Source: Geobacillus subterraneus
GTDB taxonomy: Bacteria > Bacillota > Bacilli > Bacillales > Anoxybacillaceae
Assembly: GCF_001618685.1 (NCBI RefSeq)
Contig: NZ_CP014342.1
Coordinates: forward strand, 1,488,001 to 1,552,000
DNA: 64,000 nt
Direction: 5' to 3'
In this document: piece after piece, positions 1-64,000 of the stretch
Layout of the letters: every line of letters begins with the position of its first letter
Position numbering within the stretch: the stretch's first letter is position 1
Notes under the pieces: model-generated
Database searches by the model: none
Told to the model about the DNA's origin: nothing
What the model saw: the letters and a program-made list of their open reading frames with translations, nothing else
Translations under genes and position numbers: made by a program

Positions 1-126
1 CACGGCGGCATTTTCGTCATCCCGATCGTCAAAGGAAGCGCATGGCTTTACATCCTTGCCATTTTGATCGGCTCCATCGTCACGGCACTGATGATCGGGC
101 TGTGGAAAAAAGAAGTGAAAGAATAA
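1..126 (+). CDS. PTS sugar permease (fructose EIIC-like), C-terminal 41 residues
   Basis: The window opens inside this gene; only the last 41 codons and a TAA stop are present. The peptide contains HGGIFVIPIV followed by one hydrophobic segment and a short basic/acidic tail (GLWKKEVKE). HGGIFV near the C-terminus is typical of fructose-family PTS permeases (FruA EIIC), where it precedes the last membrane helix. Membrane location follows from the hydrophobic segment. An intrinsic terminator follows directly, so this is the end of its transcription unit. A mannitol-type EIIC is a less likely alternative; the missing N-terminal part would settle it. Confidence 0.6.
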   Translation, partial: HGGIFVIPIVKGSAWLYILAILIGSIVTALMIGLWKKEVKE

Positions 127-129
127 GAG

Positions 130-162
130 AAAAAGCGTTCCGCGGGCAGCGGAGCGCTTTTT
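130..162 (+). terminator. Intrinsic terminator after PTS permease gene
   Basis: A 14-bp stem with one G-U type mismatch (AAAAAGCGTTCCGC pairing with GCGGAGCGCTTTTT) and a 5-nt loop ends in a T run. It lies 3 nt after the permease stop codon and may also serve the convergent MBL hydrolase gene. Confidence 0.85.
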
Positions 163-182
163 GCCTGTCGGAGCGGCGGGTT

Positions 183-1160
183 TTATGGCTTGTTTCCGCC
201 CGATTCAGCACGTCTGCATCCCCCGCTTGCGGCTAGTTGGGCGGAGATGTCCGTCACCTCGCCAAGCTTCAGGCAAAGCAGGCGGGCATCGTCCAACCCG
301 CGCCGCCGCCACTCGGCCCGTAGGCGGTCGAGTGCTTCTTTCGGCGTATCGTCGGCGAGGCGGAACGCCCCGTAATGCATCGGGACAAACAGACGGGCGC
401 GGCAGTCAAGGAATGCCTGCACCGCCTCTTCCGGCGTCGTGTGCTGCGGTCCCATAAACCATTCCGGCTCATACGCGCCGATCGGCAGGAGGGCATAGTC
501 GACCGAAAACCGCTCGCCGATGTCGCGAAAGCCGCGGAAATAGCCGCTGTCGCCAGCAAAATAAACCGTCGGTGCGCCGTCTGCTTCAATGACCCACCCG
601 CCCCAGTGCGACGTATTCGTATCCCAAAGCGTTCGCCGCGTCCAATGTTGGGCGGGAACAAACGTGAGCGATACGCCGTGAAAGGAGGCCGTCTCCCACC
701 ATGACAATTCGGTGACATGACGGCAGCCGCGGCGGCGGAGCAGGCGGCCGAGGCCGACCGGAACGAATACATGCGGATCACCGGGCAAGCGGCGGAGGCT
801 GCCGAAATGCAAATGGTCATAATGGCCGTGGGAGATCAAAACGGCGTCAACCGATGGCATCTCCTCAAGCGGTACGCCTGGGGCTGACAGGCGTTTGGCC
901 GTTCCCATCCGCTTCGCCCAGACGGGATCGGTGACGATCGTGATGCCGTTCATTTGCACGACGAACGTCGAATGGCCGATCCAACAAAGCTGCGGCCGTC
1001 CGTTCGGGTGATGAAGCCGGTTCCATTGCGGCGGCACGGCGTGCGGTACGACGTACGACAAGTCTTTTTGCTTTTGTTTCCGTTCCTGCTGCCAGCGGCG
1101 AAAATCGGCCCACGTTTTTTGCGTCGATACGTTATCTAAATTTTCGTACCGTTTCGGCAT
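183..1160 (-). CDS. MBL-fold metallo-hydrolase (NAPE-PLD/UlaG-like)
   Basis: The 325-residue product is a metallo-beta-lactamase-fold hydrolase. The metal-binding motif [10 protein letters not shown] gives His111, His113, Asp115 and His116; further ligands are likely His172 (PAQHW), Asp204 (FAGDSGYF) and His262 (MHYGAF). The layout resembles N-acylphosphatidylethanolamine phospholipase D homologues and bacterial relatives (family knowledge); the true substrate is unknown. No signal peptide is visible, so it is probably cytoplasmic. The ATG at 1160 was chosen because AAGGGGAG lies about 7 nt upstream; a longer frame to 1223 lacks such a site. It is divergent from the yjbQ-like gene. Confidence 0.8.
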
Positions 1161-1248
1161 CGTTTTTCTCCCCTTGTTTGTTTGCGCTATAATTAGAGTA
1201 GCAAACATTGCTTTCCGGTACAAAATCTTTGTTCAGGTGGTGGAATCG

Positions 1249-1650
1249 ATGCTTCGTTCCTTTACGATCCGCACGGCGAAGCGGGATGAAATGATTGAGA
1301 TTACTTCATTTGTCGAGGAAACAGTGCGCCAGTCTAACGTAGAAGAGGGAGTGGCGATCGTCTATTGTCCGCACACGACGGCAGGAATCACGATTAACGA
1401 AAACGCTGACCCTGATGTCAAGCGCGACATGATGCGCCGTTTTGATGAAACGTATCCGTGGGAGCATCCGCTTGATCGCCATATGGAAGGAAACACGGCC
1501 GCTCATATGAAAGCGAGCACGGTTGGCGCGTCGCAGCACGTCATTATTCACGAAGGCCGACTGCTGCTTGGGCGCTGGCAAGGTGTGTATTTTTGTGAAT
1601 ACGATGGGCCGCGCCAGCGGACGTTGTATGTGAAAGTGATCGCAGGCTAG
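1249..1650 (+). CDS. YjbQ/UPF0047 family protein
   Basis: This 133-residue protein belongs to the YjbQ (UPF0047) family, recognised by [16 protein letters not shown] near residues 40-60, by the [13 protein letters not shown] segment and by the C-terminal [15 protein letters not shown]. Members form trimers; weak thiamine phosphate synthase activity has been reported for some, but the physiological role is unsettled. Length matches the family. The ATG at 1249 follows CAGGTGGTGG and gives the expected N-terminus; an upstream in-frame ATG at 1174 would add 25 atypical residues. A TATAAT at 1188-1193 lies between this gene and its divergent neighbour but has no clear -35 partner. Confidence 0.85.
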
Positions 1651-1655
1651 CAACC

Positions 1656-1679
1656 ATAATTGTATTATGTAAACAAAAA
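1656..1679 (+). repeat. 24-bp dispersed repeat, copy 1
   Basis: These 24 bases match 35702-35725 with a single mismatch, in the same orientation. The last 18 bases (GTATTATGTAAACAAAAA) are identical. The AT-rich half forms a near-palindrome (ATAAT-n-GTATTAT). Both copies lie in intergenic spacers downstream of genes. Function unknown. Confidence 0.6.
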
Positions 1680-1735
1680 GGATAAGGCGGAGAGACGATA
1701 GGTAGGTTAGCAAGAAGTTTGGGACCATTATAGAT

Positions 1736-1767
1736 AACCCCCGGACAAAGTGTTTTGTCCGGGGGTT
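1736..1767. terminator. Bidirectional terminator hairpin between yjbQ-like gene and map
   Basis: A strong stem of about 14 bp (AACCCCCGGACAAA with TTTGTCCGGGGGTT) closes a short loop between two convergent genes. The poly-T tract is weak on both strands, but position and stability suggest shared termination. Confidence 0.7.
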
Positions 1768-1771
1768 ACCG

Positions 1772-2521
1772 TTACGCCGGTGTCGTTAAAATGAGCGGTC
1801 CGTTTTTTGTAATGGCAATCGTATGTTCATATTGCGCTGAGTACGAGCCGTCGATGGTTCGCGCCGTCCAGCCGTTTGCGTCCATTTTGCTTTGCCAAGC
1901 TCCCATGTTCACCATCGGTTCGATCGTAATGACCATCCCTTCTTTTAGGCGCATTCCTTTTCCTTTTTCACCAAAATGGGGGATGTACGGTTCTTCGTGA
2001 ATTGTCGGACCGATGCCGTGCCCGGTGAAATCGCGGACGACGGAAAACCCGTGCGATTCGACGTACGTTTGAATGGCATGGCCGATATCGCCGATCCGGT
2101 TGCCGAGGACGGCCTGTTCAATTCCTTTATACAACGATTCTTCTGTCACTTCCAACAGTTTTTGCACGTCTTTGCCGACGTCGCCGATGGCGTACGTCCA
2201 AGCGGAATCGGCGAGTGCCCCGCGCCAGTTGACGACAAAATCGATCGTGACGATATCGCCTTCCTTGAGCGGTTCGTTGCGCGGAAATCCGTGGCAAATT
2301 TCATCGTTCACCGAAGCGCATGTGGCGTACGGATAGCCGCGGTATCCTTTTTGTTCCGGCTTGGCTCCGTATTTGGCCAAAAATGTCTCGACGAACCGGT
2401 CGATCTCCATAGTGGTCACCCCCGGTCCGATGCGTTTGGCGATTTCTTGATGGCAGGCAGCGAGCAGCTTCCCAGCCTCGCGCATCAATTGAATTTCCCG
2501 TTCTGTTTTGACGTGAATCAT
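1772..2521 (-). CDS. map: Type I methionine aminopeptidase
   Basis: This cytoplasmic enzyme removes the N-terminal Met from nascent proteins. At 249 residues it has the type I length without a zinc-finger extension. All five metal ligands are visible: Asp94 (TIDFVV), Asp105 (LADSAW), His168 (TGHGIG), Glu201 (ITIEPM) and Glu232 (YEHTIAI), and the substrate-binding His77 lies in CHGFPRNE. It is not in the ribosomal-protein cluster context of the essential map gene, so it is probably a second copy like YflG of B. subtilis (inference). The ATG at 2521 has GGAG 6-7 nt upstream. It is transcribed alone, towards the hairpin at 1736-1767. Confidence 0.92.
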   Translation of the reverse strand: MIHVKTEREIQLMREAGKLLAACHQEIAKRIGPGVTTMEIDRFVETFLAKYGAKPEQKGYRGYPYATCASVNDEICHGFPRNEPLKEGDIVTIDFVVNWRGALADSAWTYAIGDVGKDVQKLLEVTEESLYKGIEQAVLGNRIGDIGHAIQTYVESHGFSVVRDFTGHGIGPTIHEEPYIPHFGEKGKGMRLKEGMVITIEPMVNMGAWQSKMDANGWTARTIDGSYSAQYEHTIAITKNGPLILTTPA

Positions 2522-2618
2522 GCCAACGTCTCCTTTTCTCTCGATGTGTTTCCATTCCTATAGTATTGTAACAAAAACAGCGGCGTTGATAAACCGCGGC
2601 GAAACAAGCGAAGAGATG

Positions 2619-2656
2619 AAAAGGATGCCCGAAAAAACGAAGGCATCCTTTTTTTG
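2619..2656. terminator. Terminator downstream of sensor kinase gene
   Basis: A stem of about 11 bp (AAAGGATGCC/GGCATCCTTT) with a 12-nt loop lies between the kinase stop (2730) and the map start. On the plus strand it ends in seven T; on the minus strand, the direction of the kinase gene, the T tract is shorter. Confidence 0.75.
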
Positions 2657-2729
2657 ATAACGATTATCCTCCTTTTGCCGTCCTGCTTTCAACGAAAAGG
2701 GGAGTCTTTACGGCTGCTTCCAATCATGC

Positions 2730-4034
2730 TTACAGCGCGGCAAACAGCTGTTTTTCCTTATCGGAAATCGGAGAAGGGGACGGGGACGGAGCGAGCGGCA
2801 AATAAATCGATACCGTCGTTCCTTTATGTATTTCGCTTTCGATTCGAATCGTGCCGTTCATCGATTCAATGATGCGGTACACAACCATCATTCCAAGGCC
2901 GGTGCCTTTGATTCCTTTCGTTGTAAAGTACGGCTCGCCCAGCCGTTCCAGCTGTTCTTTCGTCATGCCGACGCCGGTGTCGGCGATGCGAATGAGCACG
3001 CGACCATTGTCGATCGAGACGTATATTTGCAACGTCCCGCCGTTTGGCATCGCTTCAATGGCGTTTTTTATGACATTGAGCAAACATTGGCGGAATTTTT
3101 CGCGCTCGCCGATGACCGAAAAAGGGGCAAGCGTTGTCTTCATATCAACGCAATTCATATTGGCAAGCGGACGGATGATGTCGACGACCCGTTCGATTTC
3201 GAGCTTGACGTTCAGTTTTTCCGGCGTTTCCGGCGCGGGTTTCGCGAACGTCAAATAATCGGTAATGATCGCTTCCGCCCGGTCGAGCTCTTCCATGGCG
3301 ATGCGCGCATATTGGCGCCGTTTATCAGCGGCGAGCGGCTGCTCTTCAATCAGCTGGATAAACCCGCGGGCCGCGGTGAGCGGATTACGGATTTCATGAG
3401 AGATCGAGGCCGCCAAATGGGTGACCGCTTCCATCTTCTCGGCACGAATAATCCGTTTGCGCAACGCGATATTATGGTGCACCATCTCTCGAAAAGCGCA
3501 AACGATAAACATGCTTGCTGGCTGCACAAGCAAAAAAATAAGCGAGACGGAAAGCGGGGGACGATCGAAGGGAGCCATCCACCCTGCCATGGCGACCGTC
3601 AACAGGCCGGAAGCGAAGCTGAGCAATGTCGCTAGCAACGTTCGTTGTTTAGCTGGCAGCTGCGCAAACGTTTTAGTCAATAAACGGCTTGCTGCTGCGA
3701 TGGCGATGGAAACGACGGCGGTGATCAAGATGCCGATCCCCCCAAATAAAGAGCGATAAGCAATGGTGACGATCGCTAGGCATGCCGCCGCTCCTGATCC
3801 GCCATACAAGCTGCCGAGCCAAAGTGGGATTTGCCGCAAATCGAAAATCAAGTTGCTTTCTGCGCCGACCGGAAGAGTGATGCATAGGACGATCACGACA
3901 GCGTAGCAGACGGTCGGCAAATAAAGGCGGAGGCGCCTCGGTCCTTTTTCTTGTTCCGTCCAAAACGGGACGAGAAACACCGGCAGGAGAATAAAAAATA
4001 AGTTGAGTAAAAAATCTTTGAAAATACTAAGCAT
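2730..4034 (-). CDS. Membrane sensor histidine kinase (KinB-like)
   Basis: The 434-residue protein has about six hydrophobic segments in residues 1-185, resembling the 5TMR-LYT type sensor region, then a dimerisation/phosphoacceptor domain with SHEIRNPLTAARGF (phosphorylated His213) and a HATPase domain with the N box (NVIKNAIEAMPNGG), G1 box (DTGVGM) and G2 box (KGTGLGM). It ends in a low-complexity SPSPSPIS tail. Overall layout and H-box wording resemble sporulation kinase KinB of Bacillus, which feeds the Spo0F/Spo0A phosphorelay. No response regulator gene is adjacent, fitting an orphan phosphorelay kinase (inference). The signal sensed cannot be read from sequence. Confidence 0.82.
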   Translation of the reverse strand: MLSIFKDFLLNLFFILLPVFLVPFWTEQEKGPRRLRLYLPTVCYAVVIVLCITLPVGAESNLIFDLRQIPLWLGSLYGGSGAAACLAIVTIAYRSLFGGIGILITAVVSIAIAAASRLLTKTFAQLPAKQRTLLATLLSFASGLLTVAMAGWMAPFDRPPLSVSLIFLLVQPASMFIVCAFREMVHHNIALRKRIIRAEKMEAVTHLAASISHEIRNPLTAARGFIQLIEEQPLAADKRRQYARIAMEELDRAEAIITDYLTFAKPAPETPEKLNVKLEIERVVDIIRPLANMNCVDMKTTLAPFSVIGEREKFRQCLLNVIKNAIEAMPNGGTLQIYVSIDNGRVLIRIADTGVGMTKEQLERLGEPYFTTKGIKGTGLGMMVVYRIIESMNGTIRIESEIHKGTTVSIYLPLAPSPSPSPISDKEKQLFAAL

Positions 4035-4219
4035 CGCGACACCTTCTCTCCCATCGTCAGCTGCACAGCACGAATTTCTACAAAAACTGCGAATATATTA
4101 CATTGTAACCGGAAAGTGCCCGGGATGTTAAGGCAGAATTCATAGCCTTTTTTTGATATAAATCTTGTTTTTTCGACAACGGTAGGTAAAAAGAACTATT
4201 TTGTGTCTGTGAAAAAATT

Positions 4220-4248
4220 CTCTTTCATTTTGCTAGATATTGTATAAT
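4220..4248 (+). promoter_or_regulatory. Probable promoter of inhA-type protease gene
   Basis: A perfect TATAAT at 4243-4248 lies about 50 bp upstream of the TTG start in a very AT-rich spacer. The -35 region at about 4220 is poor (TCTCTTT), which suggests activator dependence or a growth-phase promoter. The rest of the 264-bp spacer 4035-4298 shows no other clear element. Confidence 0.5.
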
Positions 4249-4298
4249 ATTTTAATTATATAGAATTCTACTAAAATTTTGATTGGGGGAGAGTCTTT

Positions 4299-6665
4299 TT
4301 GAAAAAACGGTCTATTCTCTCATTGACGGCGGCGTTGTCGCTCGGAATCGGGCTATGGGCAGCGCCGGCAAAAGCGCCGCAAGCGGCCAGCGCGGCGGCG
4401 ATTCCGGCGGCGAAGCAAGGCGGGCCGTTCGATTTCGCGATTGTCAACGAAGAAAAGCTGGCGGAGATGTTAAAACGAAACGGAACGCTTCGCGCCAATG
4501 CGACTCCGGTGGAGGCGGAGCAGGCGGTGCGCGAGTATTTGCGGCAAAAGGCGGCCCACATGCCGCGGGAGAAGGGAGAACTGTACGAAAACGAGAAGAA
4601 GCGGGCCAAAGCATTGCAAGATCAACAGCAGGCAAACGGCGTGCTGAATGGGAAAGGGAAAAAACTCGGCCAATCGAAAGCAACTTCCGTGCCGTCTGTC
4701 CAACCGGAGCCGTGGAACGGAGACAAACGGGTCGACCGGGTGCTCGTTTTGCTCATCGAATATCCGGATTTTCCGCACAACAGCATCCAGCCAAATGAAA
4801 CAGACATGTATTACGAAGACTATACACGCGAGCACTATGAGGACATGATTTTTGGCGGCGATGACGGCTATTATGAAGGACCGAACGGTGAAAAGCTCAT
4901 CTCGGTGAAAAAGTATTATGAAGAGCAATCGGGCGGCAGCTATTCTATCGAAGGAAAGGTTGCCGGCTGGTACAAAGCCCAGCACCCTGCCAGCTATTAC
5001 GGCACCAATGTGCCGGCGCCGGACGGGAACGACGCGAACCCGCGCGCGCTTGTGCGTGAAGCGCTCGCGGCGGCAGCCAACGATCCGTCCATTAACTTGC
5101 GCGAGTTTGACCAGGAGGATCGGTACGATTTGGACGGCGACGGCAACTACCGTGAGCCGGACGGCTTGATCGACCATTTAATGATCATCCACTCGAGTGT
5201 CGGTGAAGAGGCGGGCGGCGGTTCGCTTGGCGGCGATGCCATTTGGTCGCACCGTTGGAATTTAGGATCGGTATACCGCATTCCGAACACGACGGCTGAG
5301 GTGCCGTATTGGCGCGGCCAACTGGCGGCCTATGACTATACGGTCGAGCCGGCTGATGGGGCGGCGGGAGTGTTTGCCCACGAATACGGCCATGATTTGG
5401 GGCTGCCGGATGAATACGATACGATTTACTCCGGATTGGGCGAACCGATTGCGTACTGGTCCATCATGTCGAGCGGCAGCTGGGCGGGGCGCATTCCGGG
5501 CACCGAGCCGACCGGCTTCAGCGCCTGGGCGAAACAGTTTTTGCAGTCAACTATGCCGGGAAGCAACTGGCTGCACGGAACGACCGTCGAATGGGATGAA
5601 GTGACGGAAAAAGGGGTAGAGGTAGTATTGGATGAAGCCAATACAAAAGGGACAAACAACGATGCGGTGCGCATCAACTTGCCGGACAAGAAAACCGTCA
5701 TCGCTTCTCCGGCTGCCGGCGCCTATGCGTACTTCTCCGGCAAGGGGAACGATTTGAACAGCTCTATGTCCACGACGATTGATTTGACCGGCGCATCACA
5801 AGCGGTATTGACGTTTGATACATGGTACGCCATTGAGAAAGATTGGGATTACGGCGCGGTGGAAGTGAAGGAGCAAGGTTCAGGCCAATGGGTCACTGTT
5901 TCAGGAAATCTTACAACGACCGACAACCCGAACGGGCAAAATCCGGGCGACGGCATTACCGGCACATCAGACGGCTGGGTGAAAGCCGAATTTGATTTGT
6001 CAGCGTACGCAGGCCAAACGGTTGAGCTGCGTTTCCGTTATGTCACCGATGCGTATGTATCGGAAGCCGGCTGGTATATTGACAATATTCAAGTGACGGC
6101 GGACAAAACGGCCGTACTTACGGACGGAGCGGAGAGCGAGAGCGCCTTCGCGTTGGACGGTTTTGCGAAAAGCGACGGCACGCTGCGCTCGAAACATTAC
6201 TACTTGCTTGAGTGGCGCAATCATCGCGGCGTCGATGAAGGATTGGCCCATATTTTGCGCGGCGATCAACTGCTGTCGTACGACCCGGGCCTTGTTGTCT
6301 GGTATGTCGATGAGTCATATGACAACAACTGGACGGGCATCCATCCGGGCGAAGGGTTCCTCGGCGTTGTGGACGCTGATCAACACGCGTTGAAATGGTC
6401 GGGCAATACGGTGGCCTCGACGCGCTATCAAGTGCATGATGCGGCGTTCAGTTTGCAAAAAGGTGCGCCGTTCCGCGTTAAAATTGACGGCTCGCAACTG
6501 ATCGACAACGACACATCGCCGCTGACGGTTTTTGATGACAGCCGATCGTACCACAATAAAGGAGCCGTTGATGCCGGACGGAACGTGCCGGGGTACGGCT
6601 TGAAAATCCGCGTCGTCGGTGAAAGCGCCGACCGCACTGCGGCGCGCGTATTGATTTACCGCTGA
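4299..6665 (+). CDS. inhA: Secreted M6 metalloprotease, immune inhibitor A type
   Basis: This 788-residue secreted zinc protease starts with a signal peptide (KKR, hydrophobic stretch, cleavage near residues 26-33), followed by a propeptide and the M6 catalytic domain. The zinc site is HEYGHDLGLPDEYD with His361, Glu362 and His365, plus the downstream SIMSSGSW Met-turn. Calcium-binding DLDGDGNYREPDG lies near residue 280. Residues 470-610 look like a MAM/beta-sandwich module (FSGKGNDLNSS to AGWYIDN), typical of InhA C-terminal parts. B. cereus/B. thuringiensis homologues degrade antibacterial peptides and matrix proteins. The start is TTG, 7 nt after GGGGGAG. It is monocistronic, with a terminator 10 nt after the stop. 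Confidence 0.92.
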   Translation: MKKRSILSLTAALSLGIGLWAAPAKAPQAASAAAIPAAKQGGPFDFAIVNEEKLAEMLKRNGTLRANATPVEAEQAVREYLRQKAAHMPREKGELYENEKKRAKALQDQQQANGVLNGKGKKLGQSKATSVPSVQPEPWNGDKRVDRVLVLLIEYPDFPHNSIQPNETDMYYEDYTREHYEDMIFGGDDGYYEGPNGEKLISVKKYYEEQSGGSYSIEGKVAGWYKAQHPASYYGTNVPAPDGNDANPRALVREALAAAANDPSINLREFDQEDRYDLDGDGNYREPDGLIDHLMIIHSSVGEEAGGGSLGGDAIWSHRWNLGSVYRIPNTTAEVPYWRGQLAAYDYTVEPADGAAGVFAHEYGHDLGLPDEYDTIYSGLGEPIAYWSIMSSGSWAGRIPGTEPTGFSAWAKQFLQSTMPGSNWLHGTTVEWDEVTEKGVEVVLDEANTKGTNNDAVRINLPDKKTVIASPAAGAYAYFSGKGNDLNSSMSTTIDLTGASQAVLTFDTWYAIEKDWDYGAVEVKEQGSGQWVTVSGNLTTTDNPNGQNPGDGITGTSDGWVKAEFDLSAYAGQTVELRFRYVTDAYVSEAGWYIDNIQVTADKTAVLTDGAESESAFALDGFAKSDGTLRSKHYYLLEWRNHRGVDEGLAHILRGDQLLSYDPGLVVWYVDESYDNNWTGIHPGEGFLGVVDADQHALKWSGNTVASTRYQVHDAAFSLQKGAPFRVKIDGSQLIDNDTSPLTVFDDSRSYHNKGAVDAGRNVPGYGLKIRVVGESADRTAARVLIYR

Positions 6666-6675
6666 TGCGAAGCGC

Positions 6676-6712
6676 AAAACGGGTGTCCCGAAGGCAACGG
6701 GGCACCTGTTTT
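6676..6712 (+). terminator. Terminator after inhA-type gene
   Basis: A stem of about 15 bp with a few G-U type mismatches (AAAACGGGTGTCCCG with CGGGGCACCTGTTTT) and a 7-nt loop follows the protease stop. The remaining spacer to 6929 shows nothing I recognise. Confidence 0.8.
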
Positions 6713-6929
6713 GTGCAGATGCGCACTGAACTATTCCGGAAGTTTTTATCTCGCTCCTTTCGCAAACAACAGAAGGTTTTTAGCTAATGTAGGGAAAACG
6801 AAAATAGCGTTCGGTTGATCGAAGGCGGAAAACGTTGGTGAAACGTTGAGCAATAGTTCTCGACATCATTTGTCATTCATTCGTCGAATTTGTTGATTTT
6901 TCTTCACTCCTTTTTCCGTCTTTTCCTTT

Positions 6930-6935
6930 TATAAT
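6930..6935 (+). promoter_or_regulatory. -10 element for the small gene at 6972
   Basis: A perfect TATAAT lies 36 bp upstream of the ATG in a T-rich stretch. No convincing -35 box is seen 17 bp upstream. Confidence 0.4.
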
Positions 6936-6971
6936 CATAAGTAGGAATGGATGAGAAGGGGGAGCGAATGA

Positions 6972-7220
6972 ATGAAGGAATTGTGCCAGCAGCTTTCGGT
7001 GTGGATTGCCCAAAAGCAGCCAGTGCGCGTGCAAACAGCGCAAGGGGAAGCGGTCGTGTTGCCGGTCAAGTTGTACCAGGAAGCGCGCAAACTGTTCGTT
7101 TACAACCGGCAAATGCGGTTGATGAACATCCCGCTAGATGGGATCATCTCTGTGCAGCCGACGCGCATCACCGGCTCGTTTGACCGCCGGGGAGAGGAAG
7201 CCACTGTACATACTCGCTAA
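6972..7220 (+). CDS. Small uncharacterised protein (82 aa)
   Basis: I do not recognise this protein. The 82 residues start with MKELCQQL and contain an alternating hydrophobic pattern (PVRVQTAQ, AVVLPVKLY, LFVYNRQ, LMNIPLDGIISVQP) that suggests a small all-beta fold, conceivably Sm-like or YolD-like (weak inference). There is no signal peptide or membrane segment. It has its own ribosome binding site (AAGGGGGAG about 8 nt upstream of ATG) and its own terminator, so it is a real stand-alone gene. An overlapping frame starting at 6947 has no matching ribosome binding site. Confidence 0.7.
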   Translation: MKELCQQLSVWIAQKQPVRVQTAQGEAVVLPVKLYQEARKLFVYNRQMRLMNIPLDGIISVQPTRITGSFDRRGEEATVHTR

Positions 7221-7229
7221 GACGGTAAC

Positions 7230-7254
7230 ACGCGCCTTTAGGGGCGCGTTTTTT
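7230..7254 (+). terminator. Terminator after 82-aa gene
   Basis: ACGCGCC, a 4-nt loop and GGGGCGCGT are followed by six T. A classic short rho-independent terminator. Confidence 0.9.
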
Positions 7255-7387
7255 ATGGTGTAGCTTATGCTATTGGCAGCACTGGAGCGGATGTTCTGGC
7301 AGCTGCAGCTACCATTTCGGTGAGCAGAAACGTGTTGGCCGCCGGTATTGGCGGCGGTGTTTGCTAGGCGGTGCCTTTCCGTTTTTG

Positions 7388-7416
7388 TTGCGCGGGATGG
7401 AGCGATCTTTTAGAAT
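7388..7416 (+). promoter_or_regulatory. Probable sigma-A promoter of hemD-like gene
   Basis: TTGCGC at 7388-7393 and TAGAAT at 7411-7416 are separated by exactly 17 bp, placing a start site about 30 bp upstream of the ATG. Confidence 0.55.
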
Positions 7417-7452
7417 GGAAGGGACAGATACCGACGATTAGGAGGAAAGAAC

Positions 7453-8247
7453 ATGCGCGGCAAACGGATTGCCTTATGTGCTTCGCGCAAGTTGGACGAG
7501 ATGACAGCCCTGATTGAAAAGCAAGGAGGAACGGCCGTCATCCGTCCGGCACAGGGAACGGTATTCGCCAAAGGGAAAGAACTGGGGGAAGAAATGCGGG
7601 CGGTCATCGCGATGCGGCCGGACTGGATCGTGTTTACGACCGGCATCGGAGCCGAGGCGCTTTGGGAAGCGGCTGAAAGAGAAGGGATGGCTGCTGAGTG
7701 GACACAAACGGTCCAAGAAACGAACGTTGCCGCCCGCGGCTATAAAACAGTGGCGGTCTTAAAAAAAGCCGGCGTCATCCCGATGACAGCGAGCGAGGAC
7801 GGAACGACGAAAGGGCTGATCCGCGCCCTTGGTGCGCACGACTTTGCCGGCAAGAAAGTCGTTGCGCAGCTGTACGGCGATACCGCGCCGGCCTTAAAGC
7901 AATTTTTCCTTGCGCGCGGCGCATCGTATACACAACTGTTCCCGTACCGGCATGTCGCCCCGGATCGGGAGACGCTCGAGACGCTATACAGAGAAATCAT
8001 CGGGCGTGAGGTCGACGCCGTCTGTTTTACATCGGCGATGCAAGTCCGTTTTTTCTTTTCGTTTGCCCGCGAGAAACAAGACATCACCCCGCTGCTTGAG
8101 GCGTTCCGCACCGATGTCGTCGCTTGCGCTGTCGGTAAAGTGACGCAAGAAGCGCTCGAGGAAGAAGGAGTCAGCCGCGTCATTGCTCCGGAACATGAGC
8201 GGATGGGAGCGATGATTGTGACGCTTGCCCGTTATTTTCAACAATAA
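7453..8247 (+). CDS. Uroporphyrinogen-III synthase family protein
   Basis: The 264-residue product has the two-lobe HemD layout, each lobe a flavodoxin-like alpha/beta domain joined by a linker: residues 1-45 and 185-260 form one lobe and 50-180 the other. HemD-type landmarks are DWIVFTTGIGAE (about residue 57), TAPALKQFF and DAVCFTSAMQV (about 192), with CAVGKVTQEALEE at the end. HemD cyclises hydroxymethylbilane to uroporphyrinogen III, the precursor of haem, sirohaem and cobalamin. The gene stands alone, away from the hem operon, so it may be a paralogue rather than the main hemD (inference). AGGAGG precedes the ATG. Confidence 0.8.
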   Translation: MRGKRIALCASRKLDEMTALIEKQGGTAVIRPAQGTVFAKGKELGEEMRAVIAMRPDWIVFTTGIGAEALWEAAEREGMAAEWTQTVQETNVAARGYKTVAVLKKAGVIPMTASEDGTTKGLIRALGAHDFAGKKVVAQLYGDTAPALKQFFLARGASYTQLFPYRHVAPDRETLETLYREIIGREVDAVCFTSAMQVRFFFSFAREKQDITPLLEAFRTDVVACAVGKVTQEALEEEGVSRVIAPEHERMGAMIVTLARYFQQ

Positions 8248-8268
8248 GCCCCGTTGGGGGCTTTTTTG
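8246..8268 (+). terminator. Terminator after hemD-like gene
   Basis: AAGCCCC, loop GTT, GGGGGCTTTTTT; overlaps the last base pairs of the stop codon. Confidence 0.9.
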
Positions 8269-8357
8269 TTTTATATCAACTGTCCCGTCTGTTATATAAG
8301 AACTCATCTTGTCGTTAACTGTTTTATATTATGTGTTTCATCAAAAATGCTAAACTG

Positions 8358-8400
8358 TTTGTTTTTTGTCACAGTTTTTCGAACGTTTTCCGCTTATAAT
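8358..8400 (+). promoter_or_regulatory. Promoter of oxidoreductase operon with a possible Fnr half-site
   Basis: A perfect TATAAT lies at 8395-8400, with no -35 box at 17 bp. Twenty-one base pairs upstream of it is TCACA (8369-8373), the right half of a TGTGA-N6-TCACA Crp/Fnr box; the left half (TTTGT) is poor. The same spacing is seen in the hemerythrin and nar promoters of this window (22 and 21 bp), which is why a degenerate Fnr site is suggested. The remaining spacer 8269-8357 holds nothing recognisable. Confidence 0.4.
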
Positions 8401-8439
8401 AAAACTGGGGATGTATTTTGCATATGGGAGGGGATGACG

Positions 8440-9450
8440 ATGCTGCCAAAAACAAATGAGCAAGGCTTTTTTGAGATCCGCCTTGAGTCGATCGGCGGGC
8501 TCGGGGCAAACTTGGCGGGAAAAATGCTCGCTGAGGCCGGAGTGTTATGGTCGGGACTGAATGGGGCAAACTTTTCCTCGTACGGTTCCGAGAAAAAAGG
8601 AACACCGGTCAAAAGCTTTATCCGCTTTTGCGAGCCGCAGATTGAAATTCGCGACCATAGCCCGATTGCCACCCCGCACGTCATCGGTGTGTTTCACGAG
8701 GCGCTCGCTAAAATGGTCGATGTGACGAGCGGCCTTGTCGCTGACGGGACGGTAGTCGTCAACTCAACGCGCGGATTTGATGACATTCGCCGCGACTTGC
8801 GCCTTCCTTACGGGACGTTAGTGACAGTCGATGCGCTCGGCATCGCCGTTGAGGAACAGGTGAAAATCAATACGCCGATGATAGGAGCGCTGTTGCGTGT
8901 TTGTCCCTTCATCCAACCGGAAGCGATGGAGGTGGTGATTCGCCAGACGTTCGCCACAAAAGCGCCGCATCTCGTCGAAGCGAATCTTCGTGCTTTTCGT
9001 CGCGGGTATGAGGAAGTGCACATTCAAACAGTTCCCGCTCCGGCGGAGGAAAGAACGTTCGTCCGCCCGGCTCCTCGATTTGGCTATGAAACGCAGCTGA
9101 TCGGTGGGGTTATTGTCGCTGGCGGAAATAGTTTGTTGAAAAATGTAAGCGGTTCCCGGCAGGGGTTTTTGCCGCGTTGGGAAGCCGATAAATGCATTCA
9201 TTGCGTCGCCTGTGACAACGTCTGTCCCGACCTTTGCTTCGTCTGGGAGGAACGGGTGGACAAAAAAGGGCGCAAACAGATGTTTTTAGCCGGCATTGAC
9301 TATCAATATTGCAAAGGCTGTTTAAAATGTGTTGAAGCGTGTCCGACAGCTGCGCTTGTGGCCGAACGGGAAACGCCCGGGTTCGCCGAAGCGCATTCGT
9401 TGAAACATTCGTTTTCGTTCATGAAAGGGGGAATGGAAGCATGGCAATGA
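8440..9450 (+). CDS. 2-oxoacid:ferredoxin oxidoreductase, gamma subunit fused to a 2x[4Fe-4S] ferredoxin domain
   Basis: The 336-residue protein combines a gamma-type domain (residues 10-185, starting IRLESIGGLGANLAGKML) with a C-terminal bacterial ferredoxin domain carrying two Cys-rich motifs, CIHCVACDNVCPD and YCKGCLKCVEACPTA, for two [4Fe-4S] clusters. With the next gene it should form a pyruvate- or 2-oxoacid:ferredoxin oxidoreductase that oxidises 2-oxoacid plus CoA to acyl-CoA and CO2 while reducing ferredoxin. The start at 8440 gives 7-8 nt spacing from GGGAGGGG; an ATG 6 nt earlier would be too close. The stop overlaps the next start by 10 nt, so the two are translationally coupled. 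Confidence 0.85.
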   Translation: MLPKTNEQGFFEIRLESIGGLGANLAGKMLAEAGVLWSGLNGANFSSYGSEKKGTPVKSFIRFCEPQIEIRDHSPIATPHVIGVFHEALAKMVDVTSGLVADGTVVVNSTRGFDDIRRDLRLPYGTLVTVDALGIAVEEQVKINTPMIGALLRVCPFIQPEAMEVVIRQTFATKAPHLVEANLRAFRRGYEEVHIQTVPAPAEERTFVRPAPRFGYETQLIGGVIVAGGNSLLKNVSGSRQGFLPRWEADKCIHCVACDNVCPDLCFVWEERVDKKGRKQMFLAGIDYQYCKGCLKCVEACPTAALVAERETPGFAEAHSLKHSFSFMKGGMEAWQ

Positions 9451-11735
9451 TTGAAAAAGATATTGAGATGACCAACCGAGCGGTGCAAGAGACGACGTTT
9501 GCCTCCGGCAATGAAATGGCGGCGTTAGCGGCGAGCCAAATTAACTATCACATTATGGGCTACTTCCCGATCACGCCGTCAACGGAAATCGCCCAGCTGC
9601 TCGATCAAATGAAAGGGCGGGGCGAGCATGAAACGAAGCTCATTCCAGCAGATGGCGAGCACGGTTCAGCGGGGATTTGCTACGGCGCGTCGCTCATGGG
9701 GGCGCGCGTGCTGAACGCCACGAGCGCCAACGGGCTGATGTACATGCTTGAACAGCTGCCGGTGCAATCAGGCACCCGTTTTCCGATGGTGCTGAATCTC
9801 GTCACCCGCTCGGTCAGCGGCCCGCTTGATATTCACGGCGACCATTCCGATTTGTATTTTACGCTCAACACCGGCTGGGTCGTGCTGCTGGCCCGCACGC
9901 CGCAAGCGGTTTACGATATGAACGTCATGGCGCTCAAAATCGCCGAGCATGAGGACGTCCGCCTGCCGGTCATCATCGCGTACGACGGGTTTTTCACCTC
10001 GCACCAAAAACGGAAAGTACATTATTTTCGCGATCGGGAAACGGTGCAGGGGTTCATCGGCCCGCGCAAAGAAGGGTTCCCGACAGCGGCTGATCCGAAA
10101 CGGCCTGTGACGATCGGGGCGCATATGGGCGGGGATGATTTGATCAACAACCATTATCAACAGTCCGTTGCTTTGTACCGGGCTGGCGATGTGTTCCGGC
10201 AGGTGGCCGCGGAATATGAAGCATGGTCGGGGCGCCGCTATGAGCCGCTCGATTTATACCGGATGGAAGATGCCGAAGTGGCGCTGTTTTTGCTCAACTC
10301 CGCAGCAGAGACAGCGAAAGATGTAGCTGATCGTCTGCGTAAACAAGGGGTGAAGGCGGGCGTCATCAGCCCGAACATCATTCGTCCGTTTCCGGCCGAG
10401 GAGATCCGCCAGGCGCTGAAACATGTGAAAGCGCTGTTGATCGGCGAGCGGGCCGATTCGTACGGGGCGCACGGGGCGAACATGACGCATGAAGTGAAAG
10501 CGGCGCTGCAGGAAGACCAAAACAATCAAACGATCGTATTAAGCCGCGTTTACGGCCTTGGCGGCAAAGATTTTTACGCCGAAGATGCCGAAGCGTTGTT
10601 CCGGATGGCCATTGATGCGATGGAAAAAGGAAAAGCGGAAAAAACGTTTGATTATTTCGGCCACGTCCCCGGACGTCTTGAACGGCAACCGAAACGGCTG
10701 CTTGAACCGCTTCATGGCGATGCGTTTCGCAGCGGGCTCATCCACGTGACGGTCGACGACAAAACGAAACGGCTAAACGTTAAAATCCCGCCGCTGCGGG
10801 CGTTGACGGCCAAGCCGAAGCGGCTCGCCCCAGGGCACGGGGCATGCCCGGGATGCGGTATTTTCCCGGGGCTCGAGCTGTTTTTCAAAGGAATTGAAGG
10901 CGATATCGTCGTCTTGTTCCAAACCGGGTGCGCGTATGTCGTTTCCGCCGCGTATCCGTACAGCTCGCATAAACAAACGATGGTGCACAATTTGTTCCAA
11001 AACGGGGCGGCCACGCTCTCCGGCATGGTCGAAGCGTTCTTTGAACTGAAGCGGCGCGGCGAGCTTGACGTCTCGGATGATGTCACGTTTGTCATGGTCA
11101 CCGGCGACGGCGGGATGGACATCGGCATGGGGTCGGCTATCGGGGCGGCGCTGCGCAACCATAAGCTGATCATCATTGAATACGACAATGAAGGCTATAT
11201 GAACACCGGGGCGCAAATGTCGTACTCGACCCCAATGGGACATATGACCACGACGACCGGGGTCGGGAAAGGACAGCGCGGAAAATCGTTCCATCATAAA
11301 GATACGCCGCAAATCATGGCAGCGACGAACATCCCGTACGTCTTCACCGGAACGGAAGCGTTTCCGCAAGATTTGGTGAAAAAAGCAGCGAAAGCGCAAT
11401 GGTATGCACAGCATGAAGGAACGGTGTACGGCAAGCTGCTCATTACTTGTCCGCTTAACTGGAAGTCAGAAGAACGGTACGGGGAAACCATTTTGCAGGC
11501 GGCGGTGAATTCGTGCTTTTTCCCGCTGTACGAAGTCGAACGGGGGAAAACGACGATCACGTACGACCCGGAGGCGAAAGGACGCCGCGTCCCGTTGAGG
11601 GAATGGCTGAAATATATGGGAAAAACGAAACATTTGCTCCGAAAAGAAAACGAAGATTTGTTGCGCGAGTTGGAGGAGGAAGTCGAACGAAGATGGACGA
11701 TCTTAAAAGCGAAGCATGAACATCCGTATCTATAA
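9441..11735 (+). CDS. 2-oxoacid:ferredoxin oxidoreductase, fused alpha and beta subunits
   Basis: This 764-residue protein joins the alpha (pyrimidine-binding) part, with YFPITPSTEIAQ and PADGEHGSAG in the first 80 residues and a transketolase-C-like domain near 290-400, to the beta (thiamine diphosphate) part. The beta part shows GHGACPGCGIF near 465 and the TPP/Mg motif GDGGMDIGMGSAIG ending in NEGYMNTGAQ. In many archaea alpha and beta are separate, so this is a fused form, and its ferredoxin and gamma functions lie in the preceding gene. The enzyme is cytoplasmic. Substrate (pyruvate, 2-oxoglutarate or branched-chain 2-oxoacid) is not decided by sequence reading. Confidence 0.87.
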   Translation: MAMIEKDIEMTNRAVQETTFASGNEMAALAASQINYHIMGYFPITPSTEIAQLLDQMKGRGEHETKLIPADGEHGSAGICYGASLMGARVLNATSANGLMYMLEQLPVQSGTRFPMVLNLVTRSVSGPLDIHGDHSDLYFTLNTGWVVLLARTPQAVYDMNVMALKIAEHEDVRLPVIIAYDGFFTSHQKRKVHYFRDRETVQGFIGPRKEGFPTAADPKRPVTIGAHMGGDDLINNHYQQSVALYRAGDVFRQVAAEYEAWSGRRYEPLDLYRMEDAEVALFLLNSAAETAKDVADRLRKQGVKAGVISPNIIRPFPAEEIRQALKHVKALLIGERADSYGAHGANMTHEVKAALQEDQNNQTIVLSRVYGLGGKDFYAEDAEALFRMAIDAMEKGKAEKTFDYFGHVPGRLERQPKRLLEPLHGDAFRSGLIHVTVDDKTKRLNVKIPPLRALTAKPKRLAPGHGACPGCGIFPGLELFFKGIEGDIVVLFQTGCAYVVSAAYPYSSHKQTMVHNLFQNGAATLSGMVEAFFELKRRGELDVSDDVTFVMVTGDGGMDIGMGSAIGAALRNHKLIIIEYDNEGYMNTGAQMSYSTPMGHMTTTTGVGKGQRGKSFHHKDTPQIMAATNIPYVFTGTEAFPQDLVKKAAKAQWYAQHEGTVYGKLLITCPLNWKSEERYGETILQAAVNSCFFPLYEVERGKTTITYDPEAKGRRVPLREWLKYMGKTKHLLRKENEDLLRELEEEVERRWTILKAKHEHPYL

Positions 11736-11746
11736 AAGGATTACTG

Positions 11747-11776
11747 CAGCACGCCGCGCGCGTGCTGTTTTTTTTT
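11747..11776 (+). terminator. Terminator after oxidoreductase operon
   Basis: CAGCACG, a 7-nt GC-rich loop, CGTGCTG and nine T. Confidence 0.9.
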
Positions 11777-11794
11777 GCGCTTCCCTGTCGGCGG

Positions 11795-11838
11795 TGTGAT
11801 ATGACTCACAACGATGGAGATGCTGCACACAGTATAAT
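11795..11838 (+). promoter_or_regulatory. Fnr box and -10 element of the hemerythrin gene
   Basis: TGTGA-TATGAC-TCACA at 11795-11810 is a perfect Crp/Fnr-family palindrome (half-sites TGTGA/TCACA, 6-bp spacer), identical to the Bacillus Fnr consensus. TATAAT follows at 11833-11838. With a start site about 7 bp further on, the palindrome centre is near -42, the position for class II activation, and there is no sigma-A -35 box. This points to induction by Fnr when oxygen is low. Confidence 0.8.
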
Positions 11839-11873
11839 GGAAACAACGGACGGATCATAAAAAGGAGGAATCG

Positions 11874-12404
11874 ATGATGCATTCATTTTGCCATATGGGC
11901 GGCCCTGAAGGGGTGAAACTATGCGCCGGACTGGCGCAATTAAAACAAGAACACGGCCCGCTGCGCGTCCAAATGGAGCAGCTGCTTGCCACAGCGGAAG
12001 CGATCGGCCAAGGGACAGATGACCGCAACTGGCGCGAGCCGCTCGCTGATTTGAGAGAAAAAGTTGAATCGTTCGTCGCCGCTCTAGATCCGCATTCGGA
12101 GCGGGAAGAAGGCGTATTGTTCCCGATGATGGCTCGGTACATCGGGCGGACGACCGGCCCTATTGCCGTCATGGAATACGAACACGAACAGGCGAAAGCG
12201 CGCCTTTCCATGTTTTTAGAAAAGACCGCCCAGCTGCCGGAGAACATCGACAGCAGACAGGCGTTGATGCTTGCCGGCGCGGTCATCGAGGCGCATCACA
12301 TTTTGGATGAGCACTTCATGAAAGAGGAGAACGTGCTCTTCCCGATGGCCGAGCGGCTGTTGTCCGATGCGGAGAAAGAAGAGCTGTTTGCGCGCATTAA
12401 CTAA
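11874..12404 (+). CDS. Hemerythrin-like HHE domain protein
   Basis: The 176-residue protein is a four-helix hemerythrin-like protein that probably binds a non-haem di-iron centre. Candidate ligands are His27 (LKQEHGPL), His74 and Glu78 (DPHSEREEGVLFP), His104 (EYEHEQAK), His141/His142 (EAHHILDEHF) and Glu in KEENVLFPM. The repeated E..VLFPM motif at about 80 and 153 is typical of HHE proteins. Such proteins handle O2 or NO or repair Fe-S centres. Its Fnr-type promoter and position between an Fe-S oxidoreductase and nitrate reductase suggest a role under oxygen limitation or nitrosative stress (inference). AAAGGAGG lies upstream of the ATG pair at 11874/11877. Confidence 0.87.
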   Translation: MMHSFCHMGGPEGVKLCAGLAQLKQEHGPLRVQMEQLLATAEAIGQGTDDRNWREPLADLREKVESFVAALDPHSEREEGVLFPMMARYIGRTTGPIAVMEYEHEQAKARLSMFLEKTAQLPENIDSRQALMLAGAVIEAHHILDEHFMKEENVLFPMAERLLSDAEKEELFARIN

Positions 12405-12416
12405 GTAACAAATGGA

Positions 12417-12454
12417 AAACAGGATGCCCCAAACGACGGGCATCCTGTTTTTTA
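12417..12454. terminator. Terminator between hemerythrin gene and narI
   Basis: AAAACAGGATGCCC and GGGCATCCTGTTTTTT form a long stem with an 8-nt loop. It follows the hemerythrin stop directly and can also stop convergent nar transcription. The spacer 12455-12620 shows nothing else. Confidence 0.85.
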
Positions 12455-12620
12455 TTATTGGTTCATTTATTGGCAGGTTGTTATGCATGATCGTTAGGAT
12501 ATGCGGAAGCGCACGTTGTTTCGTTTCCGCCGCCGTTAAAGTTGACAGGCCGGCTGTTAGGCAATCGGTTTGCCCCCGCCTGTTCAGTTTAGGGTTCCTG
12601 ATGTGACGCACGCCGCTCGC

Positions 12621-13325
12621 TTATTTGGCGCGGTTGAACGGCTCTGCTTGTTTTGGCATTCGCTTCCGATAGACGACGTAGCTGCGCTGCAAGTAGCGGA
12701 GCGGAAAGCTGAACACGTGAACGAGGCGGGTGAACGGCCAGACAGCGAACAAACCGAATGCAGCGAGAATATGAATTTGAAACCAAAGCGGCACCGTTTC
12801 CATATAAGCTGGGTTCGGACGGAATGTAAGAAGGCCGCGAAACCACGGGCCGATCGTCGTCCGGTAATCAAACCCGTGCGAATCGATGTTCAGAAACGTT
12901 GATGACAGCCCGCTGGCGATGACAGCGAGCAAAAATCCAAGAGCAACCCAATCGCCGGTGCTGCTTGTCGCCCGCACGCGCTTTACCGTGAGGCGGCGGC
13001 GGAACAGGATCACTAAACCAACGAAGGCCGCCAAACCAGCCGGAATGCCGCCCGCCAAGGCGATGACGTGGTACATCTCCTCCGTAACGCCTAACGCCGT
13101 GTAAAACGGTTCCGGAATGAGAATGCCCATCACGTGGCCGACGAAGACGAACAAAATGCCCCAGTGGAAGAGAAGGCTTCCAAGGCGCAATTGCCGTTTT
13201 TCGAGCAGTTCGCTTGATTTGGATGTCCAGCCGAACTGATCGCGCTGGTAGCGCCAAACATGGCCGGCGATAAAGAGCACAAGCGACAAATAAGGAACGA
13301 TCACCCAGAGAAATTGGCTAACCAT
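12621..13325 (-). CDS. narI: Respiratory nitrate reductase gamma subunit (cytochrome b)
   Basis: NarI (234 residues) is the membrane anchor that takes electrons from menaquinol through two haems b and passes them to NarH. Five hydrophobic segments are visible, at about residues 5-25, 50-70, 85-108, 126-146 and 183-205. Likely haem ligands are His53 (LLFHWGI) and His64 (VGHVMG) in helix II, and His185 (FQIHILAAFG) with His201 (RLVHVFS) in helix V. It is the last gene of narGHJI and its start overlaps the narJ stop by 25 nt. AGGAAGTG lies upstream of the ATG. Length and topology match the Bacillus family. Confidence 0.95.
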   Translation of the reverse strand: MVSQFLWVIVPYLSLVLFIAGHVWRYQRDQFGWTSKSSELLEKRQLRLGSLLFHWGILFVFVGHVMGILIPEPFYTALGVTEEMYHVIALAGGIPAGLAAFVGLVILFRRRLTVKRVRATSSTGDWVALGFLLAVIASGLSSTFLNIDSHGFDYRTTIGPWFRGLLTFRPNPAYMETVPLWFQIHILAAFGLFAVWPFTRLVHVFSFPLRYLQRSYVVYRKRMPKQAEPFNRAK

Positions 13326-13876
13326 GCCGTTGCACTTCCTTTCGGGATCGGCGTGACGCCGAGTTGGATAAAGGTAACGTCGAGCGTTTCAAATAGCTGT
13401 ACGTACGGGCTGCCGGCGGCTGCCAACCGCTCGCCGATTTCGCGGATATGGCCGGCATAATCGGCGAGCAAGGAAATGGCATGAGGCTCCTCCGCATAGG
13501 CGAGAAATTCGAGCATGAGCGGCAAGTAGTCGGGCAGCTCGCGGTCGGAGACGGCGAATCCGGCCGCCTCGTAGCGCGCTTTTAAGGCGACGAGCTCGAT
13601 TCCGCGCTCGCGTTGTTCACCGTTTGTCATATACGTAAGATACAAATTCGTTTTTTTGCCGAAATCAAATGTTTCGACATATTGCTCCATCCGCTCTCGA
13701 GCCGAGGTGGCCGCAAGCTGTTCGGCCACTGCCAAAAGCGGCGTACGGACGGTTTCATCCTCGAGCGAACGGATGGCCTCGAGGCAGTCGGGAAGCGATT
13801 CAGCCCACTGTTCGTCCGGATAGGACAACAGATAGGACACACATAAAAAGACAATTTGCCGTTGTTCGCTGTTCAT
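13301..13876 (-). CDS. narJ: Nitrate reductase assembly chaperone
   Basis: NarJ (191 residues) is a soluble, all-helical TorD/NarJ-type chaperone required to insert the molybdenum cofactor into NarG and to attach NarGH to NarI. Family-like segments include LLSYPDEQWAESLP, DFGKKTNLYLTYMTNGEQRERG and DYLPLMLEFLAY. The start at 13876 is supported by GGAGG 8-9 nt upstream; an open frame extends to 14095 but overlaps narH and has no ribosome binding site. It lies 52 nt after narH and overlaps narI. Confidence 0.93.
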   Translation of the reverse strand: MNSEQRQIVFLCVSYLLSYPDEQWAESLPDCLEAIRSLEDETVRTPLLAVAEQLAATSARERMEQYVETFDFGKKTNLYLTYMTNGEQRERGIELVALKARYEAAGFAVSDRELPDYLPLMLEFLAYAEEPHAISLLADYAGHIREIGERLAAAGSPYVQLFETLDVTFIQLGVTPIPKGSATAWLANFSG

Positions 13877-13928
13877 CGTGCATCCTCCATTTTTGTTGTG
13901 TAAGGGGAAGGGGGGCATGGCCCCGCCC

Positions 13929-15401
13929 TCATGAAAGCGTGCCGCAGGCGCCTGGACCGCCGGCAAATGCAAGCCCGCAGCTGCCTTGTTCGGCGTAGAG
14001 GTCAGCGACTTCCTCGCGATGCGATGCCGGAATGACGAAGCGGTCTTCGTATTTGGCAATCGCGAGCAAACGGTACATCTCTTCAATGTCTTCACGGCTT
14101 AAGCCGAGCGACTCAATGAGGCGGATGTCCGGCTGTTTGTTCGTTTGTTTCGCCCGCATATACGAACGCATCGCCGCCATTTTTTTCAATGTCGTGCGGA
14201 TGTGCGCCGTATCGCCCGCCGTCAGCAAATTCGCCAAATATTCGATCGGAATGCGCATTTCATCAATGGCCGGGAAGATGTCATCGGCGCTCGCTTGGCT
14301 TCCTTTTCCTTCGATCGTATTCATGATCGGGCTCAGCGGCGGAATGTACCATACCATTGGCAGCGTCCGGTATTCCGGATGCAGCGGCAAAGCGATTTTC
14401 CAGTCGACGATCATTTTGTAAATCGGCGAGCGCTGCGCCGCGGCAATCCATTCATCCGGGATGCCGGCTTTTTTCGCCTCAGCGATGACAGTCGGATCGT
14501 TCGGGTCAAGGAAAATATCCAGTTGGGCATGGTACAGCTGTTTCTCATCGGCGACGCTCGCCGCTTCTTTTACTTGATCCGCATCATACAGCATGACGCC
14601 GATGTAGCGGATGCGGCCGACGCACGTTTCCGAGCAAATGGTCGGCAGGCCGGCTTCGATGCGCGGGAAACAGAGCGTACATTTTTCCGCTTTGTTCGTT
14701 TGCCAGTTGAAATATACTTTTTTGTACGGGCAGCTCGTGACGCAATACCGCCAAGCGCGGCAGGCGTTTTGGTCGACGAGGACGATGCCGTCCTCGTCGC
14801 GTTTGTACATGGCGCCCGACGGGCAGCTCGATACGCATGACGGATTGAGGCAATGTTCGCAAATGCGCGGCAAATACATCATAAAGACATCCTCAAATTC
14901 CGCTTGGATCACCTGCTCCATTTTGACAACGTTCGGATCACGCAAACCGGTGATATGGGCGCCGGCCAGGTCGTCTTCCCAGTTCGGCCCCCACGATACT
15001 TCCATCCATTCGCCGGTGATGGACGATTTCGGCCGGGCGACCGGCTGATGCCGTTTTTGCGGGCTGTTCGTCAATGTTTCGTAGTCGTAGTTCCACGGTT
15101 CGTAGTAATCATCGATCGTCGGCTGGTACGGGTTGTAGAACAAGTTGACGAGCCGCATCGCTTTTGAGCCGGACTTTAGCCGCAATTCGCCGTCTTTTAA
15201 CTCCCAGCCGCCTTTATATTTCTCTTGGTCTTCCCACTGTTTCGGATAGCCGATCCCCGGCTTTGTTTCGACGTTGTTAAAGTACATATATTCCGCACCG
15301 GGACGGTTCGTCCACGTGTTTTTGCATGTGACGCTGCACGTGTGGCAGCCGATGCATTTATCCAAGTTCATGACCATGCCGACTTGCGCTTTAATCTTCA
15401 A
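13929..15401 (-). CDS. narH: Respiratory nitrate reductase beta subunit (Fe-S protein)
   Basis: NarH (490 residues) transfers electrons from NarI to NarG on the inner face of the membrane. It has four cysteine groups: CIGCHTCSVTC near the start, CEHCLNPSCVSSCP, CRAWRYCVTSCP and CTLC...CSETC. The Trp in CRAWRYC replaces a cysteine and gives the expected [3Fe-4S] cluster next to three [4Fe-4S] clusters. The start is TTG at 15401: GAGGAGG lies 9 nt upstream and translation then begins MKIKAQVGMVMN, as in B. subtilis. A TTG 9 nt earlier touches the ribosome binding site. Start and narG stop overlap by 11 nt. Confidence 0.95.
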   Translation of the reverse strand: MKIKAQVGMVMNLDKCIGCHTCSVTCKNTWTNRPGAEYMYFNNVETKPGIGYPKQWEDQEKYKGGWELKDGELRLKSGSKAMRLVNLFYNPYQPTIDDYYEPWNYDYETLTNSPQKRHQPVARPKSSITGEWMEVSWGPNWEDDLAGAHITGLRDPNVVKMEQVIQAEFEDVFMMYLPRICEHCLNPSCVSSCPSGAMYKRDEDGIVLVDQNACRAWRYCVTSCPYKKVYFNWQTNKAEKCTLCFPRIEAGLPTICSETCVGRIRYIGVMLYDADQVKEAASVADEKQLYHAQLDIFLDPNDPTVIAEAKKAGIPDEWIAAAQRSPIYKMIVDWKIALPLHPEYRTLPMVWYIPPLSPIMNTIEGKGSQASADDIFPAIDEMRIPIEYLANLLTAGDTAHIRTTLKKMAAMRSYMRAKQTNKQPDIRLIESLGLSREDIEEMYRLLAIAKYEDRFVIPASHREEVADLYAEQGSCGLAFAGGPGACGTLS

Positions 15402-18400
15402 GCCAATCAACCTCCTCTAATTTGCGGATGACAACGAACAAGTCGCGTTGGTTGCCCGTCGGTCCGTAATAGTTGAATCCGTAGCTTAATTGCGCGTATC
15501 CGCCGATCATATGCGTCGGTTTCACATGGATGCGTGTCGGGCTGTTGTGCGTGCCGCCGCGGTTGTTCGTCAGCTTCGTGCCCGGCACGTTAATATGGCG
15601 GTCTTGCGCGTGGTGCATAAACGCCATGCCGCGCGGCAGCCGGTGCGAGACGACGGCGCGGGCGACGACGACGCCGTTTTCGTTGAAACATTCAATCCAG
15701 TCGTTGTCGTTGATGCCGGCTTCGGCCGCATCATCTTTGTTCATCCACACGGTCGGCCCGCCGCGGAACAGCGTCAACATCGGCAAGGAGTCGAAATACA
15801 TGCTGTGGATCGACCATTTGTTATGCGGCGTCAAATAGTTCAAGATGACTTCCTTTCCGTTTTCTTTCGGGCGTTTGTTTGAAAACGGACGGTGCGGCAA
15901 CATCGGCTTGAACGTCGCCATCGTTTCGCCAAACTCGCGCATCAGTTCATGATCGATGTAAAACGACTGCCGGCCGGTCAACGTCCGCCACGGGATGAGC
16001 CGTTCGACGTTCGTCGTAAACGGCGAGTAGCGCCGCCCGCCTTTTTCCGAGCCGCTGAACGCCGGCGAGGTGATGACCGTTTTCGGCTGGGCGGTGATTT
16101 GTTCAAACGTAAAGCATTCTTCCTCGCGTTCTTTCGCTAAATCGGCCAATTTCAAATCCGTCTTTTTCTCAAGCGCCTCCCACGCTTTCACCGCCATTTT
16201 GCCGTTTGTAGTTGATGACAGCGTCAAAATCGCTTCAGCCGCTTTTTTCGCTTCGCTGATATCCGGGCAGCCGTCGGCGATGGAAGCGCGCCGGACAGTG
16301 CCGAGCCGGCGTTTCAACTGTTCATACTCGTCTTTCGCTGACCAGGCAATCCCTTTTGTGCCGATCGGCTGGCGGGCGACGTTCGGACCCAGGGCGGTCA
16401 TTTGATCGTAAATGAGCGTATAGTCGCGCTCGATGACATGAATGTTCGGCATCGTTTTGCCCGGAATCGGTTCAGTTTCGCCTTTGCTCCAGTCTTTCAC
16501 TTCACCGAACGGCTGCGCCAGCTCTTGCGCCGTATCGTGCAACAGCGGAGTGGCGACGACTTCTTTCATCGGCTTTAAGCCGGCTTGTTTGGCGACATCA
16601 GATACGGCTTTCGCAAGTGATTTGAAAATATCCCAGTCCGAGCGCGCTTCCCAGAGCGGAGGCACGGCTGGATTGAACGGATGGACGAACGGATGCATAT
16701 CCGTGCTGCTTAAGTCATGTTTTTCATACCATGTCGCTGCCGGCAGGACGACATCGGAGTAGAGCGCGGTGCCGGCCATGCGGAAGTCCAGGTTGACAAG
16801 CAGATCGAGCTTGCCTTCCGGCGCTTCATCGCGCCAGCGGATTTCTTCCGGGCGCAGGCTGTTGCGGTCATCGTTTAACAAGCCGTTCGTCGTGCCAAGC
16901 AAATGTTTTAAGAAGTATTCGTGCCCTTTGCCGGAGCTTGAGATTAAGTTGGCGCGCCAGACGATCAAGTTGCGCGGAAAATTCGCCTCGTTGTCCGGAT
17001 CTTCGATCGCAAACTGCAATTCTTTCTTTTTCAGCTGTTTCGCAACATAGGCGCCGATCTCTTCCGGCGTGCGGGCTCCATGGCTTACTGCTTCGTTGTA
17101 CAGCTCGATGCCGTTTTTGTTAAACGTCGGGTACGACGGCAGCCAGCCAAGCCGCGCGGCCAAGACGTTGTAATCGCCAGGGTGTGAATAGCGCGCTTTT
17201 TTGGCCAGCGGTGAGATGAGCTCATCGACCGGCCGCTCTTCATAGCGCCATTGGTCGGTCGCAAAGTAAAAGAATGACGTGCCGTTTTGCAATTTCGCCG
17301 GTCCGACCCAGTCGCGAGCAGTGGCGATCGTCTGCCATCCTTCCGCCGGGCGCAGCTTTTCTTGCCCGACGTAATGGGCCCAACCGCCGCCATTCACCCC
17401 TTGGGCGCCGACGAACAAGACAAGGTTCAAGACGGCGCGGTAAATCGTATCGGAGTTGAACCAATGGTTGATCCCGGCGCCGACGATGATCATCGACCGG
17501 CCGTTTGTGTCGATCGCGTTGTCGGCAAACTCACGGGCGATTTTCACGACGAGTTCGCGGTCGACGCCGGTGATCGCTTCTTGCCACGCCGGGGTGAACG
17601 GCACCTCGTCATCATACGAGCGGGCAACGACACCGCCGATGCCGCGGTCGATGCCGTAGTTGGCCAAAATCAAGTCATAGACGGTCGTGACATAAACGTC
17701 GCCCGCTTCGGTGTGCACTTTTTTCACCGGGACCGCGCGTTCGATCGTTTTTCCGCCCTCAGCGGTGAAATACGGAAGCTTTATCGACATGACCTCATCT
17801 TCGCTTCCTAAAAACGACAGGCGCGGCTCAAGCGGCTGTTTCGTTTCCTCATCAACAAGGTGCAAGTTCCATTTTCCTTTGTCTTCCCAGCGCGTGCCGA
17901 TCGTTCCGTTCGGCACGGCAAACGTGCCGGTGTTCTCGTCATAGATGACCGGTTTCCATTCGGCGTTTCCCGTTTGTTTGCCAAGATCTTTCGCCAATAA
18001 GAAGCGGCCGGCCGTCCATGCGCCACCGTCTTGTTTTAACGTGACGACAAATGGAAAATCGGTGTATGTTTTCGCATATTGTTCAAAATACGGGACAGTC
18101 CGTTTGACATAATATTCGTTTAAAATGACGTGCCCCATCGCCATCGCTAAAGCGCCGTCCGTTCCTTGTTTCACCGACAGCCAATCGTCGGCAAATTTCG
18201 TCGACTCGGCGTAATCCGGGCTGACGGACACGACTTTCGTGCCGCGGTAGCGCACTTCCGCTAAAAAGTGGGCGTCCGGCGTTCGGGTGAGCGGGACGTT
18301 TGAGCCCCACGTGATGATGTAGCCGGCGTTGTACCAGTCGCTCGATTCCGGCACGTCCGTTTGGTCGCCCCAAATTTGCGGCGATGCCGGCGGCAAGTCG

Positions 18401-19077
18401 GCGTACCAATCATAAAAGCTTAATATCGGGCCGCCCATCAGCTGCATAAACCGCGCCCCAGCGGCATGGCTGACCATCGACATGGCTGGAATCGGGGAGA
18501 AGCCGACGTTGCGGTCCGGGCCGTATTTGACGACCGTATACAATAAAGAAGCGGCGACAAGCGTCAATGCTTCATCCCAGCTGACGCGCACGAATCCGCC
18601 CTTCCCGCGCGCCTGTTTGTAGCGCTTCGCTTTTTCGCGGTCTTCAACGATGCTTTTCCACGCCTCAAGCGGGTTGTTTGGATGATGGGAGAGCGCCTCG
18701 CGCCACATGTCAAGCAAGATGCCGCGGACATACGGGTATTTGACGCGCAGCGGGCTGTACATATACCATGAGAAGCTCGCGCCGCGCGGGCAGCCGCGCG
18801 GTTCAAAATCCGGCATATCCGGCCCGGTCGACGGATAGTCGAGCTGCTGTCCTTCCCAGGTGACGATGCCGTTTTTGACGTAAATGTTCCAGCTGCACGA
18901 TCCCGTGCAGTTGACGCCATGGGTCGAGCGGACAACTTTGTCGTGCTGCCAGCGGCGGCGGTACGCGTCTTCCCAGGCGCGGTCGCCGTAGGTTGTTTCG
19001 CTATGGCCGTCGGCTTGGCGCTCGATCGGCCGAATATATTTGAAACGGTTGGCAAGAGGGGATCGTTTTCGTTTCAT
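15391..19077 (-). CDS. narG: Respiratory nitrate reductase alpha subunit (molybdopterin)
   Basis: NarG (1228 residues, the usual length) reduces nitrate to nitrite at a bis-MGD molybdenum centre. The N-terminal FS0 cluster motif HGVNCTGSCSW with a downstream RGCPRG cysteine has the His-Cys3 pattern. The Mo-ligand Asp lies in SFYDWYADLPP near residue 220. No twin-arginine signal is present, consistent with the cytoplasm-facing enzyme. The ATG at 19077 lies 8 nt after AGGAG; a GTG 9 nt earlier overlaps that site. It is the first gene of narGHJI, under an Fnr-type promoter. The long antisense open frames in it are composition artefacts. Confidence 0.97.
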   Translation of the reverse strand: MKRKRSPLANRFKYIRPIERQADGHSETTYGDRAWEDAYRRRWQHDKVVRSTHGVNCTGSCSWNIYVKNGIVTWEGQQLDYPSTGPDMPDFEPRGCPRGASFSWYMYSPLRVKYPYVRGILLDMWREALSHHPNNPLEAWKSIVEDREKAKRYKQARGKGGFVRVSWDEALTLVAASLLYTVVKYGPDRNVGFSPIPAMSMVSHAAGARFMQLMGGPILSFYDWYADLPPASPQIWGDQTDVPESSDWYNAGYIITWGSNVPLTRTPDAHFLAEVRYRGTKVVSVSPDYAESTKFADDWLSVKQGTDGALAMAMGHVILNEYYVKRTVPYFEQYAKTYTDFPFVVTLKQDGGAWTAGRFLLAKDLGKQTGNAEWKPVIYDENTGTFAVPNGTIGTRWEDKGKWNLHLVDEETKQPLEPRLSFLGSEDEVMSIKLPYFTAEGGKTIERAVPVKKVHTEAGDVYVTTVYDLILANYGIDRGIGGVVARSYDDEVPFTPAWQEAITGVDRELVVKIAREFADNAIDTNGRSMIIVGAGINHWFNSDTIYRAVLNLVLFVGAQGVNGGGWAHYVGQEKLRPAEGWQTIATARDWVGPAKLQNGTSFFYFATDQWRYEERPVDELISPLAKKARYSHPGDYNVLAARLGWLPSYPTFNKNGIELYNEAVSHGARTPEEIGAYVAKQLKKKELQFAIEDPDNEANFPRNLIVWRANLISSSGKGHEYFLKHLLGTTNGLLNDDRNSLRPEEIRWRDEAPEGKLDLLVNLDFRMAGTALYSDVVLPAATWYEKHDLSSTDMHPFVHPFNPAVPPLWEARSDWDIFKSLAKAVSDVAKQAGLKPMKEVVATPLLHDTAQELAQPFGEVKDWSKGETEPIPGKTMPNIHVIERDYTLIYDQMTALGPNVARQPIGTKGIAWSAKDEYEQLKRRLGTVRRASIADGCPDISEAKKAAEAILTLSSTTNGKMAVKAWEALEKKTDLKLADLAKEREEECFTFEQITAQPKTVITSPAFSGSEKGGRRYSPFTTNVERLIPWRTLTGRQSFYIDHELMREFGETMATFKPMLPHRPFSNKRPKENGKEVILNYLTPHNKWSIHSMYFDSLPMLTLFRGGPTVWMNKDDAAEAGINDNDWIECFNENGVVVARAVVSHRLPRGMAFMHHAQDRHINVPGTKLTNNRGGTHNSPTRIHVKPTHMIGGYAQLSYGFNYYGPTGNQRDLFVVIRKLEEVDWLED

Positions 19078-19111
19078 TTGCTTCACTCCTTATTAGCGTT
19101 GTGTACTTTTA

Positions 19112-19154
19112 ACTATAGCCATGATGTCAATAACGCGATGTTAACTTTGTCACA
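19112..19154 (-). promoter_or_regulatory. Fnr box and -10 element of the nar operon
   Basis: Read on the minus strand, TGTGA-CAAAGT-TAACA (19154 to 19139) is a Crp/Fnr palindrome with one mismatch in the second half, and TATAGT (19117 to 19112) is the -10 box. With a start near 19105 the box centre is at about -41.5, the class II activator position. This predicts anaerobic induction of narGHJI by Fnr, as in B. subtilis. A second TGTGACAA half-site lies further upstream (near 19166-19172). Confidence 0.75.
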
Positions 19155-19207
19155 CCTAGCGCCATTGTCACAAATTCGTCAAAGAAACGAACAAATATTC
19201 TTTGTTA

Positions 19208-19216
19208 TGGTATAAT
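19208..19216 (+). promoter_or_regulatory. Extended -10 promoter for YdjM-like gene
   Basis: TGG followed by TATAAT is a TGn extended -10 element about 34 bp upstream of the TTG start. No good -35 box is present. Confidence 0.5.
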
Positions 19217-19249
19217 GGGGAAAACGATGGAAGTTTGAGGGGATGTTTG

Positions 19250-19753
19250 TTGCGATATTCGAGTCATGTTATTGTTTCCTTATGCTTGGGGGCGGCGGCG
19301 ACGGCGTATACGGCGCTTCCGTTTACCGCTGCTTATACGGCGGGGCTTGTCATCGGCAGCCTTCTTCCTGACATCGATGAGCCGTCGTCGTATGTCGGCC
19401 GCCGTTCGTTCGGCGTCGCGGGGAAAGTAAAAGAAGCGTTCGGCCATCGCAGGATGACGCATTCGCTCATCGTTTGGGGCATCCTCGCCGCCGCCCTCTG
19501 GCGCGAATCGGCGTCGCCATTTGCCACCGGGGTCGTGCTTGGTTATTTGTTTCACATTATCGAAGACTTTTTTTCTGTCCAAGGGGTGCCTTTGTTTTGG
19601 CCGTTTTCTTCCAAGCGGTGGAAAGTGCCGCTCTATCGGACGGGAAAAGGGATGGAAAAGGTGTTCGTTGCCGCTGCCTGGGTCGGCTTCGTTTATTTTG
19701 GCGTCAGCGGATTGTTTTACGAATGGTGGCGGTCGCTTTTGGCCGTTTGGTGA
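19250..19753 (+). CDS. YdjM-like membrane-bound hydrolase family protein
   Basis: The 167-residue membrane protein belongs to the YdjM/LexA-regulated membrane hydrolase family (DUF457 type), with about four hydrophobic segments. Family motifs are RYSSHVIVSL near the start, GSLLPDIDEPSS (about 45-56), HRRMTHSLIVWG (about 75-86) and YLFHIIEDFFS (about 105-115). The conserved His and Asp residues in these motifs are the proposed metal site; the substrate is unknown. The start is TTG at 19250, 7 nt after GAGGGG, giving M-R-Y-S-S-H. The gene is divergent from narG and precedes the lipase gene by 86 nt. Confidence 0.75.
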   Translation: MRYSSHVIVSLCLGAAATAYTALPFTAAYTAGLVIGSLLPDIDEPSSYVGRRSFGVAGKVKEAFGHRRMTHSLIVWGILAAALWRESASPFATGVVLGYLFHIIEDFFSVQGVPLFWPFSSKRWKVPLYRTGKGMEKVFVAAAWVGFVYFGVSGLFYEWWRSLLAVW

Positions 19754-19839
19754 CCGAGTGGAAAAAGAGGGAAAAAGGGCGGAGCGTCGAATACATATTT
19801 TTTAGGAGAAAAAACAACTGAACAAGAGGAGAGGAGAAA

Positions 19840-20592
19840 ATGAACGAACAATACCCTGTACTGCCTGGCGCCGAGCCGTTTTACGTCGAACACGGGCCGG
19901 TCGGGGTGCTGTTATCGCACGGGTTCACGGGCACGCCCCACAGCATGCGCCCGCTCGCTGAAGCGTATGCGAAAGCCGGCTATACCGTTTGCCTGCCGCG
20001 CTTAAAAGGGCACGGAACGCATTACGAAGACATGGAACGGACGACGTTCCACGATTGGGTCGCCTCAGTCGAAGAAGGATATGAATGGCTGAAACAACGA
20101 TGCCCAACCATTTTTGTCACCGGGCTGTCGATGGGCGGGACGCTCACGCTTTATTTGGCGGAACAGCACCCGGAAATCCGCGGCATCGTGCCGATTAACG
20201 CCGCTGTCGACATCCCGGCCATCGCCGCTGGGATGACGGGCGGGGGCGAGGTGCCGCGGTATCTTGACTCGATTGGATCGGACGTAAAAAATCCCGATGT
20301 CAAAGAGCTGGCGTACGAAAAAACGCCGACGGCATCGCTCCTTCAGCTGGCTAGGCTGATGGCACAGACAAAAGCGAAACTCGATCGCATCGTCTGTCCG
20401 GCGTTGATTTTTGTCTCCGACGAAGATCACGTCGTGCCGCCGGGAAACGCCGACATCATCTTTCAAGGCATTTCATCGACGGAGAAAGAGATCGTCCGCC
20501 TCCGAAACAGCTACCATGTGGCGACGCTCGATTACGATCAACCGATGATTATTGAACGGTCTCTCGAATTTTTCGCCAAGCACGCCGGATAA
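19840..20592 (+). CDS. Thermostable monoacylglycerol lipase (carboxylesterase)
   Basis: The 250-residue alpha/beta hydrolase hydrolyses monoacylglycerols to fatty acid and glycerol in the cytoplasm. The nucleophile Ser97 sits in GLSMGG, the acid Asp196 in VSDEDHVVP and the His226 in NSYHVATLD; the oxyanion loop is SHGFTGTP near residue 27. The whole sequence is very close to what I know of the lipase of Bacillus sp. H-257. AGAGGAGAGG lies upstream of the ATG. There is no signal peptide. It lies 86 nt after the YdjM-like gene and may be cotranscribed with it. Confidence 0.93.
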   Translation: MNEQYPVLPGAEPFYVEHGPVGVLLSHGFTGTPHSMRPLAEAYAKAGYTVCLPRLKGHGTHYEDMERTTFHDWVASVEEGYEWLKQRCPTIFVTGLSMGGTLTLYLAEQHPEIRGIVPINAAVDIPAIAAGMTGGGEVPRYLDSIGSDVKNPDVKELAYEKTPTASLLQLARLMAQTKAKLDRIVCPALIFVSDEDHVVPPGNADIIFQGISSTEKEIVRLRNSYHVATLDYDQPMIIERSLEFFAKHAG

Positions 20593-20604
20593 AACGAATC
20601 GGTA

Positions 20605-20640
20605 TATGGCTGATCCTGTTCAAAGGAGAGGCCATTTTTT
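20605..20640 (+). terminator. Possible terminator after lipase gene
   Basis: TATGGCT and AGGCCAT can pair imperfectly across a 17-nt loop and are followed by six T. Confidence 0.45.
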
Positions 20641-20737
20641 GTTTGTCGGTATTTTTGTGAAAAAATATGTGGCTGTTTTGCCGGGCTTGTTCTACACTTA
20701 TAAATAGCTGGGAAAAGAATAAGGGAGTTTTCTTTGT

Positions 20738-23700
20738 ATGAATCATATCAAACCGATCGCATTGCTCGTTGAAGAAAAACGAATCGTGGATGCCCTTGCC
20801 CAGGTGCGGCCGCATTTAGAAAACATGGGATTGTTTCAATGGCGGCCGCTCATGGCGTCATGGGACAGCATCGAGCCGTTTCGGGCGCTCATCCGGCTGT
20901 TTGATTATGCGCTCATGTACCGCCATAGCGGGCTTGTCGCCCGCTATGCCCACCGGAAGTTGAACACGCTGCAGACGTTAGCTTGGGTGTGCGACGAATG
21001 GCTTGAGACCCGCCGGCCGCTCGATGTTGAAGAAGCGCTCACGCCGCGTCTTGCCCAAGCGCTTGAAGGCAAGACGGACGAGCCCGATGAAGCGATCGCC
21101 CGAGCGGCGTTTGTGTTAGTGCGGGCGCTGCTCGATATGCAGCGGGCCGATGAGGCGCGCGAATGGATGGATGTAGTCGCCCGCTACGAGACGGTGCCGA
21201 TCCATGACAAATGGGGCTATTTTTACATTGAAATCGGCGACCGGAAGCGGGCGGAGCAGGCGGTCCGGGCCGGGTTGGACGATCCGAAGCGCGGCGATAT
21301 GTGCTATTTGCTTCTCGCTGACCTGTATGCACTTGACGGCCGTCATCACGAGGCGCTGGCCGTTCTTGAGGAGGGAAGGCGGCGTTTCCCGCAAGTGTTG
21401 TCGTTTTACGCGGAACGGGCGCGCCGCCTGCGCGATGTAGGCGCCTACCGCGAGGCGCTCGCGGCGATGGAGGAGCTTGACCGCTTGAATCCGCTCCATA
21501 TGCATCGCCGTTATTTCACCCATTTACGCGCTGAACTGTATGATCAGCTCGGAGAATGGGAGAAGCTTGAGTCGTTGGTAAGAGCCGAGCCGCAGCTTGA
21601 GAAAACGCCGTATGCCCGCGCGCTCGGGCGGCAAAGGGAGCGGGCGGTCGTACTGCCGCTTGTTCCGGTTGTGCAAAAACATAACTACTGTGTGCCGGCA
21701 AGCATCGAAATGATGCTTCGCGTACTTGGCGCTCCGCGGACGCAAGATGAGGTGGCCGAACATATTTTTGACGTGCGCGGCTCTAAATTGTCAACGACCG
21801 TTCAATATTTGGAGGAGCTCGGGTTTGTTTGCCGCTTTTTCATCGGCTCGCCTGCCCGCTGGAAGCGGTTCATCGATGAAGGAATCCCGGTCCTCTTGAG
21901 CGTCGACTATGAACAGTCATCCCACGTGCAAGTGCTGTTTGGCTACGATGAGCGGCTCGCGGCGTTTTATGTGCAAGACCCGAATGTATTCGACCCGTTT
22001 GTCGTTCTTGAAGAAGAGATTGAAAAATGGTACGCCGGGACGCATTATTTGTCGATTGTTGCGCTTCCCCGGGAAAAAGCGGCGCTCGCCGCCGAGCTTC
22101 CCGAGGAGGAAGATCGCTATTTTCGTGAACTTCATGCCTTTGCGGAAAAGATGGATGAAGACGAACAGGCGCATTTCGATGCGTTTGTCGCTTTTTTGCG
22201 CCGGCATGAGCACGTTCCGTATACATGGCTGTATGTCATGAAGCATTTTAGCAGCGATGAGGCGAAACCGCTGGTGTTGGATTATACCGGGCGTGTCTTG
22301 AAGCGGTATCCCGGGCATAACGATCTGTTGCTTGCAGCGGCGAAAGCTTATGTTTATACACAAGAAATGGAGCGGGCGGAACAGGTGTTGAAACAGACAA
22401 AAGGAAACATGCAAAGTCCGCTGTACCATTACTTGCGCGGCCGTATTGCTTTTTTTATGAGCCGCTATGAAGAAGCGGCCCGCTATTTTCGCGCCTCGCT
22501 CCAGCTTGACCCGGATCAGCCGGAAGTGTGGAGCTACAAGGCGCTCGCTTTGGTGTATGCTGGGCATACGGAACGAGGGCTCATTTGCTCGCAGGTGGCG
22601 GTTCGCTTGTACCCGGGCGATCTGTTTATCGAAACGAACCATGGCGTGTTGTTATTCCACGCAAAGCGTTTCGCTGAAGCGCGCGAATGGTTTGACCGTC
22701 TCGTGCGCCGCGAGCGGCGCGATGCCTATCTTTGGTATGAGCGGGCTCGCTGCGATTTGGAGCTTGGCCGCCGGCGCAAGGCCGAGCGCGGCTTTCGCGT
22801 TGCCAAGGCGCTCGATCCGCGGGAGCCGTACCCGTACGTCGTGCTCGCCGACTTGTATGATGACGATGGCAACCGGGAACAGGCGAAAGCAGTGCTCAAC
22901 GAAGGGCTTGCCGCCGCGGAACGGTTGGCGCCGCTTTATGTTCGGCTTGGCGATTTCTATATGGACGAAGGAGAGGCAGAAAAAGCCGCTTGCTGCTATG
23001 AGCAGGCGTTGGCCTTGGATGGGGATGATGTGTTCGCTCAGCTTGGGCTGGCCTCCGCCTTGGTGGAGCGCGGGGACGGAGAGGCAGCAAGACGGCATGT
23101 GGCCGAACTGCGCACCCGTTTTGCCAACAACAGCGAGTATTGGCTGAATGCGGGCAAATGGCTGATGGCTTACGGCTTTGCCGACGATGAAGAGGGGCGC
23201 GGGACGGCGCTGTCATGGCTCGAGGAAGGGCTGCGCCTTGCTCAGTTTGATGCGGAAGAGGCGTACGAGTTTTACATCGACCAGCTGACAACACCAGCTC
23301 TTCGAGAGCGCGGTCGGACGTTTTTGGAGCAGCTCATCACCGCTCGTCCCAGTTTAGCTTCGGCTCATTCGTCCCTCGGTGTCCTTTACGAGCGGCAAAA
23401 CCGGCCGTCTAAGGCCATGGCCGTATACCGAGAGGCCGCTGCCATGGACCACCCGCTTTCGCTCTTCCGGCTCGCGGAGCTGTGCGCTTCGCTTGGGCGC
23501 GAAAACGAGGCGAAACAGCATTATGAAGCGTGTCTCCGCGCGGATCCGTCATTCGCCCTCTGCCATTTTCGTTTGGCTGTGTTATATGGGGGAGAAGGAG
23601 AGAAGGAGCAGCAGTGCGCCCATTTGCTTCAAGCGGTCCGCCTTGCTCCGCTGCGCGCCGATATCGAATCGATGGCGGCGCTCATCGAACCTTCTGCGCT

Positions 23701-24901
23701 CCTTTCGGCGCTGGCTGACGCCCGTCGGCAGGCTGGGGAGGCGTGGTATTATGACAGCCTCGGCTATGTATATGGAGCGCTCGGGCAGAACGAGCGGGAG
23801 AAAGAAGCGGTGGAAAAGGCGCTCTCGCTCGCTCCGCACGATCGCGAGGCGCTTCACCATTACGCCAAAGTGATGATAAAGGAAGGAAAAGCGAAAGAAG
23901 CGATGGAGATGCTCGAACAATTGATGGCCGAGTATCCGGGCGATGAATCGCTTTATGCCACTTACATCGCCATGTTTCCAAAAAACGGACGAGGCTTGGC
24001 GCGGCTGCGCCGCCGACTGAAGCGTTTGCAGGCCGACCGCCAGAGAAAACGTGCGATCTATGCGCGTGCTGCCGCAGCTCTTCTTCCGTATTGGGAAGAG
24101 GAGCTGCAGCGGATGGATGAAATGCCGGGGCGGTGGTGGACGAAAATGAAGGCATGGGTCGGGAAGTTTTCGTTGTTTTCCGCCATCATTGATTTGTACG
24201 AAGAGGCGATCAGCCTTGACCGCGAAAACGCGGAAGCGTATGCCGAGCTGGCTCGCTTTTATGCGGCGGTGGAACTGGAGGACGACGCCGCAAAAATGTG
24301 GCGCAAGGCGCTGGCGAGCGGTTGGGAGCCTGAACTGGCGCGTGAATTTGTCAAGCATTTGTTGGCGGCTGACGATGCCAAACAATGCCAAGAAGCGCAA
24401 ACATGGCTCGATCGGCTGCTCGCCGATGACCCCGATGATGTCGAGCTGCGCGTTTTGCAGGCTGCCGTTTGGCTTCAAGATGGGCGGCAGGAACAAGCCG
24501 AACGGCAGCTGCAGGCGATCGTGGCTGAAGAGCCGCTCGCCCGCGGCGCGCTCTTCTTGCTTGCCGAACGATATGAGGAAACGGGGCGCTTGCAAGAAGC
24601 GACAGCGCTTTGGGAGCGCTGCGCCGAATGGTATTCTGAAGACGGCGAGTGGCATCTGCATCTGGCGGCGATGTACGAGGAAATGGGGCGTCTCGACAAG
24701 GCGCTGGCGGCCATCGAACGGTGTGTTCATGCGGCGGAAGATGCCCGCCTTCGTTACGAGCGAGCCCGCTATCTTTCGCTCCTTGGGCGTTTCGATGAGG
24801 CGAAGCGGGAACTGGACCGGGTTCTTTCCAACGATGAGAGCGAAGAGTGGGCGGCGTTAGTGGCCGAGGAGCCGGCCTTTCAGCACATGGCCCGGGTGTG
24901 A
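20738..24901 (+). CDS. Very large TPR protein with embedded C39-like cysteine peptidase domain
   Basis: The 1387-residue protein consists mostly of tetratricopeptide-type helical hairpins (motifs such as YRGRIAF, ARYFRASLQLDPDQPEVW, KAACCYEQALALDGDD recurring about every 34 residues) from about residue 80 to 300 and 490 to 1380. Between them, residues 310-450 form a papain-like C39-type domain with Cys318 (NYCVPASIEMM), His396 (SSHVQVLFGYD) and Asp413 (YVQDPN), the order expected for C39/BtrH-like peptidases. No signal peptide or membrane segment is seen, so it is probably cytoplasmic. Function is unknown; a peptidase or amide-bond enzyme presented on a TPR scaffold is the inference. A -10 TATAAA at 20699-20704 and AAGGGAG precede the ATG. 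Confidence 0.85.
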   Translation: MNHIKPIALLVEEKRIVDALAQVRPHLENMGLFQWRPLMASWDSIEPFRALIRLFDYALMYRHSGLVARYAHRKLNTLQTLAWVCDEWLETRRPLDVEEALTPRLAQALEGKTDEPDEAIARAAFVLVRALLDMQRADEAREWMDVVARYETVPIHDKWGYFYIEIGDRKRAEQAVRAGLDDPKRGDMCYLLLADLYALDGRHHEALAVLEEGRRRFPQVLSFYAERARRLRDVGAYREALAAMEELDRLNPLHMHRRYFTHLRAELYDQLGEWEKLESLVRAEPQLEKTPYARALGRQRERAVVLPLVPVVQKHNYCVPASIEMMLRVLGAPRTQDEVAEHIFDVRGSKLSTTVQYLEELGFVCRFFIGSPARWKRFIDEGIPVLLSVDYEQSSHVQVLFGYDERLAAFYVQDPNVFDPFVVLEEEIEKWYAGTHYLSIVALPREKAALAAELPEEEDRYFRELHAFAEKMDEDEQAHFDAFVAFLRRHEHVPYTWLYVMKHFSSDEAKPLVLDYTGRVLKRYPGHNDLLLAAAKAYVYTQEMERAEQVLKQTKGNMQSPLYHYLRGRIAFFMSRYEEAARYFRASLQLDPDQPEVWSYKALALVYAGHTERGLICSQVAVRLYPGDLFIETNHGVLLFHAKRFAEAREWFDRLVRRERRDAYLWYERARCDLELGRRRKAERGFRVAKALDPREPYPYVVLADLYDDDGNREQAKAVLNEGLAAAERLAPLYVRLGDFYMDEGEAEKAACCYEQALALDGDDVFAQLGLASALVERGDGEAARRHVAELRTRFANNSEYWLNAGKWLMAYGFADDEEGRGTALSWLEEGLRLAQFDAEEAYEFYIDQLTTPALRERGRTFLEQLITARPSLASAHSSLGVLYERQNRPSKAMAVYREAAAMDHPLSLFRLAELCASLGRENEAKQHYEACLRADPSFALCHFRLAVLYGGEGEKEQQCAHLLQAVRLAPLRADIESMAALIEPSALLSALADARRQAGEAWYYDSLGYVYGALGQNEREKEAVEKALSLAPHDREALHHYAKVMIKEGKAKEAMEMLEQLMAEYPGDESLYATYIAMFPKNGRGLARLRRRLKRLQADRQRKRAIYARAAAALLPYWEEELQRMDEMPGRWWTKMKAWVGKFSLFSAIIDLYEEAISLDRENAEAYAELARFYAAVELEDDAAKMWRKALASGWEPELAREFVKHLLAADDAKQCQEAQTWLDRLLADDPDDVELRVLQAAVWLQDGRQEQAERQLQAIVAEEPLARGALFLLAERYEETGRLQEATALWERCAEWYSEDGEWHLHLAAMYEEMGRLDKALAAIERCVHAAEDARLRYERARYLSLLGRFDEAKRELDRVLSNDESEEWAALVAEEPAFQHMARV

Positions 24902-24991
24902 GCGGCGGCCTTCAAGCTTTTCTTTTGCTGAGAAGTTTGCTATTGTATGAGAAGAGAAGATGGACGAGACAAAAGGAGGTGAACGGGACGC

Positions 24992-25255
24992 ATGGAAGCG
25001 CCGATCGAATTATTCGTCTATATGTCGCTTGTCGGGGCATTGTGGATGATCGTAAAAGGGCATAAGAGCGCGCGTCGGAGAGCCGCTTCGCTGTTTTGTG
25101 AGCCGCTGTTGGCCTCTGTTCGCGAGCAAGGGGCGAATGGAAGCGCCACGAGCGCGGCGCTTCCATCGCGCCCGCCGTTTTTGCCGCAACGGCGGAAAAT
25201 CCCGATGCGGGAACAGGCCAGCCGAACGGATGAAGATGGAAGGCCCTCTCCTTGA
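24992..25255 (+). CDS. Small predicted single-pass membrane protein (87 aa)
   Basis: I do not recognise this protein. Residues 5-22 (IELFVYMSLVGALWMIVK) form one membrane segment, followed by a basic, Ala/Pro/Arg-rich tail. AAAGGAGGTG lies 12 nt before the ATG, a strong but slightly distant ribosome binding site. It follows the TPR gene by 90 nt and may be in its operon; the hairpin at its 3' end overlaps the last codons. The tail may be low-complexity or degenerate, so the 3' half is less certain. Confidence 0.5.
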   Translation: MEAPIELFVYMSLVGALWMIVKGHKSARRRAASLFCEPLLASVREQGANGSATSAALPSRPPFLPQRRKIPMREQASRTDEDGRPSP

Positions 25256-25296
25256 TGAACGCGCATCATGTTTGGACAAGATCAAGGAGGGCTTTT
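25242..25296 (+). terminator. Hairpin with long loop: terminator or ribosome-binding-site sequestering stem
   Basis: GGCCCTCTCCTTGAT pairs, with a small bulge, with ATCAAGGAGGGC across a loop of about 25 nt, followed by four T. It can terminate the preceding transcript. The 3' arm also contains AAGGAGG, the ribosome binding site of the ATG at 25298, so the stem would hide that site. Confidence 0.5.
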
Positions 25297-25297
25297 C

Positions 25298-25322
25298 ATG
25301 AAGAAATGGATCATGATTTTAT
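25298..25322 (+). pseudogene. Possible 5' stub of interrupted pncA
   Basis: An ATG at 25298, 6-7 nt after a strong AAGGAGG, opens about eight codons (MKKWIMIL) before the left end of the IS200/IS605-type element. Nicotinamidases of the family begin similarly (MKKAL-type, then the catalytic Asp). The Asp-containing part is absent. The match is too short to prove; the stub may be coincidental. Confidence 0.35.
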
Positions 25323-25330
25323 CTTAATTA

Positions 25331-25387
25331 GGCGAGAAGACTCCCACTTCAACGAAGCGAAGCGGAGTAAGTGGGAGATGAATCGCC
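25331..25387 (+). repeat. Left-end hairpin of the TnpB element
   Basis: Nested pairs GGCGA...TCGCC and CTCCCACTT...AAGTGGGAG form a stable imperfect palindrome. The inner arm CCCACTT/AAGTGGG recurs in the right end. Confidence 0.8.
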
Positions 25388-26349
25388 TTAACTATATTTT
25401 GCTGAAAATAGGATAGATTCAGTAAAATATAGTATCATATAGTTAGATGGGAGGTGAAAACATGTATTTTTGTATCAAACAACAGCTAAATGGTTTGACC
25501 AAAGAAGAATACTTGACTCTTCGAGAACTGTGCCATATTGCCAAGAACATGTACAACGTCGGATTGTACCATGTCAGACAATACTATTTTGAACACAAGG
25601 AATTTCTTAATTATGAGAAAAACGATCATCTTGCAAAAACTAACGAAAACTATAAGCTGTTAAACAGCAACATGGCACAGCAAATTTTAAAAAAGGTCAA
25701 TGAAGCCTTTAAATCTTTCTTTGGTTTGATCAGTCTTGCCAAACAAGGAAAATATGACTACAAGGCTATCAGTATTCCAAAATATCTTAAAAAAGATGGC
25801 TTTCATTCACTGATCATTGGCCAGATTCGTATAGACGGCAACAAATTCACGATACCGTATTCTCGCCTATTTAAAAAGACTCACAAGCCTATCACGATAA
25901 CGATTCCGCCTGTGTTGCTGGACAAAAAGATTAAGCAGATTGAAATCATTCCTAAGCATCATGCCAGGTTCTTTGAGATTCAGTACAAATATGAAATGCC
26001 TGAAGATCAAAGAGAATTAAATGACCAAAAAGCACTGGCCATTGATTTAGGATTAAACAATCTTGCCACTTGTGTCACATCAGACGGCAGATCATTCATC
26101 ATTGATGGGCGGAGATTAAAAAGTATAAATCAATGGTTTAACAAAGAAAATGCCAGACTTCAAAGCATAAAAGATAAGCAAAAAATCAAAGGCACCACTC
26201 GTAAACAGGCTTTGCTTGCTATGAATCGCAATAATAAAGTGAATGATTATATCAACAAGACTTGCCGTTACATCATTAACTACTGTATTGAAAATCAAAT
26301 TGGCAAACTTGTCATTGGCTATGCGGAAACATTACAACGCAATATTAAT

Positions 26350-26353
26350 CTAG
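26350..26353. repeat. CTAG target-site duplication, left copy
   Basis: CTAG directly abuts the inverted repeat of the IS1182-like element; the same tetranucleotide is at 27896-27899. Keeping only one copy restores the tnpB reading frame, which identifies it as a target duplication. Confidence 0.85.
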
Positions 26354-27819
26354 AAGGCCGGTGAATTAATGGGGCATAGACTTCCCACATGTCGAATTTT
26401 GGAGGCCATTCTCCCCGCCGTTTGGCGCCAAAGGATGGGAAGACGAGCAGGACTTCCTGCTCCCAATTCCGGTTTTGCGCACGCCAAAGAGCCGGTCCCC
26501 CCTCGTTTTTTTCGAAACCGGCACAATCGCTTCAGATTTTGCACGACGGCGGTCAACAGTGCCTGTTCTTCCATGGCGTAAAGGCCCCGGCTTCGGGCCC
26601 GGTCCAGCCCGTGACATTCCTTCCCTTCGGCGAACACATGCTCACAACGCGTGCGAAGGGCTTGAATGGATCGATAGCCGCCCTGTTGTTGAATGAGCCT
26701 CGCTTGATTGCGAATCTGAACGTCTCGGACTTTCGCCTGGCGCTTTGCTTCCTGAGCGGGATCCTTCGCCCGGCGCTTCCAGGTTGGAATCTCCTCCATC
26801 TCCTTGCGGCGCAACGGCACGAGCGGTGTGATGCCTTGAACGAAGAGCGCTTCCAGATACTCGGTGGTGCCATACGCTTTGTCCGCAGACAAGGTCCGAA
26901 TCGTAATCGACGGGTGGCGAAACTGAATCGAAGCCAGCTGCTCCAAACTCGTCTCCCGTTCCGCCGTTCCAGTGGCGAGGCTGGCCCGTCTGGATAAAAT
27001 CACGCGCGACTGGACATCGATGACGTCGTGCACCAGATACCGAGGATACGCTTCCTGCCCTTTGCCTTTCTTGTACAACCGGGCATCCGGATCCGTCACG
27101 CTTCGATGGGTCCGGTTGGAAAACGTGGCTCCACGGAAGTTTCCCCGTTCTTCGGCATGGACGCGTTCCCCTGATTTTGGAGACGGAGAGGGTGGGTCGT
27201 CATCCGGATCCCGGGCCTCGGTCTGTTCATCTTCCCGGGCAGTGCGGGCCAGATAGTCTTCCAACGTCTCCACCGGAGCGAGCTTGACCTCCCGCAAGCT
27301 GTGGATCGAGGCATTCGCCCGCACTTGGGTGCCGTCAGCCGCCGCATGGACATCCGGCGAGACCAACCCCGCCGCGATGCATTGATCCACCACATAGGTC
27401 ATCAGCCGGTCAAAGATTCCATGTTGGCGCCAGCGTTTCCGTGTTTTGACGAGCGTCGTTCGATCCGGCAGTGTGGGGTGATGAGGATCCGGATGGAGCA
27501 CGGATTCAAAGTCGAGACCGCAAAACCACAAGTATCCGGCATGCATGGGGAGGATCTCATACAACTCCCGCTCAGAGTGGTCGAACAAATACGAGAGCAG
27601 CATTAGGCGAAGCAGCCGTTCCGGATCCGCCGCCGGGCGACCCGTTTTTTCCGTGTACAGGGGAGCCACCCAATCGTGAATGACGGAAAAGTCAACCGCT
27701 TCGTTGATTTGGCGCAAGATATGATGTGGAGGAACGAGTTCTTCCATGTCGATGACTTGAAACAGACGAGGCTGAGTCGAAGGGTTTTTGGGGGCTTTCA
27801 TGATCCGCTCACGCTCCAT
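26350..27819 (-). CDS. IS1182-family transposase
   Basis: The 489-residue DDE transposase has the N-terminal DUF772-type domain (MEELVPPHHILRQI to LFDHSERELYE) and a catalytic core with Asp in AADGTQVRAN, Asp in LSADKAYG and a likely Glu in HVFAEGKECHG. Length and layout fit IS1182. No frameshift or internal stop is seen, so it may be active. The start at 27819 is the first of two Met (27801 is the other); AAGGAAG lies upstream. The TAG stop is made of the flanking CTAG target duplication, so the element itself does not encode its stop codon. Confidence 0.9.
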   Translation of the reverse strand: MERERIMKAPKNPSTQPRLFQVIDMEELVPPHHILRQINEAVDFSVIHDWVAPLYTEKTGRPAADPERLLRLMLLSYLFDHSERELYEILPMHAGYLWFCGLDFESVLHPDPHHPTLPDRTTLVKTRKRWRQHGIFDRLMTYVVDQCIAAGLVSPDVHAAADGTQVRANASIHSLREVKLAPVETLEDYLARTAREDEQTEARDPDDDPPSPSPKSGERVHAEERGNFRGATFSNRTHRSVTDPDARLYKKGKGQEAYPRYLVHDVIDVQSRVILSRRASLATGTAERETSLEQLASIQFRHPSITIRTLSADKAYGTTEYLEALFVQGITPLVPLRRKEMEEIPTWKRRAKDPAQEAKRQAKVRDVQIRNQARLIQQQGGYRSIQALRTRCEHVFAEGKECHGLDRARSRGLYAMEEQALLTAVVQNLKRLCRFRKKRGGTGSLACAKPELGAGSPARLPILWRQTAGRMASKIRHVGSLCPINSPAF

Positions 27820-27895
27820 TCCAACGATTTTTCTTCCTTTTTCGACATAAGCCCCCTAAATCCCTGCCTCAGGGTGTACTTTTTTCACCGGCCTT
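26354..27895 (-). mobile_element. IS1182-like insertion sequence, about 1.54 kb
   Basis: The ends are perfect 12-bp inverted repeats (AAGGCCGGTGAA at 26354-26365 and TTCACCGGCCTT at 27884-27895), or 16 bp if the palindromic CTAG is counted. It is flanked by CTAG duplications and contains one transposase gene on the minus strand. It is inserted in tnpB. Confidence 0.9.
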
Positions 27896-27899
27896 CTAG
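27896..27899. repeat. CTAG target-site duplication, right copy
   Basis: This is the second copy of the CTAG flanking the IS1182-like element, immediately followed by the resumed tnpB frame (GKKTNQNFVNIP). Confidence 0.85.
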
Positions 27900-28277
27900 G
27901 AAAAAAGACAAATCAAAACTTTGTCAATATTCCTCTCGGTAACATAAAAGAAAAACTAGAATATCTTTGTGAATTTTACGGCATTGAATTCTTGAAACAG
28001 GAAGAATCATATACGTCTCAAGCCAGCTTTTTTGACGGCGATGAGATTCCTGAATATAATGCCGACAATCCAAAAGAATATAAGTTCAGCGGCAAACGTA
28101 TTAAGCGCGGCTTGTATCGAACAAAGTCTGGCAAACTAATTAATGCTGATGTCAATGGCGCATTAAACATCTTAAAGAAAAGTAAAGCTGTAGACCTGAG
28201 TGTCTTATGCTCTAGCGGCGAAGTGGACACGCCTCAAAGAATAAGGATTGCTTGAAGCAGTCAAACTTCTTTGGAAG

Positions 28278-28315
28278 CCCCCACTTCAAATTTTCGCTAG
28301 AAAATTAAGTGGGGG
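28278..28315 (+). repeat. Right-end hairpin of the TnpB element
   Basis: CCCCCACTT and AAGTGGGGG pair around an AT-rich loop that itself contains AATTTTC/GAAAATT. In TnpB elements this end forms the 3' part of the guide (omega/re) RNA, whose guide is the flanking sequence just beyond, here pncA (family knowledge applied to this site). Confidence 0.75.
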
Positions 28316-28318
28316 TAG

Positions 28319-28750
28319 TTCACTGATCACGGCGACTTTGTTGTATTTGCCATTGATAAGCATACGGCAGGAGATCATTATCACCCGGAAACAAAGCTGT
28401 TTCCGCCGCATAATATCGAAGGGACGAAAGGGCGGAGGCTATACGGGGAGCTCGAGGAAGTATATCAGGCGAACAAGCATAAAGAACATGTGTACTGGAT
28501 GGACAAGACGCGGTACAGCGCGTTCGCCGGGACCGATTTAGAACTGAAATTGCGCGAACGAGGGATCACGGAAGTGCATTTGGTCGGCTGCTGCACGGAT
28601 ATTTGCGTCCTTCATACGGCAGTCGATGCGTACAACAAAGGCTTTCGCATTGTCGTCCACCGGCGGGCGGTCGCGAGTTTTGACGCGGCCGGCCATGAGT
28701 GGGCGCTGCGTCATTTTTGCCATACGCTAGGTGCAGAAATAGTGGAATAA
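28319..28750 (+). pseudogene. pncA: Nicotinamidase PncA, N-terminally truncated by insertion
   Basis: The frame from 28319 reads FTDHGDFVVFAIDKHTAG and continues for 143 codons, matching nicotinamidase (cysteine hydrolase family) from about residue 41 of a roughly 183-residue protein. The metal site (DKH...H), the catalytic Lys in MDKTRYSAF and the nucleophile Cys in CTDICVLH are intact, but the first 40 residues with the catalytic Asp are missing. The enzyme converts nicotinamide to nicotinate for NAD salvage. Loss of the Asp should inactivate it. An internal ATG at 28490 has no obvious ribosome binding site. pncB follows 82 nt downstream. Confidence 0.85.
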
Positions 28751-28832
28751 TGGGGAAAACGTGATAGAATAGACGGTGAAAATGGTTGTAATTTGGCGGC
28801 GCAGTCATTTGTGTGTTGGGGGTTCTGCATTC

Positions 28833-30305
28833 ATGAACGAAAAATATGCCGATGACAGTTTAATGCTCCATACGGACTTATATCAAATCAACATGGTTGA
28901 AACCTACTGGGAAGACGGGATGCATGAGCGCCGGGCCGTGTTTGAGGTGTTTTTTCGCAAGCTGCCGTTTGGCAACGGCTATGCCGTCTTTGCCGGGCTT
29001 GAGCGCGTAATACAGTTTTTGCAGGGATTTCGTTTTTCCGACAGCGATATCGACTATTTGCGCAATGAGCTTGGCTACCGCGACGATTTCTTGAACTATT
29101 TGCGGACGCTTCGTTTTACCGGGACGGTTCGTTCGATGCGGGAAGGGGAAATCGTCTTTGCCAACGAGCCGATTATGCGCATTGAGGCGCCGCTTGCGGA
29201 GGCGCAGCTCATCGAAACGGCGATTTTAAACATCATCAATTTCCAGACGCTCATCGCCACGAAAGCGTCGCGCATTAAACATATCCTCGGGGACGAACCG
29301 GCTTTAGAGTTTGGCAGCCGGCGGGCGCAGGAGATGGACGCGGCGCTGTGGGGAGCGCGCGCGGCGTATATCGGCGGGATTGAAGCGACATCGAACGTGC
29401 GGGCCGGCAAGCTGTTTGGCATTCCGGTCGCCGGGACGCACGCGCATTCCATGATTCAAGCGTATCAGGATGAATACGTAGCATTTCACAAATATGCACG
29501 CCGCCATAAGGACTGCGTATTTCTTGTTGATACGTACGATACGTTGAAATCGGGGGTGCCGAACGCCATTCGCGTCGCCAAAGAGCTTGGTGATCAGATC
29601 AATTTTATCGGCATTCGCATCGACAGCGGCGATTTGGCCTATTTGTCAAAAGAAGCGCGGAAAATGCTTGATGAGGCTGGATTCCCGAACGCGAAAATTT
29701 TTGCTTCGAACGATTTGGATGAAGATACGATTTTAAACTTGAAATCGCAAGGGGCGAAAATCGATGTGTGGGGAATCGGCACGAAGCTGATCACGGCATA
29801 CGACCAGCCGGCGTTAGGCGCGGTGTATAAGATGGTGGCGATCGAAAACGAAGCCGGCGAGATGGTCGATACGATCAAAATTAGCGGCAACCCGGAGAAA
29901 GTGACGACGCCGGGGCTGAAGCGGGTGTACCGCATCGTCAATAAAATCAATCATAAAGCAGAAGGCGACTACATCGCCTTAGAAAGCGAGAACCCGCAGC
30001 AAGAAGAGCGGCTGAAAATGTTCCATCCGGTGTACACGTTCATCAGCAAATTCGTCACCAATTTTGAAGCGCGCGATTTGCATGAAACGATTTTTGACAA
30101 CGGCAAACTCGTCTACACATCGCCGCCGCTTTCCGATATTCAGGCATACGCGAAGAAGAGTTTGCGCTTATTTTGGGAGGAGTACAAACGAACGCTCAAC
30201 CCCGAGCAATATCCGGTCGATTTGAGCCAGGCGTGCTGGGACAATAAGATGGAAAACATCCGCAAAGTGAAAGAAAAGCTTGCGCACCCATCGGCGAACG
30301 AGTGA
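28833..30305 (+). CDS. pncB: Nicotinate phosphoribosyltransferase
   Basis: The 490-residue enzyme couples nicotinate and PRPP to nicotinate mononucleotide in NAD salvage. Landmarks are HTDLYQINM near residue 13, the phosphoacceptor-type His in VAGTHAHSM (about 210), FLVDTYDT and GIRIDSGDLAYLS (about 260), and GIGTKLITAYDQPALG (about 330). It is full length for the Bacillus-type family. The ATG at 28833 has GGGGG 11 nt upstream. In B. subtilis it is paired with pncA; here the upstream pncA is broken, so transcription may come from a local TAGAAT at 28765-28770 or read out of the element. Confidence 0.94.
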   Translation: MNEKYADDSLMLHTDLYQINMVETYWEDGMHERRAVFEVFFRKLPFGNGYAVFAGLERVIQFLQGFRFSDSDIDYLRNELGYRDDFLNYLRTLRFTGTVRSMREGEIVFANEPIMRIEAPLAEAQLIETAILNIINFQTLIATKASRIKHILGDEPALEFGSRRAQEMDAALWGARAAYIGGIEATSNVRAGKLFGIPVAGTHAHSMIQAYQDEYVAFHKYARRHKDCVFLVDTYDTLKSGVPNAIRVAKELGDQINFIGIRIDSGDLAYLSKEARKMLDEAGFPNAKIFASNDLDEDTILNLKSQGAKIDVWGIGTKLITAYDQPALGAVYKMVAIENEAGEMVDTIKISGNPEKVTTPGLKRVYRIVNKINHKAEGDYIALESENPQQEERLKMFHPVYTFISKFVTNFEARDLHETIFDNGKLVYTSPPLSDIQAYAKKSLRLFWEEYKRTLNPEQYPVDLSQACWDNKMENIRKVKEKLAHPSANE

Positions 30306-30443
30306 ACGATTGCGTTTGTTTCAACGCTGTGAAAACGGAACCTGGCATCGTCTCAAAAGCGGAATATACCGTCACAAGGCGTTTTGCCGTCATAAGAGAC
30401 AAGCCCCCGTCGAAGGAGAGGTGAGAGAATGGCGCTGTCATGG

Positions 30444-30477
30444 AAAAAGTGTCCCGCGGTGAAGCGGGGCACTTTTC
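30444..30477. terminator. Terminator between pncB and pepF
   Basis: AAAAAGTGTCCCGC and GCGGGGCACTTTT form a stem with a GGTGAA loop and A/T tracts on both sides, so it can act in both directions. The 138-bp spacer 30306-30443 before it shows no gene I can support. Confidence 0.85.
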
Positions 30478-30481
30478 CGTA

Positions 30482-32332
30482 TCACGGTGATGGTTGTTGG
30501 TTTTGCAGCTGTTTGTCCAGTTCGTCAACGAGTTTGGCGAAATGGCGCAAGACGCGCTCGACCGGTTCAGGGCGTGTCATATCCACTCCGGCTCGCTTGA
30601 GCAGGCGGATCGGGTCGTCTGACGTTCCGGAACGCAAAAACTGTTTATACCGTCTCACTGCCTCGCCGCTTTTGTCAGTTTGAATCCCGCTGACGATAGC
30701 ATACGAGGCGGCGAGGGAAGTCGCATATTTGTATACATAAAATGCGTCATAAAAATGGGGGATGCGCAGCCAGCCGCGTGCGGCTCCCGGGTCGGCGGCA
30801 TATGCCGGGCCGTAATACGTTTTGAGCAATGTAAGCCAAAGATGGTTGAGCTCATCGGCCGTCAAGCTGCCTCCTTGGCGCACGTGATCATGGATTTGCT
30901 GCTCAAATTCGGAATACATGACTTGCGTGTACAGCGTGCCGCGAATTTGTTCGATTTGTTCGATCAGCAGGCGGAGCTTTTCCTCTTTTGTTTTCGCCTG
31001 CTTGTACAAGTAATCAAGCATCAGCCATTCATTGGCGGTGGAGGCCACTTCCGCGGTGAAAATCGAATGGCCGGAATAATGGTACGGCTGTGTGCGGTTC
31101 GTGTACACGGAATGCATGGCGTGTCCAAGTTCATGGGCCATTGTCAACACGCTGTCAAGCGAACCGTTGTAATTGAGCAAGATGAACGGATGGGTGTCGT
31201 ACGCTCCCGTATTGTAGCCGCCGCTGTATTTTTTCGGGCGCGGGTAAATATCAAGCCACCGTTCGGCAAACGCGCGGCGCACATGTTCGATATAGTCGTC
31301 ACCAAGCGGCTGAAGTCCTTGCAACAAGAGTGTTTTTGCCGTCTCAACCGGGATGGATTCCGCCGTTTCGCCAGCGAGCGGCACATATAAGTCATAGCTA
31401 TGGACACGGTCGAGACCGAGCGCTTGTTTTCGCAGTTCAATATAACGATGAAGCGCCGGCAAGTGGCGATGGACGGCGGTGATCAAGTTGTCAAATACTT
31501 CCTTTGGCACATCATCGGCAGCGAGTGCGGCGTCTAGGCCGGACGGGTAGCGGCGTACGTCGGCATACAGCTCGTCCGCTTTGACGGATGCGTACAGCGT
31601 CGCCGCCGCTGTCTGTTCGAGCGTCTCATAGCTTTTGGCTTTCGCTTCAAACGCGGCTTTTCGGTAACGGCGGTCGCGATGCTGAAGGAGGGCGGCATAG
31701 TTATGGTCCGTCAGCGTCACTGTTTTTCCGTCCGGCATGCGGACAGACGGCGGCTCGTAGTCGCCGCGGGAAGCGTGGTCATAAATGTTTTCCGCCTCGC
31801 CAAGAGCCGGTGATAGTTTGGCGAGCAGCCGTTCCTCGCGTTTGGTGAGCGTATGCGGCTTTTGTTCGCGCAGTTCGGTGAAGTAATAACGATACGGCTT
31901 GAGCGGTTCGCTGTTTTGCAGCTTCTTGAGCGTCCGCTCCGGAAGGGCGAGCAGCTCCGGTTCGATAAATGCGGTCTTTGCCGCATATTGGGCGGCGAGC
32001 GCTTCCACTTTCGCCCCAAGCCGGGCGGCTGTGGTGTCTTCGATGTTCAAGTCGCGTTTTAAATGGGCGTAAAGGGACAGTTTTTCAAGCTTGCGGGCTG
32101 TTTGCTCGTTTAGGGCGAACAGCTTGGCGATCGTTTTCGCATCGTCGAGTTTGCCTTCAAAGGCTTCCAGTTTCGGCAAGGCGCTGTTCACCGCCTGATA
32201 GTCGCGCATCCATTCCGCTTCGGACGGATAAATATCGGCCAAATTCCATTCGTATGCCGTTTCGGCAGCTGACGTCGGCCACGGGATGACAAAAAGAAAC
32301 ATCGCGAACAGCGAAACGAGCCGGCGCTTCAT
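30482..32332 (-). CDS. Oligoendopeptidase F homologue with signal peptide (M3 family)
   Basis: The 616-residue M3 metallopeptidase cleaves oligopeptides. The zinc site is MAHELGHAMHS (His, Glu, His near residue 388) with a downstream catalytic-zone FTAEVASTANEWLML. Unlike classic cytoplasmic PepF, it begins with a signal peptide (MKRRLVSLFAMFLFVIPWP, cleavage after TSAA), so it is probably secreted. The start at 32332 has AGGATG upstream; an open frame to 32380 would put 16 charged residues ahead of the signal. It is convergent with pncB and divergent from the aldo/keto reductase gene. Confidence 0.92.
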   Translation of the reverse strand: MKRRLVSLFAMFLFVIPWPTSAAETAYEWNLADIYPSEAEWMRDYQAVNSALPKLEAFEGKLDDAKTIAKLFALNEQTARKLEKLSLYAHLKRDLNIEDTTAARLGAKVEALAAQYAAKTAFIEPELLALPERTLKKLQNSEPLKPYRYYFTELREQKPHTLTKREERLLAKLSPALGEAENIYDHASRGDYEPPSVRMPDGKTVTLTDHNYAALLQHRDRRYRKAAFEAKAKSYETLEQTAAATLYASVKADELYADVRRYPSGLDAALAADDVPKEVFDNLITAVHRHLPALHRYIELRKQALGLDRVHSYDLYVPLAGETAESIPVETAKTLLLQGLQPLGDDYIEHVRRAFAERWLDIYPRPKKYSGGYNTGAYDTHPFILLNYNGSLDSVLTMAHELGHAMHSVYTNRTQPYHYSGHSIFTAEVASTANEWLMLDYLYKQAKTKEEKLRLLIEQIEQIRGTLYTQVMYSEFEQQIHDHVRQGGSLTADELNHLWLTLLKTYYGPAYAADPGAARGWLRIPHFYDAFYVYKYATSLAASYAIVSGIQTDKSGEAVRRYKQFLRSGTSDDPIRLLKRAGVDMTRPEPVERVLRHFAKLVDELDKQLQNQQPSP

Positions 32333-32418
32333 GCGATCACATCCTTTCCGTTTTTTTCCTCTCGTCTGTAGTATGTGCAAACCGGAACGTTTTAGCCAAA
32401 AAAGAAGAAAGGAAGAGG

Positions 32419-33312
32419 ATGATGGAACGAGTTCAATTAGCAGATCACTTATCTTTTTCCCGCGTCATTCACGGCTGTTGGCGGCTTGCCGACTGGGGCT
32501 ATTCGGCCGGGCAGCTGCTTTCACTGATTGAATTTTGCCTTGAGCGCGGCATCACCACGTTTGACCATGCCGATATTTATGGCAACTACACGTGCGAATC
32601 GCGCTTTGGCGATGCGCTCGCGTTAAAGCCAAGCTTGCGCGGCCAGATGGAGATCGTGACGAAATGCGGCATTAAGCTGCCATCGAAATACGGAATGAAG
32701 TCGTATGATACAAGCAAAGATCATATCATCGCTTCGGTCGAGCAGTCGCTGCGGAATTTCCGCACCGATTATATCGATGTGCTGCTCATTCACCGCCCGG
32801 ATCCGTTCATGAACCCGGAGGAGGTGGCCGAGGCGTTTTTGAAGCTGAGACGGGAGGGAAAAGTGCGTTATTTTGGCGTCTCGAACTTTAAGCGTTCACA
32901 GCTTTCGATGCTTGAGTCGTATTTGCCGTTTCCACTTGTCACCAATCAAATCGAAGTATCCGCGTACCGGCTGGAAAATCTCGAAGACGGCACGGTCGAT
33001 CTTTGCTTGGAGAAGCGGATGCCGCCGATGGTATGGTCGCCGCTAGCCGGTGGAGCGATTTTTTCCGCTAACGATGACCGGGCGGTGCGGTTGCGAGCCG
33101 CCTTGGAACAAGTGCGGCAGGAACTTGGCGCCGAGACGGTCGATGAAGTGCTGTACGCGTGGCTGTTTGTTCATCCGGCGCGAATGATGCCGATTGTCGG
33201 CTCAGGGAAACGAGAACGCATCGACCGGGCGGTGCGGGCGTTGTCTTTGCCGCTTTCCCGTGAGCAATGGTTCGCCATTTTGCAAAGTTCGATGGGGCAT
33301 GAGGTGCCGTAA
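32419..33312 (+). CDS. Aldo/keto reductase (YdhF-type)
   Basis: The 297-residue TIM-barrel oxidoreductase uses NADPH to reduce carbonyl substrates. Catalytic residues are Asp49 and Tyr54 (FDHADIYGNY), Lys82 (VTKCGIKLP) and His125 (LLIHRPDP); the NADPH-binding end includes PIVGSGKRERI near residue 258. It resembles E. coli YdhF and Bacillus YcsN-type reductases; the natural substrate is unknown. AAAGGAAGAGG precedes two adjacent ATG codons (32419, 32422). The topB start is 12 nt downstream, so they form an operon. Confidence 0.9.
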   Translation: MMERVQLADHLSFSRVIHGCWRLADWGYSAGQLLSLIEFCLERGITTFDHADIYGNYTCESRFGDALALKPSLRGQMEIVTKCGIKLPSKYGMKSYDTSKDHIIASVEQSLRNFRTDYIDVLLIHRPDPFMNPEEVAEAFLKLRREGKVRYFGVSNFKRSQLSMLESYLPFPLVTNQIEVSAYRLENLEDGTVDLCLEKRMPPMVWSPLAGGAIFSANDDRAVRLRAALEQVRQELGAETVDEVLYAWLFVHPARMMPIVGSGKRERIDRAVRALSLPLSREQWFAILQSSMGHEVP

Positions 33313-33324
33313 GGGGAGAAGCCG

Positions 33325-35481
33325 ATGAAAATCATTATCGCGGAAAAACCGGATCAAGGGGCGACGCTCGCCTCGATTTTCCGGACGAAAAAACGACAAG
33401 GCTATATCGAGATTTTGCCAAACGACTTGTTTCCGGATGGGGCGTACATGACATGGGCGATCGGGCATTTGTTCCAACTCGCCCCGCCCGAGCGGTACCG
33501 CCCGGAATGGAAGCGGTGGTCGCTGAAGGCGCTGCCGATCATTCCCGAACGGTTTGAATACGAAGTGGAAAAGGCGAAAGCGAAGCAGTTTCGCATTGTG
33601 AAAGAACTGCTGCGGAAGCCGGAAGTGACGGAAATCATCCATGCAGGAGACGCCGGGCGCGAAGGGGAGCTCATTGTGCGCAACGTGATCCGCCTGAGCG
33701 GCGTCCACAAACCGATCAAGCGGCTTTGGCTGTCGTCATTAACCCCGAAGGCCATCGAGGAAGGGTTTCGCCGTTTGCTTGATGAGCGAACGACGCGCCC
33801 GCTCTATGAAGAAGCGTACGCCCGCGCCTGCGCCGATTGGCTCGTCGGCATGAACGCCTCGCGCGCCTACAGCTTGTTGCTGAAGGAGCGCGGGATGAAC
33901 GATGTGTTCTCCGTCGGGCGCGTGCAGACGCCGACATTGGCTCTCATTGTCCGGCGCGAGCGGGAAATTGAACAGTTTCGCCCTGAACCGTTTTGGGAAG
34001 TCGTCGCTTCGTTTGTCATCGGCGATAAGCGCTATGAAGGAAAATGGACGGATGAAAACGGCCAAACGCGCCTCAAGGACGAAGCAATGGCGAAACAGAT
34101 CGCGGCTTTTTGCCGCGGGAAGCGGGCGGAAGTCGCCGCCGTCCGTACGGAGCGAAAAACGTTTCAACCGCCGCCCTTGTTCAATTTATCGACGCTGCAG
34201 GCGACGGCGAACAAGCTGTACCGCTTTTCGCCGAAAAAAACGCTCGATGTGCTGCAGTCGCTCTATCAAAAAGGCATCGTCTCCTATCCGCGCTCTGATT
34301 CGATGCATGTGACTAGGGGAGAGGCGGAAACGTTCCCGGCCATTTTACAAAAGCTGTCGTCGTTTCCGGCGTACGCTTCGTATTTTCCGGTGCCGCATCC
34401 CTCCATTTTACACAATAAACGTTATGTAAACGAGAAGAAAGTGACTGACCATTACGCCATCATCCCGACCGAACAAGTCATTGATCCGGAAAAGCTGTCA
34501 TCCGACGAGCGGAACGTGTATGATTTAGTCGTCCGCCGCTTGATTGCCGCCCACTACCAGGCGGCGATCATCGACTATACGACGGTTGCGACGTTGGTTG
34601 ATGGACGGGCTCGTTTCATCACGAAAGGAAGACAAGTCATTGAGGAAGGATGGCGCGCGGTTATTCGCCCGCATGAAGAGGAAAAGGAAACGGTGCTTCC
34701 ATTGCTCCGTCAAGGTGAAGCGGGCAAAGTGGCGGACGTCCAAGTAAAGGAAGGAAAAACGGAGCCGCCGAAACGGTATACGGAAGGGCAGCTCATTACG
34801 CTCATGAAAACAGCCGGAAAGTTTTTAGATGACGAAGCGCTTGAAAAAGTGCTCGCCAAAACGGAAGGGCTCGGCACGGAGGCGACAAGGGCGGCGATCA
34901 TTACGATGCTGAAGGAACGAAAATATATTGAAGTCAAAAATAACCTTGTCTATGCGACCGACAAGGCGAAAGTATTGATCGAGGCGCTCGGCGGCACGAT
35001 TCTCGCCTCGCCGGAAATGACGGCGAAATGGGAGCAGCGCTTAAGCGAAATTGGCGAAGGAACGGCCTCCTCGGCTGCGTTTATGGAACAGGTGAAAAAG
35101 CTGGCGCAAAAAGTGGTCACCGATGCCATCGCCGCTGCGCCAAGCTGGAATTTCAGCGGGCTTGACACCGCTTCGATCCAGCGGACGAAAACGAAAAAAA
35201 CGGTCGGTGAGCCGCTCGGGCGCTGCCCGCTTTGCGGCGGAACCGTCATCGACAAAGGAACGTTGTACGGCTGTGACCAGTACGCGAAAACAAAATGCTC
35301 GTTTACGATCTCCAAACGCATTCTCGGCCAATCGATTTCGGCGGCGAATGTGAAAAAGCTGCTGGCACAAGGAAAAACAAATGTCATCAAAGGATTCAAA
35401 AAAGGCGGAAAAACGTTTGACGCTGTCCTTGTGTGGGATGAAAACGACAAGAAGCTGTCTTTTCAGTTTCCAAAACGGTGA
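33325..35481 (+). CDS. topB: DNA topoisomerase III
   Basis: The 718-residue type IA topoisomerase relaxes and decatenates DNA. The Toprim domain is at the N-terminus (KIIIAEKPDQGATLA; GDAGREGELIVRNV near residue 110), and the active tyrosine is Tyr321 in GIVSYPRSDSMHVT. A single C-terminal zinc-type module, with CPLCGG near residue 633 and CDQYAKTKC, precedes a Lys-rich tail. Length and layout match Bacillus TopB. AGGGGAG lies upstream of the ATG. It is the second gene after the aldo/keto reductase, with a terminator directly after it. Confidence 0.95.
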   Translation: MKIIIAEKPDQGATLASIFRTKKRQGYIEILPNDLFPDGAYMTWAIGHLFQLAPPERYRPEWKRWSLKALPIIPERFEYEVEKAKAKQFRIVKELLRKPEVTEIIHAGDAGREGELIVRNVIRLSGVHKPIKRLWLSSLTPKAIEEGFRRLLDERTTRPLYEEAYARACADWLVGMNASRAYSLLLKERGMNDVFSVGRVQTPTLALIVRREREIEQFRPEPFWEVVASFVIGDKRYEGKWTDENGQTRLKDEAMAKQIAAFCRGKRAEVAAVRTERKTFQPPPLFNLSTLQATANKLYRFSPKKTLDVLQSLYQKGIVSYPRSDSMHVTRGEAETFPAILQKLSSFPAYASYFPVPHPSILHNKRYVNEKKVTDHYAIIPTEQVIDPEKLSSDERNVYDLVVRRLIAAHYQAAIIDYTTVATLVDGRARFITKGRQVIEEGWRAVIRPHEEEKETVLPLLRQGEAGKVADVQVKEGKTEPPKRYTEGQLITLMKTAGKFLDDEALEKVLAKTEGLGTEATRAAIITMLKERKYIEVKNNLVYATDKAKVLIEALGGTILASPEMTAKWEQRLSEIGEGTASSAAFMEQVKKLAQKVVTDAIAAAPSWNFSGLDTASIQRTKTKKTVGEPLGRCPLCGGTVIDKGTLYGCDQYAKTKCSFTISKRILGQSISAANVKKLLAQGKTNVIKGFKKGGKTFDAVLVWDENDKKLSFQFPKR

Positions 35482-35506
35482 CGGAAGGCAACAGAGGAAA
35501 TAGGGA

Positions 35507-35552
35507 CGGGACGCCTGACCCAAGGGTGGACCGATGGCGTCCCGCTTTTTTT
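35507..35552 (+). terminator. Terminator after topB
   Basis: CGGGACGCC and GGCGTCCCG pair around a 20-nt loop and are followed by C and seven T. Confidence 0.88.
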
Positions 35553-35557
35553 GCCGG

Positions 35558-35632
35558 TTACTCCGTTTGCGGCTCTTGAACCCGTTCCATCAACCGCTCC
35601 GGCTCGCTTGGCGCGGCAAAACCGAACCGCAT
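35558..35632 (-). CDS. Possible small protein (24 aa)
   Basis: A 24-codon frame (starting MRFGFAAPSEPERLM, Glu-rich) is preceded by AAAAGGAGG at ideal 7-nt spacing from its ATG at 35632. It shares no recognisable family. It could be a real micropeptide or a remnant; the strong ribosome binding site is the only support. Confidence 0.35.
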   Translation of the reverse strand: MRFGFAAPSEPERLMERVQEPQTE

Positions 35633-35701
35633 GATCCGGCCTCCTTTTTCATAAATGATACACCGAATCGGATCAGATGGAAACGATTTTGCTTTTAAAC
35701 A

Positions 35702-35725
35702 ATAATAGTATTATGTAAACAAAAA
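35702..35725 (+). repeat. 24-bp dispersed repeat, copy 2
   Basis: This copy matches 1656-1679 with one mismatch. Here the AT-rich half is a perfect palindrome (ATAATA-G-TATTAT). On the minus strand its poly-A end serves as the T tract of the glpQ-like terminator. Confidence 0.6.
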
Positions 35726-35769
35726 TCCCGGCCGTCTCCCTGAAGGCTAGTCAATGGTCGGGCGGCCGG
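35722..35769 (-). terminator. Probable terminator of glycerophosphodiesterase gene
   Basis: On the minus strand CCGGCCG, overlapping the last codons, pairs with CGGCCGG across a loop of about 28 nt and is followed by five T. Confidence 0.55.
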
Positions 35770-36620
35770 CGGCAAGCGGCGATGCGAGCTGGGCGGTCGG
35801 GATAGTCGGTAAAGATCCCGTCCACGCCCATGGCGCATAGGCGCGCCAGATCGTGCGGTGCATTGACGGTATAGACATGCACGATGAGCCCGCGGCTATG
35901 AGCGGCATTCACCCACTCTTTACTGGCGAGCGAAAGCGGCAAGCCGATGCCATCGGCATAGACGGCGACCCGCTCTAGCAGCTCGTCCGGGCTGATACGG
36001 GCCGTCTCGCGTTCTCCGATGAGCTGAATGAGCGGAATGCCGCGCGGGGTGAGGGGCCTTAGCGCCTGCAAACTCTCAGGATGAAATGATTGAAATATGA
36101 TGCGGCCGCGCTGTAAATCATGATGTTTTTGCAGTAGCTGTACGACCGCTTTTTCGATGCCGGGCTGCTTTAATTCAATATACAAAGGGGCGTCGATTCG
36201 TTCTGCTTCCAACGTGTGTATGATCTCCTCAAGGGTCGGGATCGGTTCGCCGGCAAAGCGCTTGCTAAACCACGAGCCGGCATCAAGCCGCTTCAGCTCG
36301 GCGAGCGAAAAATCGCCAACGTGCCACGGTGAACGGTGAGGGTAGACGGTTTCGGCATTCGTCGTCCGGGCGAGCGTTGTATCATGCATGGCGATGAGCT
36401 TTCCGTCTTTCGTCATCCGCACGTCAACCTCAATATAATCAGCGTGCATGCGGCCGGCAAGCCGGTAGGAGGCAAGTGTATGTTCCGGTGCATGCCCGGA
36501 AGCGCCGCGATGGGCGATGATGATCGGCTCACGGGCGACAGACGGCTGTGGAGCAGCCGAAGAAGCTAAGCCTAGCGGCAGCCATAACAGGAATCCGACA
36601 TAGAGCCATATTCGGCGCAA
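35751..36620 (-). CDS. glpQ: Secreted glycerophosphodiester phosphodiesterase
   Basis: The 289-residue GDPD-family enzyme splits glycerophosphodiesters into sn-glycerol 3-phosphate and alcohol, giving phosphate and carbon from lipid or teichoic acid debris. A signal peptide (residues 1-25) makes it extracellular. Catalytic landmarks are IAHRGASGHAPEHT (His37, Arg38, Glu near 46), YIEVDVRMTKDG, MHDTTLARTT (His78) and LYIELKQPG. The C-terminus has GVDGIFTDYPDRP. The start is TTG at 36620, 7 nt after GGGGG. A PHO box upstream predicts induction by phosphate starvation, as for B. subtilis glpQ. Confidence 0.92.
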   Translation of the reverse strand: MRRIWLYVGFLLWLPLGLASSAAPQPSVAREPIIIAHRGASGHAPEHTLASYRLAGRMHADYIEVDVRMTKDGKLIAMHDTTLARTTNAETVYPHRSPWHVGDFSLAELKRLDAGSWFSKRFAGEPIPTLEEIIHTLEAERIDAPLYIELKQPGIEKAVVQLLQKHHDLQRGRIIFQSFHPESLQALRPLTPRGIPLIQLIGERETARISPDELLERVAVYADGIGLPLSLASKEWVNAAHSRGLIVHVYTVNAPHDLARLCAMGVDGIFTDYPDRPARIAACRRPPDH

Positions 36621-36643
36621 CGTCGTTCCCCCTTTCTGTTTGC

Positions 36644-36697
36644 ATCATACCTTATTGGAATGAAGCGATTGTGAAGAGATGATGAAGATGTGGTAAA
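36644..36697 (-). promoter_or_regulatory. PHO box (PhoP-binding repeats) and -10 of glpQ
   Basis: On the minus strand four TT(C/T)A-type hexamers (TTTACC, TTCATC, TTCACA, TTCATT) occur with exactly 11-bp periodicity from 36697 to 36659, followed after 9 bp by TATGAT (36649-36644). Counting from the expected start site, the repeats span about -60 to -22, the classic arrangement for PhoP~P activation in Bacillus (consensus TT(A/C/T)A(C/T)A). Confidence 0.78.
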
Positions 36698-36810
36698 ACG
36701 TGCGGAACATGAATCCTTATCGGTATTTTGCCGCCTGTTGCAAAATGATATTCGTTTTGATGCATAAAGGGAGACCTCTTGCTGCATACTGTAAGTGACA
36801 ACAAAGACGT

Positions 36811-36882
36811 TGGGCTATAGCCAAGCGGTAAGGCAACGGACTTTGACTCCGTGATGCGCTGGTTCGAATCCAGCTAGCCCAG
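36811..36882 (+). tRNA. tRNA-Gln (anticodon TTG)
   Basis: A complete 72-nt cloverleaf is visible: acceptor stem TGGGCTA/TAGCCCA, D loop AGCCAAGCGGTAAGGC, anticodon stem ACGGA/TCCGT with loop CTTTGAC (anticodon TTG), and T arm GCTGGTTCGAATCCAGC. The discriminator is G and CCA is not encoded. The U-A first acceptor pair is typical of Gln tRNA. Confidence 0.97.
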
Positions 36883-36921
36883 CTGAATAAGCCGGCTAGG
36901 GCGGATCGGCCTTTGGCTGGC

Positions 36922-36960
36922 AAAAACGGTCTCTGCCACTTCGGCACGGGGCCGTTTTTT
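36922..36960 (+). terminator. Terminator after tRNA-Gln
   Basis: AAAAACGGTCTCTGCC pairs imperfectly with GGCACGGGGCCGTTTTTT and ends in six T. Confidence 0.8.
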
Positions 36961-37106
36961 CGTCTGAAAGCAGTTCCACGCCGGTAGGACAAAGAGGCGG
37001 ATGATGCCATTCGCGATGCGAAGTTAACGAATGGTTGCTAAAAAATCGTCACGGCAGCAGGATTTTGACGAATGGTGGCGAATGTAAAACGAACGAAGGG
37101 AGAGGA

Positions 37107-37598
37107 ATGATGATGAAAACGGCTGATTTATGCGATCAATTTCTTGACGAGCTGCAAGTGTGCGAACTTGCCTTCCAATCGTACGGCGGAAAGCGGGCGT
37201 TTTCTGGACCGATTGCCACTGTTGACGTGTTTGAAGACAACGTGCTTGTCCGCGAAGCGCTCGAGACGGTGCCGCCGGGCACGGTGCTTGTTGTTGACGG
37301 AAAAGGGTCGCGCCGCGTCGCGCTATTAGGCGACCGATTGGCGCAAATCGCCTGCGAGAGAGGGCTCGCTGGCGTCATCATTCACGGCTGCATTCGCGAT
37401 TCCGCAGAAATCAGCGCGATGCCGATTGGCGTGATGGCCATTGGCACTTGCCCGGTGAAAAGCAAAAAAGAGGGAAAAGGCGCCCGCGATGTCGTGCTTG
37501 AATTTGGCGGCGTCCGTTGGGAGCCAGGCGCGTATGTGTATGCGGATGCAGATGGCATTGTCATTGCGCGAACGAACTTGTCGGAAAAAAACGGTTGA
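37107..37598 (+). CDS. RraA family protein / HMG aldolase-like
   Basis: The product (163 residues from the first of three adjacent ATG codons; 37110 or 37113 are equally possible) belongs to the RraA fold, a family that includes regulators of RNase E activity in proteobacteria and 4-hydroxy-4-methyl-2-oxoglutarate/oxaloacetate aldolases. Landmarks are FSGPIATVDVFEDN (about 30-43), VVDGKGSRRVALLGD and the IHGCIRDSAEI motif with the Arg-Asp pair that binds metal and substrate in the aldolases. Bacilli lack the E. coli type RNase E, so a metabolic role is more likely (inference). GGGAGAGG precedes the ATG cluster. Confidence 0.85.
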   Translation: MMMKTADLCDQFLDELQVCELAFQSYGGKRAFSGPIATVDVFEDNVLVREALETVPPGTVLVVDGKGSRRVALLGDRLAQIACERGLAGVIIHGCIRDSAEISAMPIGVMAIGTCPVKSKKEGKGARDVVLEFGGVRWEPGAYVYADADGIVIARTNLSEKNG

Positions 37599-37670
37599 CG
37601 ATGAAGCCATCGTTGTACTACGATGAAAAAGGATGCTTGTTCCATGACAGCGTATATATTGGCGAAAGGC

Positions 37671-37839
37671 AAACAAGGTGCCCGGCCTGCTTAGGGCTTG
37701 GGTGAAAAGGGAAGTACGGTGAAAAGCCGTCACGGTACCCGCCACTGTGATGGGGAGTTTTGCGGCAACAAGTCACTGAAGGATTCTTCGGGAAGGCGCC
37801 GCAAAGCGATGATCCTAAGTCAGGAGACCTGCCTTGTTT
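37671..37839 (+). promoter_or_regulatory. Adenosylcobalamin riboswitch
   Basis: Outer pairing AAACAAGG (37671) with CCTTGTTT (37832-37839) closes the aptamer. Conserved cobalamin-riboswitch parts are the GCCGTCACGG...CCCGCCACTGTGATG core (about 37725-37752) and the B12 box AGTCAGGAGACCTGCC (about 37818-37833). A terminator hairpin follows about 100 nt downstream and precedes the cobalamin operon, so binding of adenosylcobalamin should stop transcription of the whole pathway. The spacer 37599-37670 has an AT-rich TATATATT near 37653 that may be the -10 box. Confidence 0.95.
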
Positions 37840-37940
37840 GCATCGGACGGATGCCTACGGGAATATAGGCAGACGTGCGGGAGAATGATGGCTGAATGAG
37901 GCTTCGTTTGGCTTATTTTTGGCTTCGTACGCATTTTTCT

Positions 37941-37975
37941 GCACCTCTGCGCTAGAGGTGCTTTTTTATTTTTCT
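37941..37975 (+). terminator. Expression-platform terminator of the cobalamin riboswitch
   Basis: GCACCTCT, loop GCGCT, AGAGGTGC and a run of six T then ATTTTTC. It lies between the B12 box and the first operon gene and is the expected ligand-controlled terminator. Confidence 0.88.
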
Positions 37976-38030
37976 TTGAGCGAAGCTGAAAGGTTTTCAT
38001 TTCTACCAATCTTGCAAAAGGAGGAATTGG

Positions 38031-38435
38031 ATGGCGACGTGGGATTTGCGGGGAATGAGGCATCATCTGTTGATTTGCAACGGCGGGACGTGCCTGCGCC
38101 ATGGCGGGGAGGAAGTGACGCTGGCGGTGCGTGAAGAGATCGCCCGCCTTGGATTGGACGATCTCGTTCATACGACAAGAACGCGCTGCAACGGCCGCTG
38201 CCAGGACGCGTGCGTGCTGATCGTCTACCCGGATGGCGTCTGGTATCGGCTGATGACACCGGAAAAGGCGCGGGAGGTGGTGCGCATCCATCTTTGCGAA
38301 GGGGCGCCGATTCGCGAATGGGCGACGTATGAGTTTGATGAGGAGGCAGGATGCAGATGGACGCCAGCAGGGGAAAGCGAAGCGCCGGTTGGGAAGCGGA
38401 AAACGGCCAATGAACAGAAGGAGGTGAATCGATAA
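38031..38435 (+). CDS. cbiW: CbiW-type [2Fe-2S] thioredoxin-like ferredoxin
   Basis: The 134-residue protein resembles thioredoxin-fold [2Fe-2S] ferredoxins: CNGGTC near residue 16 and TRCNGRCQDAC near residues 53-62 supply the four cysteines. In B. megaterium the first gene of the anaerobic cobalamin operon is cbiW, an Fe-S protein of unsettled function, and this gene has the same place. An electron-transfer role for a reductive step of corrin synthesis, or for cobalt reduction before adenosylation, is inference. AAAGGAGG precedes the ATG. The C-terminal 35 residues are charged and poorly structured. Confidence 0.8.
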   Translation: MATWDLRGMRHHLLICNGGTCLRHGGEEVTLAVREEIARLGLDDLVHTTRTRCNGRCQDACVLIVYPDGVWYRLMTPEKAREVVRIHLCEGAPIREWATYEFDEEAGCRWTPAGESEAPVGKRKTANEQKEVNR

Positions 38436-38438
38436 ACG

Positions 38439-39179
38439 ATGCGAACAAGACGTTGGCTTGCCATCGCGGCGTTATTGGCGGGTTATTTCTTCGTGACGAA
38501 TGAACAAGAAGCGTACGCGATGCACATTATGGAAGGGTTTTTGCCAGCGAAATGGGCGCTGTTTTGGTGGGGATTGTTTCTTCCTTTTTTCTTGGTTGGT
38601 TTACGTCGTCTTGTCCGCACGCTGAAAGAGCATCCGGAGCAAAAGCTGCTCATGGCATTGGCCGGGGCGTTTACGTTCGTGCTGTCGGCGCTGAAAATTC
38701 CGTCCGTCACCGGCAGTAGCTCCCACCCGACCGGCATCGGCTTCGGGGCGGCGTTGTTTGGGCCATGGGTGATGGTTGTTATCGGCACGATGGTTCTTCT
38801 GTTCCAAGCTTTGCTGCTTGCTCATGGTGGATTGACGACATTGGGGGCAAACGCTTTGTCGATGGCGGTCGTTGGGCCATTGGTTGCGTTTACTGTGTAT
38901 CAGCTGCATCGCCGCCGTTTCGTATCGCAGCGGATGGCGCTGTTTTTGGCCGCTTGTTTGTCCGATTTGGCCACGTATGTGACCACATCCGTCCAGCTGG
39001 CTTTGGCATTTCCGGCCCCAGAGGGCGGCGTGCTCGCTTCGTTTTTGAAATTTGCCGGTATTTTTGCCATCACTCAAGTGCCGCTGGCGGTGACAGAAGG
39101 CATTTTGACGGTGATGGTCTGGAACTGGCTTGCTTCATACCAAGCCTCTCCGCTATTCCAACGAGAAAAGGGGGCGTGA
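38439..39179 (+). CDS. cbiM: Cobalt ECF transporter substrate-binding protein
   Basis: CbiM (246 residues) is the cobalt-specific S component of the ECF transporter CbiMNQO. It begins with a cleavable leader ending in YA, exposing MHIMEGFLP; the free N-terminal Met-His of mature CbiM forms the metal site. Six or seven further membrane segments follow, with [16 protein letters not shown] and [18 protein letters not shown] as signature stretches. GGAGGTG lies 14 nt upstream of the ATG, rather distant. It follows cbiW after 3 nt. Confidence 0.95.
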
Positions 39180-39183
39180 TTCG

Positions 39184-39477
39184 ATGAAAAAAAACCGGTG
39201 GCTGTTCGCTTTCGTCTTGGTGTTGATCCTCCTTCCGCTTTGGTGGGCGCGCGGCTCGGAATTTGGCGGCACCGACGACCAGGCGGAACGGGCGATTCAA
39301 ACGCTCGCTCCGCATTATCGGCCGTGGTTTGAATCGATTTTCACCCCGCCGGGCGGCGAAGTGGAAACGCTGCTGTTCTCGCTGCAAGCCGCTCTTGGCG
39401 CCGGCGTCATCGGCTACGTGATCGGCCTGTATAAAGGGCGATCGGAACGGAAGAACGGGCATGATTCGCGAGTTTGA
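39184..39477 (+). CDS. cbiN: Cobalt ECF transporter auxiliary subunit
   Basis: CbiN (97 residues) has two membrane helices (residues 6-22 and 76-94) flanking an extracellular loop with GSEFGGTDDQAE, the loop that helps load cobalt into CbiM. ATG 39184 is chosen because AAGGGGG precedes it at 11 nt and the first helix then starts at residue 6; an upstream ATG at 39130 lies inside cbiM. It lies 4 nt after cbiM and overlaps cbiQ by 17 nt. Confidence 0.93.
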   Translation: MKKNRWLFAFVLVLILLPLWWARGSEFGGTDDQAERAIQTLAPHYRPWFESIFTPPGGEVETLLFSLQAALGAGVIGYVIGLYKGRSERKNGHDSRV

Positions 39478-40189
39478 TCGGTTCGCCTACGACAATCGGC
39501 TGCGAACGTGGCGAGCGGAATGGAAGTTCGCGATGGCGGTGATCTTGTTGGTGCTTGGGATGATGAGCAGCTGGCGCGAACAGTTGCTCATGATGGCGGG
39601 GATGACGTATTGGATCATTGGCCGGGCCGGTGTCCCGTTTTCACTGTATGGAAAAGCAATGGCCGCCGCTTCGGTTTTTTTAGGAGTCAGCTTATTGACA
39701 ATGATCGTTTCTATTTCTTTTCCTCTTCGGTTATCCATTGCCTATAGCCAGCTGCGGCCAGCCGCTGAACTGGCCGTTCGCTCTTTGTCGGCGTGGTCTT
39801 GTTTGTTTTTCCTTCTGATCACTACGCCGGCGCCGGAATGGTTTGCCGTCCTGCGGCGTTGCCGTCTTCCGGCGGCAGTCATCGAGCTTTGTTTTCTGAT
39901 GTACCGCTTCATCTTTTTGCTTGAGCACGCAGCGGTTGAGCTGTGGCTGGCGTTGCGCGCCCGCAATGGAGGAACACATTGGCGGCATGGGGGGATGCTT
40001 ATGTACCAATTGTGGCTGAAGGCCGGGCAATCGTACGAAGCGCTCGGGCGTGCGCTTGCCGCTCGCGGGGGAATCGATTCGTTTGTCTATCGGCATCAGC
40101 CGTTGGAAACAAAACCACACACCATTGACATGACAGCCGGCGCCGCGTTGATCGTGCTGCTGCTCGGGTTGATTTGGTGGAAAGGGTGA
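39461..40189 (+). CDS. cbiQ: Cobalt ECF transporter transmembrane (T) component
   Basis: CbiQ (242 residues) is the membrane coupling protein connecting CbiM to the ATPase. It starts IREFDRFAYDNRLRTW, as CbiQ proteins do, has about five hydrophobic segments and carries the cytoplasmic Ala-Arg-Gly type coupling motifs (LALRARNGG near 165 and GRALAARGG near 195) that contact the ATPase. It overlaps cbiN by 17 nt. Confidence 0.93.
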   Translation: MIREFDRFAYDNRLRTWRAEWKFAMAVILLVLGMMSSWREQLLMMAGMTYWIIGRAGVPFSLYGKAMAAASVFLGVSLLTMIVSISFPLRLSIAYSQLRPAAELAVRSLSAWSCLFFLLITTPAPEWFAVLRRCRLPAAVIELCFLMYRFIFLLEHAAVELWLALRARNGGTHWRHGGMLMYQLWLKAGQSYEALGRALAARGGIDSFVYRHQPLETKPHTIDMTAGAALIVLLLGLIWWKG

Positions 40190-40194
40190 AAGAG

Positions 40195-41010
40195 TTGCTG
40201 CTGCGGATGGAACAAGTGTGCTATGCCTATGATTCCTCGCGTGATGTGCTCAACGGGGTTGATTGGGAAATTCCAGCAGGAAAAAAATACGCGCTCATCG
40301 GCGCAAACGGCTGCGGCAAAACGACGCTGTTTCTTCATCTGAACGGATTGCTGCGGGCGCAGTCAGGCGCGCTGTATTGGAAAGGGAGCAACATGTATGA
40401 ACGCGGGGCCGATTGGCGGCGCTGGCGGCGCGAAGTCAGCCTCGTTTTTCAAAATCCGGAACATCAGCTGATTGCGCCGCTCGTGCGCGATGAATTGGCG
40501 ATTAGCCTCGCTCACGCTGGGGTCAATGAAGAACAGATGAGAACCGCTTTGTCGACGCTTGTTGATGAATACGGGCTCGGTGATTGGCTCGATCGCCCCA
40601 CCCACCAGCTTAGCCTCGGACAGAAAAAATGGCTGACGCTTTGTTCGGCGATGGTGACAAAGCCGGACTTGCTTGTGTTGGATGAACCGACAGCGTATTT
40701 GGACCAGCATCAAACGAAACAGTTTTTGCGGCAAATCAATGTCATTCATCAAAGGGGAACGACCGTGCTCATTGCCACGCATGATATGGATTTCGTCTGG
40801 CAATGGGCCGATTGGGTCGCCGTCATGCACGAAGGCCGGATTGTCAAGCAAGGAGCACCGGAAGACGTTTTTGCTGATCGCCGTCAGCTGCTCGCTGTCC
40901 GTTTGGACGTGCCGCTGTTTGTTCGATTCTGGAAGGAGTGGGGACCGAAGGAAGTCTCGATGCCGCGGCCATGGCCAGAAGAAAAAGGAGGGGAAACGCA
41001 TGGGGGGTAA
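40195..41010 (+). CDS. cbiO: Cobalt ECF transporter ATPase
   Basis: CbiO (271 residues) energises cobalt uptake. Walker A is GANGCGKTT, the signature LSLGQKKWL, Walker B LLVLDEPTAYLD and the switch His lies in ATHDMDF. A TTG at 40195 is preferred: AAAGGGTGA lies 5-7 nt upstream and it starts 5 nt after the cbiQ stop. An upstream TTG at 40174 and the ATG at 40207 are possible alternatives. The C-terminus overlaps cbiH60 by 11 nt. Confidence 0.93.
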   Translation: MLLRMEQVCYAYDSSRDVLNGVDWEIPAGKKYALIGANGCGKTTLFLHLNGLLRAQSGALYWKGSNMYERGADWRRWRREVSLVFQNPEHQLIAPLVRDELAISLAHAGVNEEQMRTALSTLVDEYGLGDWLDRPTHQLSLGQKKWLTLCSAMVTKPDLLVLDEPTAYLDQHQTKQFLRQINVIHQRGTTVLIATHDMDFVWQWADWVAVMHEGRIVKQGAPEDVFADRRQLLAVRLDVPLFVRFWKEWGPKEVSMPRPWPEEKGGETHGG

Positions 41011-42745
41011 GTTGTTGATTGTCGGCTTCGGCCCGGGAAGCGTCGATCATATGACGAAGCGGGCCCGCGAAGCCATTGAAGAAAGCGACGTCATCATTGG
41101 CTACAAAACATACATTGAGCTTGTGCGCGATTTGATCGCCGGAAAGGAAATCATCAGCACCGGCATGACCGAAGAAGTAAGCCGCGCCCAAGCGGCGGTG
41201 AAATGGGCCGAGCGCGGCAAGACGGTCGCCGTCATTTCCAGCGGCGACGCCGGGCTGTACGGCATGGCCGGGCTCGTCTACGAAGTGCTGATTGAAAAAG
41301 GCTGGACGAAAGACGATCCGATTGAAGTGGAAGTCATTCCGGGCATTTCCGCCATCCATTCATGCGCGGCGCTGCTCGGGGCGCCGGTGATGCATGACGC
41401 GTGCACAATCAGCTTGAGCGACCATTTGACGCCGTGGGCGCTGATCGAAAAACGGCTCGAAGCGGCGGCGGCCGCTGATTTTGTGATCGCGTTGTACAAC
41501 CCGAAAAGCGGGCGGCGCACGCGGCAAATTGTGGAAGCGCAACGCATCCTGCTCCGCCACCGGGCGCCCGAGACGCCGGTCGGGCTTGTGAAAAGCGCAT
41601 ACCGCGAACGCCAGCAGATCGTGCTCACCGATTTGGCCCATATGCTTGATCATGAAATCGGCATGTTGACGACGGTCATTATTGGCAATTCGACGACGTT
41701 TGTGCATGACGGATTGATGATTACGCCGCGCGGCTATCAACGCAAATACCATTTAACCGCGGCCGTCCAGCCGCTGAAACCGCACGAGCGGCTGCGCAAA
41801 GAAGCGGAGCCGTGGGCGTTAGAATCGATGAGTCCGCAGGCAACCGGTGATGTTGAAGGGAAGCGGACAGCTGTTTCGAACAATCGGGCTTCCTTGGCGT
41901 TAGCCGGCATCCCGCCATTTCCAGATGAAACGCAGCAAACGGCGGCTAGGCCGGCGAGTATGGCCGGTTCAACCGCCGTCGCCGGGCAGACAGCGGTCGA
42001 GCGGCCGGTGGTTCATATAGCGCGACAGCAAGCGAAAGAAGCCGCCGAAGATGCGCTTGCGGCGCTTGAAAGCCGTAAACGGCGAAAAGCGGAAACCGTC
42101 CTGTTTGAAGCGGCAGTGAGCCCGGGGGTGGCCAACAAACAGTTCACGGCGGAACAGTTGCTTGTTCTAGCGGAGACAGTCGGCCCCGATGGAAAAATGA
42201 CGTACACGCCAGATCATTACATAAAAATCGAACGGATGACTGATGACCCGGATGGACTTGTGGCTAAACTGACCGCCGCTGGGTTGACGGTTACGCCGGT
42301 CGGCGAGGTCCTGACCGTGAAAGCGTGCGATTTTTGTGACGGGGAGAAAAAAGACGCCATTCCGTACGCGGAGGAATTGGCGCGGCGATTCGGCGGGATG
42401 GCGCTGCCGAAAGAGCTGAAACTTGGCATCAACGGCTGCGGCATGGCGTGCTACGGAGCGGTGCGTGAAGATATCGGTCTTGTGTACCGAAAAGGAAAAT
42501 TTGATTTGTTTTTGGGCGGAAAAACGGTCGGCCGCAACGCCCATCCCGGCCAGCTTGTCGCCGAAGGCTTGCCGCCGGAAGAGATCGTCGCCATCATGAC
42601 TGAGGTGATCGAGCAATACAAAGAACATGCCTACCCGAACGAACGGTTTCATAAGTTTTTCAGTCGGGTGAAACAAGTGGGCCGGTTTCGCCATGAAGAA
42701 GCGAAGGCCGCTGCTATGGTGGAAACGGCGGCTTGCGGCGACTAG
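41000..42745 (+). CDS. cbiH60: CbiH60: cobalt-factor III C17-methyltransferase fused to sulfite/nitrite-reductase-like Fe-S domain
   Basis: The 581-residue protein has an SAM-dependent tetrapyrrole methylase domain in residues 1-245 (LLIVGFGPGSVDHMT; SSGDAGLYGMAG; VIPGISAIHS; ALYNPKSGRR) that methylates C17 with ring contraction. A variable Ala/Pro-rich linker (about 245-380) joins it to a C-terminal domain like a half-domain of assimilatory nitrite/sulfite reductase with four cysteines (ACDFCDG and NGCGMACYG) for a [4Fe-4S] cluster. This fusion is known from B. megaterium as CbiH60, whose cluster is redox-active. GGAGGGG precedes the ATG, which overlaps cbiO. Confidence 0.93.
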   Translation: MGGKLLIVGFGPGSVDHMTKRAREAIEESDVIIGYKTYIELVRDLIAGKEIISTGMTEEVSRAQAAVKWAERGKTVAVISSGDAGLYGMAGLVYEVLIEKGWTKDDPIEVEVIPGISAIHSCAALLGAPVMHDACTISLSDHLTPWALIEKRLEAAAAADFVIALYNPKSGRRTRQIVEAQRILLRHRAPETPVGLVKSAYRERQQIVLTDLAHMLDHEIGMLTTVIIGNSTTFVHDGLMITPRGYQRKYHLTAAVQPLKPHERLRKEAEPWALESMSPQATGDVEGKRTAVSNNRASLALAGIPPFPDETQQTAARPASMAGSTAVAGQTAVERPVVHIARQQAKEAAEDALAALESRKRRKAETVLFEAAVSPGVANKQFTAEQLLVLAETVGPDGKMTYTPDHYIKIERMTDDPDGLVAKLTAAGLTVTPVGEVLTVKACDFCDGEKKDAIPYAEELARRFGGMALPKELKLGINGCGMACYGAVREDIGLVYRKGKFDLFLGGKTVGRNAHPGQLVAEGLPPEEIVAIMTEVIEQYKEHAYPNERFHKFFSRVKQVGRFRHEEAKAAAMVETAACGD

Positions 42746-42898
42746 CGGCAAACGCACTGCTGCGGATGGCGCAGGGAACCGGCGATGAAGCATGTGCCTG
42801 CGGGCCAACTCCCGTTGCTCACCGCAAGATGGATGCGATGCGCCAAAAGCGCGAAAGCCAACGCAATGGGGCAAAAAAGAAGATAAGGAGAGGAAATC

Positions 42899-43726
42899 AT
42901 GAAGGCGATTTTGTTTGTCGGACACGGCAGCCGTGATCCGGAAGGAAACGAGCAAGTGCAGCAGTTTGTCGCCGGACTGCGGCCGCGCATTGATGACGCA
43001 TTTCATATTGAAACAAGTTTTTTAGAGTTTGGGCGTCCATCGATCAGCGAAGGCATCCGTCTTTGTGCAGAAGCCGGGGCGAAGGAAGTGATCGTCCTCC
43101 CGCTCATTTTATTGCCGGCCGGGCATTCAAAGCTTCATATTCCGGCGGAAATCGATGAGGCCAAGCAGCGCTATCCGCATCTGACGTTCCGGTACGGACG
43201 GCCGATTGGGATTCATGAGCAGACGTTGGCGATTTTGCATGAACGGTTGCAGGAAATCGGCGAGCAGCCGGAAGCCCCCGGCCGCGAGACGGCGGTCATT
43301 TTGCTTGGGCGCGGCGGGAGCGATCCAGATGCGAACAGCGACTTGTATAAAATCGCCCGCCTGTTTTGGGAACAAACCGGCTATGCGTTCGTTGAGCCGG
43401 CGTTCATGGGTGTGACGACACCGTCGCTCGATGACGCCGTCCGCCGCTGTATCGCGCTTGGGGCGCGGCGCATTGTTGTGCTGCCGTATTTTCTATTCAC
43501 CGGCGTGCTCATCAAACGGCTTGAACGGCAAGTCGAGCAGTACCGCGCCGACCATGCCGGCGTTTCATTCGCCTTGGCCGGCTACTTCGGATTTCATCCA
43601 CAGTTGGAAACGATTGTGCTTGACCGGCTGAACGAAGCGCTCGGCCAAACGGCGGCGATGAACTGCGATGTTTGCCAATACCGGTTGCACGCCGCCCATC
43701 ATCATCACCACCATCATCATCATTAA
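42899..43726 (+). CDS. cbiX: Sirohydrochlorin cobaltochelatase with CxxC and poly-His tail
   Basis: CbiX (275 residues) inserts cobalt into sirohydrochlorin, the commitment step of the anaerobic pathway. Two homologous halves are visible, starting AILFVGHGSRDPEG and AVILLGRGGSDPDANS; metal-site His9 is in VGHGS and His86 in PAGHSKLH. The C-terminus has MNCDVCQ, the MxCxxC Fe-S motif known for the long Bacillus CbiX, and a run of nine His (HAA then poly-His), a natural metal-binding tail. TAAGGAGAGG lies upstream. The 153-bp spacer before it (42746-42898) contains no gene I can support. Confidence 0.95.
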   Translation: MKAILFVGHGSRDPEGNEQVQQFVAGLRPRIDDAFHIETSFLEFGRPSISEGIRLCAEAGAKEVIVLPLILLPAGHSKLHIPAEIDEAKQRYPHLTFRYGRPIGIHEQTLAILHERLQEIGEQPEAPGRETAVILLGRGGSDPDANSDLYKIARLFWEQTGYAFVEPAFMGVTTPSLDDAVRRCIALGARRIVVLPYFLFTGVLIKRLERQVEQYRADHAGVSFALAGYFGFHPQLETIVLDRLNEALGQTAAMNCDVCQYRLHAAHHHHHHHHH

Positions 43727-43739
43727 GGGGGAAATGCCA

Positions 43740-44552
43740 ATGATTTTGCTGCTCGCCGGTACGAGCGACGCCCGCGAACTGGCGGTTACGGTGCAAAACG
43801 AAGGATATGAAGTGCTGGCTACAGTCGTCACCGATCATGCGGCCGAACAGCTAGAAGCCGCCGGCGTGCGCGCCCATGTCGGCCGCTTGGATGCCGCCCA
43901 GCTCGCCCGGCTTGCCAAAGCGAACGGAGCGAGAGCGATCGTGGACGCCAGCCATCCATTTGCCGAAGAGGCGTCAAAAAACGCCATGCAAGCGGCGACC
44001 GAAGCGGGACTTCCGTACATCCGCTATGAGCGGCAAGCGTCTTCGCTGGCGTCCGGCACGGTAACGTTTGTCGACAGCTATGAAGAAGCGGCCGAGCTGG
44101 CGGCCGAAAAAGGCGGCGTCGTCATGCTTACGACTGGCAGCAAAACGCTCGATATTTTCGCCGCCAAGCTGCTTGGCCGGCCTAACGTGCGGGTGATCGC
44201 CCGGATGCTGCCGCGCAAAGACAATTTGGAAAAATGCGAGCGGCTCGGATTTTCGCAAGAACAGCTCATCATGATGCAAGGGCCGTTTTCCAAAGAGCTC
44301 GACCGGGCGCTGTTCCGCCATTTTGGCGTCACATTAGTCATCACGAAAGAGAGCGGCAAAGTCGGGTTTGTTGATGAAAAGCTCGCTGCCGCCGAGGAAC
44401 TTGGCATTGAAACGATCGTCATTCGCCGACCTCGACTGGCATACGGCACAGTGTATACCGATTTTGCCGGCGTCCTCGAGGCGTTGAAACAACAAGCGCC
44501 GGTTTCCACCCGTTCGCCGCTGCAAATGGAAAAGGCGGGAACATCTGACTAA
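43740..44552 (+). CDS. cbiJ: Cobalt-precorrin-6A reductase
   Basis: CbiJ (270 residues) uses NAD(P)H to reduce the corrin macrocycle of cobalt-precorrin-6A. Family motifs are ILLLAGTSDARELA at the start, IVDASHPFAEEAS (about 63-75), YIRYERQAS and LVITKESGKVGF (about 200). The ATG at 43740 leaves 8 nt from AAGGGGG and gives the usual MILLL start; an ATG 6 nt earlier is too close. It lies 13 nt after cbiX. Confidence 0.93.
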   Translation: MILLLAGTSDARELAVTVQNEGYEVLATVVTDHAAEQLEAAGVRAHVGRLDAAQLARLAKANGARAIVDASHPFAEEASKNAMQAATEAGLPYIRYERQASSLASGTVTFVDSYEEAAELAAEKGGVVMLTTGSKTLDIFAAKLLGRPNVRVIARMLPRKDNLEKCERLGFSQEQLIMMQGPFSKELDRALFRHFGVTLVITKESGKVGFVDEKLAAAEELGIETIVIRRPRLAYGTVYTDFAGVLEALKQQAPVSTRSPLQMEKAGTSD

Positions 44553-44635
44553 GATGCCATTCAATATGGAAACAAGACGGCTAGTATATGCCGCCCGCCT
44601 CGCTGTTCTAATGAATGATGAAAGGAGAGAAACAA

Positions 44636-45283
44636 ATGGATTTCCATACGACGTTTCGTCCGGTGACCGTCCAGCCGGAGCAAATTGAAGCGCGCAGCTT
44701 TCAAATCATTGATGAAGAAATGGGAGAGCATTCCTTTACAGCTGAGCAATACCCGATCGTTCAGCGCGTCATTCACGCTTCCGCCGATTTTGAGCTCGGA
44801 AAAAGCCTTCTCTTTCATCCCGACGCCATCCGCGCCGGTATCGACGCCATTCGCCGCGGCAAGCTCGTCGTCGCCGACGTACAAATGGTGCAAGTCGGCG
44901 TCAATAAAGCGCGCCTTGAGAAATTTGGCGGGGCGGTGCGCGTCTACATTTCCGATGAGGACGTCATCGCCGAAGCGAAACGGCTGAACACGACAAGGGC
45001 GATCGTCGCCATGCGCAAGGCGGTGAAAGAAGCGGAAGGCGGCATTTTCGCCATCGGCAACGCGCCGACCGCGCTGCTTGAGCTCATCCGCCTAATTAAG
45101 GAAGGAGAGGCGCGGCCGGGGCTGGTGATCGGCCTGCCGGTCGGGTTTGTGTCCGCGGCGGAATCGAAAGAAGAGCTGACTAAGCTCGATGTGCCGTTTA
45201 TTACGAACCGCGGCCGCAAAGGGGGAAGCACAGTGACGGTCGCCGCCTTGAACGCTTTATCGCTCTTGGCGGAACGAGTGTGA
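44636..45283 (+). CDS. cbiC: Cobalt-precorrin-8 methylmutase
   Basis: CbiC (215 residues) moves the C11 methyl to C12 to give cobyrinate. The catalytic His is in VIHASADFE (about residue 45), and VADVQMVQVGVN and LVIGLPVGFVSAAESK are family signatures. AAAGGAG precedes ATG 44636; an ATG 21 nt earlier lacks a site. It lies 83 nt after cbiJ and 6 nt before cbiD. Confidence 0.95.
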   Translation: MDFHTTFRPVTVQPEQIEARSFQIIDEEMGEHSFTAEQYPIVQRVIHASADFELGKSLLFHPDAIRAGIDAIRRGKLVVADVQMVQVGVNKARLEKFGGAVRVYISDEDVIAEAKRLNTTRAIVAMRKAVKEAEGGIFAIGNAPTALLELIRLIKEGEARPGLVIGLPVGFVSAAESKEELTKLDVPFITNRGRKGGSTVTVAALNALSLLAERV

Positions 45284-45289
45284 TGGACG

Positions 45290-46387
45290 ATGGAAGCGAA
45301 AAAAACGCTGCGGGAAGGATATACGACCGGGTCATGTGCGACGGCGGCGACGAAGGCGGCGCTCACGGCGCTCATTACCGGCCGGGTGCAGACGGAAGCG
45401 ACGATTCGGTTGCCGATCGGACGGGCGGTGACATTTTCCGTTCAGTCGTGTACATATGATGGATCAACGGCGACAGCCGCTGTCGTGAAAGACGGCGGCG
45501 ATGACCCGGACGCGACGCATGGAGCGTTGATCGTTTCGACCGTCTCATGGGCATCATCTTCGGGCGTGCATCTTGACGGCGGCGAAGGGGTCGGGCGCGT
45601 GACGAAGCCGGGCTTGCCGGTGCCGGTCGGCGAGGCGGCGATCAATCCCGTGCCGCGGAAGATGATTCGCGAAACCGCGAAGGAAGTGCTCGAGCAATAC
45701 GGCATCGACCGCGGGGTGAACATCGTCATTTCCGTGCCGGGCGGCGAAGAGATCGCTAAAAAGACGTTAAATGCGAGGCTCGGCATCATCGGCGGCATTT
45801 CGATTTTAGGGACGCGCGGCATCGTCGTTCCGTTTTCGACCGCGGCCTACCGAGCGAGCATCGTGCAAGCCATTCAAGTGGCGAAAGCGAGCGGCTGCCG
45901 CCATGTCGTCATTACGACCGGGGGGCGGAGCGAGAAATACGCCATGCGGGAATATCCCGGTTTGCCGGAAGAGGCGTTTATTGAAATGGGCGATTTTGTT
46001 GGCTTTACGTTGAAGCAATGCAAGCGGCTCGGCATTGAAACGGTGTCGATGGTTGGGATGATGGGGAAATTTTCGAAAGTCGCCCAAGGAGTCATGATGG
46101 TTCACGCCAAGAGCGCGCCGGTCGATTTCGGCTTTTTGGCTCGGTTGGCGGAACAAGCCGGCGCTCCGGCACCGCTCGTTGCCGCTGTCCGCGAGGCGAA
46201 TACGGCGGCGCAAGTCGGCGACATGATGCAGGAAGCGGGCTGCACAACATTTTTTCAGCTATTGTGCGAAGCGTGCTGCCGGGCGGCGCTCAACGAAGTT
46301 GGCGGCGGCATGACGGTGGAGACATCTATTTACACGATGAACGGACAACGGTTAGGAAAGGCGGTGCAGACGAATGGGAACGATTAA
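45290..46387 (+). CDS. cbiD: Cobalt-precorrin-5B C1-methyltransferase
   Basis: CbiD (365 residues) methylates C1 after loss of the C20 unit, an anaerobic-pathway hallmark. Signatures are [19 protein letters not shown] at the start, [11 protein letters not shown] (about 65-75), [13 protein letters not shown] (about 118-130) and [12 protein letters not shown]. No strong ribosome binding site is visible; it begins 6 nt after cbiC, so translation is probably coupled. It overlaps cbiET by 14 nt. Confidence 0.95.
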
Positions 46388-47579
46388 GCTGATCGGCATC
46401 GGCGCCGACGGTCCGGCGGGCTTGCCGGCTCTGTACAGGCGCTGGATTGAGGAAAGCGAGCTGCTTGTCGGCGGCAGGCGGCAATTGGCGATGTTTCCGG
46501 ACTACAAAGGTGAAACGATCGTCGTCCGCAGCAAGCTGGCGGAACTCGTCGAGCAGCTCCGAAATGAGACGAGAACGACGGTCGTATTGGCTTCCGGCGA
46601 TCCGCTCTTTTACGGGATGGGCAGCTATTTGGCGAACAAGTTGCCAATTGAGGTATATCCGGCGGTCAGCTCGGTGCAATGGGCGTTTGCGAAAATGGGG
46701 GAGTCATGGCAAGATGCCGCGTTCATCAGCGTCCACGGCCGGCCGCTGACGGGGCTTGCCCAACGCATTGACGGGCGGCGCAAAGTCGCCGTTTTGACCG
46801 ATGAAACGAACTCCCCGACGGCAATCGCCCGCTATTTGCTGGAGTATGGCATGACCGAGTACGAGGCGTTTGTCGGCGAGGAGCTCGGCGGGCCGAATGA
46901 ACGATGCCGGTTTTTCAAGCTCGAAGAAATGGCCGAAACCGAGTTTCTTCCATTAAATATAGTCGTGTTGAAACAGGTGGCGCCAAGCCCAACCTGGCCG
47001 CTTGGCATTGAAGATGATGAATTTTTTCAGCGCAAGCCGGATAAAGGATTGATTACGAAAAAAGAAATTCGCGTGCTGAGCTTAAGCGCTTTGCGTCTCC
47101 GCCCGGACAGCGTCGTGTGGGACATCGGCACATGCACCGGTTCAGTGGCGATTGAAGCGGCGAAAATCGCCCGTGACGGGGCGGTGTTTGCCATTGAAAA
47201 AAATGAACATGATGTCGACATTTGCCGACAAAATTTGCGCAAATTCCGCGTCGACTTGACGCTCGTTCACGGCAAAGCGCCCGATCGGCTCGACGAGTTT
47301 GCCGACCCGGACGCCATTTTTATCGGCGGCACATCGGGAGCGATGGCGCCGCTGTTGGACGTCTGTACGAAACGGCTGAAAAAAAACGGGCGCATTGTCA
47401 TCAACGCGGCGACGGTCGAGACGCTCGCCGAAGCGTGCCGCGAGCTGCGCGCACGCGGGTTTCATGTCGACATTGCGCTTGCACAGGCAGCCAGAAGCAA
47501 GCCGATTTTAGAATTGACGCGCTTTGAGGCGCTCAATCCGGTATACATCATCACTGCGAAACGGGAGGGAGACGAATGA
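46374..47579 (+). CDS. cbiET: CbiET: precorrin-6Y C5,15-methyltransferase (decarboxylating), fused
   Basis: The 401-residue fusion carries CbiE (residues 1-205: [38 protein letters not shown]), a canonical tetrapyrrole methylase for C5, and CbiT (about 215-400: [40 protein letters not shown]), a Rossmann methyltransferase for C15 with decarboxylation. It corresponds to CobL of the aerobic pathway. It overlaps cbiD by 14 nt and cbiL by 4 nt. Confidence 0.95.
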
Positions 47580-48277
47580 CCGGCACGTTGTACGGCATCG
47601 GCGTCGGCCCGGGCGATCCGGAGCTGATGACTGTGAAGGCGTACCGCCGCCTCAAAGAAGCGGATGTGATCGCCTATCCGAAAAAAGGGCGGCAAAGCAA
47701 AAGCTATGCCGAACAAATTATTGATGCTTATTTTGCCCCGGACGAAAAACGGCGGCTCGGGCTCCATTTTCCGATGACGAAAGACGTAAGTGTGCTCGAG
47801 CCGAAATGGAACGAAGCAGCGGACGCCATTTGGGCGGAGCTGGCAGCCGGGCGTGATGTCGCCTTTGTCACGGAAGGCGATCCGTTATTGTACAGCACGT
47901 TTATTCACCTCATGAACGTGATGGAACGCCGTTATCCAGAGACGGCGATCGAAGTGGTCCCTGGCATCAGCTCGGCGAATGCCGCTGCCGCCCGTCTCCG
48001 CCTTCCGTTGGCCGACGGCGACGAGCAAGTGGCCATTGTGCCGGCGCGCGATGATTACGAAGCGATGAAAGCGGCGCTCCTTGGGCACGATTGCGTCGTC
48101 TTTTTCAAAGTAGCAAAAGTGATTGATCTCATGATTCGTCTGCTTCGCGAACTCGATTTGCTTCAGCGCGCCGCGGTCGTGACGAAAGTGACATCAGGAG
48201 AGGAAGTCATTTGGGATGCAGGGCAACTTGAAGGGGTGGAGCTTGAATATTTGACATTGTTGGTGGTGAGAAAGTGA
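47576..48277 (+). CDS. cbiL: Cobalt-factor II C20-methyltransferase
   Basis: CbiL (233 residues) adds the C20 methyl. It shows the tetrapyrrole methylase pattern: [32 protein letters not shown] (about 99-113), [13 protein letters not shown] (about 123) and [18 protein letters not shown] near residue 40 is typical of the C20 enzymes. It overlaps its neighbours by ATGA and GTGA. Confidence 0.94.
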
Positions 48278-49047
48278 AACTGTATATCGTAGGGGCGGGA
48301 CCGGGGGCGCCGGATTTGATCACCGTCCGCGGCGCTGAACTCCTTGCCTCGGCAGACGCCATTTTTTACACGGATTCGTTAGTGAGCGAGGAACTGATTG
48401 AGCGCTACCGGAAGCCGGAAGCAGACGTCTTCCATACGGCCGGCATGCATCTGGAACAACTGGCGGCGGCCATGATTGAACAAGTGAAACAAGGACGGCT
48501 CGTCGTGCGCGTCCATACCGGCGATCCATCGATTTATGGAGCGACGCTCGAACAAATCGCCTTGTTGAAACAAGAAGGGGTTGAGATCGAGATCGTGCCC
48601 GGCGTCAGCTCGGCATTTGCCGCTGCCGCCGCCGTGCAGGCCGAACTTACCGTCCCGGAGCTGACGCAGACGGTCATTTTCACGCGCGCCGAAGGGCGGA
48701 CGCCGGTGCCGCCGCGCGAAAGATTGCAAGAACTTGCGAAACATCATTGCACCCTTGTTTTCTTTTTAAGCGCCACATTGGCTAAAAAAGTGGCCGCCGC
48801 CTTGCTTGAGGCCGGTTGGAGCGGTGACACCCCGGCCGTTGCCGTGTATAAGGCGACATGGCCGGATGAAATTATCGTCCGTTCGACTGTGGCGACACTG
48901 GCCGATGATCTGCGGCGCCATGGAGTGACGAAGCATGCCATCATTTTCGCCGGCTGGGCGCTTGATCCGTACATCCATGAGCGCGGCTACCGCTCGAAAC
49001 TGTACGACCGCACGTTCACGCACGGGTACCGGAAAGGGGAGAAGTAA
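48274..49047 (+). CDS. cbiF: Cobalt-precorrin-4 C11-methyltransferase
   Basis: CbiF (257 residues) methylates C11. Motifs are [33 protein letters not shown] (about 75-88), EIVPGVSSAFAAAAA (about 107) and FFLSATLAKK; the HTAGMHLEQ near residue 50 is a CbiF/CobM signature. It starts with GTG overlapping the cbiL stop and ends 1 nt before cbiG. Confidence 0.95.
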   Translation: MKLYIVGAGPGAPDLITVRGAELLASADAIFYTDSLVSEELIERYRKPEADVFHTAGMHLEQLAAAMIEQVKQGRLVVRVHTGDPSIYGATLEQIALLKQEGVEIEIVPGVSSAFAAAAAVQAELTVPELTQTVIFTRAEGRTPVPPRERLQELAKHHCTLVFFLSATLAKKVAAALLEAGWSGDTPAVAVYKATWPDEIIVRSTVATLADDLRRHGVTKHAIIFAGWALDPYIHERGYRSKLYDRTFTHGYRKGEK

Positions 49048-49048
49048 C

Positions 49049-50212
49049 GTGTATGCCGTTGTTGCCATTACAAAACACGGGGTAGAAATTGCCCGCCGGC
49101 TCGGCCGTGAGCTGGACGGGGCGGACGTCTATTATACGGAGAAGTTCGCCCGCGGAGACGAAGACCGATGCGGCATCCGCCTGTTTTCCGGCAATGTAAA
49201 GGCGCTGTTGCCGGAGCTGTTTGCCCGTTACGACGGCCTCATTTGCATCATTTCCCTTGGCGCGGTCGTCCGCATGATTGCTCCATTATTAAAAGATAAA
49301 AAGACCGATCCGGCGGTCGTCGTCATCGATGATAAGGCGGAACATGCGATCAGCGTTCTTTCCGGCCATTTAGGAGGGGCGAACGAATTGACGCGGCGCG
49401 TGGCTGCGATCCTTGACGCCCGACCGGTCATTACGACTGCTTCGGATGTGCAGCAAACGATCGCCGTTGATTTATTTGGCCGCGCGTTCGGCTGGGAGTG
49501 GGAATCGGCGGACAAGTTGACGCCGGTCAGTGCGGCGGTCGTCAACGAAGAGCCGGTCGCCGTCGTGCAAGAATCGGGCGAAACCGGCTGGTGGCCGGAA
49601 GGGCGTCCGCTGCCGAAAAACATTACGGTATATGACTCTATCGCTTTGGCGATGGCCGCCCGCCCGGCGGCGGCGCTTGTGGTCACCCACCGGCTGCTCG
49701 AACCGGAAGAAGAGGCGATTTTGCAAAACGGCGTGCTGTACCGTCCGAAGGTGATTGCGCTTGGCATTGGCTGCAACCGGGGGACACCGGCTGAGGAAAT
49801 TGAAACGGTCATCCGCGAGACACTGGCCGAGCTCCGTTTTTCCATCAAAAGCGTTAAGGCGGTATGCACGATCGATCTGAAAAAAGATGAGCCCGGACTT
49901 CGAGAAGTTGTCGGCAAATACGGCTGGGAATTGGTGACGTACACGCCGGAACAGTTAAACGAAGTGTCGATCGAAGCGCCGTCGGAGACGGTGTATCGCT
50001 ACACCGGCGCCTATGGGGTGAGCGAGCCGGCGGCGAAATTGTACAGTGGCGCCGAGACGATGGCGCTTGTCAAAAAGAAGTCCGGCAATGTGACGATTTC
50101 CGTCGCGCTCGTCGATCATCAAGCAAAGGCAAGGATGCGAAGAAAGGGGGGAGAGGCATGCGGCGATTGGTCATTGCTGCAACCGGAAGCGGCGCCGGCA
50201 AAACAACGGTGA
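49049..50212 (+). CDS. cbiG: Cobalt-precorrin-5A hydrolase
   Basis: CbiG (387 residues) opens the delta-lactone and releases acetaldehyde. It has an N-terminal domain (VAITKHGVEIARRLG; DGLICIISLGAVVRMIAP; VVVIDDKAEHAISVLSGHLGGAN), a middle domain and a CobE-like C-terminal domain (VIALGIGCNRGTPAEEIE at about 238). The start is GTG at 49049, 7-8 nt after AAGGGGAG. Its last 55 nt overlap cbiA, an unusually long overlap in this operon. Confidence 0.95.
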   Translation: MYAVVAITKHGVEIARRLGRELDGADVYYTEKFARGDEDRCGIRLFSGNVKALLPELFARYDGLICIISLGAVVRMIAPLLKDKKTDPAVVVIDDKAEHAISVLSGHLGGANELTRRVAAILDARPVITTASDVQQTIAVDLFGRAFGWEWESADKLTPVSAAVVNEEPVAVVQESGETGWWPEGRPLPKNITVYDSIALAMAARPAAALVVTHRLLEPEEEAILQNGVLYRPKVIALGIGCNRGTPAEEIETVIRETLAELRFSIKSVKAVCTIDLKKDEPGLREVVGKYGWELVTYTPEQLNEVSIEAPSETVYRYTGAYGVSEPAAKLYSGAETMALVKKKSGNVTISVALVDHQAKARMRRKGGEACGDWSLLQPEAAPAKQR

Positions 50213-51522
50213 CGCTCGGGCTGATGGCGGCGCTCAAGCAAAAAGGCTACACGGTGCAAGGGTTTAAATGCGGACCGGATTACATTGATCCGACGTACCA
50301 TACGGCGGTCACCGGCCGGCCGTCACGCAATTTGGACAGCTGGATGACCGGAACCGAAACGGTCCGGACGGTGTTGGCGAACGGCTGCAAGGGGGCGGAT
50401 ATTGCCATCATTGAAGGAGTGATGGGGCTGTTTGACGGGAAACAGCCGCTGTCCGACGACGGGTCGACGGCGGATATCGCCGCCAGTACGAAAAGTCCGG
50501 TTCTCCTTGTCGTCGATTGTTCCGGCATGGCCCGCAGCGCCGCTGCCATCGTCCGTGGCTTTCAGACGTTTCACCCTGATGTGCACATCGCCGGCGTATT
50601 TGCCAACCGCGTCGGCGGCGAGGGGCATTTCCGGCTCATCAAAGCGGCGGTCGAGCAAATGTGCGGACTGCCGGTCATCGGGTTTTTGCCGAAAGACGAT
50701 GCGCTGTCGCTGCCGGAGCGCCATTTAGGGTTGGTGCCGTCCGTGGAGCGCGGAGAGCTGGATTCGTTTTTTGCTGAATTGGGACGAAAAATCGCGGCCG
50801 CGATCGATTGGGAGACGCTGCTTTCGATCGCTGAGGCGCCCGCCCTGGCGCCGTCCGCCCCGCTCATTCGCCCTTCGCGGCTGTATCGCGTGCGCGTGGC
50901 AGTGGCCAAGGATGCTGCTTTTCACTTTTACTATCCGGAAAACCTCGAGATGCTTTCTGCTTGCGGCGCCGAGCTTGTTTATTTTTCCCCGCTCGCCGGT
51001 GAACCGCTTCCCGACGGGGTGGACGGCTTGTATATCGGCGGCGGCTTTCCGGAAGAATTTGCCGCTGAATTGGCGCGCCAGACCGCGGCCAAGCAGTCGA
51101 TTCGCGCCGCCATTAGGCGCGGGCTGCCGACATTGGCGGAGTGCGGCGGGTTTATGTTTTTGACCGAGCGGCTGATGACGGCCGACGGCGCAGAATACGA
51201 AATGGCCGGCGTCATTCCGGGGCGGGTGGTTATGCAGCGGAAGCTGGCCGCGCTTGGATACCGCGAAGTGTACGGAAGGAAAGGAAACTTTCTATTGCCG
51301 GAAGGGGAGCGGGCGCGCGGGCATGAGTTTCATTACTCGACGTATGAGCCGCGCGGTGACGTGCCGTTTGCCTATGAAACGAGCGGGCGGCTCGGAGCGA
51401 AGCCGGACGGCTACCTCACCCACCGGCTTGTCGCCGGCTACGTCCATTTCCATTTTGCGTCCGCTCCGGCGATGGTCGAACGGTGGCTTTCGGAATGCGA
51501 GAAGGTGAAGCACGATGGCTGA
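50158..51522 (+). CDS. cbiA: Cobyrinic acid a,c-diamide synthase
   Basis: CbiA (454 residues) amidates the a and c side chains with glutamine and ATP. The P-loop is ATGSGAGKTTVTLG at residues 8-21; FKCGPDYIDPTYH follows at about 37, and the C-terminal class I glutaminase-like domain has LAECGGFMFL with the nucleophile Cys (about residue 328) and YVHFHFAS near the end. AAAGGGGGGAG precedes the ATG, which lies inside cbiG. Confidence 0.95.
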   Translation: MRRLVIAATGSGAGKTTVTLGLMAALKQKGYTVQGFKCGPDYIDPTYHTAVTGRPSRNLDSWMTGTETVRTVLANGCKGADIAIIEGVMGLFDGKQPLSDDGSTADIAASTKSPVLLVVDCSGMARSAAAIVRGFQTFHPDVHIAGVFANRVGGEGHFRLIKAAVEQMCGLPVIGFLPKDDALSLPERHLGLVPSVERGELDSFFAELGRKIAAAIDWETLLSIAEAPALAPSAPLIRPSRLYRVRVAVAKDAAFHFYYPENLEMLSACGAELVYFSPLAGEPLPDGVDGLYIGGGFPEEFAAELARQTAAKQSIRAAIRRGLPTLAECGGFMFLTERLMTADGAEYEMAGVIPGRVVMQRKLAALGYREVYGRKGNFLLPEGERARGHEFHYSTYEPRGDVPFAYETSGRLGAKPDGYLTHRLVAGYVHFHFASAPAMVERWLSECEKVKHDG

Positions 51523-53026
51523 CGCGCTGCCAATCATGTTTCAAGGCACTCATTCCGACGCTGGAAAAAGCGTCATTGCGACAGCGTTTTGCCGCATTTT
51601 TGCCCAAGATGGCTGGAAGACAGCGCCGTTTAAGTCACAAAACATGTCGTTAAACTCGTACGTGACACCGGACGGAAAAGAGATCGGGCGGGCGCAAGGC
51701 ATTCAGGCCGAAGCGGCCGGGGTGGCGGCCCGTGCCGAGATGAACCCGATTTTAATTAAGCCAAGCCGCGAGCATGAGTCGCAAATTGTCGTGTTAGGCA
51801 AACCGTATGCCACTATGCAGGCGTTCGCCTACCGGAATGAGTTTTTTCATCGAGGGCTGGCTGTCATTCGACAGTCGCTCGAAACGTTGATGAACGAATA
51901 CGATCGGATCGTCATCGAAGGGGCGGGAAGCCCGGCTGAAGTGAACTTAAACGACCGCGAGCTCGTCAATATGCGCATCGCCCGCCTCGCCGACGCCCCC
52001 GTTGTTTTAATCGGCGATATTGAGCGGGGCGGAGTGTTCGCGAGCCTCGTCGGGACGCTGACGCTTTTGGAACCCGAGGACCGAAAGCGGGTAGTCGGCG
52101 TCATCATTAACAAGTTTCACGGTGATGCGGCGTTGCTTAAGCCGGGTCTTGATTGGTTTGAACGATATACGGGCGTACCGGTGCTCGGCGTTGTCCCGTA
52201 TTTGCCTGATTTGGCGATCGATGCCGAAGATTCGCTGGCGCTTGAACGCTTTGCCGCGTCGTCCGATGACAGGTGGGCGATTGACATCGCTGTCATCCGC
52301 TGCCCGAAAATCGCCAATTTTACCGATATCGATCCGCTCGTCGCCGAACCGGACTGCCGCGTCCGCTTAGTGACACACGCAGGTGAACTCGGCGAACCGG
52401 ATGTCATCGTGCTGCCGGGAAGCAAAAATACGATCGAAGATCTCATGTATATGAAAAAACGGGGGCTCGCCTCCGGCATTGTGTCACTTGTCAACGAAGG
52501 AAAAACGACGGTTGTCGGTTTGTGCGGCGGCTACCAAATGCTTGGCGCTGTCATCCGCGATCCGCATGGGGTCGAAACGCCGTTTCCGGAAATGAAAGGG
52601 CTCGGGCTGTTGCCGATTGAGACGACGATCGAGCAGACGAAAACAACGGTCCGCTCGGAAGGCGTGCTCACATGGGCCGGAGAACGGTTTGCCGTGCGAG
52701 GGTACGAAATTCATATGGGCCGCTCGACGCCGCTTCCCGGCTATGCGCCGCTCATTGAGATCGGCGGCCGCGGCGAAGGAGCGAAGCGCGGCGATGAGCG
52801 GGTGTTGGGCACGTACGTGCACGATTTGTTTCATAACGATGCGTTCCGTACCGCCTTTTTCAACGCCATTCGCCGTGAAAAAGGGCTCGCCGTTTCCGGC
52901 GTCAGGCCGTTTCATTCGCTCAAAGAGATCGCGTTTGACCGGCTTGCCGCCCACGTTCGGCAGCACGTCGCGGTCGAACAGATCGAGCAGATTATGCGCC
53001 AATTCCAGAAAAGGACGGTGGAATGA
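51515..53026 (+). CDS. cobQ: Cobyric acid synthase
   Basis: CobQ/CbiP (503 residues) amidates the b, d, e and g side chains of adenosylcobyrinate diamide. It has the modified P-loop FQGTHSDAGKSV, FKSQNMSLNSYVT (about 42-54), VIEGAGSPAEVNL (about 131) and IGDIERGGVFAS (about 168). The glutaminase nucleophile Cys is in VVGLCGGYQML (about 335), with GYEIHMG following. It overlaps cbiA by 8 nt and cobT by 4 nt. Confidence 0.95.
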   Translation: MADALPIMFQGTHSDAGKSVIATAFCRIFAQDGWKTAPFKSQNMSLNSYVTPDGKEIGRAQGIQAEAAGVAARAEMNPILIKPSREHESQIVVLGKPYATMQAFAYRNEFFHRGLAVIRQSLETLMNEYDRIVIEGAGSPAEVNLNDRELVNMRIARLADAPVVLIGDIERGGVFASLVGTLTLLEPEDRKRVVGVIINKFHGDAALLKPGLDWFERYTGVPVLGVVPYLPDLAIDAEDSLALERFAASSDDRWAIDIAVIRCPKIANFTDIDPLVAEPDCRVRLVTHAGELGEPDVIVLPGSKNTIEDLMYMKKRGLASGIVSLVNEGKTTVVGLCGGYQMLGAVIRDPHGVETPFPEMKGLGLLPIETTIEQTKTTVRSEGVLTWAGERFAVRGYEIHMGRSTPLPGYAPLIEIGGRGEGAKRGDERVLGTYVHDLFHNDAFRTAFFNAIRREKGLAVSGVRPFHSLKEIAFDRLAAHVRQHVAVEQIEQIMRQFQKRTVE

Positions 53027-54081
53027 TGAAGATTTTCGTTCCGGCGGCCAACTGCCAGATAAAGGAAGACGCGTGTGCTTATATTGACCAGTTAACCAAA
53101 CCCCCCGGCAGCCTTGGCCGCCTCGAACAGTTTGCGGCTGAACTCGCCGGGATGACCGGGAACTTGTTCCCGGAAGTGACGCCCCCGGGGGTGCTTGTTT
53201 TTGCCGCCGACCATGGCGTCGTCGTTGAAGGCGTATCCGCCTATCCGGCGGAAGTGACGGCACAAATGGTGTATAACTTTGCCCGCGGCGGGGCGGCCAT
53301 CAACGTGTTTAGCCGTCGGATCGGCGCGCTGCTCGAGATCGTCGATGTCGGTGTAGCTGTTCCGATTGATAACGAGCGGGTCATTGGGAAAAAAGTGCGC
53401 CGCGGAACGGACAATTTTGCCAAAACAGAAGCGATGACGCCGGCTGAAGCCGAACAGGCGCTTCACGTTGGCTATGAGCAGGCGGTATCGATCATTGGGC
53501 AAGGCGCTCGCACGCTGATTGCTGGTGAGATGGGAATCGGCAATACGACGGCGGCCAGCGCCTTATTGGCCACCTTGACCGATGAGCCGCTCGAACGCAT
53601 CGTCGGCAAAGGAACCGGCATCGCCGCCGAAAGGCTCGTCCATAAACAGGAAGTCATCCGCCAAGCGCTGGCGCTTCACCGGCCCGACCCGGCGAAGCCG
53701 CTTGAGTGGCTGGCGAAAATCGGCGGGCTCGAGATCGCTGCGATGGCCGGTGCCATGCTTGCGGCTGCCGAGCGGCGCATCCCAATTTTGCTCGACGGCT
53801 TTATTTGCACCGTTGCCGCCCTTGTCGCCCGCCAGTTTGCCCCGAACGTCGCCGACTATATGATCGCCGGTCATCGTTCCGAAGAGCCGGGGCACGGCAT
53901 TGCCCTTGGTTTGTTAGGGAAAGAACCACTGATCGATTTGCGCATGCGGCTTGGTGAAGGAAGCGGAGCCGCGGTGGCGTTCCCGCTTTTGGCAGCGGCG
54001 GCGGCGATGGTGAGCGAAATGGCGACATTTTCTTCAGCGGGCGTTTCCACCGCAGAAGCGAAAGGGGAGAAGGAACGATGA
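53023..54081 (+). CDS. cobT: Nicotinate-nucleotide-dimethylbenzimidazole phosphoribosyltransferase
   Basis: CobT (352 residues) activates the lower ligand base to its alpha-ribotide using nicotinate mononucleotide. Family signatures are LTKPPGSLGRLE (about 24-35), VFAADHGVVVEGVSAYP (about 65), GEMGIGNTTAASAL (about 169-182) and a C-terminal glutamate region (HRSEEPGH near 286). Nicotinate mononucleotide is made by pncB, also in this window. ATGATG at the start overlaps the cobQ stop. Confidence 0.95.
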   Translation: MMKIFVPAANCQIKEDACAYIDQLTKPPGSLGRLEQFAAELAGMTGNLFPEVTPPGVLVFAADHGVVVEGVSAYPAEVTAQMVYNFARGGAAINVFSRRIGALLEIVDVGVAVPIDNERVIGKKVRRGTDNFAKTEAMTPAEAEQALHVGYEQAVSIIGQGARTLIAGEMGIGNTTAASALLATLTDEPLERIVGKGTGIAAERLVHKQEVIRQALALHRPDPAKPLEWLAKIGGLEIAAMAGAMLAAAERRIPILLDGFICTVAALVARQFAPNVADYMIAGHRSEEPGHGIALGLLGKEPLIDLRMRLGEGSGAAVAFPLLAAAAAMVSEMATFSSAGVSTAEAKGEKER

Positions 54082-54848
54082 CGGTCGGCAAAGTGTATTT
54101 AGTGGGCGCCGGGCCGGGTGATGAAAAACTGATCACCGTTTATGGACGCGAATGTCTCGAACGCGCTGATGTCGTCATTTACGACCGGCTCGTCAATCGG
54201 AAGCTGCTCCGGTATGCGAAGCCCGACGCCGAGCTTCTTTATTGCGGCAAAGAGCCGGGAAGGCATGACACCGTTCAACAACAAATCCATGAATGGTTGG
54301 TCGAACATGCGCGTCGAGGCAAAACGGTCGTCCGTTTAAAAGGCGGCGATCCGTGCGTCTTTGGCCGCGCCGGCGAGGAAGCGGAAGTGTTGGCGAAGGC
54401 TGGGATTCCATTTGAAATCGTTCCAGGGGTGACATCGGGCATCGCAGTGCCGGCGTATGCCGGCATTCCGGTCACCCACCGCGATTACGCCGCATCATTG
54501 GCGATCGTCACCGGGCATCGGAGCGAGCGGATGGACTGGAAGGCGTTAGCCGAAGGATGCGACACAATCGTCGTGTATATGGGAGCGGCCAACTTGTCGG
54601 ACATTTGCCGCCGGCTAGTTGCCGCTGGGAAGCCATACGATACACCAGCCGCCATCATTGAATGGGGGACGACCGAACGGCAGCGCACCGTGGCGGCGCC
54701 GCTTGCCGCGCTGCCGGCAGAAGCGGAAAAGGCCGGCATCTCCCATCCGGCCATGATTGTGATTGGCGATGTTGTCCGCCTGCGCGAGGTGCTGCAATGG
54801 TTTCCGGAACATCAAGGGGGCGAGTCGGTTGTCTATACGGAATCGTAA
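54078..54848 (+). CDS. cobA: Uroporphyrinogen-III C-methyltransferase
   Basis: The 256-residue SAM-dependent enzyme methylates uroporphyrinogen III twice to give precorrin-2, the precursor of sirohydrochlorin. Motifs are VYLVGAGPGDEKLITVYG, DVVIYDRLVN, VVRLKGGDPCVFGRAGEE (about 80-97) and VPGVTSGIAVPAYAGIP. It is the CysG-A type domain alone; a separate precorrin-2 dehydrogenase is not in the window. It overlaps cobT by 4 nt and the adenosyltransferase gene by 20 nt. Confidence 0.95.
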   Translation: MTVGKVYLVGAGPGDEKLITVYGRECLERADVVIYDRLVNRKLLRYAKPDAELLYCGKEPGRHDTVQQQIHEWLVEHARRGKTVVRLKGGDPCVFGRAGEEAEVLAKAGIPFEIVPGVTSGIAVPAYAGIPVTHRDYAASLAIVTGHRSERMDWKALAEGCDTIVVYMGAANLSDICRRLVAAGKPYDTPAAIIEWGTTERQRTVAAPLAALPAEAEKAGISHPAMIVIGDVVRLREVLQWFPEHQGGESVVYTES

Positions 54849-55374
54849 CGGACGGGTGATCGTCTACACGGGTGATGGCAAAGGGAAAACGACGGCTGCC
54901 TTTGGGCTTGTGCTGCGCGCTGCCGGCCGCGGCATGAAGGTCGCCGTTTTGCAGTTTATTAAATCGCCAGAGCGCACGTATGGCGAGCAGCTGGCCCTTC
55001 GCCGCCTCGGCATCGAGGTGCATCAGCTCGGCGCCGGCTTTACATGGACGAAAACGCCCGATGTTCATCGCCAAGCGTTACAACGAGCATGGACATTGGC
55101 GAAACAGTATGTTCATTCCGGGCAATATGATCTGATCGTGCTAGATGAATTGAACAACGCTTTAGCCATCGATCGATTCCCGGTCGATGACATCTTATCG
55201 ATCGAAGAGGTGCTCGAACTGATTCGCACGCGCCCGCCGTCACTCCACCTTGTCATCACCGGGCGCGCCGCCCGTCCGGAGCTGATTGCTGCCGCCGATA
55301 TTGCCACTGAGATGACGCTTGTCAAGCACGACTATGAACAAGGGACGGCGGCTGCGAAAGGCATTGAATTTTGA
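54829..55374 (+). CDS. btuR: Corrinoid adenosyltransferase (BtuR/CobO type)
   Basis: The 181-residue enzyme transfers adenosyl from ATP to the reduced cobalt of cob(I)yrinate diamide. The unusual P-loop YTGDGKGKTTAAFGLVLRA at residues 13-31 and IVLDELNNALA (about 103) mark the CobA/BtuR/CobO family. The start is taken as TTG 54829, with AAGGGGGCGAG about 8 nt upstream, inside the end of cobA. It is the last operon gene, followed by a terminator after about 60 nt. Confidence 0.93.
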   Translation: MSIRNRNGRVIVYTGDGKGKTTAAFGLVLRAAGRGMKVAVLQFIKSPERTYGEQLALRRLGIEVHQLGAGFTWTKTPDVHRQALQRAWTLAKQYVHSGQYDLIVLDELNNALAIDRFPVDDILSIEEVLELIRTRPPSLHLVITGRAARPELIAAADIATEMTLVKHDYEQGTAAAKGIEF

Positions 55375-55432
55375 GCGGAAACGGTTGACGGAGAAGTCTT
55401 TCCTGCTAGTCTGCCAGCGTGTAGTCCATGAT

Positions 55433-55461
55433 AAAAAGCGGCCGAATTCGGCCGCTTTTTT
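55433..55461 (+). terminator. Terminator of the cobalamin operon
   Basis: AAAAAGCGGCCGAATTCGGCCGCTTTTTT is a perfect palindrome with an A and T tract. It can also serve the convergent sspP-like gene. Confidence 0.92.
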
Positions 55462-55531
55462 GCGTCGGACTCTCCCGCTATGAGCGGCGCCGTTTGCCTT
55501 TAGGCGGAGGAACTGCTCATGGCGGCTTTCC

Positions 55532-55681
55532 CTATGCATCGGTGTCCGTTTTGTCGTTTTGTTCCTTATGTTGCCGCCGTCCTTTGCTGTTGTCGCCGGA
55601 TGCCGGACCGTGAAGCAAAGCCATCGGGTCTTGCGTCGGCGCATTTTGATTTCGGCTTCCGCTGTTCGGTCGTTTCGTCAC
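55532..55681 (-). CDS. sspP: Probable small acid-soluble spore protein (SspP-like, 49 aa)
   Basis: The 49-residue hydrophilic protein (MTKRPNSGSRNQNAP...) is rich in Asn, Gln, Lys and Asp and aligns by eye with minor spore protein SspP of B. subtilis in length, in the NAP box and in the basic C-terminal R-H-K-Q-N stretch. Such proteins sit in the spore core. It starts with GTG after GGAGGTG at about 6 nt. A sigma-G-like promoter lies 36 bp upstream, which supports forespore expression. The similarity is short, so identity is probable rather than certain. Confidence 0.6.
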   Translation of the reverse strand: MTKRPNSGSRNQNAPTQDPMALLHGPASGDNSKGRRQHKEQNDKTDTDA

Positions 55682-55716
55682 AGACCACACCTCCTTTAGG
55701 CGTATGACCATATCAT

Positions 55717-55745
55717 TAGCATAGGCTGCCGAACCGTTTTTATTC
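55717..55745 (-). promoter_or_regulatory. Sigma-G/sigma-F-like promoter for sspP-like gene
   Basis: On the minus strand GAATA (55745-55741) and TATGCTA (55723-55717, six of seven matches to CATnnTA) are separated by 17 bp, as expected for forespore sigma factors. Confidence 0.6.
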
Positions 55746-55754
55746 GGCGGCAAC

Positions 55755-55790
55755 CAAAAAAAACGGGAAGCGCGTTTGCGGCGCTTCCCG
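55755..55790 (-). terminator. Terminator of yjcZ-like gene
   Basis: On the minus strand CGGGAAGCGC, a short loop and GCGCTTCCCG are followed by eight T. It separates yjcZ from the sspP-like gene. Confidence 0.9.
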
Positions 55791-55849
55791 TATGCAATAC
55801 GGCCGGATGCTGGCAAACATGGCGGCCGGAGGACGGCGGGAGTCAGCGA

Positions 55850-55936
55850 TTAATAAACGAACGCCGTTCCCACAATAATCAACAAAATAAACAAGACGAC
55901 AATTAAGGCAAAGCCGTTGCCATGCCAAGCGCCCAT
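55850..55936 (-). CDS. YjcZ family sporulation protein (28 aa)
   Basis: The 28-residue peptide starts MGAWHGNGFALIVVLFIL and continues as one membrane helix ending in a FVY-type terminus. Gly-rich N-terminus plus FALIVVLFILLIIVG is the hallmark of the YjcZ/SscA family, tiny proteins made during sporulation and linked to spore coat assembly. GGGAGGTG precedes the ATG at 8 nt. A sigma-E/K-like -10 element lies upstream. Confidence 0.85.
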   Translation of the reverse strand: MGAWHGNGFALIVVLFILLIIVGTAFVY

Positions 55937-55964
55937 CCCGTTCACCTCCCTGCAAAATCTACTA

Positions 55965-55973
55965 TATGGTATG
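55965..55973 (-). promoter_or_regulatory. Sigma-E/sigma-K-like -10 element of yjcZ-like gene
   Basis: CATACCATA on the minus strand fits CATAnnnTA (sigma-K) and nearly CATACANT (sigma-E). It lies about 29 bp upstream of the ATG. No clear -35 was found. Confidence 0.45.
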
Positions 55974-56022
55974 CCATTCATTGCACGAAGGAACGGGACA
56001 ACTGTCGGAAAATGACAAAATA

Positions 56023-56056
56023 AGAAAAACGCCTTGCTAGGAAAAGCAAAGGCGTT
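56023..56056 (-). terminator. Terminator of metA
   Basis: On the minus strand AACGCCTTTGCT and AGCAAGGCGTT pair around a 6-nt loop and are followed by TTTCTT. Confidence 0.85.
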
Positions 56057-56078
56057 GTTGTCGAATGATAGTTTCTTT

Positions 56079-56987
56079 TTATTCCCAAATGTAGGGCGTT
56101 TCCTGATACACGTAATAGTTCAGCCAGTTGACGAACAGCAAATTGGCGTGCGAGCGCCATGTGTTGAGCGGCGGCTGGCTCGGGTCGTCATTCGGGAAGT
56201 ACGACTCCGGAGGCTGGATCGGCAACCCTTTGGCCAAATCGCGCTCATATTCATCTTTTAACGTGGTGGCATCATACTCCGGATGGCCGGTCAAGAAAAT
56301 GCGGCGGCCGTCGTTCGAGGTGACGAGGCAAACGCCGGCTTTGTCGGCGACCGATAAAATCATGAGCTCCGGCACTTTTTCAATGTCTTCCCGCTTGACG
56401 TCCGTATGGCGGGAGTGCGGCATGCGGAACACATCGTCAAAGCCGCGCAAAAGCTTCACATTTTTGACTTCCAGCGTATGGTTAAACACGCCGAAACATT
56501 TTTCCGGCAGCGGGTATTTCGGAATGCCGTAATGGTAATACAAGCCGGCTTGCGCTCCCCAGCAAATATGGAGCGTTGATGTGACGTTTGTTTTCGTCCA
56601 TTCCATAATGTCGGTCAACTCGTCCCAGTACGTCACCTCTTCAAACGGCATTTGCTCGACCGGCGCTCCGGTGATGATCATCCCGTCAAATTTCCGATGG
56701 CGGATGTGCGGGAAAATTGTGTAAAATTGATCCAAATGATGTTTGCTCGTCGTTTTCGGTTCGTGGGTCGCCGGGCGCAAAAAGGTGACGTTCACTTGCA
56801 GCGGCGAGTTGCCGAGCAGGCGCAGCAGCTGCGTTTCCGCTTTTTCTTTTTCCGGCATTAAGTTTAAAATGACGATATTGAGCGGACGAATGTCTTGCGA
56901 ATACGCCCGTTCTTCGTCCATGACGAAAATGTTTTCTTGTTCGAGTATTTCTTTAGCGGGCAAGTCTTTTGGAATGTTGATTGGCAA
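56079..56987 (-). CDS. metA: Homoserine O-acetyltransferase (MetA family)
   Basis: MetA (302 residues) acylates homoserine in methionine synthesis. The catalytic Cys142 is in HICWGAQAG and the His/Glu pair in TGHPEYD (about 235-237). Residue 111 is Glu (GAPVEQMPF); in this family Glu111 marks acetyl-CoA use and Gly marks succinyl-CoA use, so acetylation is predicted. The start is TTG at 56987 after GGAGGGG. No S-box riboswitch is visible upstream; the promoter lies next to a TnpB relic. Confidence 0.94.
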
Positions 56988-57028
56988 CGATGTCCCCTCC
57001 GTTTCGTTCTCCTTTTTTAAATAATTTC

Positions 57029-57057
57029 ATTATAAAAACTTTATGGAATTTATTCAA
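57029..57057 (-). promoter_or_regulatory. Sigma-A promoter of metA
   Basis: On the minus strand TTGAAT (57057-57052) and TATAAT (57034-57029) are 17 bp apart. The -35 box lies at the border of the TnpB relic. Only about 35 bp separate the start site from the TTG codon, leaving no room for a SAM riboswitch. Confidence 0.7.
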
Positions 57058-57552
57058 TTCATTTTTTCCATGCAAGGAAATTTAGTGCTTGAGGTGAAAA
57101 AAGGAGGTGAATTCCGTTACAGAAAAACAAACAATATAAAGAAGTTGGAATTCCTTGTTCGAAAGACCTATCGAAGGCTGAAACACATCAGGCACAATTC
57201 TATTCATCAAATCACTGCATCTTTGGTGAAAACCAAGCCAGAGTATGTAGTCATGGAAAGTTTAAACACTCATGGAATGCTAAAGAACAGAAAGCTATCG
57301 AAAGCCATCCAAGAACAAACATTCCATGAGTTCACGAGACAGATGGAATATAAATGTGCTTGGAATGGGATCAAGTTGATACTTGCCGATCGATTCTTCC
57401 CTTCGTCTAAAACTTGTAGCCATTGTGGGGCTGTAAAAGAGAAACTTTCTTTGTCAGAAAGAACGTTTGTATGTGATGAATGTGGAAATAAAATAGACAG
57501 GGATGTGAACGCAAGTAGAAACTTAAAAAAATATGGCAAGTCAATAGCCTAG
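57043..57552 (+). pseudogene. TnpB fragment (C-terminal half) of an IS200/IS605-type element
   Basis: The open frame of 169 codons matches TnpB only from about codon 25 on (KTNNIKKLEFLVRKTYRRLK). The RuvC Glu (VVMESLNTHGM), the zinc ribbon (CSHCG, CDECG) and the last Asp (IDRDVNAS) are present, but the N-terminal half with the first RuvC Asp is missing, so it cannot cut DNA. It differs from the TnpB at 25462, which lacks the zinc ribbon, so it comes from another element subgroup. Codon use is AT-rich compared with its neighbours. Confidence 0.85.
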
Positions 57553-57687
57553 CACGTAAAGCGGCTATTGATATGTACCCTTTCGTTAGTGGGGAATTGA
57601 AGCCTTCGGAGCACCACATCCAACGAGAGTAGCTTTGGCGAAATCGGGTGCGATGAACAAGGAAAGAAACATAAACTTTTATAAAGT
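57553..57687 (+). mobile_element. Right-end/guide-RNA scaffold region of the relic TnpB element
   Basis: After the relic stop comes about 110 nt with short inverted segments (e.g. CTTTCGTTAGTGGGGAATTG and the GAAGCCTTCGG hairpin), of the kind found at the right end of IS605-type elements where the omega/reRNA scaffold is encoded. It ends near a perfect palindrome AAACTTT-TAT-AAAGTTT at about 57674-57690. Ends are approximate. Confidence 0.55.
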
Positions 57688-57717
57688 TTGACAAAGGCTT
57701 TATAAAAGTTTTATAAG
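57688..57717 (+). promoter_or_regulatory. Sigma-A promoter of the gene at 57738
   Basis: A perfect TTGACA (57688-57693) is followed after 18 bp by TATAAG (57712-57717). It begins where the TnpB relic's right end stops. Confidence 0.65.
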
Positions 57718-57737
57718 TTTTCTGTAACGGAGAATGC

Positions 57738-58253
57738 ATGGATCCAACAGCATTTGACAATTTGAAAACGGTGTTGGAAGGGGCGGTGTATGACGCCGAC
57801 TTGCAAGGGCGCATCGCTGTCGTCGACCGCCGCGATCTCGCTGATTTGGCCCGCCTGTCGCGAGAGTATGCCATTTCGTTTCAGCTCAATGGCGTGTCCA
57901 ATCCGCCAGTCACTTGTACGGCGCAGCTTTCCATTGACTTTGCTGAGCTCGTCAATGAACGGCTTCATCATCACCGGGCTGGTTGTCGGCTCGCTGTCGT
58001 GTTCACCATGCCGATCCGCCGCTCGTCCGCATGCGCCATCGTTGAAGGAACGTTGCGGACGATTTGGGGGAAAGAACGGATCATTCGACAGACGCTCAGC
58101 TGGCAGTTTCCGCATGAAGGCGGTCCATACAAAAATGAAGCGATGGTCGAATTTGCCCGCCTCATTTACGAGGAAAACGCTGCCGACTTGCCGGAGATGG
58201 TGCCGTATATGATTTCTTCGCTCGAACAGCTGCAGCCGTTATCTAGTCAATAA
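57738..58253 (+). CDS. Uncharacterised protein (171 aa)
   Basis: I do not recognise this protein. The 171 residues show a regular mix of helix and strand with no signal peptide or membrane segment. Visible stretches are DLADLARLSREYAISFQLNG, NERLHHHRAGCRLAVVFTMP, LSWQFPHEGGPYKNEAM and a helical C-terminus. Codon use is host-like, so the gene is not part of the neighbouring relic. CGGAG lies 6 nt before the ATG and a strong promoter lies upstream. It is followed by glutathione peroxidase 59 nt later. Confidence 0.7.
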   Translation: MDPTAFDNLKTVLEGAVYDADLQGRIAVVDRRDLADLARLSREYAISFQLNGVSNPPVTCTAQLSIDFAELVNERLHHHRAGCRLAVVFTMPIRRSSACAIVEGTLRTIWGKERIIRQTLSWQFPHEGGPYKNEAMVEFARLIYEENAADLPEMVPYMISSLEQLQPLSSQ

Positions 58254-58312
58254 CAGTGTAAAAAGTGGAAACCAAGCGGGAAATCAGCTATGATGGGGGT
58301 GAGGTGAGAACG

Positions 58313-58789
58313 ATGAGCGTATACGAATTCAGCGCCAAGACGATTCGCGGGGAAGAGCAGCCGCTGTCCGCCTATCGGGGCCATGTGCTTCTCATTGTGA
58401 ACACGGCCAGCCGCTGCGGGTTCACTCCGCAATATCAAGAACTGCAGCAGCTGTATGACGAATATCAAAACCGCGGGTTTGTCGTGCTTGGCTTTCCGTG
58501 CAACCAATTCGGCGGCCAAGAGCCGGGAACAGAAGAGGAAATCGAACAGTTTTGCCAGTTGAATTACGGTGTGACGTTTCCGCTGTTTGCAAAGGTGGAT
58601 GTTAATGGCGGCAACGCTCATCCGCTCTTTCAATATTTGAAAGAACAAGCGCCGGGGGCGCTTGGCACGAAGGCGATCAAATGGAATTTTACGAAATTTC
58701 TCGTTGACCGCAGCGGTCAAGTCGTCGCCCGCTTCGCTCCGCAAACGAAGCCGAGCGAGTTGAAGGAAGAAATGGAACAACTGTTGTGA
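58313..58789 (+). CDS. bsaA: Glutathione peroxidase family thiol peroxidase
   Basis: The 158-residue thioredoxin-fold peroxidase reduces hydroperoxides. The peroxidatic Cys35 is in NTASRCGFTPQ (Cys rather than Sec), the Gln in GFPCNQFGGQEPG (with a likely resolving Cys) and the Trp-Asn pair in IKWNFTKFLVD. Bacilli lack glutathione, so the enzyme probably uses thioredoxin or bacillithiol systems (family knowledge). ATG 58313 follows GGTGAGGTGAG; an in-frame ATG at 58265 is less likely. No signal peptide. Confidence 0.92.
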   Translation: MSVYEFSAKTIRGEEQPLSAYRGHVLLIVNTASRCGFTPQYQELQQLYDEYQNRGFVVLGFPCNQFGGQEPGTEEEIEQFCQLNYGVTFPLFAKVDVNGGNAHPLFQYLKEQAPGALGTKAIKWNFTKFLVDRSGQVVARFAPQTKPSELKEEMEQLL

Positions 58790-58821
58790 GGCAGCAGAAA
58801 AGAAAAAGGAGGGGATGACGG

Positions 58822-59967
58822 TTGCGCATTCAAGCGATTGAACCGACGCCAAGCCCGAACACGATGAAAATCTTGCTTGATGAAGAATTGCCTTCCGGCA
58901 TGCGCCATAACTACAAACCGGACAACATCGGCGAAGCGCCGCCGCTCATTCAAGCGTTGATGCGCATTGATGGAGTGAAAGGCATTTACCATGTCGCTGA
59001 CTTTTTGGCGATTGAGCGCCATCCGAAATACGACTGGCGCGACATTTTGGCGAAAGTGCGTGAAGTGTTCGGCGAAGAAGCGGATGACGAAGCTGAGGCA
59101 AAGCCGAAGGTGAATGAACATTTCGGCGAAGTGAAAGTGTTCGTGCAAATGTTGTACGGCCTGCCGATGCAAGTGAAGCTGATCGATGGGGAGCGCGAGC
59201 ATCGTGTCGGGCTGCCGCAGCCGTTTGTTGACGCGGTCATTGAAGCGCAAAAGTACGCCGGCAACATTGTTCTTGAACGCAAATGGGTGGAAAAAGGGGT
59301 GCGCTACGGCACATTTGAAGAAATTGGCCGCGAAGTGGTGGATGAGCTGTCGGCTGCCTATCCGCCCGAGCGGCTCGAGCGGATCGTCAACATGTTCCGC
59401 CGCGGCGAGCAGGAAAAAACGGCGCAGAAGCGGCCAGGCATCAAAGTGACGAGCGAGATGCTCGACGATCCGGACTGGCGCAAACGGTACGCCGCGCTCG
59501 AGCAAATGGCGGAGCCGACGGAAGATGACATCCCGGTGCTGGCCAAAGCGTTGAAAGATGAAAAAATGGCCATCCGCCGCCTAGCGACCGCGTATTTCGG
59601 CATGATCGGCGGCAAACAGGTGCTGCCGTATTTGTATGAGGCGCTGAAAGACCCGGCAGTTGCGGTCCGCCGCACGGCCGGCGACTGTTTGTCCGACATC
59701 GGCGACCCGGAAGCCATTCCGGCGATGATGGAAGCGTTAAAGGACGAAAGCAAGCTCGTCCGCTGGCGCGCGGCTATGTTTTTGTACGAAGTCGGCGATG
59801 AATCGGCGCTTCCGGCGTTAAAAGCGGCGGAAAACGATCCGGAATTTGAAGTCAGCTTGCAAGTGAAAATGGCCATTGAACGGATCGAGGGCGGTGAAGA
59901 GGCGAAAGGCTCGGTTTGGAAACAAATGACCGAAAGCCGGAAAAAAGAAAGCAAGACAGGAGAATAA
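58822..59967 (+). CDS. CvfC/YpgR-like protein with Nfu-N and HEAT-type repeats
   Basis: The 381-residue protein starts with an Nfu/NifU N-terminal-like domain (AIEPTPSPNTMKILLDEELP, residues 5-80), has a middle region of unknown fold and ends with HEAT/PBS-lyase-type repeats (residues 215-360: RYAALEQM; IRRLATAYFGMIG; VRRTAGDCLSDIGD; VRWRAAMFLYEVGD). This matches the conserved virulence factor C family (B. subtilis YpgR). The molecular role is unknown. The start is TTG at 58822 with AAAGGAGGGG 8 nt upstream. It follows the peroxidase gene by 32 nt. Confidence 0.88.
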   Translation: MRIQAIEPTPSPNTMKILLDEELPSGMRHNYKPDNIGEAPPLIQALMRIDGVKGIYHVADFLAIERHPKYDWRDILAKVREVFGEEADDEAEAKPKVNEHFGEVKVFVQMLYGLPMQVKLIDGEREHRVGLPQPFVDAVIEAQKYAGNIVLERKWVEKGVRYGTFEEIGREVVDELSAAYPPERLERIVNMFRRGEQEKTAQKRPGIKVTSEMLDDPDWRKRYAALEQMAEPTEDDIPVLAKALKDEKMAIRRLATAYFGMIGGKQVLPYLYEALKDPAVAVRRTAGDCLSDIGDPEAIPAMMEALKDESKLVRWRAAMFLYEVGDESALPALKAAENDPEFEVSLQVKMAIERIEGGEEAKGSVWKQMTESRKKESKTGE

Positions 59968-59970
59968 AAT

Positions 59971-60000
59971 AGGCGCGCAGTTGGGCGCGCCTGGTTCTTT
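59971..60000. terminator. Terminator after CvfC-like gene
   Basis: AGGCGCGC and GCGCGCCT form a perfect 8-bp stem with a 6-nt loop followed by GGTTCTTT. The T tract is weak. Confidence 0.6.
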
Positions 60001-60021
60001 GGTTAAAAAGGTTGCTTCTTG

Positions 60022-60405
60022 TTAGGTCGTCACGGTTGTGTTGGAGGTCGGAGCGAATTGGACAATTTCGAGCACAATAGGGGTATTTGCTGGAATGGAT
60101 CCACTTCCGGTCGGAACGGTAATGGCTAACGACCCAACGCCGGTTGCTCCCGGGGTGTATGTGGAAATGTCTGCCATTTGCAAAACGCCGTTAACATATA
60201 CATTAAAGTAGCTATTATTGGTTGCTAGTGTCGGCAATTCCGTCGCTTGGCTGCCATCATCCTGCAAAAAGCTGGCCGCATCGATGGTCAATGTTGCTCC
60301 TTCTGCTGTTTCAGCTGTCGTGATATAGAAAAATCTCGTGGTGCTTGGTGCCGCTTCTGTTGTGGTAGTTGCGGCGACAAACAGCTTAATTAATTGTAAA
60401 GCCAT
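60022..60405 (-). CDS. DUF4183-type protein (probable spore-surface protein)
   Basis: The 127-residue protein is rich in Thr, Ala and Pro and contains TTRFFYITTAETAEGATLT and FNVYVNGVLQM, the core of the DUF4183 family, found in Bacillus and often with collagen-like exosporium proteins (my recollection). There is no signal peptide, as is usual for spore-coat or exosporium proteins. AAAAGGGGG precedes the ATG. A sigma-K-like CATACAATA lies 130 bp upstream. It is divergent from a second protein with the same NGVLQ core. Confidence 0.75.
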   Translation of the reverse strand: MALQLIKLFVAATTTTEAAPSTTRFFYITTAETAEGATLTIDAASFLQDDGSQATELPTLATNNSYFNVYVNGVLQMADISTYTPGATGVGSLAITVPTGSGSIPANTPIVLEIVQFAPTSNTTVTT

Positions 60406-60840
60406 GACAATCCCCCTTTTTATTTACTTTTCATGTTACCGCTAACCCGAAGCCAAGTGAATGCCCTTCTGTTTCTCTCATATCTGAGGCTCATTGGTCA
60501 TCGGTCGGCATCATACGTTCATTTGTATTGTATGGATTGGCTAGAACGGTCGACCCGACGATTGTCGTAATGAGGGGGAAATGATAGTTTCATACTATGT
60601 ATATCGGTCTGCTTCACTGATGATTTTGAGTGTGAAATGGGTAGTTTGGACTATTTTTCTGTTCTGTGATCCATTGTAATCATTGGAATGGAAAGGAATA
60701 TAGTGTTTCGGGCTATCTCCTGTTGTTCTGTTGTCTTGTTTGCCATTCACTTTGTAGACAGGGGTGAATATGATAATGCTGAATCCTTTGCTGATTTAGA
60801 TGATCACAAAACAATCTTGGGCGTTTGGGTGAGCAAACTA
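60406..60840. other. Divergent spacer between two DUF4183-type genes
   Basis: This 435-bp spacer is AT-rich with little coding character. It holds CATACAATA on the minus strand (60544-60536), which fits the sigma-K -10 pattern CATAnnnTA, and CATACTATG on the plus strand at about 60592, a weaker match. No matching -35 at the right distance was found. An open frame from 60688 runs into the plus-strand gene but has no ribosome binding site at its start. Confidence 0.4.
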
Positions 60841-61224
60841 ATGAAACGAGCCTCTTCATCAGAAAAACATGTGATTGCCGTTCCAAAAATATACGATTGG
60901 ACTCATGCGGTACTGACCGTTCCTCTTCATATGGTGCTCCACTTTCCTCCACGCGTTTTGTCGGCGGAAACGTACCAGTACAACGCGGTATCGGATGGGA
61001 TCAAAATGGTGTATACGAATGACGATGAATTGAAGGAGTATGGTGATCGTGGCATTTTAGACCCAAAAAACGTATCATGGGTCAACTTGTTTATTAACGG
61101 AGTGTTGCAGCCGGAAAAACTGTATGACGTTGCGGAAGGAAAATTGACGTTAAAAACAACGGATCCGCCGCCGAAAGGAGCGCCGATCATTCTCCAATTT
61201 ATCACTATCAAAATGGGGTTTTGA
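60841..61224 (+). CDS. Second DUF4183-type protein
   Basis: From the ATG at 60841 (GGGTGAG 8 nt upstream) the product is 127 residues, the same length as its divergent neighbour. The family core is [17 protein letters not shown] with the following strand [19 protein letters not shown]. The N-terminal part (VPKIYDWTH) differs from the neighbour. An upstream in-frame ATG at 60688 would add 51 residues without ribosome binding support. A spore-surface role is inferred from the family only. Confidence 0.65.
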
Positions 61225-61263
61225 TCGTCCCAGGATGCGGCGGCAAAATGTCCCTTGACGCAA

Positions 61264-61297
61264 CAAAGCCTTGGAGTCGATTCTCCAAGGCTTTGTT
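61264..61297. terminator. Bidirectional terminator between DUF4183 gene and Nudix gene
   Basis: CAAAGCCTTGGAG and CTCCAAGGCTTTG form a perfect 13-bp stem around TCGATT, between two convergent genes. Confidence 0.9.
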
Positions 61298-61299
61298 TG

Positions 61300-61746
61300 T
61301 CAACGGACGAAATAATGCTCGATAAGGTCTTGAAAGAGCGGAGAGAGCTCGTTTGGCAATGCATGAAGAGGGAAAAATTTTACCTCAAGCGATTCTTCTC
61401 CGTCTTCTTTCAGCTCGCCGCCGCGGATATCGCGGGTGCGGTACACCACGGTCACCGGATAATATTGGTCGCCGTTTGGCAGCTGAACAAAATATTTTTT
61501 GCCAGAAAACACATCGATCAATTCAAGTTCACCGATTTCAAGGCCGGTTTCTTCCAACACTTCCCGCCGGCCTGCTTCCTCTGTCGATTCGCCGAGCTCC
61601 AACAAGCCGCCGGGGATTCCCCACCGTCCGTCGCGGCGCTTTTGCAGCAAAATCCGTCCACCATCATCAATGACAGCGACGCCGACGCCGACTAAAATGA
61701 CCGGCCGGGTTCCGACCATTTTTCGCAGTTCTTCAATGTATCCCAT
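61300..61746 (-). CDS. Nudix hydrolase
   Basis: The 148-residue protein has a complete Nudix box from GLLELGE to EETGLE (G-x5-E-x7-REVLEETGLE, residues about 47-69), the Mg-binding signature for hydrolysis of nucleoside diphosphate derivatives. The flanking ILVGVGVAVIDDGGRILLQKR strand and RWGIPGG are standard. The exact substrate is not evident. GGAG lies 8 nt before the ATG. Confidence 0.92.
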   Translation of the reverse strand: MGYIEELRKMVGTRPVILVGVGVAVIDDGGRILLQKRRDGRWGIPGGLLELGESTEEAGRREVLEETGLEIGELELIDVFSGKKYFVQLPNGDQYYPVTVVYRTRDIRGGELKEDGEESLEVKFFPLHALPNELSPLFQDLIEHYFVR

Positions 61747-62108
61747 CCGCTGCGCTCCTTTCGTTTCCCTCTCCGTTCGGTTATTTATTCTATGTTCGGC
61801 GGCGGCCGGCGGCCGCGGCGGCTGCTAGAGGGCGGAAAGAAATTGATGAATGTAGAGAGCCCTTTCCATCGGTCGCTTTTGAAATTCGGCAAATCCGGCT
61901 TCCCCATTGGAGAAGGACGTTTTCGCGCCGCATCGGCGCTGCATTGCCGCTGTTTAGATAGCGGGCGGACGAGCGCTTTGTTTCGCTGCCGGCGCCAAAA
62001 AAGAAGAACATAGTTTTCGCTGCCGCCGACAGCCGTCTTCGTTGATTTTTCTGCTTGAAGTATAGTATGCTGATAGCACAGCAACGATCAGAGGGAGGAG
62101 TGATGGCC
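61747..62108. other. Non-coding spacer upstream of brxB
   Basis: About 360 bp without a supported gene. Short open frames on both strands are Arg/Gly-rich and lack ribosome binding sites. A stretch TTGAAGTATAGTATG (about 62055-62069) close to brxB is promoter-like, but box spacing is not convincing. I see no other structure. Confidence 0.4.
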
Positions 62109-62546
62109 ATGTCGATGGCGTACGAAGAATATATGCGTCAGCTCGTGCAGCCGATGCGTGATGAGCTCGTCCGCGCTGGCTTCCGCGAACTGCGCACGAG
62201 CGAGGAAGTGGAACAGTTTATGGAGAAAGCGGAAGGAACGACCTTTGTCTTTGTCAACTCGGTGTGCGGATGCGCTGCTGGGTTGGCGCGCCCGGCGGCG
62301 ACGCAGGCGGTGCTGCGGAGCGAGAAAAAACCGGATCATTTAGTCACGGTGTTTGCCGGCCAAGATAAAGAGGCGACAGCGAAAATGCGCGAGTATTTTG
62401 TCGGCTATCCGCCGTCCTCGCCGTCGATGGCGCTTGTAAAGGGAAAAGAAGTCGTTCATTTCATTCCGCGCGAAGACATCGAGTTTCATTCGATGGAAGA
62501 GGTCATGGAAAACGTGTTAGCCGCATTTGACAAACATTGCGGCTGA
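62109..62546 (+). CDS. brxB: Bacilliredoxin BrxB (YqiW)
   Basis: The 145-residue DUF1094 protein removes bacillithiol from S-bacillithiolated proteins after oxidative stress. The active site Cys53-Gly-Cys55 lies in NSVCGCAAGLARPA. The sequence follows B. subtilis YqiW closely, including GQDKEATAKMREYF and KGKEVVHFIPR, and has the same length. ATG 62109 gives the family start MSMAYEEYM; GGGAGGAG is 10 nt upstream (an ATG 6 nt earlier is possible). Bacillithiol use fits a glutathione-free Bacillaceae host. Confidence 0.93.
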   Translation: MSMAYEEYMRQLVQPMRDELVRAGFRELRTSEEVEQFMEKAEGTTFVFVNSVCGCAAGLARPAATQAVLRSEKKPDHLVTVFAGQDKEATAKMREYFVGYPPSSPSMALVKGKEVVHFIPREDIEFHSMEEVMENVLAAFDKHCG

Positions 62547-62702
62547 TCGATACGCACTCTGTCATCGCGAGCTGTCCGCCCGGCGGCTTGGCACCGCTGC
62601 TTTTTCAGCCTGGGCGGGCAAGAGGTTGCCTTTTCGAAATGTCCGAATGGGTTCGCATACAACAGCGCGCCGGCGGGAACGATAAAGGCGGAGGTGATCG
62701 GC

Positions 62703-62834
62703 GTGCCGAAGCGGAAAAAAGACCGTTCGAAAACGGGCGTCAGCGCCCCGAATGTGAGAGGGCAAGGGACGACGGAAACGGAGACCGGTGCGTTCGCGCT
62801 TGACTCCGCCCGCAAAAAAACGAAAATTGATTAA
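62703..62834 (+). CDS. Small basic protein, probable SspL-like spore protein (43 aa)
   Basis: The 43-residue protein begins MPKRKKDRSKTGVSAPN and ends ARKKTKID. It resembles the minor spore protein SspL of B. subtilis (42 residues) in length, in the Lys-rich start followed by TGV and in the basic end. GGAGGTG precedes the GTG start at good distance. It has its own terminator. The assignment is by eye on a short sequence; an unrelated small basic protein is the alternative. The 156-bp spacer before it (62547-62702) shows no further gene. Confidence 0.5.
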   Translation: MPKRKKDRSKTGVSAPNVRGQGTTETETGAFALDSARKKTKID

Positions 62835-62866
62835 AAAGGAGCTCCTTGTGCGGAGCTCCTTTTCCT
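62833..62866. terminator. Bidirectional terminator
   Basis: AAAAAGGAGCTCC and GGAGCTCCTTTT form a perfect stem around TTGTGC, with A and T tracts on both sides, between two convergent small genes. Confidence 0.92.
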
Positions 62867-62875
62867 TCATCGCCG

Positions 62876-62950
62876 TTAGGCGTTGGCGATGCAGCTGTAA
62901 ATAAAATAAAGCAACGTAATGAGGCTGGCCGCAAAAAAGATGGTCGTCAT
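62876..62950 (-). CDS. Tiny membrane peptide (24 aa)
   Basis: A 24-codon frame starting MTTIFFAASLITLLYFIY is almost entirely one membrane helix. GGCGGG lies upstream and a good terminator follows, but no family is recognised. Small single-helix peptides are common in spore-forming Bacillaceae; this may be one. Confidence 0.45.
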   Translation of the reverse strand: MTTIFFAASLITLLYFIYSCIANA

Positions 62951-62985
62951 GTTCGTTTTCCCGCCTTTCTGTCTATATTTTCCCC

Positions 62986-63014
62986 TTGAACATATGGTAC
63001 ACTATTCATATAAC
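62986..63014 (+). promoter_or_regulatory. Sigma-A promoter of the aminotransferase gene
   Basis: TTGAAC (62986-62991) and TATAAC (63009-63014) are exactly 17 bp apart, about 68 bp upstream of the ATG. Confidence 0.65.
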
Positions 63015-63081
63015 CATAGTATATACCAATAAAAGCAAGAAGGAAAAGCGGTTTTTGCCTTGGCAAGGGAGAGGAAGGACA

Positions 63082-64000
63082 ATGAAAAAAGCGAAACGAA
63101 TGAACGCGTTCTCCGCGTCCATTTTTGCCGAACTGGCAGCGTACCGCCAACAGCGGCGCCATCTTCATGACGAATGGATCGACTTAAGCGTCGGCAGCCC
63201 GGATTTGCCGCCGGCGCTGTTTGTGCGCGAGGCGATCGCTCGCTACGCCGGGGAGCCAAACGCCTACGGATATACATTAAAAGGCATTCGCGACTTTCAC
63301 GAGGCGGTCGCCGATTACTACCGGACGGCGCACGGGGTTGTGTTGAATCCAGAGACGGAAGTGACGTATGTCATCGGGTCGCAAGACGGCCTTGTCCATT
63401 TGCCGATGGTGTTTGCTGACCCGGGCGATGTCATTTTGGTGCCGGACCCTGGATATCCGGCGTACGCTGCTGGTGTGGCCATGGCCGAAGCGGTGCCGTA
63501 TTTTATGCCATTGAAGGAAGAAAACGGCTTTTTGCCTGATTTGCATGCCATTCCAGAGGGGATCGCCAAACGGGCGGCGATCATGTTTCTTAACTTTCCG
63601 GGGAATCCGGTGCCCGCCGTTGCGACCGAATCGTTTTATCGCGACGTGGTCGAGTTTGCGAAGCGGTACGACGTGCTTGTCGTCTCCGATTTTGCTTATG
63701 GCGAGCTGTATTACGACGGAAACAAACCAGTGAGCTTTCTTTCCATCCCCGGGGCGAAAGACGTCGGGGTGGAAATCAACTCGCTGTCCAAAAGCTATCA
63801 CATGGCCGGCTGCCGAATCGGCTATTTGTGCGGCAATGCCGACGTGATTCGCGCGTTTGCCGAGTTTAAATCCAATTTGGACTACGGCATTTTTTGGCCG
63901 ATTCAAAAGGCGGCTGCGGAAGCGCTTCGTTATGGTGCTGATTTTTGTGCGGAAAGCCGCGCCATCTATCAAGCGCGCCGCGATGCGTTCATTAACGGAT
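63082..64000 (+). CDS. Class I/II aminotransferase, 5' part
   Basis: The gene runs off the window; 306 codons are present. It is a fold-type I PLP enzyme with SVGSPDLPP (about residue 35), the Gly-rich IGSQDGL, FLNFPGNPVPA (about 170), SDFAYGELYYDG and the Schiff-base Lys237 in NSLSKSYHMAGCRIGY. It resembles the aspartate/LL-diaminopimelate aminotransferase-like group of Bacillus; in place of the usual Asn-Pro-Thr the motif reads NFPGNPVPA. The exact amino donor is unknown. AGGAAGG precedes ATG 63082. Confidence 0.85.
   Translation, partial: MKKAKRMNAFSASIFAELAAYRQQRRHLHDEWIDLSVGSPDLPPALFVREAIARYAGEPNAYGYTLKGIRDFHEAVADYYRTAHGVVLNPETEVTYVIGSQDGLVHLPMVFADPGDVILVPDPGYPAYAAGVAMAEAVPYFMPLKEENGFLPDLHAIPEGIAKRAAIMFLNFPGNPVPAVATESFYRDVVEFAKRYDVLVVSDFAYGELYYDGNKPVSFLSIPGAKDVGVEINSLSKSYHMAGCRIGYLCGNADVIRAFAEFKSNLDYGIFWPIQKAAAEALRYGADFCAESRAIYQARRDAFING

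What the first reader, a model, noticed from the sequence alone, without database searches (positions are those of the whole stretch)
25323..28320. Nested transposons: IS1182-like element inside tnpB inside pncA
The tnpB frame stops at the inner element's left end and continues at its right end. Removing 26354-27895 and one CTAG rejoins INL to GKKTNQNFVNIP in frame, giving a 415-residue TnpB. The order of events is therefore readable: the TnpB element entered pncA first, the IS1182-like element silenced TnpB later. The inner insertion looks recent because tnpB shows no other lesion.
Basis: seen in the sequence. Interest (0 to 1): 0.75.

Follow-up and report, generated by a model that had tools for sequence, protein, structure and literature searches.

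The report
Nested transposons bridging a gene deletion
One jumping gene sits inside another in a heat-loving Geobacillus, and the outer one does not simply interrupt a vitamin-recycling gene but spans a missing stretch of about 1.2 kb that took out that gene's start and a neighbouring membrane-insertase gene.

Summary
The nesting is real. An IS1182-like element (26354-27895, CTAG on both sides) interrupts a 415-residue tnpB; six uninterrupted sister copies carry the same junction with CTAG once, and removing the insert plus one CTAG restores the frame. Three of four IS1182 copies are identical, so the insertion looks recent.

'Inside pncA' is half right. The right flank is pncA (after about codon 40). 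The left flank is the first eight codons of a second yidC gene that lies 1.0-1.3 kb upstream of pncA in 11 of 13 congeners. The outer element bridges a deletion (1221 bp against G001) running from one TTTAT target site to another. No other isochorismatase and one other YidC were found in the genome.

The pattern recurs: of 35 copies examined, 20 have clean empty sites, 9 are non-collinear, 6 unresolved; in 8 of the 9 the right flank begins directly after a second TTTAT in at least one relative. Copies recombine (144 of 253 site pairs show four gametes), so recombination between copies at two TTTAT sites is preferred (0.45); a transposase-made deletion is the rival (0.33).

The parts
25298..25322 (+). 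remnant of a second yidC-family gene (codons 1-8, MKKWIMIL), ending in the TTTAT target site 25318-25322
   Evidence: left 200 bp 96% identical to G001 (L042/L090), which reads ATGAAGAAATGGATCATGATTTTAT|TGG at the start of a 249-aa gene; 60KD_IMP E 4.1e-56 for the G001 protein
25323..28323 (+). outer IS200/IS605-type, TnpB-only (IS1341-like) element, 1455 bp without the insert; left end after TTTAT, right end ...TTCAC
   Evidence: boundaries shared by the copies in the genome; terminal hairpins
25330..25388 (+). left-end hairpin
   Evidence: fold z -3.58, 0 of 200 shuffles as good
25462..26353 (+). tnpB 5' part (297 codons and the first base of the next); as it stands the frame runs to a stop at 26362-26364
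   Evidence: OrfB_IS605 PF01385 E 1.9e-36; ORF list
26350..26353 (.). CTAG target copy, left; on the minus strand it supplies the transposase stop codon TAG
26354..27895 (-). inner IS1182-like element, 1542 bp, 12-bp TIR
   Evidence: four full copies in the genome, three identical
26353..27819 (-). IS1182-like transposase, 489 aa
   Evidence: DUF772 + DDE_Tnp_1; best NCBIfam hit NF033551, 229.7 bits, below its 270 cut-off
27896..27899 (.). CTAG target copy, right
27900..28255 (+). tnpB 3' part and stop
   Evidence: continues the sister-copy frame; this part carries PF07282 in the intact sister
28277..28316 (+). right-end hairpin (centroid structure)
   Evidence: fold z -6.31, 0 of 200 shuffles as good
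28325..28750 (+). pncA remnant (141 codons and stop, lacks about the first 40 codons)
   Evidence: Isochorismatase PF00857 positions 44-164 of 175, E 2.8e-29; only such hit in the genome
24501..25317 (.). stretch of 0.3-0.8 kb left of the element that resembles G001 more than G005, while most of the surroundings resembles G005
   Evidence: sliding identity: 24501-25000 88.8% vs 83.9%, 25001-25322 96.0% vs 86.9%

Best explanation
SHOWN: an IS1182-like element inserted at CTAG inside tnpB of one of 21 near-identical TnpB-only IS200/IS605-type elements. That outer element joins two chromosomal sites that lie 1.0-1.3 kb apart in relatives, one in the start of a second yidC gene and one in pncA, each a TTTAT in at least one relative, and what lies between is gone. 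INFERRED (best-supported mechanism): two same-orientation copies of the element sat after the two TTTAT sites, on one chromosome or one of them on incoming DNA from another Geobacillus, and homologous recombination within the 1455-bp element left one copy with the left flank of one and the right flank of the other. IS1182 broke tnpB there, or already in a parent copy. Consequences inferred, not tested: no nicotinamidase, one YidC left, this TnpB copy inactive, its RNA guide now read from pncA.
For: Deletion: (gap 1221 bp to G001 with TTTAT at both ends; pncA TTTAT in 12 of 13 relatives, the 13th lacks that part). Same pattern in other copies: L012 564-568 bp (7 relatives; far TTTAT in 6), L011 18 bp (1 relative), L027 69-76 bp (2 nearest), L123 36 bp (3 of 4), L117 265 bp in G000, L108, L021, against a TTTAT frequency of 0.00105 per position. 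Copies recombine: 144 of 253 pairs of informative sites show all four combinations in 16 full-length copies. Flank ancestry differs on the two sides: left end G001 96.0% vs G005 86.9%, right G005 97-98%; L012 right flank 100% to G009 over 301 bp in mostly G005-like surroundings; L123 right flank 99.5-100% to G000, left 80-91%. Orientation agrees with local GC skew in 21 of 23 copies, so neighbouring copies would be direct repeats.
Against: Some distances between the two TTTAT sites are very short (18, 36, about 70 bp); with 28 uniform independent insertions 0.28 pairs within 1.3 kb and 0.022 within 100 bp are expected. No pair of the copies found in G000 lies closer than about 12 kb. L011 shows no ancestry switch (98% to G005 on both sides). 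Ancestry switches also occur where no element lies, e.g. near 950.6-951.8 and 953.4 kb in the L012 region and near 35.5 kb in the window, so the switch at the element is weaker evidence than it looks. TTTAT at the yidC site is seen in 1 of 11 relatives. No strain with both parent copies was found.
Confidence: 0.45

Rival explanations
1. Transposase-made deletion. A TnpA of the IS200/IS605 kind, acting on single-stranded lagging-strand template, joins the element's right end to a second nearby TTTAT instead of excising the element (or cuts two TTTAT sites during insertion), deleting what lies between; the TnpA was later lost or lies outside the assembly.
For: Eight of nine non-collinear copies have TTTAT exactly at the far breakpoint in at least one relative; the distances that could be measured are under about 1.4 kb, some only 18-76 bp (L021 could not be measured); L108 in G011 shares its left site with the clean copy L017 of G000, while 1350 bp right of the element in G000 are replaced by 124 bp in G011; replication-linked orientation; hairpin ends; Y1 transposases in 11 of 14 genus genomes.
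Against: Does not by itself explain different ancestry of the two flanks; no TnpA found in this genome with two models; such deletions were not found in the papers searched; recombination between copies is shown.
Confidence: 0.33
2. Deletion by slippage or microhomology joining between two 5-bp TTTAT repeats beside (or before) the insertion, unrelated to the transposon's enzymes.
For: The breakpoints are TTTAT direct repeats; the shortest cases (18-76 bp) would suit slippage.
Against: Repeats elsewhere in the flanks should serve as often, yet 8 of 9 far breakpoints are at the element's own target motif; among the relatives' sites read none without the element had the same deletion.
Confidence: 0.12
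3. Simple insertion of the TnpB element into pncA, with a divergent pncA 5' end.
For: The left flank has an ATG and reads MKKWIMIL, like a gene start.
Against: The sequence is the start of a YidC-like gene in 11 of 13 relatives, 1.0-1.3 kb from the pncA junction.
Confidence: 0.03
4. Assembly error at a repeat present in 21 copies.
For: Both the outer element and the inner IS are multicopy; L128 in G011 looks like a chimera of two other copies.
Against: G000 is a single contig of 3,474,426 bases rated 100% complete; a complete pncA and a second YidC were found nowhere else in it, which fits a real deletion; the pattern recurs in G011 and, in a variant, G006.
Confidence: 0.05

Closest known systems
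IS1341-type (TnpB-only) members of the IS200/IS605 family
   Same: TnpB alone between hairpin ends, insertion after a fixed short motif (TTTAT) without target duplication
   Different: 21 copies with no Y1 transposase found in the genome; 9 of 35 copies examined are non-collinear with relatives, most of them joining two TTTAT sites. TTTAT as an insertion motif is in print for group A IStrons (passages of PMC4227781); TnpB-only elements are discussed in PMC9956272 (passages)
IS1182 family
   Same: DUF772 + DDE_Tnp_1 transposase, best NCBIfam match NF033551
   Different: Score below the curated cut-off; 4-bp target duplication, CTAG or TTAG in the own genome, that supplies the transposase stop codon. 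Whether other family members do this was not established
Deletion-coupled insertions and elements-in-elements of Haloquadratum walsbyi (passages of PMC3119063)
   Same: Insertions coupled to loss of chromosomal DNA; IS605-type elements hit by other mobile elements; TnpB elements spreading although most tnpA genes are broken
   Different: For the deletion-coupled insertions the authors report no sequence conservation that would suggest targeting; here both breakpoints are TTTAT in several cases
IS605 elements shuffled by recombination in Halanaerobium hydrogeniformans (passages of PMC7290912)
   Same: Evidence that tnpB copies in one genome recombine
   Different: The passages seen do not mention flanking deletions between target motifs

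Membership tests
IS200/IS605 superfamily, IS1341-type | TnpB protein | tested here: met
   Sister copy L011: NF040570 guided_TnpB 210.2 bits (cut-off 100), PF01385 and PF07282 over cut-off
IS200/IS605 superfamily, IS1341-type | subterminal hairpins at both ends | tested here: met
IS200/IS605 superfamily, IS1341-type | insertion 3' of a fixed short motif, no target duplication | tested here: met
   TTTAT before all 20 own copies that keep a left end, window included, and 22 two-ended copies of relatives; clean empty sites with a single TTTAT
IS200/IS605 superfamily, IS1341-type | no tnpA in the element | tested here: met
   the 1455-bp element holds tnpB only; no Y1 transposase found in the genome with PF01797 or NF033573
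IS200/IS605 superfamily, IS1341-type | replication-linked orientation | tested here: met
   21 of 23 copies agree with the sign of local GC skew
IS200/IS605 superfamily, IS1341-type | RNA-guided nuclease activity | not testable with these tools
   needs a cleavage assay
IS1182 family | family transposase model | tested here: inconclusive
   NF033551 is the best hit, E 7.1e-68, but 229.7 bits against a cut-off of 270
IS1182 family | terminal inverted repeats and a short target duplication | tested here: met
   12-bp TIR; CTAG, CTAG, TTAG, TTAG at the four own copies; that this defines the family is recalled
Nicotinamidase PncA | complete isochorismatase domain | tested here: not met
   only positions 44-164 of 175 are matched; about the first 40 codons are missing

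The most novel reading that the evidence does not exclude
TnpB-only elements of the IS200/IS605 kind make deletions as part of their movement: the right end is joined to a second TTTAT downstream on the same single strand, removing the DNA between. Because the RNA guide is read from the right flank, each such deletion would also give the element a new guide that targets the undeleted allele (TTTAT plus the new flank), so that TnpB could drive the deletion through a population.
Probability: 0.25. Interest if true: 0.65.

Novelty: new member of a known kind. Interest (0 to 1): 0.4.

Why it matters
The nesting itself is ordinary. What matters is that a TnpB element here marks a target-to-target deletion that removed parts of two host genes, and that this recurs in Geobacillus (9 of 35 copies examined non-collinear). 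It gives a natural data set for asking how TnpB elements spread without a resident transposase, and whether recombination between copies, transposase chemistry or TnpB-driven repair reshapes genomes around them. It also predicts a testable phenotype: loss of nicotinamide salvage through PncA.

Tried and rejected
Rfam scan of 24800-29000: four weak matches to families of animals and archaea, all below their gathering scores. PDB sequence search with the intact sister TnpB: no match at 1e-3. Autonomous partner: of the ten Y1 loci fetched (L098-L107), L098 (G012) has a right-end-like sequence with the same GTAGTTCAC terminus, and L100, L101 and L107 have weakly similar left ends (the right-end pattern was looked for in six of the ten); not followed further. 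Plasmid collection: the right end matched one record over 62% of its length, the tnpB 5' part five records at 60-80% identity; no helper identified.

Left out of the count: L022 (tandem repeats in G001), L025, L026, L118, L119, L125 are the six unresolved. Six of the 22 two-ended copies of relatives (L116, L121, L122, L126, L128, L130) were not sent to the empty-site search. Own copies without a left end (L007, L016, L020) or a right end (L008) were not scored. Weak spots in the count: L009 and L015 are called clean on shorter or weaker matches (89% over 89 bases; 73%). L111 (G006) has CTTAT, not TTTAT, at the far breakpoint in three relatives and is the ninth, non-fitting case. L117 has no TTTAT at the left site in G000 and G003. 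L012 has TTCAT at the far site in one of seven relatives and CTTAT at the near site in two. L021's right flank reads like a transporter by eye only.

Meers et al. 2023 on Geobacillus TnpB is recalled only; it is not held. IS870 and the target-strand chemistry of TnpA beyond the passages seen are recalled, not looked up. Searches on IS1182 with CTAG and stop codon listed no paper about the stop-codon feature (listings only). All ten paper searches are used. Papers seen in passages only: PMC8612924, PMC7290912, PMC6006769, PMC2806898, PMC3119063, PMC4227781, PMC9956272; PMC11870625 gave no passage for the terms asked.
Full report
CHECK OF THE OBSERVATION. The inner element is bounded by perfect inverted repeats, 26350-26365 and 27884-27899, made of a 12-bp TIR plus CTAG on each side. 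The own genome (G000, one contig of 3,474,426 bases; window = C1:1488001-1552000) holds four full copies and one short right-end remnant; three are identical over 1542 bp and the fourth differs at 5 positions. The outer element has 21 tnpB copies at 98-100% plus two shortened ones and three distant relatives. Six uninterrupted copies have exactly the window's junction with CTAG once (L008, L011, L012, L017, L019, L028). Without the insert and one CTAG, the window tnpB reads 415 residues and then stops; 18 sisters compare in frame, 16 of them without an internal stop.

WHAT THE OUTER ELEMENT IS. The intact sister L011 gives guided_TnpB NF040570 210.2 bits, and OrfB_IS605 and Cas12f1-like_TNB over cut-off. 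Both ends form hairpins that none of 200 shuffles matches. All 20 own copies that keep a left end have TTTAT before it, and the right end reads TTCAC, so the element is 25323-28323. There is no tnpA in it, and none was found in the genome with PF01797 or NF033573, while 11 of 14 genus genomes have PF01797 hits. A plasmid outside the assembly cannot be excluded. The copies' strand agrees with the sign of local GC skew in 21 of 23, as expected of single-strand transposition linked to replication (PMC8612924, passages).

WHERE IT SITS. The right flank is pncA: isochorismatase domain from position 44, and in 12 of 13 congeners CAG-TTTAT directly precedes the window's flank (the 13th, L045, lacks that part of pncA). 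The left flank is not pncA. In 11 of 13 congeners it lies 1.0-1.3 kb upstream of the pncA site and starts a gene of 249 codons; the G001 protein is 60KD_IMP/YidC. In the other two (G002, G003) it was not found within the 1.5 kb fetched. The nearest relative for the left flank, G001, reads ATGATTTTAT|TGG there, with 1221 bp between the two TTTAT ends; the other ten have no TTTAT at that place. The window therefore lacks the yidC gene after codon 8 and about the first 40 codons of pncA. The genome has no other isochorismatase hit and one other YidC. Inference: no nicotinamidase, second YidC lost.

IS THIS SPECIAL TO THIS COPY? I searched the joined flanks of 18 further own copies (six of them again) and of 16 of 22 two-ended copies of relatives, and read the sites where loci were at hand. 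With the window copy that makes 35. Clean (20): own L009, L010, L013, L014, L015, L017, L018, L019, L023, L024, L028; relatives' L109, L110, L112, L114, L115, L120, L127, L129, L133. Non-collinear (9): window; L011 (18 bp, one relative); L012 (564-568 bp, seven relatives); L027 (69-76 bp in the two nearest, other spacing in more distant ones); L021 (its right flank lies elsewhere in G005 and G007); L123 (36 bp in G000, G004, G007; one base off in G012); L117 (265 bp in G000); L108 (1350 bp in G000 against 124 bp in G011); L111. Unresolved (6): L022, L025, L026, L118, L119, L125. The row lists hold the best matches only (one search says that more are not listed), so a relative not named is not thereby shown to lack the site. 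In 8 of the 9 non-collinear cases the right flank starts right after TTTAT in at least one relative; in L111 it is CTTAT in three relatives. TTTAT occurs at 0.00105 per position in the window. The left TTTAT is also present in relatives for the window (1 of 11), L012 (5 of 7, CTTAT in 2), L011 (1 of 1), L021 (G007), L123 (3 of 4) and L108 (empty site of G012); it is absent for L117, unknown for L111 and shifted by indels for L027.

MECHANISM. Points for recombination between copies: copies in G000 recombine (144 of 253 informative site pairs carry all four combinations among 16 full-length copies; recurrent mutation is an unlikely but possible contributor). Flank ancestry differs on the two sides: left of the window copy 0.3-0.8 kb is nearer to G001 (96.0% vs 86.9% in the last 0.3 kb), to the right G005 is nearer (97-98%), as in most of the region; L012 and L123 show the mirror picture. 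The fixed orientation makes neighbouring copies direct repeats. Points against: three very short distances, while 0.28 pairs within 1.3 kb and 0.022 within 100 bp are expected for 28 uniformly placed insertions; no ancestry switch at L011; and ancestry switches without any element in the same regions, which made me lower this reading from 0.5 to 0.45 and raise the rival from 0.3 to 0.33. The rival, a one-ended reaction of TnpA that joins the right end to a second TTTAT on the same strand, explains the short cases and the exact motif better and fits L108, which has the same left site as G000's clean copy L017 but a different right flank. Both may act.

THE INNER ELEMENT. The transposase ends in the target copy: its stop codon, TAG or TAA, lies in the CTAG/TTAG duplication in all four own copies and in the target copy of four named Geobacillus loci whose frame reaches the end (L135, L136, L137, L140; L140 has ATAG), 8 of 8; L138 and the more distant loci stop earlier or could not be scored. 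A comparable stop-from-CTAG case, IS870, is recalled and was not looked up.

ORDER OF EVENTS. The TnpB element is older than the IS1182 insertion in it. Whether IS1182 came before or after the deletion is not readable. None of the other tnpB copies found in the genome carries this insert.

NOVELTY. Every part belongs to known kinds, and deletions by recombination between insertion sequences are established knowledge. The recurrent TTTAT-to-TTTAT joining by a TnpB-only element was not found in the library searches made, which cover open-licence papers only.

Noticed in passing
window 26350-26353; L001-L004, L135, L136, L137, L140: The IS1182-like transposase has no stop codon of its own: TAG/TAA is supplied by the 4-bp target duplication in 8 of 8 scorable copies.
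   Followed up: partly
L001 and L005: IS1182 ends lie head to tail with one CTAG between two ends, as if the CTAG beside an existing copy were reused as target.
   Followed up: no
G000:C1:2162804-2164352 (L004) and L009: Another IS1182 copy sits about 20 bp beyond the right end of another TnpB element, next to where its RNA guide would be read.
   Followed up: no
L003 / L097: An IS1182 copy sits between the arms of a CTCCCACCT/AGGTGGGAG hairpin, beside a frame that by eye looks like a multicopper oxidase.
   Followed up: no
L018: Another tnpB copy is interrupted by an insert of about 115 bp with TATAAGTTG-type inverted ends, apparently a miniature element with a TA duplication.
   Followed up: no
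L027, L028; L112, L129, L130: Internally shortened forms of the TnpB element occur with the same length at different sites (L027, L028) and in different genomes (1067 bp in G013 and G011), so deletion derivatives seem to move.
   Followed up: no
G000 whole genome; L098 in G012: 21 near-identical TnpB elements but no Y1 transposase found; a Y1 locus of G012 (L098) has a related right end and may be an autonomous partner.
   Followed up: partly
L045 (G012): pncA of G012 has its own internal deletion: after MERALIIIDYT the frame jumps to the 3' part and soon stops, so pncA seems lost independently there.
   Followed up: partly
L128, L121, L126 (G011): L128 has about 1.2 kb of left flank nearly identical to L121 and about 1.1 kb of right flank nearly identical to L126: a chimera by recombination or an assembly artefact.
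   Followed up: partly
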